Source: Streptosporangium album (lineage in GTDB: Bacteria > Actinomycetota > Actinomycetes > Streptosporangiales > Streptosporangiaceae). From it: a stretch of DNA of 64,000 bases. This document shows, piece after piece, positions 1-64,000 of the stretch (its first letter is position 1; every line of letters begins with the position of its first letter). The notes beneath the pieces are model-generated. The model was not told where the DNA came from. It was given only the letters and a program-made list of their open reading frames with translations, and made no database searches. The stretch covers positions 620,001 to 684,000 of the forward strand of contig NZ_JACHJU010000002.1 of assembly GCF_014203795.1 (NCBI RefSeq), read 5' to 3'. The position numbers and the translations under genes were made by a program.

Positions 1-912
1 CATGTCCAACTCGGCTGTGTAGGTGATACTGGAGGTCACGTGAAGCCCTTGTGTGCGGTGCGGTGGATCCTTCGACAAGACCCACCCCTACCAGGGGCTT
101 CACGCTTTTCTCTACTTGATCACTCCCACGCCCGCCGTGATCGGCTACACACGGTCATCGACCGTTGCTGACAACGTCTCAATGTTCATGTCAGAAGTCG
201 CCGAGCACCGCGGTGTGGGGGTGTATCCGAGTCCGGCTGCTCGCTTATGCCGGAGAGGGGTCCTGCGTCCGTCTGTCTGGACGGAGACTCCGGGTGCTGG
301 ACGCCGGCCAGTTGAGACGCTCTGAGCCTGGTGAGGGAGGAGTCGACACGCCCCTCCGAAAACGCGAGGCGGACACGGCGGAGCACTGGCTCATTCTGAA
401 CGCACGGCGGCGTTCTCTGCGAACGTGACCGAGCCCTCCGCCGAGGTGCGTATGAATTCACCGAGCCGGCGACCCCGTGCCCGCGTGGTCCGGAGGGTGA
501 TCGACCGAGGGCGTCGGGCGCCTTGCCTTCATGACGTGCCACCAATGGTGGCCAGACTGTTGGCGTGATCGGATCGATCGAATTGCCGCATTTAACTGGT
601 AAGAACGCTAACCGTGCCGCGCCCTGATCTCGTGGGGAATGGTGAAATGTGATTCTGTGGAGCCATATCGATTCCGTGTCGATCGGCGAGGGGGTGGGGC
701 ACGACCCCTTCCGCCTGTCATGGATCTGGAAGGTGTGCCGACGCCCCCTAAGACGCTCTACGCGTTTCACGCCAGGCCGACGCCGTGGGGCTCGCGCAGA
801 GCGTCTGTGTGTTCAGGAGCCGAGTGGCCGGTCTCTATCCTGCTCCGACCGGAGCAGAGAGCCGCGACCCCTCAGATTGACCTCCCACCACATGGAGACA
901 GAGGGCGCCCGC
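1..912. other. Region without a convincing gene
   Basis: Short open frames occur on both strands, but none has a recognisable domain, a good ribosome binding site and sensible composition together. The first 110 bases hold an inverted repeat (listed separately) that may mark an old mobile-element end or a terminator. The rest, about 200-900, shows nothing I can name. Its base composition is less coding-like than the flanking genes. It may be degraded sequence downstream of the minus-strand peptide gene at 913-1053. Confidence 0.5.
39..104. repeat. Inverted repeat CGTGAAGCCC / GGGCTTCACG
   Basis: Perfect 10-bp arms lie at 39-48 and 95-104, followed on the plus strand by a pyrimidine run (CTTTTCTCT). 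It could be a terminator for something left of the window or a terminal repeat of a lost insertion sequence. The 46-nt gap between the arms is long for a simple terminator. Confidence 0.35.
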
Positions 913-1053
913 TTAGCCGGGCCATTCCCAGGTGCCCGTCATGGTGGCCGCAGGGGCAGACGGATCGGCAGTGAGGGTCGTAGCATTACCGGTGACGGCA
1001 AATGTGGCCGCGATGAGCACGGCGAGGGCGGACAAAGTGAGGCGTTGACGCAT
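913..1053 (-). CDS. 46-aa putative exported peptide, divergent from HTH-TPR regulator
   Basis: This small gene reads toward the left edge. ATG at 1053 is preceded by ACAGGAG at 8-nt spacing, an excellent ribosome binding site, and the stop is TAA at 913-915. The 46-residue product has Arg2 and Arg4, then a hydrophobic stretch (LTLSALAVLIAATFAV), then a small-residue site ending GNA, so it looks like a cleavable signal peptide. The predicted remainder is about 22 residues, rich in Thr, Ala and Pro, ending GTWEWPG. I recognise no family. Its start lies 56 bp from the divergent start of an HTH-TPR regulator, the geometry of RRNPP-type peptide-pheromone systems. That function is inference. Confidence 0.6.
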   Translation of the reverse strand: MRQRLTLSALAVLIAATFAVTGNATTLTADPSAPAATMTGTWEWPG

Positions 1054-1109
1054 GGGGGAGACTCCTGTCCTGGGTGCTGCTGCTCAAGCGATATTTTTCA
1101 AGGGGTAAC

Positions 1110-2402
1110 GTGATCGGTCAAGACTTGGTCGGGCAGCGTATCAAGGCTGTCCGCCGTCAGCGCGGGTTTTCCCAAGCGCAGCTCGCTCATCCGGAATTGT
1201 CTGATAGTTACGTCTCCCTCATCGAGAGTGGTAAGCGCACGCCGACGCCCGCGGTCCTGGAACTCCTGGCCGAGAAGCTTGACTGCTCCCTCACCTATCT
1301 CGTCAACGGTGTGACGGCTGAGCAGATGGAGGAGATCGAGATCGGTCTGCGCTACGCTCAGCTCGCCCTGGACAACGGCGAGGTGGCCGAGGCGCGTGCG
1401 CGGTATGCCGAGCTGCTCGACGACAGCGGTCTCGTGGGTCTGCCCCAGGTGAGACAGGACGCGGAGTACGGCCTTGCGATGGCGACTGAGGCCTGCGGCG
1501 ATCTGGACGAGGCCATCACCCTCTTCAACGGGCTGAGGCAGCATGCGTCGGCGGCCATGGCTCCCGAACGCCATGTCAGCGTCGCCGTCGCGCTCACGCG
1601 CTGCTACCGCGAGCGCAGCGAGCTGAGCCGCGCCGTGCAGATCGCGGAGGACATCCTCGGGGGAGCCGTCCGCCCTGTCTGGAGCGAAGGGCTGATCGAG
1701 CTCGGCACGGCTCTGCTGGCCGCCTACGCCCAGCGTGGAGATCTACTCAGGGCGCACCAGTTCGGCGTCGAACTGCTCGCCGCCGCCGAGCTGGTCGGCA
1801 CCCCACGAGCCGCCGTCCTCGCCCTCTGGGCCGAGGCGATCGTCGCCGTCGAAACAGGTCGGCCTGACGACGCCGTTGCGCTCGCGGACAGGGCTCTCGC
1901 CATCTACTCGGAGAACGGCGAACCACGTGGCGTGGCCAAACTCCGTGTCGACCACACGCAGATCCGGCTGATCGCGAGGCCGGCAGAGGCCGCGATATGC
2001 CGTGACATGCTGACGCGTCTGGAGGGGGAGCTGCAGGAGAGCTCCACCAGTGCGATGCTCAAGATGAGGTGCGCACACCAGTTGACCCGCGCCGAGCTGT
2101 TGCTCGACCATCCCGAGAGGGCCAGGGAGCACATCCAGAGCGTTCTCACCATGGTCGAGGACATGCCGAAGGACCTGCAGACCGAGGCTCACCTGCTGGC
2201 CGGTGAGGCGATGGCCGTGCTCGACCGGTCCGAAGAGGCCTCCCGCGAGCTCACGGCGGTGACCGAACTCCTCGATCAGGCGCCGCCCACCAGGCAGACC
2301 GCTCACATGTGGCTGTCCGCCGCCCAGGTCCTGGAGCGGATCGACGAGCCGGCCCGGAGCGTGGACGCCTACCAACGGGCGCTGGCCTGCGTGGGGCTGT
2401 AG
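1110..2402 (+). CDS. XRE-family HTH regulator with C-terminal TPR array
   Basis: A 430-aa cytoplasmic transcription factor. Residues ~8-60 form an XRE/Cro-type helix-turn-helix (GQRIKAVRRQRGFSQAQL, then SLIESGKRTPTP). The rest, from ~75, is helical repeats with TPR-like spacing (GDLDEAITLF, SELSRAVQIA, GRPDDAVALA, PERAREHIQS). GTG at 1110 is chosen because AAGGGG lies just upstream and the HTH begins at the normal distance; a longer frame back to 1074 would add residues with no ribosome binding site. The layout matches RRNPP regulators (Rap, Rgg, NprR, PlcR, PrgX), whose TPR domains bind secreted peptides. A 46-aa exported peptide gene is divergent across 56 bp. Ligand and targets are unknown. 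Confidence 0.8.
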   Translation: MIGQDLVGQRIKAVRRQRGFSQAQLAHPELSDSYVSLIESGKRTPTPAVLELLAEKLDCSLTYLVNGVTAEQMEEIEIGLRYAQLALDNGEVAEARARYAELLDDSGLVGLPQVRQDAEYGLAMATEACGDLDEAITLFNGLRQHASAAMAPERHVSVAVALTRCYRERSELSRAVQIAEDILGGAVRPVWSEGLIELGTALLAAYAQRGDLLRAHQFGVELLAAAELVGTPRAAVLALWAEAIVAVETGRPDDAVALADRALAIYSENGEPRGVAKLRVDHTQIRLIARPAEAAICRDMLTRLEGELQESSTSAMLKMRCAHQLTRAELLLDHPERAREHIQSVLTMVEDMPKDLQTEAHLLAGEAMAVLDRSEEASRELTAVTELLDQAPPTRQTAHMWLSAAQVLERIDEPARSVDAYQRALACVGL

Positions 2403-2456
2403 ACCGGGACGGGGAGGTCAGGACCGCGTTAGGGCGTCGGTAGCCTTGGAGGTGCC

Positions 2457-3035
2457 ATGAAGACTTCCCCAGTCGCGGTCGTTCTCGCGCTTCTCGCCGT
2501 CCTCGTCCTCGGCACGGCCTTCGCCTCACCCGCCCTCGCCCACGACACGCTCAAAAGCAGCACCCCTGCCAAAGGCGCCAAGGTCGAGGGCCTGAAGCAG
2601 GTGAAGCTGACGTTCAGCGCCACGGTGCGGTTCCCAAACGTCGTCGTGCACACCAAGGACAACGCCGCCCACCAGGACGGCAAGCCCGTCGTCGACGGCC
2701 CGGTGGTCATCCAGAAGCTCAAGGACGACCTGCCGCCCGGCGAATACGTCATCGCCTACCGGGTGGTGTCCTCCGACGGCCACCCGATCGAGGGGGAGAT
2801 CCCCTTCACTCTCGTCGGCCAGGAGTCCCCGTCCCCGTCGGAGTCCGCCTCCGTGGTGCCCGCCGAGAGCGCCACGCTCACGGCCACGGCCGCCCCGGCC
2901 CCTGTCGCCCAGGCACAGGACCAGTCCGAGACCTCCGGTGGCGGCGTGCCCGGCTGGGCGTGGCTCGTCGTCGGCGGCCTGCTCGGTGTCGGCATCGGCC
3001 TGTTCTTCAGCATGAGGAAAAAGAAGCAGCCGTGA
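2457..3035 (+). CDS. copC: CopC-domain copper resistance protein, membrane anchored
   Basis: A 192-aa exported protein. Residues 1-28 are a signal peptide ending ALA, so the mature protein starts with His29, the N-terminal His that CopC/YcnJ-type domains use to bind Cu(II). The downstream SSDGHPIEGEIPFTL stretch carries the conserved Asp-Gly-His copper ligand motif. A Ser/Pro/Thr/Ala-rich linker (~125-160) leads to one C-terminal membrane helix and a Lys-rich tail (RKKKQP), anchoring the domain outside the membrane. GGAGG precedes ATG 2457. The stop overlaps the GTG start of the CopD/CtaG gene (GTGA), implying translational coupling. It probably delivers copper to the downstream importer and oxidase assembly factor. 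Confidence 0.9.
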   Translation: MKTSPVAVVLALLAVLVLGTAFASPALAHDTLKSSTPAKGAKVEGLKQVKLTFSATVRFPNVVVHTKDNAAHQDGKPVVDGPVVIQKLKDDLPPGEYVIAYRVVSSDGHPIEGEIPFTLVGQESPSPSESASVVPAESATLTATAAPAPVAQAQDQSETSGGGVPGWAWLVVGGLLGVGIGLFFSMRKKKQP

Positions 3036-5065
3036 GCATCCAGGAGCCGGTCGCCCAGGAGGCGCGGACGGGGAACGGCCGGACGTTGAAGATCGCGCTC
3101 GCGGCCGCGGTCGCGGCCGTGGCCGCCCTGGTGGTCGCCATGATCGCCGGAGGCGCCGCGTTCCCGCGCATCATCCCCGGTCTGCCCGACGAGGGCACGT
3201 TCACCCGCTGGGGACTGCCGCTGTCCAAGCTGGCGATGGACGTGGCGGGCGTGTTCACCGTGGGCGCGCTGCTGGCCGCCGCGGTCTTCCTCCCCAGCGA
3301 CAAGGGCCTGCTCGGCAAGCCCGCCCTCGCCTACGTCAGGGCCGCTTCGTGGGCCGCCCTCGCCTGGGCCGTGGCGGCGGCCGCGACGATGGTGTTCAGC
3401 CTGTCGGAGGTGCTCGGCCTGCCCGTCGCCGACGTGCTCGGCGGTGACGAGCTCACCAGCTTCGCCAGCCAGGTGTCCCAGGGCATCGCGCTGACTCTGG
3501 TCGTGCTGTTCGGGGTGGCGATCGCGCTGTTCGCCCGGGGAGCGATCACCGTCGGCGCGGCCGGCGGCCTGCTCGTGCTCGCCCTGGCGACCCTGCTGCC
3601 TCCCGCGCTGACCGGGCACTCCTCCTCCTCGCCCAACCACGACCTGGCCACCACCGGCGTCGCCATCCACCTGATGGTCCTCGCGCTCTGGGTGGGCGGG
3701 CTCGCCGTCCTGTGTTTCCACGCGCTGCGCCGGCAGCCGCAGCTGGAGTCCGCCGCCACCCGGTTCTCCGCGATGGCACTGTGGTGCTTCGTCGCCGTCG
3801 GCCTCTCAGGGCTGTTCAGCGTCGTCGCCCGGCTGACCTCGGTGTCGGAGCTCTTCACCTCCGCCTACGGTGTGCTGCTGCTGGCCAAGACCGCCGCGTT
3901 CGCGGGGCTCGGCGCCATCGGCTGGTGGCACAGGAAGCGGACCCTGCCGCGGCTCGCCGCCGGCGGGCCGGGTGCCTTCGTCCGGTTCGCCTCCTGCGAG
4001 ATCATCGTCATGCTGGCGACCGTCGGTCTGGCCGTCGCCCTCTCCCGCACCGCCCCGCCCGAGGCGGTCCTCCCCGCCGACCGGGCCTTCGAACTGCTCG
4101 GCTACTCCATGCCGCCGGAGATCTCGCCGGGGGGTCTGGCCACCCTGTGGTGGTTCGACCTGTTCTCCGGCACGCTGATCGCCGTGCTCGGCGGGCTCTA
4201 CCTGGCCGGAGTCGTACGGCTCGCACGGCGCGGCGACTCCTGGTCCAAGGGGCGCACCGCGGCATGGTTCACCGGTGTGCTGATCCTGACCATCGCCACC
4301 CAGAGCGGCGTCGCCCGCTACGCCAAGGTGCTGTTCAGCGTGCACATGGCCGAGCACATGACGCTCTCCATGCTGGTGCCGATCTTCCTGGTGCTCGGCG
4401 CCCCCGTGACGCTCGCGCTGCGCGCGCTCAAGCCCGCCGCCCGCCGGGGGGACAGGGGGCCCCGTGAGTGGCTGACCACGATCCTGCACAGCCGGTTCGT
4501 CGCTTTCGTATCCCATCCGGCGATCGCCACCGCGATCTTCATCGTCTCCACCTACGCGCTGTACTTCACCCCGTTGTTCGCCGCCGCGATGGAGGAGCAT
4601 CTCGGCCACATCGCCATGACGGTGCACTTCCTGCTCAGCGGCTCCCTGTTCTTCTGGGTGATCATCGGTGTGGACCCGGCGCCCCACAAGCTGCCCCACG
4701 TGGCCCGGTTGATGGTCCTGTTCGTCACGATGCCCTTCCACGCGTTCTTCGGCATCGCGCTGATGAGCATGGGCACGGTGCTGGCCAGCGAGTGGTACGA
4801 CCAGCTCGGCCGTACCTGGGGCGTCTCCTCGGTCGCCGACCAGCAGACCGGCGGCGCCATCGCCTGGGGGTTCGGCGAGGTCCCGACGCTGATCGTGCTG
4901 CTCGCGCTGGCCTTTCAGTGGTGGCAGGACGACGATCGCAAGGCTCGCCGGGCGGACCGCCGCGCCGACGCCGCCGCTGCCCTCACCGGCGGCACCGGTG
5001 ACGTGCAGCTCGACGCCTACAACGACTATCTGGCCAAGCTCAACAAGCGGGACCGCGCCGAGTAG
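3032..5065 (+). CDS. CopD/CtaG fusion: copper importer and cytochrome c oxidase assembly protein
   Basis: A 677-aa polytopic membrane protein. The N-terminal half is a CopD domain of about eight helices, with conserved His positions such as AIHLMVLALWVGGL. The C-terminal half is a CtaG/Caa3 domain with HMAEHMTLSMLVPIFLVLGAP and a DPAPHKLPHVARL segment carrying the conserved His residues. CopD moves copper across the membrane; CtaG proteins help build the CuB centre of haem-copper oxidases. GTG 3032 is used because it overlaps the copC stop; earlier in-frame starts would lie inside copC. The copC-copD/ctaG pair is common in actinobacteria and suggests copper supply for respiration rather than detoxification. 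Confidence 0.9.
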   Translation: MSIQEPVAQEARTGNGRTLKIALAAAVAAVAALVVAMIAGGAAFPRIIPGLPDEGTFTRWGLPLSKLAMDVAGVFTVGALLAAAVFLPSDKGLLGKPALAYVRAASWAALAWAVAAAATMVFSLSEVLGLPVADVLGGDELTSFASQVSQGIALTLVVLFGVAIALFARGAITVGAAGGLLVLALATLLPPALTGHSSSSPNHDLATTGVAIHLMVLALWVGGLAVLCFHALRRQPQLESAATRFSAMALWCFVAVGLSGLFSVVARLTSVSELFTSAYGVLLLAKTAAFAGLGAIGWWHRKRTLPRLAAGGPGAFVRFASCEIIVMLATVGLAVALSRTAPPEAVLPADRAFELLGYSMPPEISPGGLATLWWFDLFSGTLIAVLGGLYLAGVVRLARRGDSWSKGRTAAWFTGVLILTIATQSGVARYAKVLFSVHMAEHMTLSMLVPIFLVLGAPVTLALRALKPAARRGDRGPREWLTTILHSRFVAFVSHPAIATAIFIVSTYALYFTPLFAAAMEEHLGHIAMTVHFLLSGSLFFWVIIGVDPAPHKLPHVARLMVLFVTMPFHAFFGIALMSMGTVLASEWYDQLGRTWGVSSVADQQTGGAIAWGFGEVPTLIVLLALAFQWWQDDDRKARRADRRADAAAALTGGTGDVQLDAYNDYLAKLNKRDRAE

Positions 5066-5258
5066 CCGAGCAGGTGCGGGATTATCATCTTTATCCCCCC
5101 TTTTCGACCCCTCCGGTAGGCTGGCTGGTGGGGGGTTTGGACATCACCGTAAGTGGGTGCGGCATCTGATCGTTGCGCGCCACACCTGGTCATCCGCACC
5201 AGCCACACGCTGAGTCCGGGGGGCCGACGGCTCCCATGTGCATGGGAAAGGTCGAGCA

Positions 5259-5681
5259 GTGTCCGAGGAAGTGCGCATGCGTGGGAGGCGGAGCGGTAGT
5301 CTCGCCCAGGATCTTGAGGAGCAACTCTCCCGGTGGGCGGAGCGCACCGGAATCGTGGTCGAGATCTGGGCGTTGCCCGGCGGTGACGCCCCTCCCAGGG
5401 TTGCCCGGGCCGTGCTGGCCACGCTGGGCGAGGCGCTCGCCAACGTCGAGCGGCACAGCCACGCCAATGTCGTCTCCATCGCGGTGACGCTGAGCGACAA
5501 CGGGCTGCGCATGACGGTCAGTGACGACGGCGTCGGCTTCTCCGGCCCGGCCACCGGCAGGGGTGTCATCGCCATGCAGGACCACTTCGCCGACCTCCGG
5601 GGCACGCTCACCGTCAACGGTGTCGAGGGGGAGGGCACCACCGTCACAGGGGCGGCGTCCCGGCGGGGCGGCAGGTTCTAG
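5259..5681 (+). CDS. Orphan HATPase domain, NarL-type sensor kinase C-terminus
   Basis: A 140-aa protein consisting almost entirely of a GHKL ATPase domain like the end of NarL/DesK-class kinases: an N-box in LATLGEALANVERHSHA, a G1 motif in SDDGVGFSG and a GVIAMQDHFADLRGTLTV segment. There is no HisKA_3 dimerisation helix with a phospho-acceptor His and no sensor domain, so it cannot be a conventional kinase. It could act in trans, serve as an anti-factor-like ATPase, or be a decayed kinase. GTG 5259 follows AAGG; GTG 5238 is an alternative. No response regulator gene is adjacent. Confidence 0.6.
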   Translation: MSEEVRMRGRRSGSLAQDLEEQLSRWAERTGIVVEIWALPGGDAPPRVARAVLATLGEALANVERHSHANVVSIAVTLSDNGLRMTVSDDGVGFSGPATGRGVIAMQDHFADLRGTLTVNGVEGEGTTVTGAASRRGGRF

Positions 5682-5806
5682 GCGGAGCCGGGAACGGCTG
5701 GAACTCATGGACGGCGCGATGACCGGACCGCAGGCCGCCCGGTGACCCCTCCTGTGACCTTGCCAGAAGGGCGTCCGGCGGGTGACGCCCGTTCGGCGGT
5801 GGGTCG

Positions 5807-6655
5807 CTAGGGGAGCGTCAGGACCTCGTGGCCGGTGTCGGTGACCAGGATGGTGTGCTCGAACTGGGCGGTCCGCTTGCGGTCCTTGGTCACCGCGGTC
5901 CAGTGGTCGGGCCAGATGTCGTAGTCGATGGTGCCCAAGGTCAGCATGGGCTCGATGGTGAACGTCATGCCGGGCTCCAGCGTGACGGCCAGCGCCGGGT
6001 CGTCGTAGTGCGGGACGATCAGGCCGGAGTGGAACGTGGTGCCGATGCCGTGGCCGGTGAAGTCACGGACCACGCCGTAGCCGAACCGTTTGGCGTAGGC
6101 CTCGATGATGCGGCCGACCACATTGAGCTGACGGCCGGGGGCGACGGCTTTGATGGCCCGGTTGGTGGCCTCGAGGGTGCGCTCGACCAGCAGGCGGGAC
6201 TCCTCGTCCACGTCGCCGACCAGGAAGGTGGCGTCGGTGTCGCCGTGCACGCCGCCGATGAAGGCGGTGATGTCGACGTTGACGATGTCGCCGTCGCGCA
6301 GCACCGTGTCGTCCGGGATGCCATGGCAGATCACCTCGTTGATCGAGGTGCACAGCGACTTGGGATAGCCCCGGTAGCCGAGCGTGCTGGGGTAGGCCCC
6401 GTGGTCGCAGAGGAACTCGTGGCCGATCCGGTCGAGCTCGTCGGTGGTGACGCCGGGGGCCACGTGCCTGCCGACCTCTTCGAGCGCCTGGCCGGCCAGC
6501 TTGCCCGCGACCCGCATCCGCTCGATGATCTCGGGCGTCTTGACGTCGGGCTCACCGGTCTTCGGCGATTTCTTCCCGACATACTCCGGCCGCTCGATGC
6601 CGGCGGGGACCTTGCGGAGGGGCGAGATCCGCCCGGGCTGGAGCAGTGTCGTCAT
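5807..6655 (-). CDS. map: Methionine aminopeptidase type I, actinobacterial long form
   Basis: A 282-aa cytosolic metalloprotease removing the initiator Met. The pita-bread core shows the metal ligands in [19 protein letters not shown] (two Asp), [12 protein letters not shown] (His), FTIEPML (Glu) and QFEHTILVT (Glu). The N-terminal ~40 residues, with a Pro-rich SPLRKVPAG segment before RPEYVGK, match the extension of the mycobacterial MapB (Rv2861c) class. ATG 6655 is preferred; a GTG two codons earlier is possible. It appears monocistronic. The extended class is thought to associate with ribosomes. Confidence 0.95.
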
Positions 6656-6700
6656 GGTCACTCAGTCTAGTTGCGGTTCTCAGTGGGCAGTATTGCCGTC

Positions 6701-6883
6701 ATGAGTGATCGATGGTGGTTCTGTCTCACGCACATGGCGGTCGAGCCCGACGAGGGCTGCCCCAACAAGGACCGGATGGGGCCCTACGAGACCCGGCAGG
6801 CCGCGGCCAACGCGCTGAAGACCGCGGCCGACCGTAACGAGGCGTGGAAGGAGGAGGACAAGTCCTGGGACGGGGACGACTAG
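6701..6883 (+). CDS. Small conserved actinobacterial protein, unknown function
   Basis: A 60-aa acidic protein beginning MSDRWWFCLTHMAVEPDEG, with a Cys-Pro motif and a Lys/Glu/Asp-rich tail. Similar short proteins sit next to map in related actinobacteria as I recall; this is memory, not a search. The two Cys residues (FCLTH and GCPNK) might bind metal. ATG 6701 keeps the Trp-rich start; upstream in-frame starts are possible. It is divergent from map across about 45 bp, so the two probably share a promoter region. Confidence 0.65.
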   Translation: MSDRWWFCLTHMAVEPDEGCPNKDRMGPYETRQAAANALKTAADRNEAWKEEDKSWDGDD

Positions 6884-7076
6884 AAGGCTCTCCCCGGAGG
6901 TCCGGCCGGGTGACTGATGTCTCATGCCGGGGAAGGGCCGGGTGTCGTGACCGCCGATCCCGGAGAGCGCCTCAGGCCCGGGGGGACCCGTCGCCGAGCA
7001 GGCTCTCGCAGGCATGCCAGGCCGGGGCGGCACGACCACGCCCTGTCCCGGGAGGGGGCGGAAGGCCTGAGAGGTC

Positions 7077-7406
7077 CTATCCGTCCACGACCGCGTAGGC
7101 GCGGACAGGGAAGGTACCCATGCCCACGACCATCGGCGGGGCGGCGTGGAAGCGGAATCCCGTGTCGGGGAGCGCCGCCGGGCCGGTCATGTGCTCCACG
7201 ATCGGGATGCCCGCACCGAGCAGGAGCGTGTGCGCGGGACGCTCTCCGTGGTAGGCCGAGTTGATCATCAGGGCGATCGACCCGACGAGATTGAGGACCT
7301 GGTACGGCATGCCGTCCCCGGCCATCCGGGAGGTTGAGACCATGGCGTAGCCGTACAGCATGACGCCGGCGCCGATCCAGCCGAGCGCGTTGAGAAGGAG
7401 GAGCAC
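7077..7406 (-). pseudogene. Chimeric ORF: CBU_0592-like membrane protein head joined to cyclase tail
   Basis: The 109-aa frame joins two unrelated families. Residues 1-57 (NALGWIGAGVMLYGYAMVST through LMINSAYHGERP) look like the first helices of the small CBU_0592-type membrane proteins. Residues ~58-109 (LLGAGIPIVEHMTG, then FRFHAAPPMVVGMGTFPVR) look like the last ~50 residues of a cyclase/arylformamidase-family enzyme. The natural reading is a deletion that removed the end of one gene and nearly all of the next, leaving an in-frame fusion. The cyclase metal-binding motif is absent, so no catalysis is expected. The GTG start at 7406 has a weak ribosome binding site. Confidence 0.6.
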
Positions 7407-7455
7407 CGGATCACACGCCGGGTGCGGAGGTGGGCATGTCCCAATGATCCTGGCT

Positions 7456-7470
7456 CTCTTTTCTAAAGAG
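7456..7470. promoter_or_regulatory. Inverted repeat CTCTTT-TCT-AAAGAG upstream of lysR-type gene
   Basis: Perfect 6-bp arms with a 3-bp spacer sit in the AT-rich intergenic region between the minus-strand chimera and the LysR-type gene starting at 7510. The dyad is a candidate operator, possibly for autoregulation. It could also be a short hairpin terminator. Confidence 0.35.
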
Positions 7471-7509
7471 CAAGTAAAGTCTTCTTAATGTCAACGTAAG
7501 CTTAGCTTT

Positions 7510-8457
7510 ATGGATATCGATCCTCGGCGGCTGCGGATACTGCACGAGGTGGCACGGCGCGGTGGCGTCATGCGCGCGGCCGAGGCGCTGCACCTGACCG
7601 CCTCGGCGGTCTCTCAGCAGCTCGCCCTCCTGGAGCGGGAGGTCGGCCTCGCCCTCGTCGACCGGTCGCAGCGCAGGGTGGCGCTCACCCCGGTCGGCCG
7701 GGTCCTCGCCGGATACGCCGAGCGGATCGAGGAGGAGCTGGCCGAGGCGAAACGGGAGCTGACCCGGTTCGCCGAGCTGCTGGCCGGGCCGGTGACGATC
7801 GCGGCGTTCCCCACGGCCATCCGGCACCTGCTGGTTCCCGCGCTGGGCACGCTGGCCGAACGCCACCCACAGATCAGGCCCCACATCCGGGAGCTGTACG
7901 GCCCGCCCGCACTGCAGGAGCTCCGTCTCGGTGGCATCGATCTGGCCATCACCGAGCAGGATGCCGACAAACCCGTCCCCGCGCGGTCCTCGACCGTCCT
8001 CCACCCCCTTCACGTGGACGAATATCGCATCGTGGCGCCGCCGAGCTGGACCCGGATCCCGCGTGAGGCCGCGGAGCTGGGCGGGGTGCCCTGGGTGGCG
8101 GGACCGGCCGACCAGGCCTGTGGGCACGCGCTGGACCGGCTGGCCACCCTGCACGGCTTCACCCCGCACCGGGCCCACGTGATCGAGGAGTTCCCGCCCG
8201 CCCTCGCTCTGGTCGCGGCGGGGCACGGGGTGGCGATCGTGCCGTCGCTGGCCCTGCTGGAGGTCCCGGCCGGCGAGGTCGTGGTCACCGGCATCACCGG
8301 GGTGGGCGCCCGGCGTCTGGACGCCGTCACCCGCGTCAGCCGCACCCGCTCGGGAGAGCCAGGCCCGGTTCAGGCCGTGGTCATCGCCGCGCTCAGGGAG
8401 GCCGCCGAGGGCCTCGCGGCGCGGCTCGGGGAGCACCGGGAAGGGGTCAGTCGGTGA
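7510..8457 (+). CDS. LysR-family transcriptional regulator
   Basis: A 315-aa regulator. The N-terminal winged HTH (LRILHEVARRGGVMRAAEAL, then SAVSQQLALLEREVGLALVDR) is typical LysR, and residues ~95-300 form the periplasmic-binding-protein-like effector domain (GPVTIAAFPTAIRHLLVPAL). LysR regulators usually control a divergent neighbour; here that neighbour is a deletion chimera ending in a cyclase tail, so the original target may be lost. ATG 7510 follows an AT-rich leader with no strong ribosome binding site. The 3' end overlaps the convergent gene at 8447 by about 10 bp. Confidence 0.88.
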   Translation: MDIDPRRLRILHEVARRGGVMRAAEALHLTASAVSQQLALLEREVGLALVDRSQRRVALTPVGRVLAGYAERIEEELAEAKRELTRFAELLAGPVTIAAFPTAIRHLLVPALGTLAERHPQIRPHIRELYGPPALQELRLGGIDLAITEQDADKPVPARSSTVLHPLHVDEYRIVAPPSWTRIPREAAELGGVPWVAGPADQACGHALDRLATLHGFTPHRAHVIEEFPPALALVAAGHGVAIVPSLALLEVPAGEVVVTGITGVGARRLDAVTRVSRTRSGEPGPVQAVVIAALREAAEGLAARLGEHREGVSR

Positions 8458-9034
8458 CCCGGGGGCCGCTGACCCGCTCCAGCAGCCTGGCCAGCCGGTC
8501 GCGCAGGCCCAGGCGCCGGTCCGTCTCGCCCGCCGCCATGCTGACCAGGTGCTGGGCCCCGTCGAAGGTGATCGGGGCCTGGCCGGTGATCGTCAGCGCG
8601 TCGTGGGCCAGGCCCTCCAGCCGGCGATCGCCGCCGTCCAGCGCCAGGATCGTGGCCCCGGTGCGCCGGGCGTCGTCCACCCGTTCCAGCAGGGAATCGG
8701 GGACCTGCTGTTCGGTCACCACGAACAGCGTCTCGCCCCGGCGGGCCCGTTCGAGCCGCTCCATCCCGACCCGCAGGTGCGCGGGCGCGTCCGCGGCGGG
8801 CGCCCAGCGGACCAGCGTCGGGGCGAGCTGGGGCAGCCCGGCCAGTCTGGCCTCGTCGCCGAGGTGCGCGGTCAGGTGCCAGGGCTCGTCCGCGGGGGAG
8901 CCCACCATCAGCAGACCTCCCGCGGACCGGGTCGCGCGCAGCGCGAGACCGAGCTCGCGGGTGCGTTCCACCCAGCCGGTGGAGTCGAGAACCTCGCGCA
9001 GGAGTGCCACCGACCGAGCGTCCATGCGCTCCAT
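8447..9034 (-). CDS. Conserved hypothetical protein, SIS-like Rossmann fold suspected
   Basis: A 195-aa soluble protein with no motif I can assign firmly. The pattern GGLLMVGSPADEPWHLTAHL, GETLFVVTEQQVPDSLL and GATILALDGGDRRLEGLAHD resembles the alternating strands of sugar-isomerase (SIS) domains, and the region ends with a basic helical tail. ATG 9034 (or 9025) is chosen because earlier frames overlap the divergent F420 reductase promoter region. A head-to-head position with the NADPH-F420 reductase suggests co-regulation. Function is unknown. Confidence 0.6.
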   Translation of the reverse strand: MERMDARSVALLREVLDSTGWVERTRELGLALRATRSAGGLLMVGSPADEPWHLTAHLGDEARLAGLPQLAPTLVRWAPAADAPAHLRVGMERLERARRGETLFVVTEQQVPDSLLERVDDARRTGATILALDGGDRRLEGLAHDALTITGQAPITFDGAQHLVSMAAGETDRRLGLRDRLARLLERVSGPRVTD

Positions 9035-9150
9035 GGTGCCCCAGCCGCCCCTGAATGGTCCTGGGAACACGCGTCCTGGCATGATCTGATCCATGGCCTG
9101 CGGCCGGATGAGCCTGGCGCTGACAGGCCGGGAACGACAAGGAGCGACGA

Positions 9151-9816
9151 GTGAGCACTGACAGCCTGGATGTGAGCGGGATCTCGATCGGGATCCTGGG
9201 CGGCACCGGAGATCAGGGCAAGGGCCTGGCCAGGCGGTTCGCCCTGGCAGGACACACCGTCCTGATCGGTTCACGCAACGCCGGGCGCGCCCGGGAGGCG
9301 GCGGAGAGCATCGGGCCGTCCGCGCGTGGCGCCGAGAACGCGGCCGTGGCCGCCGAGGCCGACGTGGTGATCGTCGCCATCCCCTGGGAGGGGCACAGGT
9401 CCACCCTGGAGTCCCTGCGGGCCGAGCTGGCCGGCAAGATCGTCGTTGACTGCGTCAACCCGCTGGGCTTCGACAAGCAGGGCGCCTACGCGCTGGCCGT
9501 CGAGGAGGGCAGCGCCGCCCAGCAGGCCGCCGCGGTCCTTCCGGACAGCCGGGTGGTCGCCGCCTTCCACCACGTCTCGGCCGTCCTGCTGCTGGACCCC
9601 GAGGTCGCCGAGATCGCCTTGGACGTGCTGGTCCTGGGCGACGATCGCGAGGCCACCGAAACGGTTCAGGCGCTCGCGGGCCGGATCCCGGGTGCCCGCG
9701 GCATATACGGCGGCCGCCTGCGCAACGCCCACCAGGTCGAGGCGCTGACCGCGAACCTCATCTCGATCAACCGCCGTTACAAGGCCCACGCCGGGTTCCG
9801 CGTCACCGACGTCTAG
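9151..9816 (+). CDS. npdG: NADPH-dependent F420 reductase (F420H2:NADP oxidoreductase)
   Basis: A 221-aa cytosolic enzyme moving hydride between NADPH and deazaflavin F420. The N-terminal Rossmann motif GILGGTGDQGKG, the Ser-Arg pair of LIGSRNAGRA (NADP phosphate recognition), VVIVAIPWEGH and the VDCVNPLGF loop are characteristic. GTG 9151 follows AAGGAG at good spacing. It would supply reduced F420 to enzymes such as the LLM-class oxidoreductase at 52525-53361. The stop overlaps the end of the convergent TetR gene by 4 bp. Confidence 0.93.
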   Translation: MSTDSLDVSGISIGILGGTGDQGKGLARRFALAGHTVLIGSRNAGRAREAAESIGPSARGAENAAVAAEADVVIVAIPWEGHRSTLESLRAELAGKIVVDCVNPLGFDKQGAYALAVEEGSAAQQAAAVLPDSRVVAAFHHVSAVLLLDPEVAEIALDVLVLGDDREATETVQALAGRIPGARGIYGGRLRNAHQVEALTANLISINRRYKAHAGFRVTDV

Positions 9817-10526
9817 CGTTCCGCTCCCGGTTCACCCACGTCCGCACGATCGCCGAGGCCGTCACCCCGAAGAGCCGCGGTCGATGACGGCTCCTCCGCT
9901 GAAGACGGCCCCTGGCCGCGGGCGTGGGAGCGTAGTCCCGCGTAGGCGGCCTCCAGGGTGCTGTGGACGAGGTCGGCGTCGCGGTAGGTCCTGGCCAGGA
10001 GCAGACCGCCCTGCAGGGTGGCGATCGTCATTCTGGCCAGCCGTACCGGATCGGCTTCCGCGGTGAGCTCGCCGCGATCCCGCATCGCCGTGAGGCCGGC
10101 GGCCAGGTGGCCGGTCCACCGGTCGAAGGCCTCCGCGAGTGCCTGCCGTACCTGCTCGTCGGTCCCGGCCAGCTCGGCGGCGAGCGCGCCGATGGGACAG
10201 GCCGCGATCACGTCGGGGGCATCGCTGAACTCCGAGGGGAGCTCGTCCAGCCAGCGGCGGATCCCGGGCCAGCTGTCCAGCTCGTCCAGGAAAGGCTTCT
10301 GACCCGCGAGGAAGCGGTCCAGCTGATACTCCAGGACGGCGGTGACGAGGTCAGCCTTCCCGGAGAAGTGGTGATAAAGCTGGCTCTTGCCGCAGCCTGA
10401 CCTGACCAGGACGTCCTCGATGCTCGTGGCCCGGACACCGCCACTCCGAAACAGCTCGGCCGCCGCCACGACGATCTTCTCCCAGGTCCTGCGGCCCCGC
10501 TCGGTGGGTGGCTTGGTGAGGGTCAT
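9813..10526 (-). CDS. TetR-family repressor, divergent from NIPSNAP gene
   Basis: A 237-aa regulator. The N-terminal HTH runs from TWEKIVVAAAELFRSGGVRA through SIEDVLVRSGCGKSQLYHHF, and the remainder is the all-helical ligand/dimer domain with a Ser/Glu/Pro-rich tail. ATG 10526 matches the family start; a longer frame would run through the operator region. The gene diverges from the NIPSNAP gene at 10678. Two related dyads, TGTACC...TCCGTAC, lie at 10535-10550 and 10618-10637, one before each gene, so it very likely represses both. Confidence 0.88.
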   Translation of the reverse strand: MTLTKPPTERGRRTWEKIVVAAAELFRSGGVRATSIEDVLVRSGCGKSQLYHHFSGKADLVTAVLEYQLDRFLAGQKPFLDELDSWPGIRRWLDELPSEFSDAPDVIAACPIGALAAELAGTDEQVRQALAEAFDRWTGHLAAGLTAMRDRGELTAEADPVRLARMTIATLQGGLLLARTYRDADLVHSTLEAAYAGLRSHARGQGPSSAEEPSSTAALRGDGLGDRADVGEPGAER

Positions 10527-10534
10527 TCGAAGAG

Positions 10535-10550
10535 TGTACCGATCCGTACG
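10535..10550. promoter_or_regulatory. TetR operator candidate 1 (tetR side)
   Basis: The sequence TGTACCGATCCGTACG has half-sites TGTACC and CCGTACG. It lies 9 bp before the tetR start at 10526, where binding would block its own transcription. It shares half-sites with the second dyad at 10618-10637 but has a 4-bp shorter centre. Confidence 0.55.
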
Positions 10551-10617
10551 TTTTGCGATCGACTGATGCCTCACGGCCGGAGATCGGCCGATGGCAAGTG
10601 ATCCGTGAGGTTGAAAA

Positions 10618-10637
10618 TGTACCAACCGGTCCGTACA
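10618..10637. promoter_or_regulatory. TetR operator candidate 2 (NIPSNAP side)
   Basis: TGTACCAACCGGTCCGTACA is a near-perfect 20-bp dyad 41 bp before the NIPSNAP gene start. Eight of the ten base pairs are symmetric. Position and similarity to the dyad beside the tetR start make it the likely operator of that repressor. Confidence 0.65.
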
Positions 10638-10677
10638 GTCACCTCTCATATCAGGTCATCCCTTCGTAGGAGGCGTC

Positions 10678-11424
10678 ATGGATCACCCCCCGGTGGCCGG
10701 AACCGGATCGCCCGCCGTGGACTGCTGTTCCGTGGTCGAGCTGCGGCAGTACACCCTTCAGCCCGGTGGACGGGAGGTGCTGATCGACCTGTTCGACCGG
10801 CACTTCCGCGAAGGTCTGGAGGCCGTGGGGATGCACGTCCTCGGGGAGTTCCGCGATCTGGACGACCCCGATCGCTTCGTCTGGATGCGGGGCTTCAGCG
10901 GAATGGAGTCCCGGGCCGCCGCCCTCAGGGCCTTCTACGAGGAGAGCCTCGTATGGAAGGCCCACCGGGACGAGGCCAACGCCACGATGGTCGACTCCGA
11001 CGACGTCCTGCTCCTGCGCCCGGTCAACGCCCGGTCCGGCTTCCGCGCGACGGCGCACGGCCCCGCTCGCTCACTGGTGGTGGTGACGATCTACTACCTC
11101 GACGGGCCCGTGGACGAGGACTTCACGACGTTCTTCGCGTCCCGGATGACGCCACTCATGGCGAGCACGGGGGCCGAGCCCCTCGGATGCCTCGTGACCG
11201 AGCCGGCCGAGAACGCCTACCCCAAGCTGCCGGTGCGGACCGGTGAGAACGCCTTCGTCTGGTTCTCCTCCTTCGCCGGCCCCGAGGCGCATCGCGAGCA
11301 CACCGACCTGCTGGCCGGGTCCGGCGAGTGGACGGGCCAGGTGGCGCCCGAGCTGATCAAACGTCTGAACGCCGAGCCGCAGCGGCTCCGGCTGGTCCCC
11401 ACCGCGACATCGCGCCTGCGCTGA
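10678..11424 (+). CDS. NIPSNAP-family protein
   Basis: A 248-aa soluble protein with two ferredoxin-like NIPSNAP repeats. The first is VVELRQYTLQPGGREVLIDL with FVWMRGFSGMESRAAAL; the second is VVVTIYYLDGPVDEDF with AFVWFSSFAGPEAHREH. NIPSNAP-type alpha/beta barrels are structurally related to dimeric stress-response barrels; the biochemical role is unproven in bacteria. AGGAGG precedes ATG 10678 at ideal spacing. Its promoter carries a TetR operator, so expression probably responds to a small molecule sensed by the divergent repressor. Confidence 0.85.
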   Translation: MDHPPVAGTGSPAVDCCSVVELRQYTLQPGGREVLIDLFDRHFREGLEAVGMHVLGEFRDLDDPDRFVWMRGFSGMESRAAALRAFYEESLVWKAHRDEANATMVDSDDVLLLRPVNARSGFRATAHGPARSLVVVTIYYLDGPVDEDFTTFFASRMTPLMASTGAEPLGCLVTEPAENAYPKLPVRTGENAFVWFSSFAGPEAHREHTDLLAGSGEWTGQVAPELIKRLNAEPQRLRLVPTATSRLR

Positions 11425-11459
11425 GCTCGATCCATCATGGCCCGGACGACCCGGTACGC

Positions 11460-12065
11460 CTAGATCCAGCCCACGTCCTCGGCGATCCGGACGGCGTCGA
11501 TCTTGTTGCGGGCGCCGGTCTTGGTGATGGCGCTGGTGAGATAGTTGCGCACCGTCCCGGTGGACAGGTGCAGCCGTCCGGCGATCTCCTCCGCCGGGGC
11601 GCCCTTCGCGGCCTCCCGCAGCACGGTGGCCTCGCGGGGCGTCAGCGGGCTCGCCCCGTACTCGATGGCCGTGGCGACCAGCTCGGGATCCAGCACCCGC
11701 AGTCCCCGGGCGGTGCGCCGGATCGCGTCCGCCAGGTGGTCGCCGGGAGCGTCCTTGACCAGGAACGCCTGGATGCCCTCCGCCAGAGCCCGGCGCACCT
11801 GGCCCGGCTGGCCCATCGCGGTGAGGATCAGCACCCGGCAGTCCGGCAGCCGCTCCCGCAGCTCCACCGAGGCGGTGATGCCGTCGACACCGGGCAGGTC
11901 GATGTCCAGCACCGCCACGTCCGGCCGGGTCCGCAGGGCCGCGGGGACGATCTCGTCGCCGCGGACGACCTCGGCGACCAGCTCGATGTCGGACTCCAGC
12001 CGCAGCAGCGCGCCGAGCGCCGCCCTGATCATGTGCATGTCCTCGGCGAGCAGCACGCGGATCAC
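11460..12065 (-). CDS. NarL/DesR-type response regulator
   Basis: A 201-aa response regulator. The receiver domain (1-~120) has the acidic pair in LLAEDMHM, phospho-acceptor Asp54 in AVLDIDLPG, Thr in ILTAMG and the invariant Lys in AFLVKDAP. A LuxR-type HTH (~137-195, SPLTPREATVLREAAKG then HLSTGTVRNYLTSAITKTG) follows. The GTG start overlaps the kinase stop as GTGA. It is last in the operon ABC ATPase - permease - kinase - regulator, so it most likely controls the transporter in response to the kinase. Confidence 0.93.
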   Translation of the reverse strand: MIRVLLAEDMHMIRAALGALLRLESDIELVAEVVRGDEIVPAALRTRPDVAVLDIDLPGVDGITASVELRERLPDCRVLILTAMGQPGQVRRALAEGIQAFLVKDAPGDHLADAIRRTARGLRVLDPELVATAIEYGASPLTPREATVLREAAKGAPAEEIAGRLHLSTGTVRNYLTSAITKTGARNKIDAVRIAEDVGWI

Positions 12066-13168
12066 GCCGGCACCTCCGTGACGAGCCGGAACCCGCCGCT
12101 CCCGGTCCGCTCCGCACTGACCGAGCCGCCCAGCCCGCCGACGCGCTCCCGCAGGCCGGTCAGGCCGTTGCCGTCCGCCGAGCCCTTACGGGCCCGGTCG
12201 TTGACCAGCTCCAGCCGTACGGTGCCCACCCCGACGGAGGTGCTGATCGAGCAGGTCGTCGCGTGGCTGTGCCGTACCACGTTGGTGGTCCCCTCGCGCA
12301 CCGCCCAGGCCAGTGCCTCGTCGACCGGCCGGGAGACCCGGAGGTCGGCGAGATTGGTCTGGCAGCTCACCCCCGAGGCCTCCAGCAGCGCGACCGCCCG
12401 GTGCACCTCTTCGGCCAGCGACATCTCCCGGTAGCCACGCGCGACCTGCCGCACATCCTGGGCGGCGTCCCTGGCCACGTGGACCAGCTCGGCCAGCTCC
12501 GCCCGCGCCGCCTCGGGGTCGCGCTCGACCAGCCTGCGGGCGAGGTCGCCCTTGAGGGCGACGGCGGTCAGGCTGCTGCCCAGCCCGTCGTGCAGGTCGC
12601 GGGAGATCCGCAGCCGCTCCCGCAGCACCGCGGCCTCCGCGAGCTCCGTCCTGGCCTGCTCCAGCTCCCTGCTGACGACGACCAGCCGGACCGCCGCGTA
12701 GGTCACCCCGCCCGTCACCACGACCGTGATCAGGTTGTAGGCGGCCACCGTCAGGCTCCCGTACGGAGGGGGCAGGCTGATACCCAGCCAGAAGGAGAAC
12801 GCGCCGATCGCGGCCGCGATGGGGACCGCGAACCTCGGTCGCAGCCTGACGAGCACCGCCCCCGACAGGATCGTCGGCATGGTCGTCGCCCAGTTGTAAC
12901 CGAGGACGATCCACAGCGACGCCAGGTAGGGGATCGGCGCGTAGGTGGCCACCGCCTGGACGATCAGGGCGACCGGGACGCCGCGCTGCTCCCCGCCGCG
13001 CAGCGCCGCCCGTATCTGCAGGTGGTGCGGGACCAGGAAGGCGATCGAGGCGGCGGCCAGTATCGCGGTCTCCATCGGGGTCCTGGCGACGGTGAGCATG
13101 CTGGCGGTGAAACCGATCGAGATGGTGTAGACGATGCCCACGGTCAGACGCTGGGGGTTTGTCCGCAT
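12062..13168 (-). CDS. NarL/DesK-type sensor histidine kinase
   Basis: A 368-aa membrane kinase. About five or six membrane helices (residues ~8-150) form the sensor. A HisKA_3 domain has the phospho-acceptor in RLRISRDLHDGLGSSL, and the C-terminal HATPase has AWAVREGTTNVVRHSHA and NGLTGLRERVGGLGG. ATG 13168 lies 11 nt after the permease stop and starts at the first membrane helix; the ribosome binding site is weak, consistent with coupling. It overlaps its cognate regulator gene. Such ABC-kinase-regulator sets often sense membrane stress or peptide antibiotics. Confidence 0.9.
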   Translation of the reverse strand: MRTNPQRLTVGIVYTISIGFTASMLTVARTPMETAILAAASIAFLVPHHLQIRAALRGGEQRGVPVALIVQAVATYAPIPYLASLWIVLGYNWATTMPTILSGAVLVRLRPRFAVPIAAAIGAFSFWLGISLPPPYGSLTVAAYNLITVVVTGGVTYAAVRLVVVSRELEQARTELAEAAVLRERLRISRDLHDGLGSSLTAVALKGDLARRLVERDPEAARAELAELVHVARDAAQDVRQVARGYREMSLAEEVHRAVALLEASGVSCQTNLADLRVSRPVDEALAWAVREGTTNVVRHSHATTCSISTSVGVGTVRLELVNDRARKGSADGNGLTGLRERVGGLGGSVSAERTGSGGFRLVTEVPA

Positions 13169-13178
13169 GTCAGTGAAC

Positions 13179-13958
13179 TTATGACTTCCTGGTCTCCCAG
13201 CGAAACCAGCGCGTGAGCGCGAAGAGCCCGATCGCCGCCCAGACGGCCAGTTGCAGCGCCGGTACGGCCGCCGCCCGCAGGTCACCGGCGAGGGTGCCGT
13301 CCGCCGCGTAGGCCGTCCGGGCCATCTCGACGACGGGGCCGGTGGGCAGGAGGCCGAGCACCGTGCCGACCCAGCCGGGGAGTATCTCCAAGATCGGGCC
13401 CATGGCTCCCCCGCCGAAACCGGCCAGCAGGAAGAACGGCATGGCCATGACGGCCGCCAGCTCGGTGCGCGGGACGATCGCGGTGAACGCCGCGCCGAGC
13501 AGGCACAGGACGGCGGCTCCCGCGACCACGGCCACCAGGAACAGCGCCGGGTTCCGGGGGACGGCCAGGCTCGTCAGCACGTACAGCGCCACCGAGGTCA
13601 CCAGGGCCAGCAGCGTGCTCTGCAGGACGAGATTGCCCATCTCCCCGCCGAGGATGGCGCGGTCGCTCAGCCCGGTCGTGCGCAGCCGCTTCAGGACGAG
13701 CTGGTCGCGGCGAGCGGTGAGGGTGGTCGCGATCTGGGTGAAGGTCGCGATGACCAGCACCGTCGCGAGGATCCCCAGGTGCTGGTCCAGCACCATCCGC
13801 GGGTTGCCGCCGGCGCCGAGCCTGTCCATCATGAGCGGCAGCCCGATGCCCAGGCCCAAAAACAGCGCCACGGACGTGGTCAGCGCGGTGCGGTCCCGCC
13901 AGAACAGGCGGCCGTTGAAGCGGGTCACCACCGCCAGATCGCGTGCCGACATGCTCAC
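13179..13958 (-). CDS. ABC-2 type transporter permease
   Basis: A 259-aa permease with six predicted membrane helices. Examples are LTTSVALFLGLGIGLPLM, MVLDQHLGILATVLVIATF and PALFLVAVVAGAAVLCLLG; it ends in a Trp/Arg-rich tail (TRWFRWETRKS). The GTG start overlaps the stop of the ATPase gene (GTGA); ATG two codons on is an alternative. It pairs with the ATPase at 13955-14866 to form an exporter, most likely two copies of each. Confidence 0.9.
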   Translation of the reverse strand: MSMSARDLAVVTRFNGRLFWRDRTALTTSVALFLGLGIGLPLMMDRLGAGGNPRMVLDQHLGILATVLVIATFTQIATTLTARRDQLVLKRLRTTGLSDRAILGGEMGNLVLQSTLLALVTSVALYVLTSLAVPRNPALFLVAVVAGAAVLCLLGAAFTAIVPRTELAAVMAMPFFLLAGFGGGAMGPILEILPGWVGTVLGLLPTGPVVEMARTAYAADGTLAGDLRAAAVPALQLAVWAAIGLFALTRWFRWETRKS

Positions 13959-14866
13959 GCCACCTCCTTCTTCTCGCTCTTCTCGCCGGCGGCGAGGTCC
14001 AGGAACAGGTCTTCGAGCGTCGCCGTACGGACCTCCAGGCCGCGCAGGCGCAGGCCGCGCTCGCCCGCCCAGCTCAGCAGGGTCTGCGCGGCGAGGTCGG
14101 GATCGGCGACGCGGCAGACGGCGGTGCGGCCCTCCACCGTCGCGACGGGCACCGGCAGCTCCTCCGGGGTGACGGAGGCGGGCAGCTCGAAGGCGACCCG
14201 GCCGGTCTGGGCGGCCAGGGTCTCGGCCATGCCGCCGCTTGCGATGATCAGCCCACGGTCCATGATCGCCATGCTGGAGGCCAGCCGCTGGGCCTCCTCC
14301 AGGTAGTGCGTGGTGAGCAGGACCGTGGTGCCCTGCCCGGCGAGGCCCCGGATGACCTCCCAGGTGTTCTGGCGCGCTTCGGGGTCCATCCCGGTGGTGG
14401 GCTCGTCCAGGAAGAGCACGTCGGGCCGGCTCAGGGTCGCCAGGGCCAGATCCAGGCGGCGCCTCTCCCCGCCGGACAGCTGGCGCACCTTCGTGGCCGC
14501 CCTGGCTTCCAGCCCGACCAGCTCCAGGGCCTCGGCGCGGGGCCGGGGGGCGGCGACGAAGTCCCGCCAGGCGTCCACGGTCTGCGCCACGGTCAGGTCG
14601 GGGAAGAACCCCGCCTCCTGGAGCATGATCCCGGTGCGGGCCCGCACCTCGGCCCGGTCCCTGACCGGATCGAGGCCGAGCACGCGCACCGTTCCCTCAT
14701 CCGGGGCCTGGAAGCCCGCCAGCACCTCCACCGTCGTGGTCTTCCCGGCGCCGTTCCGCCCGAGCAGGGCGAAGATCTCACCCTGGGGGACGCCGAACGA
14801 TACTCCCTTGACGGCCGCGAAGTCTCCGTAGCTCTTCGCGAGCCCCGCCACCTGAATCGCTGTCAT
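13955..14866 (-). CDS. ABC transporter ATP-binding protein (DrrA/CcmA-like)
   Basis: A 303-aa ATPase. Walker A is GRNGAGKTTTVEVL, the Q-loop is MLQEAGFFPDLTV, the signature is LSGGERRRLDLALATLS, Walker B is PDVLFLDEPTTGMDP, and the switch His is in LLTTHYLEEAQRL. The C-terminal ~80 residues form the DUF4162-like tail of DrrA-type exporters. It is first in the four-gene minus-strand operon. The substrate is unknown: drug, lipid or peptide export is plausible. Confidence 0.93.
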   Translation of the reverse strand: MTAIQVAGLAKSYGDFAAVKGVSFGVPQGEIFALLGRNGAGKTTTVEVLAGFQAPDEGTVRVLGLDPVRDRAEVRARTGIMLQEAGFFPDLTVAQTVDAWRDFVAAPRPRAEALELVGLEARAATKVRQLSGGERRRLDLALATLSRPDVLFLDEPTTGMDPEARQNTWEVIRGLAGQGTTVLLTTHYLEEAQRLASSMAIMDRGLIIASGGMAETLAAQTGRVAFELPASVTPEELPVPVATVEGRTAVCRVADPDLAAQTLLSWAGERGLRLRGLEVRTATLEDLFLDLAAGEKSEKKEVA

Positions 14867-15095
14867 GTCCTCGATCCTGGAGAGCGGCCGCGTCCGGCGA
14901 CAGTGAGAAATTCACGAGTGCGACCGGACGGCCCGCCGCGGGCCCCCGGGGGTCACGCGACGCGGACCTTCCGTGCGGTCGCCGTGAAACCGGCCGGAGG
15001 GATACCGCCTCACCTGGACTTTTCCGTGACCCGGCGATGACCGCTCCGCCCTCCGCCCTCCGCCCGCGCGGAGGCGGTGGCTAGACTCGGTTCTC

Positions 15096-16280
15096 ATGCC
15101 CAGCGAGCCCAGTGAACTCCGTCCGGAGACCCGCACCGTCCACCTTCCCCAGCCGCAGCTCGACGGCAGCCGTCCCATCGCGGTGCCGCTGTACCAGACC
15201 TCGGGCTTCGTCTTCGACGACCCGGCCGTCTTCGCCGACGGGATGGGCCGTCCCGACGGTGCCTTCGTCTACGGGCGGCTGTCGAACCCCACCGTCCGCT
15301 CGCTGGAAGAGGCCGTCGCCGGATTGGAGGGCGGCGTGGGCGCCGTCGCCACCGGCTCGGGCATGGGAGCCATCAACTCGGTGCTGCTCGGCCTGCTCAA
15401 GCCCGGCGACCACCTGATCGCGCAGAAGCCGCTCTACGGCGGCACCGCAACGATGATCAACGATCTGGCCGGGCGGTTCCAGATCGCGGTCTCCTACGTG
15501 CCCGAGGACGACCCGGCGGCGCTGCGCGCGGCCGTACGGCCCCAGACCAGGCTGGTCTACCTGGAGACCATCGCCAACCCGGTCACCCAGGTCGCCGACC
15601 TGCCGGGGATGTGCGCGGCGGCCCGCGAGGCGGGGCTGGTCTCGGTGGTGGACAACACGTTCGCCTCGCCGATCCTGTGCCGCCCGCTGGAGCACGGCGC
15701 CGACGTCGTCGTCCACTCCACGACCAAGTATCTGAGCGGGCACACCGACGTGCTCGGCGGCATCGCGGTCTTCGCCTCCGATGAGCTCTACCGGAAGGTG
15801 TGGCACTTCGCGGTCGAGCTGGGGGCCACGGCCGACCCGTTCGCCGCCTGGCTCACCCTGCGGGGCATCCAGACCCTGCCGCTGCGGATGGAGCGTCACT
15901 GCTTCAACACCCGCGAGCTGGCGATCCGCCTGGACAATCACCCGGCGGTGTCGGCCGTGCACTGGCCGGGCCTGCCCTCGCACCCCTCGCACGAGCTGGC
16001 CACCAAGCTGCTGCCGGACTTCGGCGGGGTCTTCTCCTTCGACCTGGTCGGCGGGCGTGAGGCGGGGGAGCGGTTCATGAGCTCGGTACGGCTGGCGCTG
16101 CTGGCCCCGTCGCTCGGCGGTGTGGAGACGCTCATCCTGCATCCGGCGACCACCTCCCACCGCTCGCTGACAGCCGAGGAGCTCGCCCGGCACGGGATCG
16201 GTGAGGGGACGGTACGGGTCGCGGTCGGCATCGAGCATATTGAGGATCTATGGGCAGATTTCGCCCAGGCGCTTTCCTGA
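15096..16280 (+). CDS. PLP-dependent trans-sulfuration enzyme (Cys/Met metabolism family)
   Basis: A 394-aa fold-type I enzyme. The PLP Lys is K211 in HSTTKYLSGHTDVLGG, with Asp186 in SVVDNTFASP holding the ring nitrogen and YGRLSNPT (from Tyr59) binding phosphate across the dimer. The family includes cystathionine gamma-synthase, gamma-lyase, O-acetylhomoserine sulfhydrylase and methionine gamma-lyase; sequence alone does not fix which. ATG 15096 is the natural start. No met or cys genes are adjacent and no SAM riboswitch was recognised in the ~230-bp leader. Confidence 0.88.
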   Translation: MPSEPSELRPETRTVHLPQPQLDGSRPIAVPLYQTSGFVFDDPAVFADGMGRPDGAFVYGRLSNPTVRSLEEAVAGLEGGVGAVATGSGMGAINSVLLGLLKPGDHLIAQKPLYGGTATMINDLAGRFQIAVSYVPEDDPAALRAAVRPQTRLVYLETIANPVTQVADLPGMCAAAREAGLVSVVDNTFASPILCRPLEHGADVVVHSTTKYLSGHTDVLGGIAVFASDELYRKVWHFAVELGATADPFAAWLTLRGIQTLPLRMERHCFNTRELAIRLDNHPAVSAVHWPGLPSHPSHELATKLLPDFGGVFSFDLVGGREAGERFMSSVRLALLAPSLGGVETLILHPATTSHRSLTAEELARHGIGEGTVRVAVGIEHIEDLWADFAQALS

Positions 16281-16338
16281 TTTTTCGCGGAATGCGACTG
16301 TGTAGTCCGGAAAGTCGTTCTTTTCGGAAGGCGGAGCA

Positions 16339-16615
16339 ATGCCGCTGAAGAGCTACGGGGTTCTCGCCGGACGGGCCGTGGGCAGCCGGCGCGAGGGCGG
16401 CGCCGGCACCCCGCACTACCAGATCCACCTCACCGACCAGGCGGGCACCGCCTATGGCCGCCGGCGCCACGCTCACGCTCGCCGTCGCGGCTCCGTTCGC
16501 GCTCGGCAACGGCGGGGGAGCGATCACCGTGCTCGACGCCGCCGGGCTCAAGGTCCACGGAGTCTCCTACACTACGGCGCAGGGCCGCCGGGAAGGCCGG
16601 ACGGTCACCTTCTGA
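16339..16615 (+). pseudogene. DUF2278 (YukJ-like) gene with large internal deletion and frameshift
   Basis: ATG 16339 begins MPLKSYGVLAGRAVGSRREG and continues HYQIHLTDQAGTAY, the typical first 40 residues of DUF2278 proteins. From ~16454 this frame becomes an Arg-rich nonsense stretch. The +1-shifted frame instead reads MAAGATLTLAVAAPFALGNG then GRREGRTVTF to a TGA at 16613-16615, which looks like the C-terminal lamin-tail-like domain often found on these proteins. The middle ~150 or more residues are missing. The locus reads as a deletion joining the two ends out of frame. Confidence 0.65.
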
Positions 16616-16628
16616 AAGGGGAGCGGAC

Positions 16629-17540
16629 GTGAGCGTGTCGGTCGGGGACGTGCGCGAGGCCGCCGGACGGATCACCGGGTACGCCCGCCGTACTCCGGTG
16701 CTGGAGGTGTCGTCCGGGCTGGTGCTGAAGCTGGAGGGGCTGCAGCACTCCGGGTCGTTCAAGGCCCGGGGCGGCTTCAACCGCGCGCTGGCCGCGGGGG
16801 AGCTCGTCGAGGCGGGGGTGATCGCGGCGAGTGGCGGCAACCACGGCCTGGCGGTGGCGTACGTGGCGCGCACCCTCGGGGTCAGGGCGGAGATCTTCGT
16901 GCCGGAGGTCTCCAGCCCCGTCAAGGTCGCGGGACTGCGAGCCCTGGGCGCGCACGTGACCCAGACCGGTTCCATCTACGCCGAGGCGTACGAGGCGTCG
17001 GCCAAGCGGGCGGCCAAGACCGGCGCCCTGGTGATCCACGCCTACGACCAGGCCGAGGTGATCGCCGGGCAGGGCACCGTCGGGCTGGAGGTGCTGGAGC
17101 AGACCGGGGGAGTGGACACGATCCTGGTGGCGGTCGGCGGCGGCGGGCTCGTCGCCGGGATCACCGCCGCCGTCGACGGCCGGGCACACGTGGTCGCCGT
17201 CGAGCCCGAGCGGATCCCGACCCTGAACCGGGCACTGGAGGCCGGAGGCCCGGTGCGGGTCGAGGTCAGCGGGGTGGGAGCCGACGCCCTGGGCGCCAGC
17301 CAGATCGGCGCGATCGCCTACGACATCACCGCGGCCGCGGGGGTCCAGAGCGTCCTGGTCTCCGACGACGCCATCGTCGAGGCCCGGCAGGAGATGTGGC
17401 GGTCCTACCGGATCGCCGCCGAGCACGCGGGAGCCGCGGCCTTCGCCGCCCTGCGCTCGGGCGTCTACACCCCGGCACCGGGGGAGCGGGTGGCCGTGGT
17501 CGTCTGCGGCGCCAACACCGACCCGGCGACACTGGTCTGA
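16629..17540 (+). CDS. PLP-dependent threonine/serine dehydratase
   Basis: A 303-aa fold-type II enzyme. PLP Lys45 lies in HSGSFKARGGFNRA, SGGNHGLAVAYVA is the substrate and phosphate-side loop, and AVGGGGLVAGI is the glycine-rich PLP phosphate cup. There is no C-terminal ACT-like domain, so it resembles catabolic or biosynthetically unregulated dehydratases (threonine/serine to ketoacid plus ammonia) rather than IlvA. GTG 16629 follows AAAGGGGAG. It lies 13 bp after the end of the DUF2278 remnant and may be read from the same upstream promoter. Confidence 0.88.
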   Translation: MSVSVGDVREAAGRITGYARRTPVLEVSSGLVLKLEGLQHSGSFKARGGFNRALAAGELVEAGVIAASGGNHGLAVAYVARTLGVRAEIFVPEVSSPVKVAGLRALGAHVTQTGSIYAEAYEASAKRAAKTGALVIHAYDQAEVIAGQGTVGLEVLEQTGGVDTILVAVGGGGLVAGITAAVDGRAHVVAVEPERIPTLNRALEAGGPVRVEVSGVGADALGASQIGAIAYDITAAAGVQSVLVSDDAIVEARQEMWRSYRIAAEHAGAAAFAALRSGVYTPAPGERVAVVVCGANTDPATLV

Positions 17541-17574
17541 CCGGTTCCGCGCTCTGAGGGGTCACAGAGACCCG

Positions 17575-18222
17575 TCATGGAGCCTTCTCACCGCCTTCGG
17601 CGCGCCGCACGCCGAAGGCCTGCAGGAACGTGTGGACGGCGGCACGGGCCACGGCCCGCAGTTCGGCGTCGTCGACCTGGCGGGTGCCCATCTGGGAGCG
17701 TGCCTCCATCGGGCCGGTGAGCAGGGCCACGAACTGTTCGGCCGCCCGGGCCGGGTCGGTGGCCCGCAGGTGACCGGCGAGCGTGAGCCGGGCCAGCCGG
17801 TCGGCCAGGGCCTCGTTGAGGCGATGGGCTCCGTACTCCTTGACGAGGTCGAGCACATCGGGGAATCTCGTGATCTCCGCGTAGAGCAGTCGCCGCAGCG
17901 CGCACGAGCGGTCGTCGCAGTGGCAGCGGAGCAGGCGGTGGCCCACGTCCTCCAATGTCGCGCGCAGGTCCTCGCCGGGCTCGACAAGGGGCTCGAGCGC
18001 GGCCAGTCTCTCGTCCAGCGCGGTCTGTGCCGCGGCCGCCATCGCGTGCCGGAACATGGTGGCCTTGTCGGTCAGGTGGTTGTACACCGTGGGTTTGGCC
18101 ACGCCCGCCTCGTCGGCGATCTCCTGCACGCACGCCTGGGAGTACCCCTCGCGGGCGAACACGGTGAACGCGGCACCCAGGATCGCCTGCCGCTTGTCGA
18201 TGCGCCCGCGCGAGGCGGTCAT
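17575..18222 (-). CDS. TetR/AcrR repressor of divergent MFS exporter
   Basis: A 215-aa regulator. The HTH is KRQAILGAAFTVFAREGYSQ with VQEIADEAGVAKPTVYNHL. The C-terminal domain has a Cys/His-rich patch (RCHCDDRSC) that might sense metal or redox, which is speculative. ATG 18222 has GGAG at 8-nt spacing; ATG 18240 has none. It diverges from the MFS exporter gene at 18320 across ~100 bp carrying two dyads. Repression of the exporter until a drug binds is the standard model. Confidence 0.9.
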   Translation of the reverse strand: MTASRGRIDKRQAILGAAFTVFAREGYSQACVQEIADEAGVAKPTVYNHLTDKATMFRHAMAAAAQTALDERLAALEPLVEPGEDLRATLEDVGHRLLRCHCDDRSCALRRLLYAEITRFPDVLDLVKEYGAHRLNEALADRLARLTLAGHLRATDPARAAEQFVALLTGPMEARSQMGTRQVDDAELRAVARAAVHTFLQAFGVRRAEGGEKAP

Positions 18223-18256
18223 GGTCCGAGCTCCGGTCATACGCTCGATTGTACTG

Positions 18257-18299
18257 TTTGGTTCAAATCGATGGACGATGAGGTTGCACGAGAACCAAA
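18257..18299. promoter_or_regulatory. Inverted half-sites TTTGGTTC / GAACCAAA
   Basis: Perfect 8-bp arms lie 27 bp apart in the tetR-MFS intergenic region. The right arm lies in the spacer of a plausible promoter for the MFS gene: TTGCAC at 18284-18289 and CTAAAT at 18307-18312, with a 17-bp spacer. It is a candidate second site for the repressor. Confidence 0.5.
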
Positions 18300-18311
18300 T
18301 GGATAACTAAA

Positions 18312-18329
18312 TTGAACTCATGAGTTCAA
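18312..18329. promoter_or_regulatory. Perfect 18-bp palindrome spanning the MFS start codon
   Basis: TTGAACTCATGAGTTCAA is identical to its reverse complement. The central ATG is the start codon of the MFS gene (18320), and the palindrome touches the putative -10 at 18307-18312. A TetR dimer here would cover the transcription and translation start. Confidence 0.65.
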
Positions 18330-19762
18330 CAGCTCCAGATGATCGCCTGGATTCGCCCCTGTTGCGGTTGATCGCCGTGATCCTGCTCGGAGGACTGCTG
18401 GGCATCCTCAACAGCACGATGGTGGCTGTCGCCACCGACACCCTGGCCAGAGCCTTCAGCACCTCGTTGAGCACGATCGGCTGGACCTCCACCGGCTTCC
18501 TGCTGGCCGTCACCGCCGCCATCCCCTTCACCACCTGGGCCGTCGACCGGTTCGGCGGCAAACGGCTCTGGCTGTCCGGCCTCGCCCTGTTCCTGGCCGG
18601 CTCGTTCGCCTGTGGACTGGCCTGGGACGTCGGCAGCCTGATCGTCTTCCGCGTCGTCCAGGGCGTCGGCGCCGGCATCCTCGACCCGCTCGTCCTGATC
18701 CTGCTGGCCCGCGCCGCCGGCCCTCGTCGCGCCGGACGCGTGATGGGCCTGATGGGCCTGGTCCTCTCCCTCGGCCCGGTCCTCGGGCCCATCGTGGGCG
18801 GCGCCGTCCTCCATGCCCTGCCATGGCGGTGGATGTTCCTGCTCAGCATGCTCGTCGGCGTCGTCGCACTCCTGCTCGCCCTGCGGGTGGTGCCCGCCGA
18901 CCCGCCACCGGAGCAGCAGCATCACGTCCGGCTCGACGTCATCGGCCTGGCCCTGATCGGCCCGGGCTTCGCCGCTCTCGTCCTGGCCCTGTCACAGGCG
19001 GCCGAGCATGCCGCGTTCACCACCTGGCAGGTACTCATCCCGCTTGCCGCCGGCGCCGCGCTGCTGATCGGCTACACGGTCCACGCGTCCCACATCCGGC
19101 GCACACCGCCCCTGATCGACCTGCGGCTGTTCGCCAACCGGGGGTTCACGGCGAGCGTCACCATCATGGCCCTCGTCGGCCTGGCGACCTTCTCCGCCCT
19201 GTTCGCGCTGCCGCTGTACTACCAGCAGATGCATGGGCACGACGTGCTCGCCGCCGGACTGCTGATGGTACCGGTGGGCCTCGGTGGCGCCATCGCCATG
19301 CCACTGGCCGGACGGCTGTCGGACCGGCTCGGCTCCCGCGGCCTGACCAGCGGTGGCGCGACCGTGGCCCTCCTCAGCGGGCTGGCCTTCACCCGCATCG
19401 GCGCGGAGACCCCTGAGCTGTGGCCCGTGCTGGCCTCCCTCACCATGGGACTGGGACTGGGCTTCGTCGGCGCGCCCACGATGGGGTCGCTGTACCGGAC
19501 GCTTCCCGCCCCGCTGGTGGCGCAGGGCAGCTCTGTGCTCTACATGCTCAACCAACTCGGCGCCGCGATCGGCATCGCCGTCGTCACCCTCATCCTGCAG
19601 ACCGCCGCCGACGCCATGGCCGGCTTCCACGGCATCTACTGGTTCGCCGTCGCCATGACCGTGGTCATCCTGGCCGCCATCCCGCTCCTGCCCGGCCGGC
19701 CTCAGCCGCCGGCCGTACCGGAAGAGCCCGCCATGTCCGGGAGGAAAACCCGTTGGGTGTAG
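18320..19762 (+). CDS. MFS multidrug exporter, DHA2 (EmrB/QacA) family
   Basis: A 480-aa membrane protein with about 14 helices. Motifs include LGGLLGILNSTMVAVATDTLA in helix 1, DRFGGKRLWL (motif A) and QGVGAGILDPL (motif C region). It should be a proton-drug antiporter. There is no ribosome binding site before ATG 18320 and the promoter lies very close, so the mRNA may be nearly leaderless. Divergent TetR control is strongly suggested by the palindrome over the start codon. Confidence 0.9.
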   Translation: MSSTAPDDRLDSPLLRLIAVILLGGLLGILNSTMVAVATDTLARAFSTSLSTIGWTSTGFLLAVTAAIPFTTWAVDRFGGKRLWLSGLALFLAGSFACGLAWDVGSLIVFRVVQGVGAGILDPLVLILLARAAGPRRAGRVMGLMGLVLSLGPVLGPIVGGAVLHALPWRWMFLLSMLVGVVALLLALRVVPADPPPEQQHHVRLDVIGLALIGPGFAALVLALSQAAEHAAFTTWQVLIPLAAGAALLIGYTVHASHIRRTPPLIDLRLFANRGFTASVTIMALVGLATFSALFALPLYYQQMHGHDVLAAGLLMVPVGLGGAIAMPLAGRLSDRLGSRGLTSGGATVALLSGLAFTRIGAETPELWPVLASLTMGLGLGFVGAPTMGSLYRTLPAPLVAQGSSVLYMLNQLGAAIGIAVVTLILQTAADAMAGFHGIYWFAVAMTVVILAAIPLLPGRPQPPAVPEEPAMSGRKTRWV

Positions 19763-19866
19763 CTCGCCTGCAGGGAGCCTCTGAGCTGGTGGTTTACGGG
19801 TTGGGGGCTGGCGGGGTTGTCTCGTGTCTTCTACCGTTTCGGTAGGGAGTGCGAGAGGTGGCCGTG

Positions 19867-20460
19867 ATGGGCTCGTTTCTGGAGGAGCTGGCGCGGCGGG
19901 AGGCCGCGGCTCGCCGTGCTGTGGAGCAGACCCGGGAAGAGATCGCTGGGCTGGAGCATCGGCTGGAGGCCGAGGAGGAGCAGCTGTCTCGGGTGGTGAT
20001 CGCTCGGGAGGTGGCGGAGGAGATCCTGGGCGAGACGGCTCGGCTGGTGGGAGCGGAGCTCGAGCCCGCACGGGTGAGGCCGGACGGCTCACCGATCGGG
20101 GTGACCACGGTGCGCGAGTGGGAACCGGGGATGGAGGTCTCGATGTTGCCGCGAGCGTATCGGGACGTGATGGAGGTGATCACGGACGCGGGCCATGGGG
20201 TGCGGGCCAAGCAGATCGCGCTGGCGTTGGGGCTCGGGGACAGTGCCGCGAAGGTGGAGGGGCTGCGGGGGAAGCTGCGGCGGCTGGTGGCTCGTGGGTG
20301 GCTGACGCAGGACTCTCCGGGGATATTCGCGCTGGTCGAACGGCGTGAACCGGTAGGCGGGGCGGGCTCTTCTTCTTTAGATTCGGGAGTGCGAAGTCCT
20401 ACGAATCCTCCGGAAGGAGAGCCCGCGCATGGCAGGTTACGACACGGCTGCGAGTGCTGA
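19867..20460 (+). CDS. Hypothetical coiled-coil protein linked to ISKra4-type element
   Basis: A 197-aa protein. Residues 1-~60 are a charged coiled coil (ELARREAAARRAVEQTREEI, then EHRLEAEEEQLSRVV). Residues ~95-160 look like a winged-helix domain (YRDVMEVITDAGHGVRAKQI, then KLRRLVARGWLTQD). Similar proteins precede ISKra4-family transposases in actinobacteria as I recall. Its end overlaps the transposase start (20429) by ~32 bp. The last ~40 residues are low-complexity and may be read-through. It might be a regulator or accessory protein of the element. Confidence 0.55.
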   Translation: MGSFLEELARREAAARRAVEQTREEIAGLEHRLEAEEEQLSRVVIAREVAEEILGETARLVGAELEPARVRPDGSPIGVTTVREWEPGMEVSMLPRAYRDVMEVITDAGHGVRAKQIALALGLGDSAAKVEGLRGKLRRLVARGWLTQDSPGIFALVERREPVGGAGSSSLDSGVRSPTNPPEGEPAHGRLRHGCEC

Positions 20461-21506
20461 CTCCTTTGCAGGCTCCACGAGTTTCTTCAACGCCCTCGTC
20501 GCTGATCTGGCGGCGGACGAAGCGGCGGGATTGACTCACGCGCAGCTCGAGGAACTGATCGACGAGCGCGGCAGGGTACTGCTGCGGCAGATGCTGCAGG
20601 ACCATCTCGACCTGCGTGCGGTCCGTGAGGAGCGGGCCTGCCGGCGGCCGGTGGCGGTGGTCGGTCCGGACGGGCCGGTTCCGCACCCGGCTCGCCTCGG
20701 GCGAGAAGAACGGACGCAAGCGCATGGCGACTCTGGCCTGTGTCTACGACACCGAGCCCGCTCCGCGCCGACCGCACGACATCATCGCCCCGCCCGGCGG
20801 CAGCCGCAGCGCCGACCGCACACCCAGGCCCGGGCCTCGGGCGATGGGGAAATGGTTGACCGGCTCAGTCGCCGAGGGCGCCCAGCATGTCATCGCCGCG
20901 GCGTTCGATCAGGCCGAAGCCCGCGATCCCGGACACCGAAGAACCTGGGTGGTACTGGTCGACGGCGCCCGCCACCAGCTCGACCTGATCCAAGCCGAAG
21001 CCGCCCGCCGGAGTATCGCCATCAACATCATCGTGGACCTCGTCCATGTCCTTGAGTATTTGTGGGGAGCTGCGTGGTGCCTGCACCGCAAAGACGACCC
21101 CGCCGCCGAGTCCTGGGTCGCCGTCCATGCCCTGGCCCTCCTTGGCGGACAGGTCGCCCGCACTATCACCACGATCACCAGCCAAGCCGCCGACCTGACT
21201 GGCACAAGACGCCACGGAATCGACACCTGCCTCGAATACCTCACCGCCAAAGCCGCCTACCTGCACTACGACCAGGCACTCGAGGCGGGCTGGCCCATCG
21301 CCACCGGCGTGATCGAGGGTGCATGCCGTCATCTCGTCGCCGACAGGCTCGACATAGCCGGGTCCCGATGGGGCCTGCCCGGCGCCGAAGCCGTCCTCAC
21401 CCTCCGCGCCGTCCAGACGAACGGGGACCTAGAACCCTACCTGCGCTACCACAGCCACCAAGAACACAAACGCACCTACCAGGCCGAATACGACCTCACA
21501 GCCTGA
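20429..21506 (+). pseudogene. ISKra4-family transposase with internal deletion and frameshift
   Basis: ATG 20429 opens a frame (MAGYDTAASADSFAGSTSFF, LTHAQLEELIDERGRVLL) matching the N-terminus of ISKra4-type transposases. After ~20690 that frame degenerates. Another frame picks up TRLASGEKNGRKRMATLACV and continues through WVVLVDGARHQLDLIQAEA and GWPIATGVIEGACRHLVADR to the stop at 21506, the catalytic C-terminal half. About 200 central residues expected in the family are absent. The copy should be inactive. GAAGGAG upstream of 20429 shows that the original start signal is preserved. Confidence 0.75.
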
Positions 21507-21536
21507 CCTCTCACTGGGCGTGCCGTTGTGATGAAC

Positions 21537-21554
21537 GCTTTCCAGTTGGAAAGC
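21537..21554. repeat. Perfect palindrome GCTTTCCA-GT-TGGAAAGC
   Basis: An 18-bp inverted repeat with a 2-bp centre lies between the broken transposase and the zinc-ribbon gene, ending 8 bp before its ATG at 21563. It may be an operator, a translational hairpin or a mark of the element end. Confidence 0.45.
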
Positions 21555-21562
21555 ATGGCCGC

Positions 21563-21802
21563 ATGCACAGGCGACGGTGGTGTCCTCGATGCGGTCAGGG
21601 ATGGGTCAAGCCCTACCGAGTACGGGGCGGCGAGATCAGCTTCCTCCTCTGCGAGGAATGCGACGCCACCTGGACGCCTGAACAGCAACCCGAGCGCGGC
21701 ACCTTTCGCGATCTCAGCAACCGACTGAACGAAGCCTTCGGGACCACCGGTCAGAACATCAATTGGTGGGCGCGAATAGAAGAACCGCCAGAGCAAACCT
21801 GA
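21563..21802 (+). CDS. Small zinc-ribbon protein
   Basis: A 79-aa protein with two CxxC knuckles (WCPRCGQGW and LLCEECDATW) about 20 residues apart, a classic zinc ribbon, followed by an acidic helical tail and a Trp-Trp pair (NINWWARIEE). GGAAAG lies ~10 nt before ATG 21563. Small ribbons like this often bind nucleic acid or protein partners; no function is assigned. The gene sits immediately downstream of the ISKra4 remnant. Confidence 0.65.
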   Translation: MHRRRWCPRCGQGWVKPYRVRGGEISFLLCEECDATWTPEQQPERGTFRDLSNRLNEAFGTTGQNINWWARIEEPPEQT

Positions 21803-22190
21803 TCCAGGGCGCGCCTCTCCTCTCCCTGCGGACGAGCAACACCCTAGCGAGAATGCGGTCAGCTCTGTCCCCTGCCTCTCCATGCATACCCCGGCGACTT
21901 CCGTTCCAATGACCCGGGTGAATTCCAATCCTCCTATTCCAAAAATACGCGGGGAAGAACGTTCGGCCTGCTGAACCGGCAGGCCGAAAGGACCGCCCGC
22001 ACGGGGTAGCCGTCTGGGTACTCGGCCGCTCCCGGCGGCCCCAGGACGGGCCCCGGGAGCGGCCGCACCGGCGCTGGCGCCCACCCCCTTCCTGCTTCCG
22101 GTGCAGCGCACGACGCGGTACACGGGGCGGGACAGGGCGCGGAGCAGAGGCAGAACACGGGGTGGGGCACGGAATTCACGCGAAGTCAAA
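21803..22190. other. Intergenic stretch with no supported gene
   Basis: No frame on either strand has a domain or good start context. It is followed by the tandem repeats upstream of the MFS gene. I see only GC-rich, possibly degraded sequence. Confidence 0.4.
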
Positions 22191-22351
22191 CAACAGGATC
22201 AGAAATTGACAGAGCGCTTGGCGGCATGCCCACGGGAGCGCACTAAATCGCCGGCCCGCTCACATCTTCAAGAATTGACAGAACACTTGGCGGCATGCCC
22301 TCGGGGGCGCCGGAAAATCGCCGACCGTTACCGGCCGCCCGGGAATTGACA
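22191..22351. repeat. Tandem ~70-bp repeats each with a TTGACA box
   Basis: Two units share the core TTGACAGA, then CTTGGCGGCATGCCC, a GGGNGCGC block and AAATCGCCG. A third partial unit contributes only the TTGACA. The boxes sit at 22206-22211, 22275-22280 and 22346-22351, a period of 69 and 70 bp. Each full unit contains the dyad GGCATGCC. Only the third TTGACA is followed by a -10-like hexamer, so the first two units look like regulatory copies. Confidence 0.6.
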
Positions 22352-22374
22352 CACGCCCGATGATTGCCTACGGT
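22346..22374 (+). promoter_or_regulatory. Consensus promoter TTGACA-N17-TACGGT for the MFS-SNF2-SWIM operon
   Basis: A perfect -35 hexamer and a TANNNT -10 (22369-22374) have the ideal 17-bp spacing. Transcription would start near 22381, giving a ~33-nt leader to ATG 22414. The same -10 hexamer occurs in the promoter at 29181-29209. Confidence 0.65.
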
Positions 22375-22413
22375 CCGCTCGTCAGCTTTTCCAGACCGCA
22401 TCCGAAGGTATTC

Positions 22414-24045
22414 ATGACTACATCCACGTTGCCGAAGTCCAGGCAGCAGTTGATTCTTGCCGTTCTCATGGTGTGTTCACTGCTGATCTGGCTGGACAAC
22501 ACCGTCCTGAGTACCACCCTGGAGACCCTCGCGGACCCGGTCCGTGGGCTGAACGCCAGCCCGGCCGAGCTGCAGTGGGCCACCGGCTCGTACACGCTGG
22601 CCTTCGCCACCTTGATGTTCACCGCAGGTGCGCTGGGCGACCGCTTCGGCCACCGGGCCGTGCTCGCGACGGGCCTGGTGGTCTTCGCCGCGTCCTCGGG
22701 GTGGGCAGCGTACGCGGGGGACGCGGGGCAGCTCATCGCCGCGCGGGCGGCGATGGGCGTCGGCAGCGCGCTGATCATGCCGTCCAACCTGGCCATCCTC
22801 ATATGGACGTTCACCGGCCCGGCGCGGTCGACCGCGATCGCCATCTCCTCGACCTCCGCCGGTGTCGGCATGGCCGTGGGCCCGGTGCTCGCCGGTGTGC
22901 TGCTCGACCACTTCTGGTGGGGCTCGGTCTTCCTGGTCAACGTCCCGGTCGTGGTCCTCGCACTGATCGGCATCGCCCTGCTGGTCCCGAACTTCCGCAG
23001 CCCCGTAGTGCGACCGCTGGACCCGGCCGGGATGCTGCTGTCCATCACCGGCCTCGCGGCGCTCGCCTACGGACTGATCCGCGCGGGTCAGGCGGCGGCC
23101 TGGGGCCGTACGGACGTCTGGGCGCCGATCGTCGGCGGGCTGATCCTGCTGGCCGTGTTCGTCCGCGTCGAACTGCGCAGCAAGATGCCGAGCTTTGATC
23201 CCCGGCTCCTCGCCCAGCGCGCGTTCGGCGGCGGCAACGTGGCGCTCGGCCTGCTCCTGTTCGCCGTGTCCGCGGTCACCTTCTACAACGCGTTCTACCT
23301 GCAGGGCGCGCGCGGCTACTCGCCGATCGAGGCGGGCCTGGCCAGCCTCCCGACCGCGCTCGGCGCGATCTTCGGCGCGCCCGTCGGCGCCCGCCTGGTG
23401 CACCGCTGGTCGCTGCGGCTCGTCGCCGTGCCGGCGCTGATCGTCGCGGCGCTGACCATGGGCGCGTACGGGCTCTTCGGACTGGACACGCCCCTCGTCT
23501 GGATCGAGGTCGTGCTGCTGGTCCAGGGCCTGTCCATCGGCATGGTGCTCGGCCCGGTGACCGCGGCGCTGATCAGCACGCTGCCGCTGGAGCGGGCCGG
23601 TGCCGGGTCGGCCGTCACCAACACCGTGCGCCAGACCGGCAGTGTGATCGGTATCGCCGTCGGCGGCACGATCATGTCGATCGTGTACCGACGCGCGATC
23701 GAGCCGTCGCTGGACGGTGTCCCCGGACCGGTACGGGAGCAGGCGCGGGTCTCCGCCGAACAGGCGCGGCACGTCGCCACCACGTCCCACCTGCCCGCGC
23801 TCGGGCACGCCGCCGACGACGCGTACGTCCACGCCATGCATGTCGGCGCGGTCTGGATCATGTTCATCGCGTTCGTCGGCGCGGCCGTGCTGCTGGTCGC
23901 CCTGCGCTCGGTCCGCAAGCCCGCGGCTGCCGGGGGCGAGCCGGAGACCGCGCGGGACGGCAGCCCGACCGCGGACGAGACGGCCCCCCGGGCTGGGGCC
24001 GAGGACCTGACCGCCCGCGAGGGCGACGACGTGGGCACCCGCTGA
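22414..24045 (+). CDS. MFS transporter, DHA2 family (14 TM)
   Basis: A 543-aa membrane exporter. Helix 1 carries LLIWLDNTVLSTTLETLADP, helix 2 TGSYTLAFATLMFTAGALGDRFG (motif A), and MAVGPVLAGVLLDHFWWG is the family antiporter motif. The C-terminal ~50 residues are acidic and cytoplasmic. ATG 22414 has GAAGG upstream and follows a consensus promoter. It is the first gene of an operon with a SNF2 ATPase (4-bp gap) and a SWIM protein. No TetR gene is adjacent, unlike the other DHA2 genes here. Substrate unknown. Confidence 0.88.
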   Translation: MTTSTLPKSRQQLILAVLMVCSLLIWLDNTVLSTTLETLADPVRGLNASPAELQWATGSYTLAFATLMFTAGALGDRFGHRAVLATGLVVFAASSGWAAYAGDAGQLIAARAAMGVGSALIMPSNLAILIWTFTGPARSTAIAISSTSAGVGMAVGPVLAGVLLDHFWWGSVFLVNVPVVVLALIGIALLVPNFRSPVVRPLDPAGMLLSITGLAALAYGLIRAGQAAAWGRTDVWAPIVGGLILLAVFVRVELRSKMPSFDPRLLAQRAFGGGNVALGLLLFAVSAVTFYNAFYLQGARGYSPIEAGLASLPTALGAIFGAPVGARLVHRWSLRLVAVPALIVAALTMGAYGLFGLDTPLVWIEVVLLVQGLSIGMVLGPVTAALISTLPLERAGAGSAVTNTVRQTGSVIGIAVGGTIMSIVYRRAIEPSLDGVPGPVREQARVSAEQARHVATTSHLPALGHAADDAYVHAMHVGAVWIMFIAFVGAAVLLVALRSVRKPAAAGGEPETARDGSPTADETAPRAGAEDLTAREGDDVGTR

Positions 24046-24049
24046 CGCC

Positions 24050-25849
24050 ATGGGAACCAGGCAGAAACTCCCCGAGGCGCGGTCGGACAGTCAGGCCACG
24101 TACCTGCCCGACCGGCACATGTTCGCCCTGTGGACCTGGGCCGACGGCGCCGTGGGGGCAGCCCCGCCGGTCGGTGACGTCGAGACCGTCCCCCTGGTCG
24201 TCCCGACGCCGGACCTCGGCAGGCTCAAGGTGTCCGACGTCGACTGCGTGCTGATCGAGCCGGACCGGCTCGTGGCCGTGCCCCTCGACTCGCCGGGCCG
24301 GTCGGTGGACGTCTGGCGGTCGTGGATCGCGGGCGGCGAGTCGGCTCTGCCGATCGCCGCGCACGCGGTCCCCGACGCCACGGGTGTCGCCGTCACGACG
24401 GCGGAACACGCGAGCGGCGTCTTCCGCCGCACCACCTCGGTGGGGGCCGAGATGCGCACGGCGCTCACCGCCAAGCTGCGCCCGTATCAGGTGCGCGGGG
24501 TGAGCTGGCTGCGCGAGACCATCGAGACGCACGGCGGCGCGGTGCTGGCCGACGAGATGGGACTCGGCAAGACCCTGCAGACCATCGGCTGTGTCGCCGG
24601 ACGGGCCGAGAAGGGGCCGCAACTGGTGGTCTGTCCCACGTCGTTGGTGGGGAACTGGGCGCACGAGATCGCGCGGTTCGCACCTGACCTGCGGGCCACG
24701 ATCTGGCGCGGCGGGCCGCTGCCCGCGGTGGACAACGGCACGGTGGTGCTCACCGGCTACCCCACGCTGCGCACGCACAGCCCGGCCCTGGCGGGGATCC
24801 AGTGGAGCACCGCGGTCTTCGACGAGGCGCAGGTCCTGAAGAACCCCCGTACGCAGGTGTCGAAGGCCGCGCGCACCATCGCGGCCGACGCGCGGATCGC
24901 CCTGACCGGGACGCCCGTCGAGAATCACCTCGACGAGCTGTGGGCCCTGCTCAATCTGGTCGCACCGCACCTGTTCGGGAACCGGGCGCAGTTCCGCCAT
25001 CGTTTCGTGCGGCCGATCGCGGACGGCTCCCCGGCCGCTTCCGCCCGGCTGCGCGGGGCCATCGAGCCGGTCGTGCTGATGCGGAAGAAGTCCCAAGTCG
25101 CGGGGTCGCTCCCGCCGAAGATCCACGCCGATCTCATCTGCGACCTCACCGAGGAGCAGGAGAGGCTGTACGACCGGCTGCTGGAGCAGGTCATCGACGA
25201 CGGCTTCGGCAGTGGCGCCCAACGGCAGACCAAGGTGCTCGCGGTCCTGACCTCGCTCAAGCAGGTCTGCAACCATCCGGGCCTGATCACGGACGACCTC
25301 GGTGAGCTGTCGGGCAGGTCGGGAAAGCTCGACCTGTGCACCGACATCGTAGCCAACAACCTGGAGAACGACTCTCCGACCCTCGTCTTCACCCAGTACC
25401 GGCAGACCGGTGAGCTGCTGGTCCGGCACTTCGCCGAACAGTTCGGGGTGAGTACGCCTTTCTTCCACGGCGGCCTGAACCAGGAGCAACGGGCCGACAT
25501 CGTCCGCCGGTTCCAGTCCGACGACGGTCCGAAGGTGCTCGTCCTCAGCCTGAAGGCCGGGGGCACCGGGCTCACGCTCACGCGCGCCGCCGACGTCATC
25601 CACTTCGACCGATGGTGGAACCCGGCCGTGGAGGCCCAGGCATCCGACCGGGTCCACCGGATCGGTCAGACCCGCACGGTCACCGTCACCACCCTGACCA
25701 CCGGGACCACCGTCGAGGAGCACATCGCGGCCATGCACAACCGCAAGTCCGCGCTGTCGGACACCGCCGACATTTCCAGCGTCGCCGAGCTGACCCGCCT
25801 GGACGACGACCCTCTCATCGAGATCCTGCGCCGGAAGCGAGTCAACTGA
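24050..25849 (+). CDS. SNF2-family DNA-dependent ATPase (DEAD/SF2)
   Basis: A 599-aa SF2 motor. The Q-like motif is LRPYQVRGVSWL, Walker A is ADEMGLGKTLQT (167-175), motif II is DEAQ (258-261) and motif III is IALTGTPVENHL. The C-terminal helicase lobe has SLKAGGTGLTLT and QASDRVHRIGQ. The N-terminal ~135 residues are an uncharacterised region and the enzyme is shorter than many bacterial SNF2 proteins. Bacterial SNF2 enzymes translocate on DNA, often displacing RNA polymerase or other proteins. It sits 4 bp after the MFS stop and 2 bp before the SWIM gene. Confidence 0.88.
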   Translation: MGTRQKLPEARSDSQATYLPDRHMFALWTWADGAVGAAPPVGDVETVPLVVPTPDLGRLKVSDVDCVLIEPDRLVAVPLDSPGRSVDVWRSWIAGGESALPIAAHAVPDATGVAVTTAEHASGVFRRTTSVGAEMRTALTAKLRPYQVRGVSWLRETIETHGGAVLADEMGLGKTLQTIGCVAGRAEKGPQLVVCPTSLVGNWAHEIARFAPDLRATIWRGGPLPAVDNGTVVLTGYPTLRTHSPALAGIQWSTAVFDEAQVLKNPRTQVSKAARTIAADARIALTGTPVENHLDELWALLNLVAPHLFGNRAQFRHRFVRPIADGSPAASARLRGAIEPVVLMRKKSQVAGSLPPKIHADLICDLTEEQERLYDRLLEQVIDDGFGSGAQRQTKVLAVLTSLKQVCNHPGLITDDLGELSGRSGKLDLCTDIVANNLENDSPTLVFTQYRQTGELLVRHFAEQFGVSTPFFHGGLNQEQRADIVRRFQSDDGPKVLVLSLKAGGTGLTLTRAADVIHFDRWWNPAVEAQASDRVHRIGQTRTVTVTTLTTGTTVEEHIAAMHNRKSALSDTADISSVAELTRLDDDPLIEILRRKRVN

Positions 25850-25851
25850 CC

Positions 25852-26412
25852 ATGGCCGACCACGACTACGGTTACACGAAGTGGGGCAAGGACTGGGTCC
25901 GGTTCGCCGAGTCGTTGCGCCAGACCCGTCCCGATCCCCAGCTGCCGAGCGCGCGGCGCATGGCACGCGACGGGAAGGTGCAGATCACGTTCGACGGCCG
26001 GACCGTGCGCGCCGTCGTGCACCGAGGTCGCGGCACCTCGGTGGTCACGATCGAGGTCGCGCCGATGTCCGCGGGGGCGACGGCCGAGATCTCCCGTCAG
26101 CTGAGCGGCATCCAGCCCCTGCTCACCGACGATCTGTACCGCGCGATCGCTGACGCGGGCCATCCGCCCGCGCCGGTCCTCGACAGCGTCGACTGCTCCT
26201 GCCCGGCCGCCACCCCGCGGTGCGTCCATGAGCTGGCCGTCTACTACGACATGGCGCGGCGCATCGACGACGATCCCCGCATCGCTCTCGACGTGCAGGG
26301 CTTCTTCCTCGCTTCGGCGGGCGGCGGCCAAGCGCCCGCCGAAGCGACGGCGCAGCGCTGGATCGCACTCAACTCCCTTGATCCGGCCGTCTACTTCACG
26401 GTGGCCGAGTGA
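25852..26412 (+). CDS. SWIM zinc-finger protein, SNF2 partner
   Basis: A 186-aa protein. The SWIM motif is DCSCPAATPRCVHELAVYY (CxC...CxH), a zinc finger used for DNA or protein contacts. The N-terminus has basic and Trp-rich segments (YTKWGKDWVRF). SWIM proteins commonly travel with SNF2 ATPases, either fused or adjacent, supporting a complex with the product of 24050-25849. ATG 25852 lies 2 bp after that gene, implying coupling. A stem-loop terminator follows at 26435-26463. Confidence 0.85.
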   Translation: MADHDYGYTKWGKDWVRFAESLRQTRPDPQLPSARRMARDGKVQITFDGRTVRAVVHRGRGTSVVTIEVAPMSAGATAEISRQLSGIQPLLTDDLYRAIADAGHPPAPVLDSVDCSCPAATPRCVHELAVYYDMARRIDDDPRIALDVQGFFLASAGGGQAPAEATAQRWIALNSLDPAVYFTVAE

Positions 26413-26434
26413 CCCGGCCGGCCTGAGAAGGAGC

Positions 26435-26463
26435 GGTGCGTGCCCACCCGGAGGGCACGCACC
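26435..26463 (+). terminator. Stem-loop terminator after the SWIM gene
   Basis: Perfect 11-bp arms GGTGCGTGCCC and GGGCACGCACC enclose a 7-nt loop. There is no T-tract, which is common for high-GC actinobacterial terminators. It closes the MFS-SNF2-SWIM operon. Confidence 0.65.
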
Positions 26464-26648
26464 CTCACCACCCGCTGAGCCCGCGGATGCCCCCGCATCC
26501 TCCGGCCGTGACGGCCCCGCTCGCCCGCTCCGCCCGCGCCGTGGCGTCGATCGGAAGTCCTTCGAGAAAGGGACATGATCTCGCCGTAGACCGGCCTGTT
26601 GCAGGTGGCAGAAATGGTCTCCATGTACACGTGACCTGAGCTGGCCGT

Positions 26649-26846
26649 GTGTCAACGGGGAAGGAAGCGTGTCATGCCCGCACCTGCCTCGGACGAGGCG
26701 ACACCGTCGTCATCGTCGGCCGCGACACCGAGAAGGCCGAGACCGTCCCCGGCGCCCGCTTCATCCGGGCGGATCTGAGCCTCGTGAGCGAGAACAGGCG
26801 GGTCATCGAGCAGATCGGACGGGTCCGGGTCCGCACCGGCCTGTAG
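26649..26846 (+). pseudogene. Short-chain dehydrogenase fragment
   Basis: From ~26687 the frame reads LGRGDTVVIVGRDTEKAETV, then FIRADLSLVSENRRVIEQI, matching beta2-alpha3 of an SDR enzyme where an Arg-Asp follows beta2 and the Asp-Leu loop holds the adenine. The N-terminal TGxxxGIG loop and everything from the Asn-Ser-Tyr-Lys catalytic region onward are missing; both sides run into unrelated sequence. It is a ~45-residue relic with no likely function. The rest of 26464-26939 shows no supported gene. Confidence 0.6.
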
Positions 26847-26939
26847 CCCCTGCGCCACCGCTCCGGCGCGGCCTGGACTCCCAGAGGCGCCGGGGCGGCG
26901 GTCGGTGACGCGTCAGCGGCAGCCGTACTCAGGGGTGGG

Positions 26940-27785
26940 TCAGCGGTAGCTGTGCTCGGGGGCCGGGAAGGCTCCGGCGGTCACCTCGTCGGCGAAGGCA
27001 CGGACGGCTCGGTCCATCTCCCCGGCCAGGTCGGAGTACTTCTTGACGAACTTGGCGGGGTGGGCGGTCAGGCCCATCAGGTCCTGCCAGACCAGGACCT
27101 GCGCGTCGGTGGCCGGGCCCGCGCCGATGCCGATGGTGGGGATCGACAGGGACGTGGTGACCCGTTCCGCGAGGTCGGTGGGGACGCACTCCAGGACCAC
27201 GGAGAAGGCCCCGGCGTACTCCAGGTCCTTGGCGTCCGACATCAGCTCGTCCCCGGACTGGCCGCGTCCCTGCACCCGGTAGCCGCCGAAGGCGTTGACC
27301 GACTGGGGGGTCAGGCCGAGGTGGGCCATGACGGGGATGCCGGCCGAGACCAGCGCCTCGACCTGGGGGAGCACGCGCCGGCCGCCCTCCAGCTTGACCG
27401 CGTGGGCGCCGGCCTCCTTCATGAAGCGGGCGGCCGTCTCCAGCGCCTGCTGCGGTGAGGACTGGTAGGAGCCGAACGGCAGGTCGGCGACCACCAGCGC
27501 ACGCGACGAGCCGCGGACCACGGCGGCCGTCAGCGGCATGAGGTCGTCCACCGAGACCGGCAGCGTCGAGTCGTAGCCGTACACGACCATGGCGGCCGAG
27601 TCGCCGACGAGCAGCACGGGGATGCCTGCCTCGTCGAAGACCCTGGCGGTCATCGCGTCGTACGCGGTGACCATCGGCCACTTCTCCCCCCGCTCCTTGG
27701 CGGCGGCGATGTCGCGGACGGTGATCCTTCGTCCTGCCTGGCCGCCGTAGAGAGCAGTCGGCCGGCTGGTGACGGAAGAGGACAT
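26940..27785 (-). CDS. panB: 3-methyl-2-oxobutanoate hydroxymethyltransferase (PanB)
   Basis: A 281-aa enzyme catalysing the first committed step of pantothenate synthesis: ketoisovalerate plus 5,10-methylene-THF to ketopantoate. The TIM barrel shows MVTAYDAMTARVFDEAGIPV, LLVGDSAAMVVYGYDSTLPV (Mg-binding Asp), DLPFGSYQSS, AVKLEGG, VMAHLGLTPQ, VVLECVP and GIGAGPATDAQVLVWQDLMG. ATG 27785 has GGAGGG at close spacing. It is monocistronic here; no panC or panD is adjacent. Confidence 0.96.
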   Translation of the reverse strand: MSSSVTSRPTALYGGQAGRRITVRDIAAAKERGEKWPMVTAYDAMTARVFDEAGIPVLLVGDSAAMVVYGYDSTLPVSVDDLMPLTAAVVRGSSRALVVADLPFGSYQSSPQQALETAARFMKEAGAHAVKLEGGRRVLPQVEALVSAGIPVMAHLGLTPQSVNAFGGYRVQGRGQSGDELMSDAKDLEYAGAFSVVLECVPTDLAERVTTSLSIPTIGIGAGPATDAQVLVWQDLMGLTAHPAKFVKKYSDLAGEMDRAVRAFADEVTAGAFPAPEHSYR

Positions 27786-27947
27786 GAGAACCCTCCAGAA
27801 GAGTCTCGAGGCGCCCCAGTGGCGTCCCCGGACGTTTCCGATGATTGCACGCGTGCGACGGGTTAAACACCCCCGGCCCCACCGGTAATCCAGTGGCGGA
27901 ACTGTCGGTGCCATACGCCACAATGCATGCGGAGGTAAGCAATCACA

Positions 27948-29141
27948 ATGGCTATAGAACCTTACCGTCGCCTGCTCACCCTTCCGGGTGTGCGGACGTT
28001 GCTGCTGGTGGGCCTGCTGGCCCGGATCCCGTCCACGGCGATGGGCATCACGCTGACGCTGCACATCCGCAGCCTCGGTCTGGGCTGGCTGGCGGCAGGG
28101 GCGGTCGGCACGGCCACCACGGTGGGGATGGCGGTCGGATCGCCGCTGGCCGGGCGGCTCGTCGACAGGCACGGTCTCCGTCCGGTGCTGCTGGTGACCA
28201 CCGTCGCACAGCTCGCCTTCTGGTCTTCGGCCTGGGCGCTGCCGTACCCCGTGCTGCTGGTCGCCGCGGTGGTCGCCGGGCTGCTGGCCCTGCCGGTGTT
28301 CAGCGTGATCAGGCAGTGCCTGACCGCCCTGGTCCCGGTGGAGCAGCGCAGGATCGGTTTCTCCCTCGACTCGATAATGGTCGAGCTGTCCTACATGGCC
28401 GGGCCCGCCCTCGGTGTGCTCGGGATCACCCTGCTGGGCAGCGCGTGGACGATGTGCATCGTCGCGGCCGGTCTGACCTGTTCCGGGGTGGCGCTGATCC
28501 TGCTGAACCCGCCGACCCGCTCGGCCGAGGAGCTGGAGGCGCCGGCGGAGAAGATCCTGAGGCGGCAGTGGCTCACCCCGGGACTTCTCACCCTGCTCGG
28601 CACCGCCGCCGCGGCCACCTTCGTGCTGACCGCGACCGAACTCTCACTGGTGGCGACGATGGAGCACGCCGGTGACACCGAGTGGACCGGTCTGGCCATC
28701 GGGGTCTGGTGCGTCTACTCGCTGATCGGCGGCTTCGTGTACGGCGGACTGCCGAGGGGCTTCTCGCCGCTGGTCCTGATCGGTGCGATGGGCCTGCTCA
28801 CCATCCCGGTGGGACTGGTGGGCGGCGACTGGCGGTGGGTGATCGTGGCGCTCATCCCGTCGGGGGTGCTGTGCGCCCCCGGGCTGTCCTCCACGGTCGA
28901 GGCCCTCAGCCGCTGGGTCCCGGCGGGGGCCCGGGGAGAGGCGATGGGTCTGCACGGTACGGCGCTGCTCATCGGCGGCGCCTCCTCCGCGCCGATCGCC
29001 GGAGCGGTCATCGACGGTGTCGGTCCCCGCTGGGCCTTCGCCGTCGCGGGGCTGGTCAGCGTGGTGATGGTGCTGGTCGCACTGCCGTTCTGGCGGCGGA
29101 TCCCCGCACCGGCGGAGCAGCCGGCGGCGGCCGTCGCCTGA
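27948..29141 (+). CDS. MFS transporter (12 TM)
   Basis: A 397-aa membrane protein with 12 predicted helices. Motif A appears as SPLAGRLVDRHGLRPVLLV. It is shorter than the DHA2 exporters nearby and resembles uncharacterised actinobacterial MFS proteins. GGAGG lies 10 nt before ATG 27948. It diverges from panB; whether it exports a pantothenate-related compound is unknown. Confidence 0.85.
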   Translation: MAIEPYRRLLTLPGVRTLLLVGLLARIPSTAMGITLTLHIRSLGLGWLAAGAVGTATTVGMAVGSPLAGRLVDRHGLRPVLLVTTVAQLAFWSSAWALPYPVLLVAAVVAGLLALPVFSVIRQCLTALVPVEQRRIGFSLDSIMVELSYMAGPALGVLGITLLGSAWTMCIVAAGLTCSGVALILLNPPTRSAEELEAPAEKILRRQWLTPGLLTLLGTAAAATFVLTATELSLVATMEHAGDTEWTGLAIGVWCVYSLIGGFVYGGLPRGFSPLVLIGAMGLLTIPVGLVGGDWRWVIVALIPSGVLCAPGLSSTVEALSRWVPAGARGEAMGLHGTALLIGGASSAPIAGAVIDGVGPRWAFAVAGLVSVVMVLVALPFWRRIPAPAEQPAAAVA

Positions 29142-29180
29142 CGTCCCATGTGAACGGCACGTAAATACGAAACGAAACAG

Positions 29181-29209
29181 TTGCGTATCGAAAAATGGAG
29201 CGCTACGGT
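29181..29209 (+). promoter_or_regulatory. Promoter TTGCGT-N17-TACGGT for MFS-tetR operon
   Basis: The -35 is at 29181-29186 and the -10 at 29204-29209, with a 17-bp spacer. It overlaps one copy of the direct repeat CGTATCGAAAA (29184-29194); the second copy is at 29228-29238. The -10 overlaps the dyad GTTTC-TTTGC-GAAAC at 29208-29222. Confidence 0.6.
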
Positions 29210-29222
29210 TTCTTTGCGAAAC
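29208..29222. promoter_or_regulatory. Operator candidate GTTTC-N5-GAAAC
   Basis: A perfect 5-bp dyad lies at the expected transcription start of the MFS gene at 29248, flanked by two CGTATCGAAAA copies. It is a likely target of the TetR protein encoded at 30818-31435. Confidence 0.5.
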
Positions 29223-29247
29223 TTTGCCGTATCGAAAACGGGGACCC

Positions 29248-30810
29248 ATGGAACAGCAGCTTGGCCATCCGAGGCGGTGGCAGATCCTGGGAGTGCTGGT
29301 ATTCAGCCTCCTTGCCGTCGTGCTCGACAACACCATCCTCAACGTCGCGCTGAAGACGATCGCCGATCCGGTCGAGGGCCTGGGCGCCACCCAGAGCCAG
29401 ATGGAATGGGCGATCAACTCCTACACGCTCGTCTTCGCCGGGCTGCTGTTCACCTTCGGGGTCATCGGTGACCGGACCGGCCGCAAGCGCATGCTCCTCA
29501 TCGGCATGGTGCTCTTCGGCCTCGCCTCGCTGGCCAGCGCCTATTCCCAGGATCCCGGGCAGCTCATCGTGGCCCGCGCGTTCATGGGGGTCGGCGGCGC
29601 CGCGATCATGCCGGCCACGCTGGCGATCATCTCCAACGTCTTCCCGCCGCAGGAGCGCGGCAAGGCGATCGGTGTCTGGGCCGGGGGCGTCGGCATCGCC
29701 GTGGCGATCGGCCCGATCACCGGCGGCCTGCTCATCGAGCACTTCTGGTGGGGCTCGGTCTTCCTGATCAACCTGCCGATCGTGCTGATCAGCATGGTGC
29801 TCATCACGATGGTCGTGCCCGAGTCGCGTGACCCCAAGCCGTCCAGGCTCGACCCGGTCGGCGTGCTCCTGTCCATCGTGGGTCTCGTCGCCATCACCTA
29901 CGGCATCATCCGGGGTGGGGAGCTGGCCACCGTCGCCAGCGCCGAGGTGCTGACTCCGGCCCTCCTGGGCGTGGCCGTGCTGATCGGCTTCGTCTGGTAC
30001 GAGCGCCGCATCGACCATCCGGCCTTCGACGTCACCTACTTCCGCGACGCCCGCTTCGCCACCGCGGTCGGCATGATCGGCATCGTGTTCTTCGCGATGA
30101 TGGGGGCGATGTTCTTCCTGGTCTTCTACCTGCAGATCGTGCTGGGCTTCAGCCCGTTGCAGGCGGGCGCGCTGATGATCCCCTTCGCCGCCGCCCAGAT
30201 CATCTTCGCCCCGCTCAGCCAGCAGATGACCAGGCGCTTCGGCGGCAAGCTGGCCGCCACCGTGAGCATGGTCATCGTCGCCGCCGCGCTGGGCAGCTAC
30301 GCGCTGATGGACCAGAACACCTCCGTCCTGGTGATCGAGATCGTCTTCTTCGTCCAGGGCGCGGCGATGGCCAACATCATGCCGCCGGCGACCACCGCGA
30401 TCATGGAGTCGCTGCCCCGGGAGAAGGCAGGCGTCGGCTCGGCCATGAGCAACACCGTCCGCCAGATCGCCGGCGCCCTCGGCGTCGCCCTGCTGGGCTC
30501 GCTGCTCTCGGCGACCTACCGTGACGAGATCGCCCCCGCGCTGACCGGCCTGCCCGACCAGCTCAGGCACATCGCGGGTGAGTCCCTGACCGGCACGCTC
30601 AACGTGGCCGGCGGTCTCGGTGAGCGTGGTGCGGCACTGATCGCGCCCGCCAAGCAGGCCTTCGTCGACGGCATGCACATCACCGCCCTGGTCTCGGCGG
30701 TGATCGCTCTGCTCGGAGCCCTGGTGGCGCTCAGGTGGCTGCCCGGCAAGCAGGTTCCGGCCGCTCCCGCCGAACGTGCGGATCACGACAAGGAACCGGC
30801 AGTAGTGTAG
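29248..30810 (+). CDS. MFS multidrug exporter, DHA2 (EmrB/QacA) family
   Basis: A 520-aa exporter with 14 predicted helices. Helix 1 is VFSLLAVVLDNTILNVALK, motif A is GVIGDRTGRKRMLLIG, and helix 5 is AIGPITGGLLIEHFWWG. It resembles the protein at 22414-24045 closely enough (shared DNT and EHFWWGSVFL blocks) to suggest paralogy. ATG 29248 is the clear start. The gene is followed 7 bp later by a TetR regulator, forming an autoregulated resistance operon. Confidence 0.9.
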   Translation: MEQQLGHPRRWQILGVLVFSLLAVVLDNTILNVALKTIADPVEGLGATQSQMEWAINSYTLVFAGLLFTFGVIGDRTGRKRMLLIGMVLFGLASLASAYSQDPGQLIVARAFMGVGGAAIMPATLAIISNVFPPQERGKAIGVWAGGVGIAVAIGPITGGLLIEHFWWGSVFLINLPIVLISMVLITMVVPESRDPKPSRLDPVGVLLSIVGLVAITYGIIRGGELATVASAEVLTPALLGVAVLIGFVWYERRIDHPAFDVTYFRDARFATAVGMIGIVFFAMMGAMFFLVFYLQIVLGFSPLQAGALMIPFAAAQIIFAPLSQQMTRRFGGKLAATVSMVIVAAALGSYALMDQNTSVLVIEIVFFVQGAAMANIMPPATTAIMESLPREKAGVGSAMSNTVRQIAGALGVALLGSLLSATYRDEIAPALTGLPDQLRHIAGESLTGTLNVAGGLGERGAALIAPAKQAFVDGMHITALVSAVIALLGALVALRWLPGKQVPAAPAERADHDKEPAVV

Positions 30811-30817
30811 ACACGCG

Positions 30818-31435
30818 ATGACGACGACGGATGAGACGCAGGCGGCCCGCCCGGCGGGCCGCCCCCGCAGCGCCCGGGCGGAGAAGGCGATCATTGACGC
30901 CACCCTCGACCTGATAGGCGAGGGCATGAGCCTCGGAGAGCTGTCGATCGAGGCGATCGCGTCCCGGGCCGGGGTGGGCAAGACCACGATCTATCGGCGC
31001 TGGTCCAACAAGGAGGACCTGTTCGTCGACGCGATGGCCACGCTCAAGTCGCCTCTCCCGCAGATGGGGGGCAGGTCGGTCCGCGAGGATCTGATCGCCT
31101 ACCTCGAGGTCGTCCGCCATGACGCGTGCGACGCGCGCAGCCGGTGCGTCCTGAGCATCGTGATGAACGACGCCGAGCGACACCCGCGCCTCGTGGAGCG
31201 GGTCCGCCAGGCCTCGATCGAGCCGCGCAGGGCGGCGATGGCCGCCCTGCTACGCCGGGGCATCGCCACGGGCGAGCTCCGTCCGGACCTCGACGTGCCC
31301 ATCGCGATGGCCACGATGGTCGGCACCATGATGTGGTACGCCCGGAGTCTGGGGTTCGGCGAGGACACCGAGCTTCCGGACGACATCGCCGAGCGGATCG
31401 TCGACGAGCTCCTGTCCGGCCTCGCCCCCGGCTGA
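30818..31435 (+). CDS. TetR-family regulator, co-transcribed with MFS exporter
   Basis: A 205-aa repressor. The HTH is ARAEKAIIDATLDLIGEG with SIEAIASRAGVGKTTIYRRW. The C-terminal ligand domain contains a short Cys pair (HDACDARSRC). It starts 7 bp after the MFS stop, so exporter and repressor share one mRNA, and the repressor probably acts at the operator upstream of 29248. Confidence 0.9.
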   Translation: MTTTDETQAARPAGRPRSARAEKAIIDATLDLIGEGMSLGELSIEAIASRAGVGKTTIYRRWSNKEDLFVDAMATLKSPLPQMGGRSVREDLIAYLEVVRHDACDARSRCVLSIVMNDAERHPRLVERVRQASIEPRRAAMAALLRRGIATGELRPDLDVPIAMATMVGTMMWYARSLGFGEDTELPDDIAERIVDELLSGLAPG

Positions 31436-31587
31436 CGCCGGCCCGGTGCCCTCCTGGCCGGTCCCGTCACCCGGCTGAGGCCGGCCCGGCGCCTGCCGGG
31501 AGGCTGCCGGAGCACGGGACGCTTCAGTACGGCCTCCGGCAGGCCACCGAGACGATCGGGGGACTGCGCGGGGACCGTCGACCGGCC

Positions 31588-32082
31588 TCAGGACCTGGCG
31601 TCGTGCCAGGTCGTGCTGGCGAGAAAGTAGGTGTCGTAGAGCTCTTGGACGTCCAGCAGGCTTTCCGGCGGCACCTTGCCGTAGGCGATGCGTTCCAGGT
31701 GGCGGAAGTACTCGAATCGCTCCACCCCGGGGGTGATGACGATGAGGATGTCGGCGTTCTCGCCTGGTGCGGCGGCGAAGGCGTGGGCGAGGCCGGGCGG
31801 GACGATGACCAGGTCGCCGCGCTCGGCGGTGACGATCTGGTCGCCGGACAGCAGCTGGGCGGTGCCGTCCAGCAGGTAGAACAGCTCGGCGGAGTGGGTG
31901 TGGCGGTGGGGGGCGGCGCCGTTGGCGCCGTTGGTCAGGCTGACTCGCTGAGTGGACAGCGCGCCGCCGGTGGAGCTGCTGTCGGCCAGCAGCCGGACGG
32001 TGGTGGGGGCTTGGCCGATCACTTCGGCTTCCGCGGAGCGGACGATCACGGACTCGTCGAAGTCCGGCACGGTCAGCGACAT
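31588..32082 (-). CDS. Cupin-domain protein
   Basis: A 164-aa single-domain cupin. Motif 1 is PHRHTHSAELFYLLDG, with His-His and Glu metal ligands; motif 2 is GDLVIVPPGLAHAF, with the last His. A C-terminal helical tail follows (RIAYGKVPPESLLDVQELYD). Such proteins may be small dioxygenases, isomerases or sensors. It lies downstream of the DUF4267 gene on the same strand, with a short coding relic between them. Confidence 0.85.
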   Translation of the reverse strand: MSLTVPDFDESVIVRSAEAEVIGQAPTTVRLLADSSSTGGALSTQRVSLTNGANGAAPHRHTHSAELFYLLDGTAQLLSGDQIVTAERGDLVIVPPGLAHAFAAAPGENADILIVITPGVERFEYFRHLERIAYGKVPPESLLDVQELYDTYFLASTTWHDARS

Positions 32083-32099
32083 GTTGGTGACTTCCTTCG

Positions 32100-32147
32100 T
32101 CAGATGGCGAACAGGAGGGCGGCGTTGATGAGCACGACGACGGCGGC
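32100..32147 (-). pseudogene. C-terminal relic of a DUF4267-like membrane protein
   Basis: The minus strand reads AAVVVLINAALLFAI then TGA. This resembles the last helix of the intact protein upstream (GATALVVVLTGALLLRAN). No start or upstream part remains. It probably marks a second, deleted gene of the same family between the cupin and the DUF4267 gene. Confidence 0.35.
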
Positions 32148-32177
32148 CTGGGGACTCGTTTCGGGCCGCCGAGGTTG

Positions 32178-32582
32178 CTACACGACCTCGGGGAGGCTGC
32201 GAACGCGAGGATTGGCGCGGAGGAGAAGCGCTCCGGTGAGTACCACCACGAGTGCGGTGGCTCCATGGATGCCCAGGGCCGAGGCCACCTTGCCACCCTG
32301 TGCCAGCACGATGGTCATGTCGCCGAACGGCACGAACGACATCGCGAGCATCACCCAGCCGAGTGTCCGGTGCTGCCCGGTCAGCAGGAGCACGAGGATG
32401 ACGAGCGCCTGCCCGATGTCACGCACGCCCTTGACGGCGAAGTAGCCGCCCGCGTCACCGGCCGGCACGTGGAGTACCCCGAAGCCGCTGGCGGCACCCT
32501 GCGCGTCCACCAGATAGCTGACGCCGATGTAGGCGATGAAGAGTCCGCCGATCACGGCGAGGGCAGTAGCAAGAAATTTCAT
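32178..32582 (-). CDS. DUF4267-type small membrane protein
   Basis: A 134-aa protein with four predicted helices: MKFLATALAVIGGLFIAYIG, IGQALVILVLLLTG, LGWVMLAMSFVPFGDMTIVL and ATALVVVLTGALLL. It matches the DUF4267 pattern of small integral membrane proteins of unknown role. ATG 32582 has GGGAG upstream. Its promoter region is shared with the divergent XRE-TPR regulator and is filled with TTGCCA boxes, so it is the most likely target of that regulator. Confidence 0.8.
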   Translation of the reverse strand: MKFLATALAVIGGLFIAYIGVSYLVDAQGAASGFGVLHVPAGDAGGYFAVKGVRDIGQALVILVLLLTGQHRTLGWVMLAMSFVPFGDMTIVLAQGGKVASALGIHGATALVVVLTGALLLRANPRVRSLPEVV

Positions 32583-32605
32583 GACGTCTCCCTGAGAGCG
32601 GATTG

Positions 32606-32773
32606 TTGCCAGAAACTTACGATCACCAAAGACGTCTTGGCAATAGTTTGCCAAAAATCCTTGCCAAGAAAACTGGGCTCCTCTGATCGTGGTGCGCATC
32701 AGCTGGTAACGGTTTGCCAGATGGCGCACATGCTGGATAGAATCCGGCGCGGAAGGGTAGGCGCATTTGCCAA
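32606..32773. promoter_or_regulatory. Cluster of TTGCCA(A) boxes between DUF4267 gene and XRE-TPR gene
   Basis: Direct TTGCCA copies lie at 32606-32611, 32648-32653, 32661-32666, 32714-32719 and 32767-32772. An inverted copy TTGGCAA at 32637-32643 pairs with TTGCCAA at 32648-32654 to form a dyad with a 4-bp centre. Six copies in 168 bp of high-GC DNA is far above expectation. They probably form a multi-site operator for the adjacent XRE-TPR regulator. Confidence 0.65.
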
Positions 32774-32821
32774 GACGGATCGGCCATCCCTGTCGCCCGT
32801 CGACATGTTTGGAGGCAAAAC

Positions 32822-34054
32822 GTGCTCGAGCAGCCGTCCTTTGGTCGTCGGCTCAGGCAACTGAGAACCGAGCGAGGCCTCACGCAGGGTGCTCTCGCCG
32901 GCGACGACATGTCGACCGGGTACCTCTCGCGCCTGGAGTCGGGAGCCCGGCAGCCCACTGAGCGCGCGGTGGCGCACCTGGCCAACCGGCTCGGGATCAG
33001 TCCGGCGGAGTTCGAGGAGCCCACGGCCTCGTCGCTGGCGCAGAGTCTGACCATCGCCACGGGCCTCGACTCGGACGAGACGGGTGGGTTGCTGGCGGAG
33101 GCGCTGAAGACCGCTCGTGGTCAGGACCCCTTTACGCGCTGGCAGGCCGTGTGGCGGGTCGCCGAGTGGAAGCGACGTCACAACGAGCACGCTGATGAGC
33201 GCGTTTACCTCGACGAACTGGTGGAGCTCGGCGATGAGATCGGGCTGCCGGAGCTGCGCGTCAGGGCGTTGGCTCAGCTCGCGCGATGCATGCGGGCGTC
33301 AGGAGAGATCGCGTCGGCCGTCGAGGCCGCCGCAGCCGCCCACCAGCTGGCCCTGGACAGCGAACTGTCCTCCCGCGACATGGCGACGGCCCTACTGGCC
33401 CTGGTGTCCACGGAGGCGGAGGCGGGCCGGCTGCCCGACGCTCGAAGGCACGCCGACGAGCTGGCCGGCCTTGTCGAGGGTCAGTCCGACGCGCTGTGGG
33501 CCGAGGCCATGTGGACAGCGGCCGCCGTCCGGGTCCGTCAGGGCGAGCTCGCCAGCGCGCAGGAGCTGCTCGACCAGGCCCTGGAGCGGTTCGACGGCCG
33601 GGAGAACCTCACCCTGTGGCTGCGGCTGCGGGTGGCCGCGGCCAGGCTTCACCTCCAGAAGATCCCGCCCGAGCCGGACCCTGCCCTGCGATGCGTCAAG
33701 GCGGCCGAGGCCTGCCTTCCGTTCGCCGGAACGCCCGCTCTGAAACAGCAACTGATGTCGCTACAGGCGCACATTGCCGTCCAGGAGGGCCGAGTCACGG
33801 ACGCCCGCGCCCTGCTCGACCAGCTCGGCGGGACTGACCTGCGCATGCACTACCGGGAGCGCGCCGAGCTGGACATCCTCCGAAACCGGCTCCTCCTCCT
33901 CGAGGGCAAGGACGAGGAGGGCATGGCCGGACTCCGGAGGCTCGCCCAGCAGGCCCAGGAGAGCTCCAACATCGACCTCGCCGCGACGATCTGGCGACTC
34001 GCCGCCGAGTCGCTCGTGCAGGCGCGCGACAAGCCTTCGGGCACCAAGAGCTGA
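32822..34054 (+). CDS. XRE-family HTH regulator with TPR-like C-terminus
   Basis: A 410-aa regulator with the same plan as the one at 1110-2402. The HTH is FGRRLRQLRTERGLTQGALA with GYLSRLESGARQPTERAVAH; the rest is a helical repeat array (EIASAVEAAAAAHQLALD, GRLPDARRHADELAGL, GELASAQELLDQALERF). GTG 32822 has GGAGG upstream. No exported peptide gene was found beside it. The upstream region carries the TTGCCA cluster, suggesting autoregulation and control of the divergent DUF4267 gene. Confidence 0.85.
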   Translation: MLEQPSFGRRLRQLRTERGLTQGALAGDDMSTGYLSRLESGARQPTERAVAHLANRLGISPAEFEEPTASSLAQSLTIATGLDSDETGGLLAEALKTARGQDPFTRWQAVWRVAEWKRRHNEHADERVYLDELVELGDEIGLPELRVRALAQLARCMRASGEIASAVEAAAAAHQLALDSELSSRDMATALLALVSTEAEAGRLPDARRHADELAGLVEGQSDALWAEAMWTAAAVRVRQGELASAQELLDQALERFDGRENLTLWLRLRVAAARLHLQKIPPEPDPALRCVKAAEACLPFAGTPALKQQLMSLQAHIAVQEGRVTDARALLDQLGGTDLRMHYRERAELDILRNRLLLLEGKDEEGMAGLRRLAQQAQESSNIDLAATIWRLAAESLVQARDKPSGTKS

Positions 34055-34109
34055 CGCACCCCATAGGGAGTGATCCGTTGTCCCTTTCCGGCTTACTTGG
34101 TCTGCATCC

Positions 34110-35894
34110 TCAGGCGGGCGTCTCGCGCCAGCGGTTGGTGATGGGCAGGCGGCGGTCGCGGCCGAAGTTCTTGAGGGTGATCTTCGGGCCCGGGGGATAC
34201 TGGCGGCGCTTGTACTCGGCGAGGTCGACCAGGCGGATGACGCGGGCGACCAGGGCGGGGTCGTGGCCGGCGGCGATCAGCTCGGCGGAGCCCATGTCCT
34301 TTTCGACGTAGTCGTCCAGCAGGCGGTCCAGCACGTCATACTCCGGCAGGGAGTCGGTGTCGCGCTGGTCGGGGCGGAGCTCGGCGCTGGGCTCCTTCTC
34401 GATGGAGTTCTCCGGGATCGGCGGCACCGTGAAGCCGTGCAGGAACGCGCCCGAGATGCCCGCCTGGGCGTTGCGCCAGCGCGACAGCCTCCACACCTCG
34501 GTCTTCAGCACGTCCTTGATGGGGGCGAAACCGCCCGCGGAGTCGCCGTAGAGGGTGGAGTAGCCGGTGGCCAGCTCGCTCTTGTTGCCGGTGGTGAGCA
34601 CCAGGTGGCCGTGCTGGTTGGACAGTCCCATCAGGATCATGCCGCGCACCCGGGCCTGGAGGTTCTCCGCGGCCAGGCCGGACAGCTCGATCTCCTTCTC
34701 GAAGCCGTCCACGATGTCGGCGATCGGCACGACCCGGGCGTTGATCCCCTGCCGGCGGACCAGCTCCCAGGCGTCCTCCAGAGAGTGCTCCGAGGAGTAG
34801 GGCGAGGGCATCATGACCACGTGCACCCGGTCGGGGCCGATCGCGTCGGAGGCGATCGCCGCGGTCAGGGCCGAGTCGATCCCGCCGGACAGGCCCAGGA
34901 TGACCGAATCGAAGCCGTTCTTGGCCACGTAGTCGCGGACCGCGAGGACCAGTGCCGAGTAGATCTCGGCGCTGTCGTCGAGGTGCGGGGCGATCGACGG
35001 GGGCTCCGGAGCGTACGGCTCGACGGGGAAGGCCGACAGCTCGATCCGCTCCACCGTGATGACGGTCCCGTCCCCGGCGTCCACCTGGAAGGTGCCCAGC
35101 CCGCCGAACCTGGCCTCGGGCAGCTCCAGGTCGGTGATCAGCAGCTCCTCGGCGAACTGCGCGGCCCGCGCGACCAGCTCGCCGGAGGCCGAGACGATGA
35201 TCGAGTCGCCGTCGAATACCAGCTCGTCCTGGCCGCCCACCTGGTTGACGTAGGCGAGGGCGCAGCCCGCCTCCCGTGCCCGGCGGGAGACGAGTGCGAG
35301 CCGCACGTCGTCCTTCTCCTTCTCGTACGGCGAGGCGTTCGGCACCACCAGCAGCCCGGCTCCCGCCTCGGCCACCACCGCGACCGGCCCGCCCTCCTGC
35401 CACAGGTCCTCGCAGACCGCGATCGCCACGTCGACCCCGTGCAGCCGGAAGACGGGCAGCCGGTCCCCGCGCACGAAGTAGCGGTATTCGTCGAAGACGC
35501 CGTAGTTCTGCAGGTGGTGCTTGGCGGTCTTGGTGACCACCTGGCCCCGGTGGAGCAGCGCGGCCGCGTCGAGCGGGGAGCCCTTGGGCTGCCCCACGCG
35601 CGGCGCCAGGTCCGCCCGGTCCACGTAGCCGACGATCACCGGGATCTCACCGAGTCCCTCGTCGGCCAGCCGCCGGGCGAGGGCCCCGACCGCGGTGATG
35701 GAGGCTTCCACGAATGAGCTGCGCAGCACCAGATCCTCGACCGGATACCCGGTCAGGAACATCTCGGTGAACACCACCAGATGCGCGCCGCGGTCGGCGG
35801 CGCGCCGGGTCCACTGGATGAGCTTGTCGGTGTTTGCCGCCAGGTCGCCGACTACGGGATCGGTCTGGGCCAGAGCGATACGGAGTTGAGCCAC
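34110..35894 (-). CDS. nadE: Glutamine-dependent NAD+ synthetase
   Basis: A 594-aa two-domain enzyme converting nicotinate adenine dinucleotide to NAD+ with glutamine as nitrogen donor. The N-terminal nitrilase-like glutaminase has the Glu-Lys-Cys triad regions VVFTEMFLTGYP, KTAKHHLQNYGVF and VAICEDLWQEGG. The C-terminal synthetase has the PP-loop ILGLSGGIDSALTAAIAS and TTGNKSELATGY. GTG 35894 gives the family start (V/M-AQLRIALAQ) with GGGTGG upstream; GTG 35903 is an alternative. Monocistronic. Confidence 0.95.
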   Translation of the reverse strand: MAQLRIALAQTDPVVGDLAANTDKLIQWTRRAADRGAHLVVFTEMFLTGYPVEDLVLRSSFVEASITAVGALARRLADEGLGEIPVIVGYVDRADLAPRVGQPKGSPLDAAALLHRGQVVTKTAKHHLQNYGVFDEYRYFVRGDRLPVFRLHGVDVAIAVCEDLWQEGGPVAVVAEAGAGLLVVPNASPYEKEKDDVRLALVSRRAREAGCALAYVNQVGGQDELVFDGDSIIVSASGELVARAAQFAEELLITDLELPEARFGGLGTFQVDAGDGTVITVERIELSAFPVEPYAPEPPSIAPHLDDSAEIYSALVLAVRDYVAKNGFDSVILGLSGGIDSALTAAIASDAIGPDRVHVVMMPSPYSSEHSLEDAWELVRRQGINARVVPIADIVDGFEKEIELSGLAAENLQARVRGMILMGLSNQHGHLVLTTGNKSELATGYSTLYGDSAGGFAPIKDVLKTEVWRLSRWRNAQAGISGAFLHGFTVPPIPENSIEKEPSAELRPDQRDTDSLPEYDVLDRLLDDYVEKDMGSAELIAAGHDPALVARVIRLVDLAEYKRRQYPPGPKITLKNFGRDRRLPITNRWRETPA

Positions 35895-35980
35895 GTGCTC
35901 CACCCTATTCCCGTCGATGAACAGGCACTCTCACGGGTGATCGCCGATCCGGCGGGTCAGCACCTCGATATCGCGTGCGG

Positions 35981-36583
35981 TCAGGATCCGGCCGGATCGC
36001 GGTCTGCCCGGACATTCGACGCCGGCCAGTGCCTCAGCGTGCCGTCGAGAGCGACGATGATCTTGTCCCAAGACGCCTGGAGGTCGCGCGGGTGCGCGAA
36101 CCCCCCGGCGGCCTCGATGCTGGTGAACCCGTGAAAGGTGCTGCGCAGCAGGCGCACCGCGTCGGTCAGGTCCGGTTCGGCCAGGCCGTACGCGCGCAGC
36201 AGCGAGGAGGTGGTCTCGTTGCCCCGCAGGGTCGCCGCGGACTCGGCGACGACGGCGGGGTCGAGCCGGACCTGGGTCGCCGCGTATCGGCCGGGGTGGG
36301 CCAGAGCGAACTCCCGATAGGCGCCGGCGAATGCGGCCAGGGCGTCCTTGCCGGACCGGCCCGCTATCGCCGAGGTGACGCGGTCGGCGAGTTCGCCCGC
36401 CGCCCGCAACGCGACCCGGTTCCGGAGATCCTGGACGTTCTTGACGTGGGAGTAGAGGCTCGCGTCCGCGACTCCGAAGCTCCGCGCCAGCGCGGAGATC
36501 GTGACGTTCTCGAACCCGACGGCGTCCGCCAGGTCCGCGGCCGCCTCCGTCACGCGGTCAGCCGTCAAACCCGCACGAGCCAT
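35981..36583 (-). CDS. TetR-family regulator with WHG-type C-terminal domain
   Basis: A 200-aa regulator. The HTH is TADRVTEAAADLADAVGFENV with SALARSFGVADASLYSHVKN; the C-terminal part contains STFHGFTSIEAAGGF, typical of the TetR_C WHG class. A perfect dyad CCTAGA-GCA-TCTAGG lies 45 bp upstream and is a likely autoregulatory operator. The region on the other side is pseudogene wreckage, so its original target may be gone. The terpene operon starts further upstream on the same strand. Confidence 0.85.
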   Translation of the reverse strand: MARAGLTADRVTEAAADLADAVGFENVTISALARSFGVADASLYSHVKNVQDLRNRVALRAAGELADRVTSAIAGRSGKDALAAFAGAYREFALAHPGRYAATQVRLDPAVVAESAATLRGNETTSSLLRAYGLAEPDLTDAVRLLRSTFHGFTSIEAAGGFAHPRDLQASWDKIIVALDGTLRHWPASNVRADRDPAGS

Positions 36584-36627
36584 GCGACACCTCCATCAGA
36601 ACGGACCTTGGCTTTCCCGGTCATAGA

Positions 36628-36642
36628 CCTAGAGCATCTAGG
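36628..36642. promoter_or_regulatory. TetR operator candidate CCTAGA-GCA-TCTAGG
   Basis: A perfect 6-bp dyad with a 3-bp spacer, 45 bp upstream of the TetR start at 36583. CTAG is rare in high-GC actinobacterial DNA, which makes the double occurrence notable. Confidence 0.6.
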
Positions 36643-36702
36643 TTTCACGGCGCAAGCCGACACGGGCGAGGGACAGGGTGCACCGATCGGCCGGGGCCGG
36701 TC

Positions 36703-37195
36703 TCAGGCCCGGCCGGCCGGGATCGGCAGGACGGCCTCCACCAGTGTGCCGCCGCCGGGGGCCTCACCGATCACGCACGTCCCGCCGAGTTCGGCGGCGC
36801 GCTCGCGCATGGACAGCAGGCCCACGCCGGAACGCGACCCCGCCGACAGCCCGTGGGCGGGTCCAGGTGGGCGGCCTGCGACAGCATGTCGGACTCCGGC
36901 CGCTGCAGGGTGGCACCGAGGTCGAGGCCGAGCTCGTCGCGGAGCACCGTCCTGGCCCGCGCCGGGGCGCGCCGCAGCCGCGACACGTATCCCTGGATGG
37001 TCGACAGCGCCTGGGCGGGAGGTTCGCCCGGCCAGAGCTCGTCGATGAGCATGCTTGCCGGGACGGCGCGACCACCCGCTACGAGAAGCCGGGCCGGCAC
37101 CGCCATCTGGCGTTGACCGCCGAGGTCGAGCGCCACGCCGCCGTGACACGCCTGGAACGGTCCTAAGGCACGAAATGTCAGTATTTCAGGGGCAA
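36703..37195 (-). pseudogene. Composite relic: SARP regulator head and tail joined to sensor-kinase C-terminus
   Basis: Reading leftward, the first frame gives LTFRALGPFQACHGGVALDL, then SMLIDELWPGEPPAQALSTI and QGYVSRLRRA, the winged-helix DNA-binding domain of a SARP/AfsR-type regulator. It jumps directly to ARTVLRDELGLDLGATLQ, the end of a BTAD domain, skipping most of it. Near 36850 the frame changes and reads SGVGLLSMRERAAELGGTCV then GTLVEAVLPI to the stop at 36703, the last ~35 residues of a NarL-type kinase HATPase. Two deletions fused three gene pieces. No function is likely. Confidence 0.65.
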
Positions 37196-37537
37196 GCGTA
37201 GAGCCACCTGGTCGTACGTCATACGGCAATTCCCGCCATCGTTCGCAAGCTGTAAGAGATCAACAGCCGTCAGATTTTCACATCCACAGCGAGCGACGGA
37301 TCGGAAACACCCTGCCCAGGCCCTCGGCCTTCTCCGCCCTGCTCAGAAGGACCGTAACGGGCGCGGACCGCAGACCGATCAACAAGCGTTCAACGCGGGA
37401 CCGACGCCGTACGGCGTCGCAGCGCCGGACCGAGCGCGAGCAGGCCCGCCGCCGCTTCGGCCGCGAGGTCGTCTACCGCCGCACCCCGGTGGGCGACTCC
37501 CTGATCTGTGCGTCCTGACAGGCCGGTGGCGACGCGG
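37196..37537. other. Intergenic region with short coding-like relic
   Basis: No intact gene is visible. A perfect 16-bp palindrome GACGCCGTACGGCGTC lies at 37403-37418. Downstream, the plus strand reads QARRRFGREVVYRRTPVGDS to a TGA just before 37520, which looks coding-like but lacks a start and a known family. It separates the SARP/kinase relic from the end of the terpene synthase operon and may be further decayed sequence. Confidence 0.35.
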
Positions 37538-38593
37538 TCACGCCATGCCGTACCTGCTGGACTCCAGGAGCCATTCCAGCTGCGCCCTGGGAGCCGCGAG
37601 AAACGCGCACGCCACCTTGCTGAGGTCTCTGGCCTGCGCCGCCGGAAGCCCGAACCGGTCGAACATCTCCGGCAGCCGCATGGCGGCGGTCCGCAGATCG
37701 TCGGCGCGTTCGGCGATCCGGTCGTTCACCCACGCGACGGCGCCGGCGTCCGAGAGCCCGAACGCGGCCGCGGCGACCGTCACGTAGTTGTGCACGTCCC
37801 CGTTCGCGCGCTCCTTCGGATACGACGCCACGTCGTTGCACCACGCGGTCACGTCGTTGCAGGCGTCCACCAGCGTCCGCCAGGTCGTGCTCTCCCGCAG
37901 CGCCGGCGGCACCTCCACCCCCAGGCACGGTTCCACGAGGTCGAACAGGTAGGGCCCGGCCGTTCCCCGCCGGAGCGCCGGATACTCCTCGGCCGAGGGC
38001 ACCCGGCCGGCGCGCCTGTTGTCCGCCTCGCTACGGCAGGCCGCCCCCTGCTCGCGCAGTCCCCGGGCGAACCGCTCCCGCCAGTGCGTGCTCATCCGCT
38101 CGGCGGTGAGACGCCAGAGATCCTGGAAGGCCACCTCGACCGGCGTGCCGGCCGTCGCCCGGACCGGCGGGACGGCCTCCCTCCGGGACGGTACGGCGCA
38201 CGCCAGCCGCCCGAGGCGGGTGAAGGCGGCCTCCACGATCTCGGCCGCGCACCCGGCGGGCTTCTCGTCCCACTCGTCGTCGAAGTGGAACAGCCAGGTC
38301 AGCCACTTGGCGAACAGCAGCGCCGCGTCCATGCCGAATCCCGCGAGGGCGCGCCCGGCCATCCGCTCGAACCTCGCCCCCTCGGGCAGCTCCAGGCCGA
38401 CCTCGCGGGCCCATCCGGCGAGGGAGACCTCGATCCGGTCGACGGAGGGGTGCATGCGGCACGGTGCGGCCATCGCGGGGATCCGGTCGACGAGAGGCAG
38501 CAGCAGCGCCGCGGCCACCGCGTCCGTCCTCTTCCGCGGTGGCCGGGTTCTCGTCTCGTCCGCTGTTCTGATGGTCGTATCGGCGAGCATCAC
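37538..38593 (-). CDS. Class I terpene synthase
   Basis: A 351-aa cyclase of the bacterial sesqui/diterpene synthase fold. The first metal motif is FHFDDEWDE (Asp105, Asp106, Asp109); the NSE triad is CNDVASYPKE with Asn253, Ser257 and Glu261. PYLFDLVEPCLGVEVP lies in the G-helix region and ESSRYGMA closes the protein. All Mg-pyrophosphate ligands expected for ionisation are present, so it is probably active; the product cannot be predicted. The GTG start at 38593 overlaps the stop of the EF-hand gene, so it is translated third in the operon. No prenyltransferase or P450 is adjacent. Confidence 0.88.
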   Translation of the reverse strand: MMLADTTIRTADETRTRPPRKRTDAVAAALLLPLVDRIPAMAAPCRMHPSVDRIEVSLAGWAREVGLELPEGARFERMAGRALAGFGMDAALLFAKWLTWLFHFDDEWDEKPAGCAAEIVEAAFTRLGRLACAVPSRREAVPPVRATAGTPVEVAFQDLWRLTAERMSTHWRERFARGLREQGAACRSEADNRRAGRVPSAEEYPALRRGTAGPYLFDLVEPCLGVEVPPALRESTTWRTLVDACNDVTAWCNDVASYPKERANGDVHNYVTVAAAAFGLSDAGAVAWVNDRIAERADDLRTAAMRLPEMFDRFGLPAAQARDLSKVACAFLAAPRAQLEWLLESSRYGMA

Positions 38594-39132
38594 TACAGCG
38601 GACCGAACAGCCAGTTACCGGCCGCGTGCGGGTCGGCGCTCGTGTAGTACTGCCGGACGGCCTCGACCAGCTCGCCGACCGGGATGATCCCGTCGTAGTC
38701 CCGGTCGAGCCGGTCGAAGGCGGCGTCCACGTCGTCGTGCGCCGTGCCGAAGGCGGTCAGCATGACCCGGAACCCGGCGGGCCTGACAGCACCGTCCCCG
38801 TCGTCGTCGCACAGCGCCGCGATCGCCTCCGCCACCGGCCGCAACACCGCGTCGAACCGGTCGCCCTCGACGAACGCCGAGATCATGGCGGAGCGGAACT
38901 CCTTCGGGGAGATCGCGCCCTCGGCGTCGACCCCCGCAGACAGGGTCTGCCAGAGCGACTCGAACCCGCCGGTGAGCCTGCTGCCGGTGGGCGAGGTCGG
39001 TGACTCGCCGAAGCCGATCAGGATCCGGGCTCCGAGCCCGAGCAGGTCGTCGCGTTCGATCTTCCCGTTGCCGTTCACGTCCATATGCGCGAAAGCGCGG
39101 TCCAGTTTGTGATGGAGAAGCTCTGTGCTCAT
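38593..39132 (-). CDS. EF-hand calcium-binding protein (calerythrin-like)
   Basis: A 179-aa protein with the four-EF-hand plan of bacterial calerythrin/sarcoplasmic calcium-binding proteins. Loop 1 is DVNGNGKIERDD (18-29), canonical. Loop 2 near 65-78 is degenerate. Loop 3 is DDDGDGAVRPAG (109-120), with Gly instead of Glu at position 12. Loop 4 is DRDYDGIIPVGE (143-154), canonical. It has no signal peptide, so it senses or buffers cytosolic calcium. It is sandwiched between two terpene synthase-family genes with a 34-bp gap upstream and a stop/start overlap downstream, implying a shared job. Confidence 0.9.
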   Translation of the reverse strand: MSTELLHHKLDRAFAHMDVNGNGKIERDDLLGLGARILIGFGESPTSPTGSRLTGGFESLWQTLSAGVDAEGAISPKEFRSAMISAFVEGDRFDAVLRPVAEAIAALCDDDGDGAVRPAGFRVMLTAFGTAHDDVDAAFDRLDRDYDGIIPVGELVEAVRQYYTSADPHAAGNWLFGPL

Positions 39133-39166
39133 CGTGACCCCCGTGTTACGTCGCGGACTCAGACGG

Positions 39167-40054
39167 TTACCGCAAGTGACGATAGCGGGATGATTCCAGA
39201 AGCCACTCCAAGTAAGCCCTGGGAATGGTCAAGAAAGCACAGGCCACCTGGATCACCTCGCGGGAGGCGGCGAGGCCGAGGCCGTGCCGTTCCAGGACCG
39301 GGGGGATCGCGCGGGCGGCGGCCCACAACTCCTCCATCCGGGCCACCAGGCGGTCGATCACCCACCGCTCGGCCGCCTCGCCGCGCAGGCTCGGCGAGGC
39401 CGAGGCCGACGTCACGTAGCCACTCCCGGTGACCAGGTCGTGGCACCAGGCGGCCACGTCGCCGCTCGCATCGAGGACCGCCCGCCACTGGGCGCTCTCC
39501 CGGACCGGTGCGGGCACCTCGACCCCCGTACAGGGCTCCACCAGGTCGAACAGGTAGGAGCCGAACCCGGCCCTGCCCAGGGCCGGGTAGTCCTCGACCG
39601 GCGGTGTCCGGGGGTCGAGCAGCGCCGCGTGCTGGGCGGCCAGCCCGGCCAGGAAGCGCTCACGCCATCCGCCGCCCATCCCGGGCGCGCAGGTCCGCCA
39701 CAGGTCGGCGAAGGCCCGTTCCAGCGGCGGCCCGGGCTCGCCGCCCGCGGCCACGGCGATCACCCCGGCGGACGCCGAGGGCTCCTCGCGGAGGTGGGAC
39801 GTCCAGGTCAGCCAGCGCGCGAACAGCGTGGCCGTGGCTGTGCCGTACCGGGCGAACGCCCGCCCGGCCAGCAGATGGGCGCCCGCCCCGGGGGCGGTGC
39901 CCAGGCCGACCTCGCGTGACCAGTCGATGACCGCGGCCTCGATCTGGTACATCGACGGGTGAACCGGGCACGGGGCCCTCATCGCCGCCAGCCGCTCGCT
40001 GAGCGAGATCGGCGGACCTGTCCCGCTTGGTGATCTGTCACGTTCGGTGCGCAT
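39167..40054 (-). CDS. Terpene synthase-fold protein lacking catalytic motifs (pseudoenzyme)
   Basis: A 295-aa paralogue of the synthase at 37538-38593. Shared blocks include WRERF, EDYPALGR, SYLFDLVEPCTGVEVP, AWCHD, ACAFLTIPRAYLEWLLESS. At the first metal site DDEWD is replaced by REEPS (Arg89, Glu90, Ser93). At the NSE triad Asn, Ser and Glu become His205, Thr209 and Tyr213, and about 30 residues after the first motif are missing. It cannot bind the Mg cluster in the normal way. The frame is intact and coding quality good, so it is likely a functional non-catalytic partner rather than a pseudogene. It is first in the operon. Confidence 0.82.
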   Translation of the reverse strand: MRTERDRSPSGTGPPISLSERLAAMRAPCPVHPSMYQIEAAVIDWSREVGLGTAPGAGAHLLAGRAFARYGTATATLFARWLTWTSHLREEPSASAGVIAVAAGGEPGPPLERAFADLWRTCAPGMGGGWRERFLAGLAAQHAALLDPRTPPVEDYPALGRAGFGSYLFDLVEPCTGVEVPAPVRESAQWRAVLDASGDVAAWCHDLVTGSGYVTSASASPSLRGEAAERWVIDRLVARMEELWAAARAIPPVLERHGLGLAASREVIQVACAFLTIPRAYLEWLLESSRYRHLR

Positions 40055-40194
40055 CGTCTCTTCCCCCCGGACAGCACGTCAGCCACTCCGGCGCACACTG
40101 TAAGAGGGGACGGCGCGAGGAATGCGGAGGCGCGACGGGGGCAGGTCATGGGCGGGTTAGAGGGGGCCGATGCGGCATCTCACCGCGCTTCCTC

Positions 40195-40210
40195 GTAACG
40201 TGTGCGAAAC
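40195..40210 (+). promoter_or_regulatory. GlnR-box-like site GTAAC-N6-GAAAC upstream of glnA2
   Basis: GTAAC at 40195-40199 and GAAAC at 40206-40210 match the a-b half-sites (GTNAC-N6-GAAAC) described for GlnR in Streptomyces. The site ends 71 bp before the glnA2 start and also lies upstream of the divergent terpene operon. A second a-b pair expected in strong sites is not evident. Confidence 0.55.
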
Positions 40211-40281
40211 ACGGAGCGGGCAGACTGGGAGAAGACCAGGCGTGTCGCACCGCGTCGGTGTCGGAAGTGAAGGAGAAGGCC

Positions 40282-41643
40282 TTGGACCGCCAGCAGGAGT
40301 TCGTTCTCCGCACCCTTGAGGAGCGCGACATCCGGTTCATCCGGCTCTGGTTCACCGACGTGCTCGGGTTCCTCAAGTCGGTGGCGATCGCCCCCGCCGA
40401 GCTCGAAGGGGCCTTCGCCGAGGGCATCGGCTTCGACGGTTCGGCGATCGAGGGCTTCGCCCGGGTCTACGAGTCGGACATGCTGGCCAAGCCGGACCCG
40501 TCGACGTTCCAGATCCTGCCCTGGCGCAGCGAGACGCCGGGCGCGGCCAGGATGTTCTGCGACATCCTCATGCCGGACGGCTCGCCCTCGCACGCCGACC
40601 CGCGCTGGGTGCTCAAGCGCACCCTGGCCAGGGCCTCCGACATGGGGTTCAGCTTCTACACCCACCCCGAGGTCGAGTTCTTCCTGCTGAAGAACCGGCC
40701 CGAGCGCGGTGCGCGCCCCGAGCCGATCGACGACGGCGGCTACTTCGACCACACCCCGCACAGTTCGGGTCACGACTTCCGGCGCAACGCGATCATGATG
40801 CTGGAGTCGATGGGGATCTCGGTCGAATACAGCCACCACGAGGGCGGTCCCGGTCAGCAGGAGATCGACCTGCGCTACGCCGACGCGCTCACCACCGCCG
40901 ACAACATCATGACCTTCCGCCTGGTCATGAAGGAGGTCGCGCTGGAGCAGGGCATCTGGGCGAGCTTCATGCCCAAGCCCTTCACCGAGCACCCCGGCTC
41001 CGGCATGCACACCCACATGTCGCTGTTCGAGGGTGACCGCAACGCCTTCTACGAGCCCGGCGCGGACTACCAGCTCTCCAAGGTCGGCCGCTCCTTCATC
41101 GGCGGCCTGCTCAGGCACGCCGCCGAGATCACCGCGGTCTGTAACCAGTGGGTGAACTCCTACAAGCGCCTCTGGGGCGGGGCCGAGGCGATCGCCGGGG
41201 CCGGCGGCGAGGCCCCCAGCTACGTCTCCTGGGGCCACAACAACCGCTCGGCCCTGGTCCGGGTGCCGATGTACAAGCCGCACAAGAGCGGCTCCACCCG
41301 CATCGAGTTCCGCTCGCTCGACTCGGCCTGCAACCCCTACCTCGCCTTCGCGGTGATCCTGGCCGCGGGCCTGAAGGGCATCGAGGAGGGCTACGAGATG
41401 CCCCCCGGCGCCGAGGACGACGTCTGGGCGCTGACCTCCGTCGAGCGCCGCGCGCTGGGCATCCAGCCGCTGCCCCAGTCGCTGGACGAGGCCATCGCGG
41501 TCATGGAGCGCAGCGAGCTGGTCGCCGAGACCCTCGGGGAGCACGTCTTCGACTACTTCCTGCGCAACAAGCGGAGCGAGTGGAACGAATACCGCCGCCA
41601 GGTCACCGAATTCGAGCTAGGCCGGTATCTTCCTGTGCTGTAG
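40282..41643 (+). CDS. glnA2: Glutamine synthetase-like protein GlnA2
   Basis: A 453-aa class I GS-fold ligase. It matches mycobacterial GlnA2 along its length: DRQQEFVLRTLEERDIRFIR at the start, PEVEFFLLK, GPGQQEIDLRYADAL, GSGMHTHMSLFEG, RSALVRVPMYKPHKSGSTR and FDYFLRNKRSEWNEYR at the end. The adenylylation-site segment of true GlnA (NLYxLPPEE) is replaced by GYEMPPGAEDDVW, so it should not be GlnE-regulated. In Streptomyces, GlnA2 acts as a gamma-glutamylpolyamine synthetase. TTG 40282 is chosen because GAAGGAG precedes it and the product then begins as GlnA2 does. A GlnR-like box lies upstream. Confidence 0.92.
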   Translation: MDRQQEFVLRTLEERDIRFIRLWFTDVLGFLKSVAIAPAELEGAFAEGIGFDGSAIEGFARVYESDMLAKPDPSTFQILPWRSETPGAARMFCDILMPDGSPSHADPRWVLKRTLARASDMGFSFYTHPEVEFFLLKNRPERGARPEPIDDGGYFDHTPHSSGHDFRRNAIMMLESMGISVEYSHHEGGPGQQEIDLRYADALTTADNIMTFRLVMKEVALEQGIWASFMPKPFTEHPGSGMHTHMSLFEGDRNAFYEPGADYQLSKVGRSFIGGLLRHAAEITAVCNQWVNSYKRLWGGAEAIAGAGGEAPSYVSWGHNNRSALVRVPMYKPHKSGSTRIEFRSLDSACNPYLAFAVILAAGLKGIEEGYEMPPGAEDDVWALTSVERRALGIQPLPQSLDEAIAVMERSELVAETLGEHVFDYFLRNKRSEWNEYRRQVTEFELGRYLPVL

Positions 41644-41648
41644 GAGGT

Positions 41649-41668
41649 CCCGCTCCCCCCGGAGCGGG
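41649..41668 (+). terminator. Stem-loop after glnA2
   Basis: Perfect 8-bp arms CCCGCTCC and GGAGCGGG enclose a CCCC loop, starting 5 bp after the glnA2 stop. There is no T-tract. It is a likely actinobacterial-type terminator. Confidence 0.6.
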
Positions 41669-41826
41669 CCCGCCGGGCCGTACGGCATGCCGAGCGCTGA
41701 CGTGCCACCCCGGCATCACCGACCCCCTGGTTCGCTGCGTACGCAACGGTTCCGGTAAAATCGGTCGGCCCCTTTAGAGTGATTTTTGACGATCAATAGC
41801 CATATAAGGCGATAAGGAGGTGCGGC

Positions 41827-42552
41827 ATGACGACGGCTGCCGAGCTGCAGACCGTGGTGTCCGTTCCGGCGCGTTTTCGCGGGCCCGAAGGCACCGCGAA
41901 CGGCGGTTGGATCGCGGGCACGGTCACCGAGGCGTTGCACGGCGCCCGGCACGACTCGGCCGTCGAGGTCACGCTGCACGCCCCCACGCCACTGGAGACC
42001 GAGCTGGCCCTGCGCCACCTGGCCAACACCGCGACCCTCACCCACGGCGGCACCCTCCTCGTCGAGGCCATCTCGGTCGCCGAGGAGCTCGACGCCCCGG
42101 CTTTCGTGCCCTTCAACAAGGCGGCCCTGGCCGAGGGCGGCTTCGCCGGGCTCACCGGCCACGCCTTCCCCGGCTGCTTCGTCTGCGGCATGCGCGACCC
42201 CGGCGACGGCCTGCGGATCTTCCCCGGCCCGGTGCCCGGCACCGACCTCGTCGCCGCCGGCTGGCGGGTGCCGATGACCGTCACCGACGAGGACGGGGCC
42301 GTCCCCGAATCGATCATCTGGGCCGCGCTCGACTGCGTCACCGGCTGGGCCCACTTCGCACCCGGCGAGTTCGCCCTGCTCGGCCGCCTGACCGCGCAGG
42401 TCCACCGCCGGGTCTACCCCGGCGGCACCTACTCCGTGGTCGGCCGCGCCACCGGCCGCGAGGGCCGCAAGCTCTTCGGCGAGAGCGCCGTCTACGAGGT
42501 GGACGGCACCCTGGTGGCCGCCGCCAAGGCCGTCTGGATCGCTCCCGCCTGA
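41827..42552 (+). CDS. Hot-dog-fold thioesterase-like protein
   Basis: A 241-aa soluble protein. The N-terminal part (GPEGTANGGWIAGTVTEAL) and C-terminal part (GAVPESIIWAALDCVTGWAH) fit two hot-dog repeats of the acyl-CoA thioesterase superfamily. A Cys-rich FPGCFVCGMRDPGDGL lies between them. I see no definite catalytic triad. AAGGAGG precedes ATG 41827. It lies between glnA2 and the kinase in a block that resembles the glnA2-glnE neighbourhood of other actinomycetes. Substrate unknown. Confidence 0.7.
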   Translation: MTTAAELQTVVSVPARFRGPEGTANGGWIAGTVTEALHGARHDSAVEVTLHAPTPLETELALRHLANTATLTHGGTLLVEAISVAEELDAPAFVPFNKAALAEGGFAGLTGHAFPGCFVCGMRDPGDGLRIFPGPVPGTDLVAAGWRVPMTVTDEDGAVPESIIWAALDCVTGWAHFAPGEFALLGRLTAQVHRRVYPGGTYSVVGRATGREGRKLFGESAVYEVDGTLVAAAKAVWIAPA

Positions 42553-42822
42553 ACCCGCAGCGGTCCGGCCACCGACCCGATTTCGGCGTCTACGATGCCG
42601 TGGTGACCTGGTCCTCGGAGGGCGTAAGCCCTGTCGTCCGGGCCGTGCCGCCGTCACGGTGTGCTCCCGTGCCGGTGGAGGGCTGTCCCCCCAGGACTGG
42701 GTCCGGAACGTTCCCGGACTCGCCTGCCGTCCCACCTGACCGTGACCGCGGTGCCGGCGGCGGCCAGGATGTTCTCCCCGCCCTGGCCGAACCGAAGTGA
42801 TCTCCTGAGCGTCTGATCCCAC

Positions 42823-45800
42823 ATGGAATCACAGCCGTTGACATCCGATGATCCACAGCGGATCGGGGACTGTCTGCTCGCGGGACGTCTCGGGGTGGGC
42901 GGCCAGGGGGTGGTGTACGACGCCTACGACGGACAGGGGCGGCGGGTCGCGATCAAGGTCCTGCATCCCGGCACCGCGGGCAGCGGAGAGGCCAGGGCCC
43001 GGCTCGCGAAGGAGGTGACGGCGGCAACCCGGGTGGCGTCCTTCTGCACCGCCCGGATCCTCGGCGCCGATCTGGAGACCGACCGTCCCCACATCGTCAG
43101 CGAGTTCATCGACGGTCCGAGCCTGCGCCGGGCCGTACAGGACTCCGGCCCGCTGGACCAGGACGCGGTGCACCGGCTCGCCGTCGCCGTGGCCACCGCG
43201 CTGGCCGCAGTGCACGGCGCGGGAGTGGTGCACCGCGACCTCAAGCCGGACAACGTGCTGCTCGGCCCGGACGGCCCCAGAGTGATCGACTTCGGCATCG
43301 CCCGGACCGAGGAGATGACGCTGAGCGCGACCGGCGGCATCGTGGGCACGCCGACGTACATGGCACCCGAGGCACTCGACGGACGCCGGGCGGGTCAGGC
43401 CGCGGACGTCTTCGCCTGGGGGGCGGTCGTGCTCTACGCCGCCACCGGGCGGGACCCCTTCCACGCGGGATCGCTCGGCGCCGTCATGTACCGGGTGCTC
43501 GCCAGCGAGCCCGACGTCTCCGTGCTGCCCGAGCCGCTGCGCGGGCTGGTGTTCGCCGCGCTCGCCAAGGAGCCGGACGAAAGGCCCGCGGCCAGGTCTC
43601 TGCTGCTCGGGTTGCTCGGTCAGGACACCCTCGATGAGGGCGTCCGGGTCGCCGCCGCCCTGCGCCCGGCCGGGCGTGCGGGCACCCAGGGACTGGGGCG
43701 GGTCGCCGAGGAGGCGTTCGCCCGGCTGAGCCCGCAGGACCAGCAGCGGGTTCCCGAGGTCCTGCTGCGCCTGGTCGGCACGGACGGGAACGGCGTCCGC
43801 ACCGCCGACCGTACCGAGTTCGGCTCCGGGGCCGAGAGTGTGCTCGCCGCGCTGTCTCAGGCGGGCCTGCTCGGCGTGTTCCCGAAGGACGTGCGGATCA
43901 CTCGGCCGGGGCTGTTGCTGGCATGGCCCCGGCTACGGGAGTGGGTCGAGGCCGAGCAACCGGGGCTGCTCGTCCACGCCGAGCTGCGCGAAGCCGCCCG
44001 GCGCTGGGAACGGCGCGGCCGCAGAGACACCGACCTGTTTCACGGGCCACCCCTGGAACAGGCCATGCAGTGGGCCGCCACCGGGCGCCATCATCTGAAG
44101 CTCAACGACACGGAGGCAGGGTTCCTCGCCGCCGCCTCCGCCCTGACCCGGCGGCGGGCCCGTATCCGCCGCGCGGTGACCGGCGGCCTCGCGGTGCTCC
44201 TCGCCGTGGCCATGATCGCGACGGTGGTCGCGGAGAGCCGGCGTGTGGAACTGGCCCGGCTGCTCGACCAGACGGAGGCACGCCGCCTGGCGGCCTACGC
44301 CGACGACATCCGGCAGAGCGACCCGGTCGCCGCCATGCGGCTCAGCCTGGCCGCGCAGCGACTCTCCGACGTCCGTGAGACACGCGCGGCACTGTTCAGC
44401 TCGCTGGTGCAGCAGGACGTGGGCGCGCTGGATCCCCCCGAGCCGGGCGCGAAGTACGCCCTGGGCACCGGCGGCGAGACCCTGGTCGGTGCGGGCACGG
44501 ACGCCATCTGGGTGTGGGAGGCCGCCACGGGGAGACGGTTACGGACGATCAAGGCACCCGGTCTCGCCGCCCAGGCCGTCTCTGCCGCGTCGCGCCACGC
44601 CGCCGTGCGGACACCGAAGGGCGTGTTCCTGTGGGACCTGGCCACAGGGGCACGGCTGCCGGGCACGTTCGGGGCCCCGGGGGACTCGGCCCAGCTCGGC
44701 CCGGAGGGGAAGGTGCTGGTCACCTCGTCGGGGTCGGAACACGTCGTCCGCGACGTGACGACCGGCCGGGTCATGCTCAGGGTGCCCGCCGCCGCCGGTG
44801 ACTACCAGGTCGAGATCGGAGGGGACGATCGTTACGCCGCGACGACCGTGCAGGGCGGCGGCACGGTCCGCCTCTGGGATCTCCGCACCGGCGAGCGGAT
44901 ACCGGTCCCTGCGGCCGGCCACCCCGTCACGGACGTGGCGATGAGCCGGGACGGGAAGGTGCTCGCGTTCAGCGGCGGTGGGAAGACGTCGTTCTGGAAC
45001 CCGCGGACCGGCCGGCGGATTGCGGCGAGCGCGGAGGACACGGTCGACGGGAACGTGGTGCTCAGCCCGGACGGCCGGCTCGCCGCCGTGCTCGGCCCGT
45101 ACGGGCTGGAGGTCATGCGGGTGGCCGGCGCCCGCTCCGTGCTCCGGCGTGGGTCGGCCGTACCCGACGCGGAGAGTCTGAGGTTCACCGCCGACGGACG
45201 GACGCTGCGGTTCATCGATTCCACGGGCCGGGCGCTCTCCCTGGACGTCGGACCTTTCGCCGGGACGCGCTCCCTGGGCGGTGGTCCGCTGCTCAGGGCC
45301 GCCTTCAGTCCCGGTGGCACCCTCGTCGCCCTGCAACGCCGGGTCGAGGGGGACCGGGCCGTCGAGCTGTGGGACGTGGCGGGCCGGCGGTTGCGGCGCA
45401 TCGAGGTGCCCGGTCCGAGAGTGGAAGGCCTCCAGGAGGACGCCCTGGCCTTCAGCCCCGACGGGCGGACCCTCGCCATCGGCCCCTACGACGTTCCGGC
45501 CGTCGTCCTGTGGGACCTCACCACGATGAGGCGGGCGGGGGAGCTGAGATGGGACGCCGGAGGGATCTACGACCTCGCCTTCACCCCGGACGGCCGTGGC
45601 CTCGCGGTCGCCGGGGTGGAGCGCGATCGGAGCGTGGTGCGCATCTGGGACGTCGCCTCCGGGCGCCCCGGCCGGCCGCTGGGCGTCCAGGCCGAGGTCG
45701 TCGCGTTCGGGCCGGGCGGCGACCGCCTGTCGTACGGGGGCACGCGCAACGGGCTGCTGAGCCTCGGTGACGGCGCGGCGCGGGACGTTCCCGGGATGGA

Positions 45801-46245
45801 GTCGGCCGTCGCGCTCGCCTTCGCCCCCAGGGGCGGCCTCCTGGCGACGGGAGACGGCAACGGGCGGATCCGGCTGTGGGACGCGGCGCGCGGGGTGCCG
45901 GTGGGACCGGCCACCGACGCCCACACGTTCGAGGTGGGAAAGGTCACCTTCTCCCCCGACGGGAGGCTGCTTGCCACCACGGGTGAGTCCGTGCGCCTGT
46001 GGGACACCGGTTCCGGGCAGGCCTTCGGTATGGCCGACCTCGGCGTCTCCGAGGTGATGGACGTGGCCTTCACCTCCGACGGCCGGTCCCTGCGCGTCGT
46101 CGGCGGGGACGGGGCGATCCTGGAACGGCCGCTGGACTCCGGCGCGCTGCCGGCGGTGGTCTGCCGGCGCGCGGACGGCGGCCTCTCCCCGGACGACTGG
46201 CGCAGGTATGTCTCTCCGGAGGTGCCCTACCGGGCCACCTGCTGA
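42823..46245 (+). CDS. Ser/Thr protein kinase with WD40 beta-propeller sensor
   Basis: An 1140-aa transmembrane kinase. Residues ~14-265 are a Hanks-type domain: GVGGQGVVY loop, Lys45 in VAIKVL, HRDLKPDN with Asp139, and DFG 156-158. A ~180-residue linker with helical segments follows, then one membrane helix near 452-470 (GGLAVLLAVAMIATVV). Residues ~520-1120 hold many WD40-like blades (VWEAATGRRLRTIKAPG, FSPDGRTLAIGPYDV, LWDTGSGQAFGMADL). If the single helix inserts normally, the propeller is outside and the kinase inside. ATG 42823 has a weak ribosome binding site. Ligand and substrates are unknown. Confidence 0.9.
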   Translation: MESQPLTSDDPQRIGDCLLAGRLGVGGQGVVYDAYDGQGRRVAIKVLHPGTAGSGEARARLAKEVTAATRVASFCTARILGADLETDRPHIVSEFIDGPSLRRAVQDSGPLDQDAVHRLAVAVATALAAVHGAGVVHRDLKPDNVLLGPDGPRVIDFGIARTEEMTLSATGGIVGTPTYMAPEALDGRRAGQAADVFAWGAVVLYAATGRDPFHAGSLGAVMYRVLASEPDVSVLPEPLRGLVFAALAKEPDERPAARSLLLGLLGQDTLDEGVRVAAALRPAGRAGTQGLGRVAEEAFARLSPQDQQRVPEVLLRLVGTDGNGVRTADRTEFGSGAESVLAALSQAGLLGVFPKDVRITRPGLLLAWPRLREWVEAEQPGLLVHAELREAARRWERRGRRDTDLFHGPPLEQAMQWAATGRHHLKLNDTEAGFLAAASALTRRRARIRRAVTGGLAVLLAVAMIATVVAESRRVELARLLDQTEARRLAAYADDIRQSDPVAAMRLSLAAQRLSDVRETRAALFSSLVQQDVGALDPPEPGAKYALGTGGETLVGAGTDAIWVWEAATGRRLRTIKAPGLAAQAVSAASRHAAVRTPKGVFLWDLATGARLPGTFGAPGDSAQLGPEGKVLVTSSGSEHVVRDVTTGRVMLRVPAAAGDYQVEIGGDDRYAATTVQGGGTVRLWDLRTGERIPVPAAGHPVTDVAMSRDGKVLAFSGGGKTSFWNPRTGRRIAASAEDTVDGNVVLSPDGRLAAVLGPYGLEVMRVAGARSVLRRGSAVPDAESLRFTADGRTLRFIDSTGRALSLDVGPFAGTRSLGGGPLLRAAFSPGGTLVALQRRVEGDRAVELWDVAGRRLRRIEVPGPRVEGLQEDALAFSPDGRTLAIGPYDVPAVVLWDLTTMRRAGELRWDAGGIYDLAFTPDGRGLAVAGVERDRSVVRIWDVASGRPGRPLGVQAEVVAFGPGGDRLSYGGTRNGLLSLGDGAARDVPGMESAVALAFAPRGGLLATGDGNGRIRLWDAARGVPVGPATDAHTFEVGKVTFSPDGRLLATTGESVRLWDTGSGQAFGMADLGVSEVMDVAFTSDGRSLRVVGGDGAILERPLDSGALPAVVCRRADGGLSPDDWRRYVSPEVPYRATC

Positions 46246-46246
46246 C

Positions 46247-47113
46247 TCACGTGGAGGACAGGCGGTCGGCGACCAGCGAGGCGCAGCGGTCCTCCAGCAG
46301 GATGGTGTAGTGGTTGCAGTCGTCGACCAGTTCGTCCTCCAGCGCGGGCAACCGCTCGGTCCAGGTGGCGGCCAGCTCTGCGGGGATCATGCCGACCGGC
46401 TGGTCGAGCAGCCCACGCGGGGCCCGCAGCAGCGACAGCGGCGACTTCACCGCGTGCAGCGCGGTCCCGATGGCCTCGCTCTCGGTCAGCAGCCATCGGC
46501 CGTCCTCGCGGACCGCGTCCTCGTGCGCCCGCGAGCGCACCGCGCCCTCCGGACCGGTCGCGTCGTAGCGGACGTACTCCTCCACCAGGTCGTTCCAGTT
46601 GCCGGCGAAGGCGGGGTGCGCCTTGAAGAAGTCGACATAGGCGTCGGTGCTCGGGAAGGTCTGGCTGAGCCGGGCGATGGCCGGGCCGAGCGTGGCCGAC
46701 AGGACCACATCGGGGTCCAGGCCGGGCGGCAGCGGCAGCGGCAGGCCACCGTCGATCAGCACGACCCTGGCGTAGTCGTGGTCGGCCGCGGCCAGGGCGG
46801 CGACGTAGGCGCCCATCGAGTGACCGGTCAGCACGATGTCGGACTCCGCGCCCAGGGACCGGGCGACCAGGCCGACGTCCTCGGCGTGCCGCCGCAGGCC
46901 GTACGGGCCGGGAAGCCCGGCGCTGTGGCCGCGGCCCCGCAGGTCCATCGCGACCAGAGACCACTCGGCGGGCAGTCGCCGTGCGACCCCGCTCCAGGCC
47001 ATGAGCGAGGCGGTGATGCCGTGTACGGCCACCACCAGACGCGGCCCGGTGCCGAACCGGGCGACACGCAGCCGGCCGCCGGGGACGTCGACATCGCCGA
47101 AAACAGGGTTCAA
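46247..47113 (-). CDS. Alpha/beta hydrolase
   Basis: A 288-aa hydrolase. The oxyanion HG is in VVAVHGITASL, the nucleophile is Ser99 in VLTGHSMGAYVAAL, and the catalytic His is likely in VDDCNHYTILLED; DLRGRGHS precedes the core as in many esterases and epoxide-hydrolase-like enzymes. TTG 47113 is chosen for its AGGAG at 6-nt spacing; the frame remains open far upstream but that part is antisense to glnE. It is convergent with the kinase gene (1-bp gap) and divergent from the GATase. Confidence 0.85.
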   Translation of the reverse strand: MNPVFGDVDVPGGRLRVARFGTGPRLVVAVHGITASLMAWSGVARRLPAEWSLVAMDLRGRGHSAGLPGPYGLRRHAEDVGLVARSLGAESDIVLTGHSMGAYVAALAAADHDYARVVLIDGGLPLPLPPGLDPDVVLSATLGPAIARLSQTFPSTDAYVDFFKAHPAFAGNWNDLVEEYVRYDATGPEGAVRSRAHEDAVREDGRWLLTESEAIGTALHAVKSPLSLLRAPRGLLDQPVGMIPAELAATWTERLPALEDELVDDCNHYTILLEDRCASLVADRLSST

Positions 47114-47185
47114 GGGGTTCTCCTCAGGCTCGGCAGGAGCTGGCACGAACGGGGAGCATCTACTCCCACAGCTCATAATTACCGC

Positions 47186-47887
47186 ATGAGAGTTACCGTT
47201 GTTGAGCATGAAGCCGCCGCCGGCCTCGGGTTCTTCGCCGGCTGGCTGGACGCCGCCGGGATCGAGTGCGAGATCGTCCGTCCCTATCTGGGAGAGGCGG
47301 TGCCGGAGCGCGCCGAGGACGGGCTGATCGTGCTCGGCGGCGAGGCGGCGGCGTGGGAGGACGCGCAGTATCCCTGGCTGCCCGCCACCCGTGACCTCAT
47401 CCGGAGCTCGGTCGAGGGCGGTGTGCCGACCCTGGGGATCTGCCTGGGCGCCCAGCTCATGACGCTCGCCTGCGGAGGCGCCGTCGAACGGGGCGAGCAC
47501 GGACTGGAGGTGGGCGCGACGGCGATCGTCCCGCTGCCGGACGCCGACGCCGACCCGCTGTTCACCGGACTCGGTCCCGCCCCCGCCGTCCAGTACCACG
47601 GGGACGCGATGACCCGGCTTCCCGAGGGCGCGGTCCGGCTGGCCACCGGGGACCTCTATCCCAACCAGGCATACAGGCTGGGCGAGAGGGCGTGGGCCGT
47701 GCAGTTCCACCCCGAGGCCACCCCGGAGATCTTCACGGAGTGGACCAGCGGCTCGGCCGACCACCTGACCGCCCAGGGCTACTCGGTCGAGGAGCTCGGG
47801 ACACAGGTGAAGGAGGCCGAGCAGCGGCTCATCGACACCTGGCGGCCACTCGCCGAGCGTTTCGCCGTGGCCGTCCAATCCGCGTGA
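47186..47887 (+). CDS. Class I glutamine amidotransferase-like protein
   Basis: A 233-aa GMP-synthase-type GATase domain. The catalytic Cys86 lies in LGICLGAQLM, with His175 and Glu177 in FHPEATPE completing the triad. There is no attached synthetase domain. Similar stand-alone GATases lie near glnE and glnA2 in streptomycetes; in GlnA2-linked polyamine use, some hydrolyse gamma-glutamyl conjugates, but that role is inference here. ATG 47186 is the natural start, divergent from the alpha/beta hydrolase. Confidence 0.87.
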   Translation: MRVTVVEHEAAAGLGFFAGWLDAAGIECEIVRPYLGEAVPERAEDGLIVLGGEAAAWEDAQYPWLPATRDLIRSSVEGGVPTLGICLGAQLMTLACGGAVERGEHGLEVGATAIVPLPDADADPLFTGLGPAPAVQYHGDAMTRLPEGAVRLATGDLYPNQAYRLGERAWAVQFHPEATPEIFTEWTSGSADHLTAQGYSVEELGTQVKEAEQRLIDTWRPLAERFAVAVQSA

Positions 47888-48136
47888 CGACGCGATTACG
47901 TTGCGAATCCACTGGCGACGCTGCACACTTTCAGGATTAGGGTGTGCGGCGGCGCCCTCGGTCGCCTGGAGTGCGGACCGGCCCCAGGAGAGCGGGCGCA
48001 GACGGAGGAGCCGCGACGCCCGCGTCGCCGGTCGGCCCGGAGGCGGGCGCGCTCCTCCGGTCCGTCGGGGTAGGGATGTCGGGGTAGGGATTGGGAAAGG
48101 CCACCCGTGCTTGCGATGGAGGACGAGGGAGGGTCG

Positions 48137-51136
48137 GTGAACGCCGCATCCCGGATGCAGACGACCGCCGGGCGACTGGCCATGATCGGTTTCGCTGACG
48201 GGGCCAGGGCCGAGAGGCTGCTCGACGAGCTGGGTCCCGAGGCGGTCGGCGACTTCGACCTGCTGGACTCCCTGGTCGTCGCGGCGGATCCCGACCTGGC
48301 GCTCACCTCGCTGAACCGGCTGACCGAACAGGACCCGAGTGTTCTTGGAGCGCTCCGAGCCGATCCCGGCCTGCGGGGCCGCCTCCTCGGAGTCTTCGGT
48401 GTCAGCGCCGCCCTCGGGGAGCACGTGGTCAGGCATCCCGAGCACTGGCGTCTCCTCGGCGGCGCGCAGGTCGCGACGCGCCCGACCTCGCAGCAGCTCC
48501 GCGCGGACCTGCTGCTCGCGGTCGGCGCCGATCCCGAGGACCCCGAGCCGCGGGCCACGGACGCGAGCACCGCCACCCTGGTCGCGCTCCGGGTCGCCTA
48601 CCGGGGCCGTCTGCTCCAACTGGCCGCGCGCGACATCACCGGTGCGGCCTCGCCCACCGAGGTCACCGCGGAGCTGTCGGAACTGGCGGGTGCCGCGTTG
48701 GAGGCGGGGCTCGCCATCGCGCGGGCCGAGCACCCCGAGTCCGGCTCGGTACGGCTGGCCGTCATCGGCATGGGCAAGTGCGGGGCACGCGAACTCAACT
48801 ACATCAGCGACGTCGACGTCGTCTTCGTGGCCGAGCCGCGCGAGGACGCCGCGGGAACCGTCGACGAGACCAAGGCCCTCCAGCTCGCCACCCGCCTGGC
48901 CCAGGGCATGATGCGCGCCTGCTCGGCCAGCACCCCCGAGGGCTCGCTGTGGGAGGTCGACGCGGCACTGCGTCCCGAGGGCAAGGCCGGCCCGCTGGTC
49001 CGCACCCTCGCCAGCCACCAGGCCTACTACCGGCGCTGGGCCAAGACCTGGGAGTTCCAGGCGCTGCTGAAGGCCCGGCCGGTGGCGGGTGACTCCGAGC
49101 TCGGCGAGCAGTACGTCTCCGCGATGAACGAGATGGTCTGGCAGGCCGCCACCCGTGACAGGTTCGTCGAGGACGTGCAGGCCATGCGCCGCCGGGTCGA
49201 GGAGCACGTCCGCGCCGACGAGGCCGAACGCCAGCTCAAGCTCGGACCGGGCGGCCTGCGCGACATCGAGTTCGCGGTCCAGCTTCTCCAGCTCGTCCAC
49301 GGCCGCCTGGACCCCCTGCTGCGCCGCCGCGCCACGCTCTCCGCACTCGCCGCCCTGTCACGGGGCGGCTACGTCGCCAGGGAGGACGCCAAGGCCCTCG
49401 CCGAGGCGTACACGTTCCTGCGCCAGGTCGAGCACCTGATCCAGCTGCACCGGCTCCGCCGTACACACGTGGTGCCGGAGGATGTGACCGACCTGCGACG
49501 GCTCGGCCGGGGTCTGGGCATGACCAGTGACCCGGTGGGCGAGTTCACCACCCGATGGAGGCGGCACGCGATGGAGGTCAGGCGCCTGCACGAGAAGCTT
49601 TTCTACCGGCCGCTGCTGCAGGCGGTGGCCCGCCTGCCGGAGTCCGAGGCCCGGCTGTCGGCCACCGCCGCGCAGGCCCGCCTCGAGGCGCTCGGCTACA
49701 CCGACCCGGCCGGGGCGCTCCGCCACATCAGCGCGCTGACCAGTGGCGTCTCGCGCCGTGCGGCGATCCAGCGGACGCTGCTGCCCGTCATGCTCGGCTG
49801 GTTCGCCGACGCCCCCGACCCCGACGCCGGTCTGCTCGGCTTCCGCCAGATATCCGACAGGCTCGGCGCCACCCCGTGGTATCTGCGGCTGCTGCGCGAT
49901 GAGACCGCGGTGGCCGCACGGCTCGCCCGGCTGCTCGGCACGAGCCGTTACGTGACGGGGCTGCTGCTGCACGCCCCCGACGCGGTCGCGATGCTCGCCT
50001 CGGACGCGGAGCTGGACCCCCGGCCGCCCGAGGCGCTGCTGGCGGAGGCGCGGGCGACGGTGGGCCGCTACCCGGCCCACGCGGAGAACGCGGTGGTCGC
50101 GGTGCGCGGGCTGCGGCGCAGGGAACTGCTCCGTACGGCGGTCGCCGACCTCAACGGGCACATCGACATCGAGCAGGTGGGCCTGGCGCTGTCCGCGCTC
50201 AACGACACCACGATCCAGGCCGCGCTGGACGCCGCGATCGGCAAGGTCGAGATGGAGCGGAGCGCCCCACTGGGCACCCGGTTCGCGGTGATCGCGATGG
50301 GCCGCCTCGGCGGGCTCGAATCCTCCTACGGCAGCGACGCCGACGTCATGTTCGTGCACGCGCCGCTGGAGGGGGTCTCGGAGCGGAAGTCGACCGACGC
50401 GGCCTTCGCGGTGGCCAACGAGCTGCGCCGCCTGCTGGCCCTGCCCGCCCCCGACCCGCCGCTGCTCATCGACCCCGACCTGCGTCCGGAGGGCCGTCAG
50501 GGCCCGCTGGTCCGCACTCTGGCCTCCTACGCCGCCTACTACGAGCGCTGGTCGGCGTCGTGGGAGTCCCAGGCGCTGTTGCGCGCCCGGTTCTCGGCCG
50601 GGGACCCCTCGCTCGGCGCCGACCTCCTCGCGCTGGCCGACCCGCTGCGATATCCACCCGGCGGCATCTCCGACACGGCCGTGCTGCAGATCAGGAAGCT
50701 GAAGGCACGCATGGAGGCCGAGCGGCTGCCCCGGGGGGCCGACCCGGCCCTGCACACCAAGCTCGGCCCCGGGGGGCTGTCCGACGTGGAGTGGGTGGCC
50801 CAGCTCATCCAGCTCCGCCACGCCGGGCGCCTGCCGTCGCTGCGGACCACCCGCACCCTGGAGACGCTCCGCGCGGCCGTCGCCGAGGGCCTGCTGCCGG
50901 CCGACGACGAGGCCGAGCTGGCCCAGGCGTGGCGGTTCGCCTCGCGCATCCGCGACGCCATCGTCCTGGTCCGGGGCCGCGCCGCCGACTCGATCCCGGC
51001 GGACCTGCGCGATCGCGCGCTCATCTCCCGCGCGCTGGGATACCCGCCCGACAGCAGCGAGGACCTCGTGGAGGACTACCGCCGTATCACCCGCCGTGCC
51101 CGCCGGGTCATGGAGCGCGTCTTCTACGAGGACTGA
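48137..51136 (+). CDS. glnE: Bifunctional glutamine synthetase adenylyl/deadenylyltransferase
   Basis: A 999-aa enzyme that adenylylates and de-adenylylates GlnA on a Tyr. It has two nucleotidyltransferase domains: the N-terminal one with GMGKCGARELNYISDVDVVF (the de-adenylylase side) and the C-terminal one with GRLGGLESSYGSDADVMF. Each is followed by a helical domain with KLGPGGLRDIEF or KLGPGGLSDVEW. GTG 48137 follows AGGGAGGG and is preferred over the upstream GTG 48107. The cognate GlnA is not in this window; GlnA2 lacks the target Tyr motif. A short intergenic hairpin (CCCGT-N5-ACGGG, 51201-51215) follows. Confidence 0.96.
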   Translation: MNAASRMQTTAGRLAMIGFADGARAERLLDELGPEAVGDFDLLDSLVVAADPDLALTSLNRLTEQDPSVLGALRADPGLRGRLLGVFGVSAALGEHVVRHPEHWRLLGGAQVATRPTSQQLRADLLLAVGADPEDPEPRATDASTATLVALRVAYRGRLLQLAARDITGAASPTEVTAELSELAGAALEAGLAIARAEHPESGSVRLAVIGMGKCGARELNYISDVDVVFVAEPREDAAGTVDETKALQLATRLAQGMMRACSASTPEGSLWEVDAALRPEGKAGPLVRTLASHQAYYRRWAKTWEFQALLKARPVAGDSELGEQYVSAMNEMVWQAATRDRFVEDVQAMRRRVEEHVRADEAERQLKLGPGGLRDIEFAVQLLQLVHGRLDPLLRRRATLSALAALSRGGYVAREDAKALAEAYTFLRQVEHLIQLHRLRRTHVVPEDVTDLRRLGRGLGMTSDPVGEFTTRWRRHAMEVRRLHEKLFYRPLLQAVARLPESEARLSATAAQARLEALGYTDPAGALRHISALTSGVSRRAAIQRTLLPVMLGWFADAPDPDAGLLGFRQISDRLGATPWYLRLLRDETAVAARLARLLGTSRYVTGLLLHAPDAVAMLASDAELDPRPPEALLAEARATVGRYPAHAENAVVAVRGLRRRELLRTAVADLNGHIDIEQVGLALSALNDTTIQAALDAAIGKVEMERSAPLGTRFAVIAMGRLGGLESSYGSDADVMFVHAPLEGVSERKSTDAAFAVANELRRLLALPAPDPPLLIDPDLRPEGRQGPLVRTLASYAAYYERWSASWESQALLRARFSAGDPSLGADLLALADPLRYPPGGISDTAVLQIRKLKARMEAERLPRGADPALHTKLGPGGLSDVEWVAQLIQLRHAGRLPSLRTTRTLETLRAAVAEGLLPADDEAELAQAWRFASRIRDAIVLVRGRAADSIPADLRDRALISRALGYPPDSSEDLVEDYRRITRRARRVMERVFYED

Positions 51137-51238
51137 TGCTTCCCCGCGGTTAACGTCAAGATCACCCCCGTTCGGTTCCACCCCTAAAGATCTTTTCTAG
51201 CCCGTCGAAAACGGGTGACGTTCGAGGAAAGGATCTCT

Positions 51239-51418
51239 ATGCGCACGTCTGTGAAGGCTCTCGCCGCGGCCGGGGCGATGGCCGCCGGACTCATGACGGT
51301 CCAGCCCATGTCGGCGACGGCCGCGGTCGACCCCGCCGGTGTGTGCGGGTCGGGCTATCGGAAGGTATTGCGCTTGCCGGGGCAGGCGTGTATCAACGTT
51401 GCGGGTGATCCGCTTTGA
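51239..51418 (+). pseudogene. Truncated spore-associated-protein-A-like secreted protein
   Basis: ATG 51239, with AAAGGAT upstream, encodes a signal peptide (MRTSVKALAAAGAMAAGLMT to SATAA) and then VDPAGVCGSGYRKV, the typical mature start of SapA-like spore-associated proteins. The expected remaining ~60 residues, with the second Cys and strand motif TYNSSTGKNC, are absent. After GYRKV the frame runs LRLPGQACINVAGDPL to a stop that overlaps the next gene. It appears truncated by a deletion; secretion of the 59-aa remnant is still conceivable. Confidence 0.55.
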
Positions 51419-52494
51419 TATCCGTTTACATTGATCTGGCCATCGGGCTGGTTCTGGCCTTCCTGCTCCTGTCGCTCCTGGTGAGCGGGATCAACGAGGC
51501 CTTCGTCCGGCTGTTCGGGATCCGCAGCAAGTTTCTGTGGGCCTACATCCGCGACACCATGGACGGCGGTCCGCAGGAGGGGCAGTCGTGGATTCCGGCG
51601 AAGATCTCCGACGTCTTCGCCAAGCTGCCCTTCTCCAGAGACGACCCCCGTCCCCGGCACGACCCGGACCCCGCCCTGCCGGTGGTCGAACCCGTGCCGG
51701 TCGACCCCACCGCCGTGCTCGCCACCGAGGCGCCCGCCCCGCCGGTCGACATGACCGGGCGGCTGTACGGACGGCTCCAGGAGATCGACCATCCCAAGGG
51801 CACCCGGACCAGCATCGCGAACATCCCGCCCGAACGGTTCTCCGGAGCGATGCTGGAGCTGGTCTCCGCCGAGGAGGGCGGAGTCGACGGCCTGCTCGCC
51901 AAGCTGGAGGCCATCGGCAGCCCGCTGGCCGGGCATCTGCGCGGGGTCTGGGAAGGCGCACAGCGGGACCTGGGGAAATTCCGGAAGGGAGTGGAGGGCT
52001 GGTTCGACGGCGAGATGCAGCGGCTGTCCACGCTGTACCGCCGCTACGTCAAATGGGTGATCTTCGCCCTCGGCCTGGTGCTCACGCTGCTGTTCAGCAT
52101 GGACGCGCTGGAGTACGGCAAGACCCTGCTGCGTGACAACGCCTACCGTGCCGGGGTCGCGGCCATCGCAGGCGGCAGCGAGGACGGTCTGAGCGCGCTG
52201 CGGGACAAGTGCGCGGTGGACGGCGCCGCCGAGCCCTACGCCTGCGTGACCGAGTCCTTCAGCTCCCCGGCCCTGGTCAAGATCTTCGACCATGCCATTG
52301 TGAGCGTGACGATCCCCCCTGACGGCTCGGCGGACCCGTCCTTCAACTGGAACGGCGCCGCCTGGTGGGAGCGCCTGACCTCCCCGGGCCACTGGCCCGG
52401 CTACCTGGTCAGCGTGGTCGCCCTGCTGTTCGGGGCCTCCTTCTGGTGGGACATCCTGCGCCGGCTGACCGGCATCCGGAGCAACCGCGCCTGA
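51415..52494 (+). CDS. Conserved two-TM-region protein, unknown function
   Basis: A 359-aa protein. An N-terminal helix (LAIGLVLAFLLLSLLVSGINEAF) is followed by a long soluble region with a Pro-rich segment. A mid-C-terminal helix (WVIFALGLVLTLLFSMDALEYG), a Cys-containing loop and a last helix (YLVSVVALLFGASFWWDILRRL) follow. The N-terminal INE and the C-terminal FWWDILRRLTGIRS pattern recur in a broad family of uncharacterised bacterial membrane proteins, from memory. TTG 51415 overlaps the SapA-like stop. The true original start may have been lost in the deletion affecting its neighbour. Confidence 0.6.
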   Translation: MISVYIDLAIGLVLAFLLLSLLVSGINEAFVRLFGIRSKFLWAYIRDTMDGGPQEGQSWIPAKISDVFAKLPFSRDDPRPRHDPDPALPVVEPVPVDPTAVLATEAPAPPVDMTGRLYGRLQEIDHPKGTRTSIANIPPERFSGAMLELVSAEEGGVDGLLAKLEAIGSPLAGHLRGVWEGAQRDLGKFRKGVEGWFDGEMQRLSTLYRRYVKWVIFALGLVLTLLFSMDALEYGKTLLRDNAYRAGVAAIAGGSEDGLSALRDKCAVDGAAEPYACVTESFSSPALVKIFDHAIVSVTIPPDGSADPSFNWNGAAWWERLTSPGHWPGYLVSVVALLFGASFWWDILRRLTGIRSNRA

Positions 52495-52524
52495 CCTCCC
52501 GGGCCGGTCCCGCCCGCCTGTGCG

Positions 52525-53361
52525 CTAACGCAGCTCCGCCAGCACCAGCTCGACCTGGGGGAGGGGGGCCGGCCCGAACGGGCGGAGCACCACCGTGTCG
52601 GCTCCCGCCTCCCACAGCGCCCTGACCTGGTCGGCGGCGGCCTCGGGGGAGCCCACCGCCATCACGACCTCGTCCGGGTCGATGTGCAGGAACTCCGCCG
52701 AACCCGCCGCCAGGCGCGCGCCCACCGTGGCGTCGTCGCCGATGTAGAAGTTGGTGAAGACCACCAGCTCGTGCCCGTCTCCGCCGGTCAGCTTCCGCGC
52801 GTCCTCGATCTGGGCGGGACCGACCCCCTCGGGCAGGATCGTGCCCTGCGCCACCCGACCGGACAGCTCCAGCGAGCGGGGCCGTACGACCCCCGCCAGA
52901 ACCGGCGGCGCGGCCGCGGGCGGATGCACCAGGCTCACCCCGTCGATCCGTACGGCCCGGCCCTGGAGGGTGACCGTCTCGCCGCGCAGCAGCGCGCGCA
53001 CGGCCACGATGGTCTCCTCCAGCAACGCCAGCGGCGAGGGGGCCAGCGCGCCCACCTGGCGCATCCAGTCCTGGACGCCGTGGCCGATGCCGGCCGCCAG
53101 GCGGTGCGGATGCACACGGGCCAGATTGCCGAGCTCCATGGCCAGCAGGGCCGGGTTGCGCAGCGGGGCCGGAGTGATCCCGATCCCCACGCGGAGCCGT
53201 TCGGTGACGGCGAGCGCGGTGGCCGCCGACGAGATCGAGCCGGTCCAGCCCAGGTCCTCCACCACCCAGACGTCGTCCACCTCGGCCGCGTCCAGCTCGC
53301 GGCAGAAGGGGATGAGCGACTCCGGGGGGAGGTCGCGGTCGAACATCACGCCCAGGCGCAT
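52525..53361 (-). CDS. LLM-class F420-dependent oxidoreductase
   Basis: A 278-aa TIM-barrel enzyme of the luciferase-like monooxygenase family that uses F420 in actinobacteria. Hallmarks are MRLGVMFDRDLPPESLIPFC, VDDVWVVEDLGWTGS, RLRVGIGITPAPLRNPALLA and HRLAAGIGHGVQDWM. ATG 53361 lies 7 bp after the stop of the NlpC/P60 gene on the same strand, so the two may be co-transcribed. Reduced F420 would come from NpdG-type activity (9151-9816). Substrate unknown. Confidence 0.9.
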   Translation of the reverse strand: MRLGVMFDRDLPPESLIPFCRELDAAEVDDVWVVEDLGWTGSISSAATALAVTERLRVGIGITPAPLRNPALLAMELGNLARVHPHRLAAGIGHGVQDWMRQVGALAPSPLALLEETIVAVRALLRGETVTLQGRAVRIDGVSLVHPPAAAPPVLAGVVRPRSLELSGRVAQGTILPEGVGPAQIEDARKLTGGDGHELVVFTNFYIGDDATVGARLAAGSAEFLHIDPDEVVMAVGSPEAAADQVRALWEAGADTVVLRPFGPAPLPQVELVLAELR

Positions 53362-53368
53362 GTCTCTC

Positions 53369-53743
53369 CTACAGGTAGCGGAAGTAGCCGGCGAAACCCT
53401 TGACGGCCGTCAGGCGGTCGATCCGGATCTCGGTGCCGGTTCTCAGTGCATTGATCATTCTGCCCTGGCCGACGTAGATGCCCACATGGTGGGTCTTCAC
53501 CTTGCGTCCGCCGACCTTGCCGTAGAACACCAGGTCGCCCGGCCGTGCCTCCGCGGCGGATATCCGAGTGAGCCGCCTGACGTGCTGATCGGTGTTGCCC
53601 GGCCCCAGGACGTCGCGGCCGTAGGCCAGGCGGTAGACCCACCTGGCCAGTCCGGAGCAGTCGAGGCCGAGGGTCCTGGTGGCGGGGCAGTGGTACCGAG
53701 CCGCTGACGGCCACGAGCATTCCGGCGAGCCGAAGATGACCAT
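53369..53743 (-). CDS. NlpC/P60-family peptidase, possibly N-terminally truncated
   Basis: A 124-aa domain. Cys29 in LGLDCSGLARWVY is the nucleophile and His86 in HHVGIYVGQGRMINAL the general base; ARPGDLVFYG is the usual strand motif. It should cleave peptidoglycan stem peptides if exported. However, residues 1-25 (MVIFGSPECSWPSAARYHCP) show no signal peptide and lack the usual start of the domain, and the start faces a deletion-scarred gene 5 bp away. The 5' part of the gene was probably removed by the same event. It precedes the LLM oxidoreductase gene by 7 bp. Confidence 0.6.
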   Translation of the reverse strand: MVIFGSPECSWPSAARYHCPATRTLGLDCSGLARWVYRLAYGRDVLGPGNTDQHVRRLTRISAAEARPGDLVFYGKVGGRKVKTHHVGIYVGQGRMINALRTGTEIRIDRLTAVKGFAGYFRYL

Positions 53744-54019
53744 CCGGCCGAGGCGCGGGAGTGTCGCCGCTCTGATGGGCGCGTGCCTGCTGTGGACTGG
53801 GTTACCGTCACTCCCCACCGCTTCCGCCTGGCGGCGGGGGAGTCAACGCCGGTGTCCGCCCGGATCAGCGTGCCGTCCGATCCGGAGCCGGGCGATCATC
53901 AGCTCGCCCTGGTCCTCCTGATGATGCTCCTACGCAGGCGCCGTCTGGCCCGGAGGAACGCCGCCGTCCGCGTCCCGAGTGAGGTCGAGGAGGGGAGTGA
54001 CGTCACGCAGCCGCTGTGA
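53739..54019 (+). pseudogene. Internally deleted secreted/anchored Ig-like protein
   Basis: One frame from ATG 53739 reads MTIRPRRGSVAALMGACLL, a signal-peptide-like start. In the next frame, from ~53789, the sequence reads VDWVTVTPHRFRLAAGESTP then ARISVPSDPEPGDHQLALVL, a strand-rich domain of the type found in actinobacterial surface proteins. It passes abruptly to LMMLLRRRRLARRNAAVRV and an acidic tail, the usual membrane anchor end. The central body of several hundred residues is missing and the first junction shifts frame. Confidence 0.55.
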
Positions 54020-54102
54020 GCGATGCCCCGGCCCCTTCCGGGAGGTCGGTGCATCGCTCGCTGCCGTCGCTCACGCCGACGCGCTCTGCCGGTGTTCTTG
54101 GC

Positions 54103-56379
<2,277 letters not shown>

Positions 56380-56398
56380 TTAAGGTAATTAAATCACC

Positions 56399-56414
56399 AC
56401 GCAGCGTACTGCGT
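56399..56414. promoter_or_regulatory. Dyad ACGCAG-CGTA-CTGCGT upstream of geoA
   Basis: Perfect 6-bp arms sit 58 bp before the geoA start, next to an AT-rich block (TTAAGGTAATTAAAT) that is unusual for this GC content and likely holds the -10. It is a candidate operator for developmental control of geosmin production. Confidence 0.5.
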
Positions 56415-56629
56415 TGTGGCATCCCGCCGAGCGATATCCTCAAATGTCTGTCCGCCGCCGGGGTGCGACCGTGGGCGGGGCGCGGGCCTCCGAGGGCCTC
56501 CGAGGGCCGTTCGCCGCGGGGACGCGCGCCGTGCCGGAGAGAAGCGCCGGCCGGGCCGGTCGTGGCCGCGTCGCCCCCCGGCTGCCGCCCCTCCCGCCGG
56601 TATGGCGGGGTGCCGGTAGGTTGCATTCC

Positions 56630-57844
56630 ATGAACATTGCCATTACCGGTGGATTTGTCGTACCCGTCGACGGTGAGCCGATCGACGGCGGAACCGTGCT
56701 GATCCAGGACGGCAAGATCGTGGCGGTCGCTGCCGACGCCGAGGTCACCGTGCCCGCGGGCGTCACGACGGTCGACGCGGGCGGCGCATGGGTGCTGCCC
56801 GGCTTCGTCGAGGCGCACGGCCATCTTGGCGTCCACGAGGAGGCCGAGGGCTGGGCCGGCCAGGACACCAACGAGATGACCGACCCCAACGGCGCCCGGC
56901 TGCGCGCCCTCGACGCGATCAACCCGGCCGACCTGGGCTTCGCCGACGCCCTGTCCGGTGGCGTCACCACCGCCGTCATCAAGCCCGGCTCGGGCAACCC
57001 CATCGGCGGGCAGACGGTCGCGGTCAAGTGCTGGGGCCGTACGGTCGACGACATGCTGGTCCGCGAGCCGGTGAGCGTGAAGAGCGCGCTGGGCGAGAAC
57101 CCCAAGCGTGTCTACGGCGACCAGAAGAAGCTGCCCTCCACCCGGCAGGGCGTGGCCGCGGTGATCCGCGACGCGTTCACCAGGGCGCAGGACTACAAGG
57201 CCAAGCGGGAGCACGCCGCGGCCGAGGGCAAGCCGTTCGACCGCGACGGCACGCTGGAGGTCCTCGTCCGGGTGCTCGACGGCGAGCTGCCCTGGTGCCA
57301 GCACACGCACCGGGCCGACGACATCGCCACCGCCCTCAGGTTGGCCGACGAGTTCGGCTACCGTCTGGTGATCAACCACGGCACCGAGGGGCACCTGATC
57401 GCCGACGCGCTCGCGGAGCGGAACATCCCGGTGATCATCGGCCCGCTCCTCACCAGCAGGTCGAAGGTGGAGCTGCGCCAGCGGTCGCTGCGCAACCCCG
57501 GCATCCTGGCCCGCGCCGGCGTGGAGCTGGCGATCACCACCGACCACCCGGTCGTGCCGATCCACTTCCTGGTGCATCAGGCGACGCTCGCGGTCAAGGA
57601 GGGGCTGGACCCCACGGCCGCGCTGCGCTCGATCACGCTGAACCCGGCCAGGATCATGGGATTGGACGACCGGGTCGGGGCGCTGAAGCCGGGGCTGGAC
57701 GGCGATGTCGTCATCTGGTCGGGCGACCCCCTCGACATCATGAGCCGCGCGCTCCGGGTGTTCGTCGAGGGACGCGAGGTCTACAGCTTCTCGGTGGACA
57801 AGGGTGAGGGCGAGGTCGCCGACCCCTATTACCGCGAGGCCTGA
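56630..57844 (+). CDS. Amidohydrolase (imidazolonepropionase-like)
   Basis: A 404-aa metal-dependent hydrolase of the amidohydrolase superfamily. The metal motif is FVEAHGHLGVHEE (HxH), with further His ligands in CQHTHRADD and LVINHGTEGHL and the catalytic Asp in AITTDHPVVP. The C-terminal strand (GLKPGLDGDVVIWSGDPLDI) is the composite beta-sandwich. ATG 56630 begins the sandwich strand MNIAITGGFVVP; GGTAGG precedes it. It diverges from geoA and ends before a very strong stem-loop. Substrate unknown. Confidence 0.88.
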   Translation: MNIAITGGFVVPVDGEPIDGGTVLIQDGKIVAVAADAEVTVPAGVTTVDAGGAWVLPGFVEAHGHLGVHEEAEGWAGQDTNEMTDPNGARLRALDAINPADLGFADALSGGVTTAVIKPGSGNPIGGQTVAVKCWGRTVDDMLVREPVSVKSALGENPKRVYGDQKKLPSTRQGVAAVIRDAFTRAQDYKAKREHAAAEGKPFDRDGTLEVLVRVLDGELPWCQHTHRADDIATALRLADEFGYRLVINHGTEGHLIADALAERNIPVIIGPLLTSRSKVELRQRSLRNPGILARAGVELAITTDHPVVPIHFLVHQATLAVKEGLDPTAALRSITLNPARIMGLDDRVGALKPGLDGDVVIWSGDPLDIMSRALRVFVEGREVYSFSVDKGEGEVADPYYREA

Positions 57845-57913
57845 TCCTGTCCCCACCGTCTACGCGCACGGCCTGATGGCGAGCCGGGCCTCGGCCTTCC
57901 TGGCCGGTTGAGC

Positions 57914-57974
57914 GCATGCGAAAGGCCGCCGGGCGTGCCCTCGACGGAGGGACGCCCGGCGGCCTTTCGCATGC
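57914..57974 (+). terminator. Very strong bidirectional-type stem-loop
   Basis: Arms of 23 bp (57914-57936 and 57952-57974) pair perfectly. Five more pairs (CCCTC/GAGGG) close the loop to GACG after a one-base bulge. The stem begins GCATGCGAAAGGCCGCC. It is an exceptionally stable hairpin 69 bp after the amidohydrolase stop, most likely its terminator. Confidence 0.8.
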
Positions 57975-58454
57975 GGCCTGAATGTCCTGTGCGCGCCCCG
58001 GCGGGTCAGCCGCCGGCCGCTTTCACCGGTCAGACGTCGTAGATCTGATCCCTCCTGATAGCTGACCTGCGGCGACTGCCCAGCTCATGCGCTGAGCTGG
58101 GCTTTTGGTGTTCGTCGCTTCTCATCGTTTCGCAGCGTTCATCACGCCCATGTGCCCCGGATGTGCCTTGACCTCTTCGATGCGAACCTCGGTGGAGCAT
58201 GCCGGGCCTGCTCGCCGAATGCCATCCAGTGCCGTGAGGTCGGAACGTAGACGTTCCCGGACACGACTGCCAGCTACGTGGGGTCGCTTCCATGAGGCGA
58301 TCTCCGGCGGACCAGACGACCGCCCCTAGTTCACCAAGGTCCTGGCCGCCGCCGGAGGTGGCGGCACCTTGATCAACGGCTGGCCCGCCCCGGAGAGCGT
58401 GACACCAGCGCTGGAGTGGTGCCTGCGCACCATGCGGGCCCAGGAGCGCCGATA
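57975..58454. other. Intergenic stretch with terminator and coding relic
   Basis: A second terminator lies at 58078-58106. From 58331 to 58453 the plus strand reads FTKVLAAAGGGGTLINGWPA, then LEWCLRTMRAQERR to TAG, a coding-like end without a start that I cannot assign to a family. Nothing else is supported. Confidence 0.4.
58078..58106 (+). terminator. Rho-independent terminator
   Basis: Arms GCCCAGCTCA and TGAGCTGGGC (10 bp, perfect) enclose a 5-nt loop and are followed by TTTT. No obvious upstream gene on the plus strand explains it, so it may belong to something lost. Confidence 0.75.
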
Positions 58455-58985
58455 GTGACCGAGATGGGTGTGGTCTTGCAGGTGGCCGCGACGTCGTCGG
58501 CTCCCGCCCTCGTGCTCTGCCCTTGGCGCGAGACGGATGTTGCCGCGCTGGTGGCGGCGTGGCGGGATCCGGCCTTGCGTCGCTGGTCGAACGCTCCGGT
58601 GTACGACGACGCCGAGGCCATGCGGTGGCTGCGGGCCCAGCAAGCGGGCTGGGCGGCAGGCCAGAGGTACGGTTTCGCCGTCGATGCGGCCGACGGTCAC
58701 CTGGTGGGCAACGTGGTCCTCAAAGACGTCGCATCCGGCAACGCGTCCGCCGAGGTGGGCTACTGGACGGCGGCGTACGCGCGCGGGATGGGTGTGGCTC
58801 CACGCGCTCTGGACGTGCTCACCGCATGGGCCTTCGCCACCTTCGGGGTCCATGGCCTGAACCGCCTGGAGCTCCTCCACCAAGTCGACAACCTGGCCTC
58901 GTGCCGCGTGGCGGGCAAGAGCCGGTAGGAGCTGGAGAGAATCCTGCCGGCCGCGCCGCCCGCATACCCCGGGTTCGACAGATCA
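58455..58985 (+). pseudogene. GNAT acetyltransferase interrupted by in-frame stop
   Basis: GTG 58455, with AGGAG upstream, starts a RimJ/RimL-type GNAT: VLCPWRETDVAALVAAWRDP, YGFAVDAADGHLVGNVVL, EVGYWTAAYARGMGVAPRAL and LNRLELLHQVDNLASCRVAG. The frame hits TAG at 58926-58928 exactly where the family has KSGY; the codons after the stop continue ELERILPAAPPAYPG, the expected final strand. A single Tyr-to-stop change explains it. The 157-residue product lacks the last strand and is probably unstable. Confidence 0.7.
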
Positions 58986-59040
58986 TCGGGCTTTCGGGGA
59001 CATTATGGATCTGTACGTGCAGGTCACAGGTCGCACGGCT

Positions 59041-60941
59041 AGCGGAAACAACGAAATCGCCTAGTGACACGCTTTCGCTCTAAGACGGCTATTTACGCGG
59101 GGATATAGCGGTATCGTCTAGTGGCATGTACGTGAAGACTGCGACCCGGCGGACCAAGGATGGCCAGGAGATCCGCTACCTCCAACTGGCCCACAACGAG
59201 TGGGACGCCGACGCGCAGCGGTCCCGGACCAAGGTGCTGCACTCCTTCGGCCGCGCCGACCAGTTGGACCGGGCCGCGATCGAGCGGCTGGTCGTGTCGC
59301 TAGGCCGACTGCTCGATCCGGACCGTGCCGCAGTGTTGAGCGCCCCGGCGGGACTGGAATTCCTGGAGGCACGCCCGCTGGGCGGCACCCACATGCTCGA
59401 CGGGCTGTGGCGACGGCTGGGCATCGACGCCACGATGAAGCGGCTGCTGGCCGGGCGGCGGATGGACGCCCGAGCCGAGCGGACGCTGTTCGCGCTGGTC
59501 GCCAACCGGGCGCTCGCGCCGTCGTCCAAGCCGGCCGCGACCGAGTGGATCAACTCCGACGTGCACATCGACGGCCTGACCGTCATCGACGAGCAGGCCT
59601 GCCACCGGGCAATGGACTGGCTGGCCGAGATCGAACCCGTCCTGGCCAAGGACGTGTACTTCCAGGTCACCGACCTGCTGAACCTCGAAGTCGACTTGAT
59701 CTTCTTCGATACGACCAGCACGTATTTCGAGACCGATCAGGCCGATGAGCCCGTCGCTCGCGACGAGCGAGGCCGCCTCCTCGACCAGCCCGCCGGCCCG
59801 TCCGCCACCGGCGACGACAACCCAGACGGCGCCGGGGAGAAGGTGAAGCTGCGCGGGTTCCGCTCCTACGGCAAGAGCAAGGACTCACGGCCTGATCTCC
59901 CGCAGGTCGTGGTCGGCATGGCGGTGACCCGCGACGGCATTCCGGTGCGGGTCTGGTCCTGGCCGGGCGCTACCGGCGATTCGGCCCTCATCCGCCAGGT
60001 CCGCGACGACCTGCGCGAATGGACGCTGTCCAAGGTCATCTACGTGGCCGATCGAGGCTTCTCCTCCGCCACGAACCGCAAGGCTCTGATGCAAGGGGGC
60101 ACCGGCTACATCATCGGCGAGAAGCTCCGCTCGGGCACCGCCGAGGCCAAGACGGCCCTGTCCCGGCAGGGCCGCTATGCCACCGTCGCCGACAACCTGC
60201 AGGTCAAAGAGGTGAAGATCGGATCGGCTGACCGCTTCATCATCTGCTATAACCCCGATCAGGCCGTCCGTGATGCCGCCGTCCGTGAGCAACTCATCTC
60301 CCAGCTGACCGAGATGATCGACGGCACCGACACCCTCAGCCGCACCAAACGAGCCGAGCTCGCCGGAGTCATCTCCACCAAGCCAGGCCTGCACCGTTTC
60401 CTACGCCAGACGCCCGGTGGACTACTCCGCGTCGACCGCGCGAAGATCGAACGCGAGACGAACCTGGACGGCAAGTACCTGCTGCGCTGCAGCGACCCCA
60501 GCCTGAGCCCCGAGGATGTCGCGCTTGGATACAAGCAACTCCTGCAGGTGGAACGAGGCTGGCGCGACATGAAATCGATCATCGACCTGCGGCCCGTCTA
60601 CCACCGCCGCGAAGACCGCATCCGCGCCCATGTCCTGCTCTGCTGGCTCGCCCTGCTGCTGATCCGCGTCGCCGAGAACGCCACCGGCCAGACCTGGACC
60701 ACGCTGCGCGCCGAACTGCAGCGCCTGCACGTCATCGCCTACACCGGCCCCTCGGGCGCCTTCCGCCAGTCCACCGAGCTCACCAAGCCCCAGCGCGACC
60801 TGTTCATCGCCCTCGACGTCCCCGCGCCCAAGAAAATCCTCGATCTGGCCGTCGCCGACTGACCGCCGGCCCGAGTCCCGCCTCGCGACCACCTGCACGC
60901 CTAGTGACACGCCCTTCCGGCGCGTCCTAGGCGTTTCCGCT
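59041..60941 (+). mobile_element. IS1634-family insertion sequence
   Basis: The transposase gene is flanked by AGCGGAAAC (59041-59049) and its complement GTTTCCGCT (60933-60941). Just inside are CGCCTAGTGACACGC at 59058-59072 and the inverted match GCGCGTCCTAGGCG at 60920-60933. A direct copy of CGCCTAGTGACACGC also occurs at 60898-60912. I see no clear target duplication, so the exact ends are uncertain. The element looks complete. Confidence 0.6.
59126..60862 (+). CDS. IS1634-family DDE transposase
   Basis: A 578-aa transposase. The start MYVKTATRRTKDGQEIRYLQ, then AHNEWDADAQRSRTKVLHSF, is typical of actinobacterial IS1634 members. Candidate catalytic acids are in LIFFDTTSTYFET (first Asp), VIYVADRGFSSATN (second Asp) and VERGWRDMKSIIDLR (Glu, the Y-(2)-R-(3)-E-(6)-K region). 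The frame is intact. AAGCTTs or strong ribosome binding sites are absent before ATG 59126. It resides in the accessory tail of the window. Confidence 0.9.
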   Translation: MYVKTATRRTKDGQEIRYLQLAHNEWDADAQRSRTKVLHSFGRADQLDRAAIERLVVSLGRLLDPDRAAVLSAPAGLEFLEARPLGGTHMLDGLWRRLGIDATMKRLLAGRRMDARAERTLFALVANRALAPSSKPAATEWINSDVHIDGLTVIDEQACHRAMDWLAEIEPVLAKDVYFQVTDLLNLEVDLIFFDTTSTYFETDQADEPVARDERGRLLDQPAGPSATGDDNPDGAGEKVKLRGFRSYGKSKDSRPDLPQVVVGMAVTRDGIPVRVWSWPGATGDSALIRQVRDDLREWTLSKVIYVADRGFSSATNRKALMQGGTGYIIGEKLRSGTAEAKTALSRQGRYATVADNLQVKEVKIGSADRFIICYNPDQAVRDAAVREQLISQLTEMIDGTDTLSRTKRAELAGVISTKPGLHRFLRQTPGGLLRVDRAKIERETNLDGKYLLRCSDPSLSPEDVALGYKQLLQVERGWRDMKSIIDLRPVYHRREDRIRAHVLLCWLALLLIRVAENATGQTWTTLRAELQRLHVIAYTGPSGAFRQSTELTKPQRDLFIALDVPAPKKILDLAVAD

Positions 60942-61438
60942 GTTCAGGCAGGCATTGATGCCCCTAGTAGAACAATCATCTGTCGAACCCGGGCATACCC
61001 CCGCCAGGGTCATGTACACGTACGGCGACTGGGCACCGGAGGTCGCGTTGATTGAGGCGATGATTCTCGTTCTGGAGGCCGGTGTCGTCCCAGGCGTGGA
61101 TGCCTCGCCGGCGGGCGCGGTGGGCGGCCCATCCACGGTGGCGAGCTCGGCAGAGCGCGCCCTAAGTGCCTATCCAGAGTTCTGCGCGTAACAGAGCGTG
61201 AGACCGCCGGGATAGGCAGGCATTGACAAGGGCATCGCCGGGACAGAGCTCCGATCCGCGTTCCGGACAATATGACGCAGATCTACTTTCCCGGGTTGTC
61301 GGCGTGGGGCCGGAGGCCGGGCTGTTCCGTGATCTACGGGCTCAGTAGTGGCGCGAGTGGATCCTCTCAGCTCGCGAGGCCACGAACGGGCGCCATCCCC
61401 CTGTACCGCGCACTGGGTGAGAGCTTACGCTGCACACC
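60942..61438. other. Intergenic accessory sequence with a 13-bp direct repeat
   Basis: AGGCAGGCATTGA occurs at 60946-60958 and 61214-61226. Between the copies, ATG 60958 opens a 77-codon frame (MPLVEQSSVEPGHTPARVMY, then EFCA) with no ribosome binding site and no known domain, so I do not call it a gene. Nothing else is supported. Confidence 0.35.
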
Positions 61439-62026
61439 ATGTTTCCTCCAGTGAAGATCATCTCCGGTGGGTTGGAGATTCGTGAGTTCGGGCCGCAGGA
61501 TGCTGTACCTGTGGCGGCATTCGTGGCGGCCGGGGATCGAACGGCACTGCCGCCGGGCTCCCCTGAGGCGGTCGCTGACGTGGACGGATGGCTGACCAAA
61601 GTGCACCAGCGGCGATTGGACGGCGAGGGCGTCCTCCTGGCGATAGTGGAGCAGACCACCGGCAAGATCGTCGGCAGTATCGGGTTGCGGGACACCGACT
61701 GGGAGGCTGGTCGCACCGAGATCGGTTACGGAATGCACACCAGTCAGCGAGGTCGAGGCTATGCGACCGAGGCAGCGCGCGCGGTTGGACGGTGGGCGCT
61801 TACCGACGGCGGGATGCGGCGGGTTCAGTTGCACTCCCGCGTCGACAACGTCGCTTCCCTGCGGGTGGCCGAAAAGGCCGGATACCAGCGGGAGGGCACA
61901 CTGCGGATGGCCGAGCAGGAAGGGTGCGAGGCTCATGACCTGGCCGTCTTCTCGATGATCGCCACGGGGGCAACCGCCGACAACCGCCCCAAGGCTGAAC
62001 AAGCCGACAGAAGGTCATCACTGTAG
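61439..62026 (+). CDS. GNAT-family N-acetyltransferase (RimJ/RimL type)
   Basis: A 195-aa acetyltransferase. The acetyl-CoA binding A-motif is MHTSQRGRGYATEAARAVGR (RGRGYA for Q/RxxGxG/A), preceded by KIVGSIGLRD and TEIGYGM and followed by LHSRVDNVASLRVAEKAGYQ. This is the intact counterpart of the truncated GNAT at 58455, but the two are only family-level similar. The last ~15 residues are a charged tail. Substrate unknown; such enzymes modify ribosomal proteins or small molecules. Confidence 0.88.
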   Translation: MFPPVKIISGGLEIREFGPQDAVPVAAFVAAGDRTALPPGSPEAVADVDGWLTKVHQRRLDGEGVLLAIVEQTTGKIVGSIGLRDTDWEAGRTEIGYGMHTSQRGRGYATEAARAVGRWALTDGGMRRVQLHSRVDNVASLRVAEKAGYQREGTLRMAEQEGCEAHDLAVFSMIATGATADNRPKAEQADRRSSL

Positions 62027-62150
62027 CGATCATGTGATGGGTGCGGCGGGACAACCGCCGCATACGTCAGGTACCTGGGACTGCGTCAGGCATGACGGGA
62101 CGCAAGACCTGGCCCTCGGCTGGTTACAAGCGGAATTTCTGGAATGCCGC

Positions 62151-62777
62151 TTAGCCGGTGACCCCTGGTTGGGCCGATTCGGCCAGGATTGCCACCAGTT
62201 TGAGGCCTTCGTCGACGAAGAATCGTCCTGCCTGTTCTCCTTTGGCTCGCGCTTCCAGGAGGACCAGCCGGGAGGAGCCGTCGCGTTGGGGTACGACGCG
62301 GATCTGCCGTACCTCGCTGGAGCCGATCTCCTGCAACTCGGGGTGGATCACGGTCGGTGACCAGTGAACTTTCCAGGCGCGGTCAAAATCGATGATCTCC
62401 AGGTGTCCGTCATAGGTATAGGGGACAGGGCCGTCGAGGGTGACGGAGAACGTGGCGTAGTAGGTGGCGGATTCCCCGAAATTCCGGTGGGCCTTGGGGT
62501 GGACGCCGATCCTCTGGATGATGATCTTCTTGGCCTGGGAGCCCTTGGTGAAGGCGTCATAGATGCCGTCGAAGTCTCGGGGCGGTTCCAGCACCTGGGC
62601 TTTCATGGCGGGCAGGTCGCCGCGTTGCCAGGCCATCAGGAACGCAGTCGCCGTCTGCTGGGGCGAGCCTTTGGTGCGCACCGACAGGTAGACGGCAGTG
62701 CTTAGACCGAGGGTGGCAGCCAGGGCTACGGCGATGGTGATCCCTGTCCGTCGCCAGCGGGGAGGAAATGCGGACAT
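62151..62777 (-). CDS. Orphan MecA_N (NTF2-like) domain protein
   Basis: A 208-aa membrane-anchored protein. One N-terminal helix (GITIAVALAATLGLSTAVYL) is followed by SPQQTATAFLMAWQRGDLPA, FDGIYDAFTKG and VPYTYDGHLEIIDFDRAWKV, which match the NTF2-like N-terminal domain of class B penicillin-binding proteins. The dimerisation and transpeptidase domains (SxxK, SxN, KTG) that normally follow are absent. The C-terminal ~50 residues are unlike the family. It may be a truncated PBP or a stand-alone paralogue. ATG 62777 gives the natural membrane start. Confidence 0.65.
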   Translation of the reverse strand: MSAFPPRWRRTGITIAVALAATLGLSTAVYLSVRTKGSPQQTATAFLMAWQRGDLPAMKAQVLEPPRDFDGIYDAFTKGSQAKKIIIQRIGVHPKAHRNFGESATYYATFSVTLDGPVPYTYDGHLEIIDFDRAWKVHWSPTVIHPELQEIGSSEVRQIRVVPQRDGSSRLVLLEARAKGEQAGRFFVDEGLKLVAILAESAQPGVTG

Positions 62778-63476
62778 ATCGGGCAACCCTATCGGCTGGA
62801 CCACAACACGTGATCCACAGGGGATTGCGACCGCAAGGCTGCCAGGCCCGAGGGCCGGAAGCCGCGCGGCCGGCTATTAAGCACCCCTTTAGGAGAGCGG
62901 TGGCCGTACAACAGTCCTATACGGCATGAGCTGCGCGAACATCCCACGCAGCCCACACTCCTTGTAAGATCATCCCGCACATGTCCCGCACTCTGGCTCG
63001 GAAGCGACGTGGGGCATGACGGCCTGCTTGCAAACGGGAGCCAGTCACAACGTCGAGTCGTTTTCCTCCTGGTCAAGCGGCTGATGCTGCCTGGCAGTGG
63101 GTGCTCGTGTCCGTCAGTGTTGCTGTACTTCTCTGCTGTACAACACTGAGCGCACGAAAGGACACCGGCATCGGATCCATAGCAAGATCAGCATTGTTTA
63201 GGGCTGTCCACCGACGTCCCTTGGCTGACCGTGCCCCCCGCATATCCATCGCGGTTCGTGGTGATCTGGCGCCGTGGTTAGCGCTGGCGTTGGCGCCATC
63301 GCTGCCGCGGAGGGTGTGCGCCCAGTCGAACGGCGAAAGGGAACGGGTTGGGCCCGACACCATTGAGTCGATGGCCGAACCAACTGCCCGGACTCCTCGT
63401 CTTACCAAGTAGTTCCGGATCCCGGGCCGCGTCCAGGGAGGTGGTGTTTGAGAAGGCCACCCGTAATCGGTGACTA
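62778..63476. other. Intergenic region next to IS256 transposase, no supported gene
   Basis: Open frames exist on both strands around 63073-63412, but neither has a start signal or recognisable domain. The motif CTGTAC occurs twice within GTTGCTGTAC...CTGTACAAC near 63118-63143. The region next to 63476 probably contains the right end of the IS256-type element, whose terminal repeat I cannot define. Confidence 0.4.
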
Positions 63477-64000
63477 TTAGGAAGCAATCGCCTCAATAGT
63501 CACTTTAGCATCGTTTGTCTTATTTTTAGAATCGGGTGAATCGGTGTTCTTGCGACACTCGGCGAGGACCTCCAGCCCCATATAGCGGCGCTGTTCGGTC
63601 CACTCGTCGTTCTGCTCGGCCAGTACCGCGCCGACGAGCCGGACGATCGAGTCGCGGTTGGGGAAGATACCGACGACGTCGGTCCGCCTCCTGATCTCCT
63701 TGTTCAGGCGCTCCTGAGGGTTGTTGCTCCACGTCTGACGCCAGACGGCTTTGGGGAAGGCGGCGAAGGCCAAGATGTCCTCGCGGGCCTCGTCCAGATG
63801 CTCGGCCGCCTTCGGGTACTTGGCCTCCAGTACCTGCACGACATGACGATGCTGGGCATAGACCGACTCGGCGTCAGGCTGCTCGAAGATGGTGCGCAGC
63901 ATGGTGGCCACCCATGGCTGGGCCGACTTCGGAACGCGCGTGATCAAGTTTCGCGCGTAGTGGGTTCGACACCTCTGCCAGGATGCGCCCGGCAAAGTGG
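63477..64000 (-). CDS. IS256-family transposase, C-terminal part (runs off window)
   Basis: The ~170 residues visible are the C-terminal region of an IS256-type mutator transposase. ASWQRCRTHYARNLITRVPK follows the second catalytic Asp region, and VWRQTWSNNPQERLNKEIRR holds the catalytic Glu. The stop is TAA at 63477-63479. The 5' part, with the first catalytic residues, lies beyond the right edge. Codon use is somewhat less GC-rich at the 3' end (SKNKTNDAKVTIEAIAS), suggesting foreign origin. Confidence 0.9.
   Translation of the reverse strand, partial: TLPGASWQRCRTHYARNLITRVPKSAQPWVATMLRTIFEQPDAESVYAQHRHVVQVLEAKYPKAAEHLDEAREDILAFAAFPKAVWRQTWSNNPQERLNKEIRRRTDVVGIFPNRDSIVRLVGAVLAEQNDEWTEQRRYMGLEVLAECRKNTDSPDSKNKTNDAKVTIEAIAS

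Follow-up and report, generated by a model that had tools for sequence, protein, structure and literature searches.

Beside the glutamine synthetase gene glnA, the window (the whole 64-kb stretch of DNA that was analysed) carries three consecutive minus-strand genes, which encode, in order of transcription, a paralogue of terpene synthases devoid of metal sites (the dead paralogue, DEAD), an EF-hand protein (EF) and an intact synthase (ACT) (Table 1). A sequence-only reading had described this locus as a synthase, an EF-hand protein and a paralogue that has lost both metal sites and kept its fold and frame, a description borne out by the open reading frames, Pfam, the sequence alignment and an AlphaFold2 model. 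It had, however, placed the synthase first, whereas transcription runs the other way, from DEAD through EF to ACT.

In 17 of the 18 EF-ACT pairs, G083 being the exception, the stop codon of EF shares 1 or 4 bases with a possible start codon of ACT; the count refers to possible starts, as alternative start codons are also present. Overlap of a stop with a start codon suggests translational coupling, and on this ground EF and ACT are probably co-translated. DEAD and EF are separated by a gap of 34-35 nt in all 14 trios. Between glnA and the operon, 28 of 29 genomes (all but G088) have a match to GTNAC-n6-GNAAC, which fits the GlnR box; the form GTAAC-n6-GAAAC is found in 27 genomes, and the variant in G034 has GTAAC in the second half. 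This GlnR-like box is a candidate whose target would most simply be glnA. A crude gene caller also places an MFS-type gene downstream of ACT in 11 and a divergent gene in 8 of the 16 Streptosporangium genomes, the MFS identity being backed by Pfam for the copy of G678 only; neither gene was found in the 64-kb window, and they are not counted as parts of the operon.

Table 1. Genes and sequence elements of the locus, in positions of the window.
Feature	Position	Strand	Description
DEAD, 295 aa, transcribed first	39167..40054	-	predicted fold of a class I terpene synthase; DDxxD, sensor Arg and a full NSE triad absent; RY pair present (R290 Y291)
EF, 179 aa, calerythrin/CabD type	38593..39132	-	by our own pattern, canonical here in loops 1 and 4 and degenerate in loops 2 and 3
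ACT, 351 aa, class I terpene synthase by its motifs	37538..38593	-	start GTG at 38593 or next codon ATG; DDEWD (105-109), NDVASYPKE (253-261), R208, RY (347-348)
TAGTG overlap	38591..38595	-	1 base common to EF stop codon and possible ACT start codon
GTAACGTGTGCGAAAC, GlnR-like box, glnA/DEAD intergenic region	40195..40210	+	match to GTNAC-n6-GNAAC
glnA, type I glutamine synthetase, divergent neighbour	40252..41643	+	start codon approximate; constant flank of the locus
nadE, NAD synthetase	34110..35903	-	domains NAD_synthase and CN_hydrolase; in many relatives, the gene on the far side of the terpene synthase slot

Motifs and folds of the three proteins

Judged by its motifs, ACT is a normal-looking class I terpene synthase. 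It is matched by PF19086 (terpene synthase family 2) at 6.8e-45, with 153.7 bits against a cut-off of 23.7 (Pfam), and carries all the defining features, which in the accessible part of PMC5082573 are the DDxxD motif, the NSE triad, the sensor arginine and the RY pair. R208 is assigned as the sensor because it aligns with the residue so named for T-muurolol synthase in that part of the paper (PMC5082573). DDEWD is present in 16 of 16 Streptosporangium orthologues, in a scan that skipped matches of fewer than 150 aligned residues (the fragments of locus L030). R208, N253, S257, E261 and the RY pair are likewise kept in all 16 copies of the genus in an alignment of 18 DEAD rows with 28 ACT-type rows, of which 16 come from the genus and 12 from elsewhere; one row of this alignment is incomplete at DDEWD. 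ACT of G005 was used from residue 139 onwards in the codon, rate and motif-alignment work, and in ACT of G083 an internal TGA was flagged. By sequence, T-muurolol synthase is the best solved relative of ACT, whose product, going by its closest families, is therefore probably a sesquiterpene. Ten NCBIfam models match ACT and it reaches the cut-off of none; orthology to the 4-epi-cubebol synthase of S. roseum (from the accessible part of PMC5082573) was considered and rejected, as the corresponding NCBIfam model, with its cut-off at 500 bits, gives ACT only 54.

EF is matched by its best EF-hand model at 1.1e-14 (Pfam), by calerythrin at 1.1e-16 and by 3aka, which is CabD according to the portion of PMC10574481 available, at 5.6e-21. 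This similarity, together with four EF positions, makes it a member of the actinobacterial calerythrin/CabD family, of which calerythrin and CabB are described in the same portion of PMC10574481 as apparent calcium buffers or transporters. By our own pattern, two of the four loops are canonical in the window, and among 18 orthologues the number varies between 1 and 4; strong Ca2+ sensing is therefore probably not conserved. A GNWLFG-like C-terminal tail was considered as a mark of a terpene partner and rejected, being common to 55 of the 87 EF ORFs examined.

DEAD is also matched by PF19086 (6.4e-13, 49.3 bits, cut-off 23.7; Pfam) and is 44% identical to ACT over 317 columns (E 1e-76). With its metal sites absent, it is by all appearances a homologue of class I synthases and not a working member. 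In the window, the first Asp of DDxxD is replaced by Arg (R89) and the last is removed by a four-residue gap; the NSE stretch reads HDLVTG and is followed by a gap, and Gly stands at the position of R208 in ACT. Across the 18 DEAD rows, position D105 of ACT is Arg in 18 and D109 a gap in 18; no row has Asn at N253, three have Ser at S257, 17 have a gap and one has Thr at E261, and none has Arg at R208. D254, adjoining the NSE triad, is kept in 13, and of the RY pair R347 is kept in 16 and Y348 in 17. As all 18 copies share a like loss, sequencing error is not its cause.

The AlphaFold2 model of DEAD, built on an input alignment of 28 sequences, is all helical with a mean pLDDT of 86.4, and the 50 Foldseek matches listed for it are all described as terpene synthases, with TM scores of up to 0.79 to solved synthases; the best by E-value among the matches listed is the N-domain of geosmin synthase (5dw7, TM 0.77). 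Searches with Pfam and NCBIfam gave DEAD no match to any model outside terpene synthases. Sixty-one alignment columns are conserved in both DEAD and ACT, and DEAD has conserved positions of its own that are not so in ACT, such as R89 (18/18) and a MEELW stretch; in the counts of conserved columns one of two near-identical rows (G001) is left out and two DEAD rows from outside the genus are uncounted. The DEAD proteins of G029 and G005 contain low-complexity insertions.

Distribution, descent and selection

Among 16 genomes of Streptosporangium, a genus of soil bacteria, 14 carry DEAD, EF and ACT, G007 carries EF and ACT, and G015 carries DEAD and ACT. In G015, a remnant of 32 codons lies between the two genes and combines the start of EF with an EF-like C-terminus, the match to the EF profile being gone; on account of these EF-like ends we take the EF gene to have been internally deleted. 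We fetched the locus from 13 further genomes of the family, chosen for good matches, and found EF with a synthase in three (G018, G083, G088), DEAD only in two (G029, G058) and a synthase only in eight. EF-ACT without DEAD is thus seen in G007, G018, G083 and G088, and the EF-synthase pair in two further genera of the family besides Streptosporangium. DEAD occurs outside Streptosporangium in three genomes of two genera (G029, G058, G678). EF gave no match at E 0.001 in G029 and G058, where the remaining ACT matches are weaker than the DEAD pieces and fall below the matches listed. The fetched flanks of DEAD in G678 hold no EF and no second synthase, and an MFS-type gene follows DEAD there; in genus g44, DEAD is present in two of four genomes. 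A set of 25 loci comprises four from Streptosporangium, all with the whole trio, and 21 from Actinomadura with a terpene synthase present, those of L030 giving fragmentary matches; EF had no match at 1e-6 in the 21 Actinomadura loci. The terpene synthase slot beside glnA is old, and a synthase in the slot is common in the family; we infer that the EF-hand gene and the dead duplicate joined it later.

In a tree of 52 rows, including 7 of the 21 Actinomadura synthases, DEAD forms one clade (100/100), as does ACT of the genus (90/96), and the two clades largely repeat the same species groupings, which points to one duplication followed by vertical descent. G029 and G058 are sister to the DEAD of the genus, so the duplication is older than the genus; G007 is nested inside the genus, and its lack of DEAD is therefore a loss. 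Whether G018 and G083 stand nearer to DEAD or to ACT is unsettled in this tree (94/87).

The sequence-only reading had proposed dN/dS as a check on the dead paralogue, which proves both conserved (in 15 of the 16 genomes and in three elsewhere) and under selection. Estimated for the whole genus under the MG model with F3X4 (codon columns filled in fewer than 80% of rows dropped), omega is 0.379 for DEAD, 0.225 for EF, 0.177 for ACT and 0.032 for GlnA, and fixing omega at 1 for DEAD costs 110 log-likelihood units and is rejected. Pairwise omega of DEAD (Nei-Gojobori) lies between 0.33 and 0.86 over 11 chosen pairs with shared branches, its upper 95% bound being below 1 in seven pairs and reaching 1 in four. 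For the pair G058-G678, in which the partner genes are absent at the locus, it is 0.60 (0.41-0.87); DEAD is still constrained there without ACT, and a tie of this constraint to ACT is therefore not visible. DEAD has a GC3 of 0.91 and, throughout the part matched, reads in a single open frame in 17 of 17 copies. It is, in short, an old duplicate under relaxed but real purifying selection, maintained and loosely constrained. The end branches of DEAD and ACT in G015 are the longest in the genus; a rate acceleration after loss of EF was considered and dropped, as the GlnA third-position end branch of G015 is also the longest.

The linkage of the EF-hand gene to a synthase likewise extends beyond this genome, to 15 of the 16 Streptosporangium genomes when the present one is counted, to three genomes of two other genera and to one in another family. 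The last of these, G147, emerged from 47 loci around EF relatives outside the trio, which are high-scoring matches and not a random sample; the other 46 have no terpene synthase within ~5 kb. In G147, EF is directly followed by a protein resembling epi-isozizaene synthase (577.8 bits, below the cut-off of 675 for that model) and then by a P450 that exceeds the albaflavenone monooxygenase cut-off of 700 with 773.9 bits; a second synthase and a gene for a polyprenyl synthetase lie close by. By our own rough estimate, which takes a genome to have a handful of such genes among some 8,000, chance would give about 0.03-0.1 adjacencies over 47 loci, and the one in G147 is at most suggestive of linkage. 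No EF-hand was found within the fetched flanks of 29 other epi-isozizaene-type synthase loci, and the notion of EF as a general partner of such synthases was rejected (1 of 30 loci). EF relatives lie directly upstream of polyketide synthase genes in 4 of the 22 loci with gene lists (G006, G001, G035, G331; Pfam), those of G006 and G001 being the same place in close relatives. Together with the albaflavenone-type cassette, these loci suggest a recurrent linkage to secondary metabolism. An EF gene also lies by glnA and nadE in G016, where no synthase was found. The EF family as a whole is widespread, the G147 protein as query having matched 202 of 249 genomes in a single family.

Possible workings of the locus

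The explanation that we tentatively prefer, giving it somewhat less than an even chance, is that EF and ACT form a module of coupled translation beside glnA and that DEAD is a separable, non-catalytic accessory. The locus is a vertically inherited synthase slot next to glnA, bounded in many relatives by nadE on its other side. In an ancestor of Streptosporangium and its near relatives, the EF-hand gene would have joined the synthase gene and the latter would have been duplicated in tandem, whereupon the glnA-proximal copy would have lost its metal-binding and sensor residues and been kept as a non-catalytic protein. Today, EF and ACT would make up the core module through coupled translation. 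EF, by binding Ca2+, would most likely influence the synthase or the ions around it, and DEAD would most likely be a non-catalytic binder of a prenyl diphosphate or terpenoid, or a modulator binding its paralogue.

EF and ACT are a tighter pair than either is with DEAD, by the codon overlap in 17 of 18 pairs and by the occurrence of the pair in two further genera; the overlap, the four genomes with EF-ACT and no DEAD, and the gene order in G147 all argue for the preferred explanation. So do the single DEAD clade, its selection, open frame and fold, the trio in 14 of 16 genomes, the fixed gap, and the genomes G029, G058 and G678, where the flanks fetched around DEAD hold neither EF nor another synthase. 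On the other side, the variable canonical loops, the loss of EF from G015 with ACT kept, the omega of DEAD at about twice that of ACT, the 4 of 11 pairwise intervals of DEAD that reach 1, its absence from G007 and from two of the four g44 genomes, the adjacency outside the family at 1 of 47 EF loci and the 29 of 29 like synthase loci devoid of EF in their fetched flanks count against it.

The sequence-only reading had gone further and proposed one calcium-responsive complex of all three proteins, in which DEAD would be a regulatory or scaffold subunit. Plant geranylgeranyl diphosphate synthase, with its non-catalytic small subunits, offers a precedent in the part of PMC11974751 available. The linkage and the selection on DEAD hold up, the order being fixed in 14 of 16 genomes with constant spacing and 61 columns being conserved in both paralogues. 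Presence and absence speak against an obligate complex, however, as each part occurs without another (G007 lacks DEAD, G015 lacks EF, and DEAD is alone at the locus in G029, G058 and G678), and in one pair (G058-G678) DEAD is constrained where ACT is absent. We regard such a complex as unlikely, though by no means negligible.

DEAD might instead be a slowly decaying passenger whose frame stays open because frameshifts upstream in the operon would be polar, which would suit an omega twice that of ACT, the 4 of 11 pairwise intervals that reach 1, the absences from G007 and two of the four g44 genomes, and the low-complexity insertions in G029 and G005. We consider this distinctly unlikely: omega is 0.38, with neutrality rejected by 110 log-likelihood units, DEAD is kept in 15 of 16 genomes with conserved positions found in DEAD only, such as R89 and the MEELW stretch, and it is open and constrained in G058-G678, where neither EF nor ACT lies downstream.

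It is more doubtful still that EF merely buffers calcium, as a gene product that happens to be encoded in the operon and has no specific action on the synthase. The breadth of its family (202 of 249 genomes), the 46 of 47 EF loci with no terpene synthase within ~5 kb, its loss from G015 and the buffer or transporter role ascribed to calerythrin and CabB (in the portion of PMC10574481 available) would fit a buffer; the codon overlap with ACT, the same partner in three genera and the position of EF relatives directly upstream of polyketide synthase genes and of an albaflavenone-type cassette speak against it. That DEAD has gained a metal-free catalytic activity is very improbable: the replacement of the first catalytic Asp by Arg in all 18 copies and the largely retained RY pair (16 copies with R, 17 with Y) would fit it, but no Pfam or NCBIfam model outside terpene synthases matches, and the invariance of R89 may reflect common descent.

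The boldest reading would be a calcium-governed bacterial terpene synthase, in which the co-translated EF gates ACT and DEAD, with its Arg for the first catalytic Asp and its retained RY pair, binds a prenyl diphosphate or terpenoid without metal as a sensor, chaperone or competing subunit; in this full form we think it rather unlikely.

Relation to known systems

To our knowledge, little is known of the protein-level regulation of bacterial terpene cyclases, and a selected pseudo-cyclase and an EF-hand protein end to end with a presumably working enzyme offer a small, concrete and testable case. The EF relatives beside polyketide synthase and albaflavenone-type genes suggest that the secondary metabolism of actinobacteria may involve calcium-binding proteins in a way that has been overlooked. 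In addition, as DEAD passes the Pfam cut-off, genome mining by PF19086 counts would take the dead family as enzymes.

Among the bacterial class I terpene synthases of PF19086, such as T-muurolol, pentalenene and epi-isozizaene synthases, ACT is alike in every motif and falls below all matched NCBIfam cut-offs; DEAD is alike in fold but differs in lacking the metal and sensor residues. The closest parallel to DEAD is offered by SSU-I and SSU-II of plant geranylgeranyl diphosphate synthase, where a dead paralogue likewise stands beside a working prenyl-diphosphate enzyme. According to the accessible part of PMC11974751, however, these are prenyltransferase subunits with reported heterodimers, whereas DEAD belongs to a terpene cyclase family and lies in a bacterial operon. 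EF resembles calerythrin and CabD in sequence family, in its length of ~180 aa and in its four EF positions, and differs from them in adjoining, and probably being co-translated with, a terpene synthase and in its often degenerate loops 2 and 3. The albaflavenone cassette of epi-isozizaene synthase and P450 has an EF-hand gene directly upstream in its G147 copy; the fetched flanks of the 29 other loci of this synthase type contain no EF-hand, and the gene list of G147 contains no dead paralogue. A full-text literature search, taken by title and with subscription papers mostly beyond reach, returned neither an EF-hand protein with a bacterial terpene synthase nor this dead family, in agreement with the sequence-only reading, which had known of no system of like composition. 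Each component is of a known kind, and the combination, together with the selected pseudo-cyclase, is new as far as the literature searched extends.

A GlnR-like box between glnA and the terpene operon

The intergenic region separating the terpene operon from glnA, its divergent type I glutamine synthetase neighbour, contains a GlnR-like box with the pattern GTNAC-n6-GNAAC. A match to this pattern is found between glnA and the operon in 28 of 29 genomes, and the operon could be placed under nitrogen control through this sequence.

Apparent gene remnants and altered loci

Between the intact class I synthase gene and the TetR gene lie apparent gene remnants. One is a histidine-kinase ATPase tail matching PF02518 at 3.7e-4, which is below the Pfam cut-off. 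Overlapping this tail in another frame is a SARP-like N-terminus, recognised by eye only, for which Pfam returned no match in this region.

In genome G015 of a relative, the EF-hand gene is reduced to a remnant with start and C-terminal end still recognisable, and proline-rich, GC-rich sequence separates it from the intact synthase gene. At the site of the lost NSE loop, the dead paralogue of G029, another relative, has an insertion of low-complexity repeat sequence (AGHGHGTATGHRT-like). In Actinomadura sp. CNU-125, three overlapping frames carry synthase matches, possibly reflecting a broken gene or an assembly error.

Further terpene synthase and EF-hand genes

About 15 kb from the trio, the window holds an open frame of 758 aa that contains two PF19086 (terpene synthase family 2) domains and is geosmin-synthase-like in its architecture. 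At four loci, polyketide synthase genes directly follow calerythrin-type EF-hand genes. In G147, a genome from another family, an EF-hand gene is directly followed by genes for an epi-isozizaene-synthase-like protein and a P450 of the albaflavenone type; a further epi-isozizaene-synthase-like synthase is encoded elsewhere in this genome.

Coordinates of the features in the window and in the loci of relatives
Feature	Source	Position	Strand
GlnR-like box GTAACGTGTGCGAAAC	window	40195-40210	
Apparent gene remnants	window	36706-37229	minus
Two-domain PF19086 frame	window	about 54364-56103	minus
EF-hand remnant (G015)	L076	about 7110-7640	
Dead paralogue with repeat (G029)	L078	6504-7490	
Overlapping synthase frames (Actinomadura sp. 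CNU-125)	L030	7656-9194	
EF-hand and polyketide synthase genes	L100	7109-13862	
EF-hand and polyketide synthase genes	L101	656-7764	
EF-hand and polyketide synthase genes	L102	7192-13435	
EF-hand and polyketide synthase genes	L135	4922-10768	
EF-hand, synthase and P450 genes (G147)	L154	4999-8317
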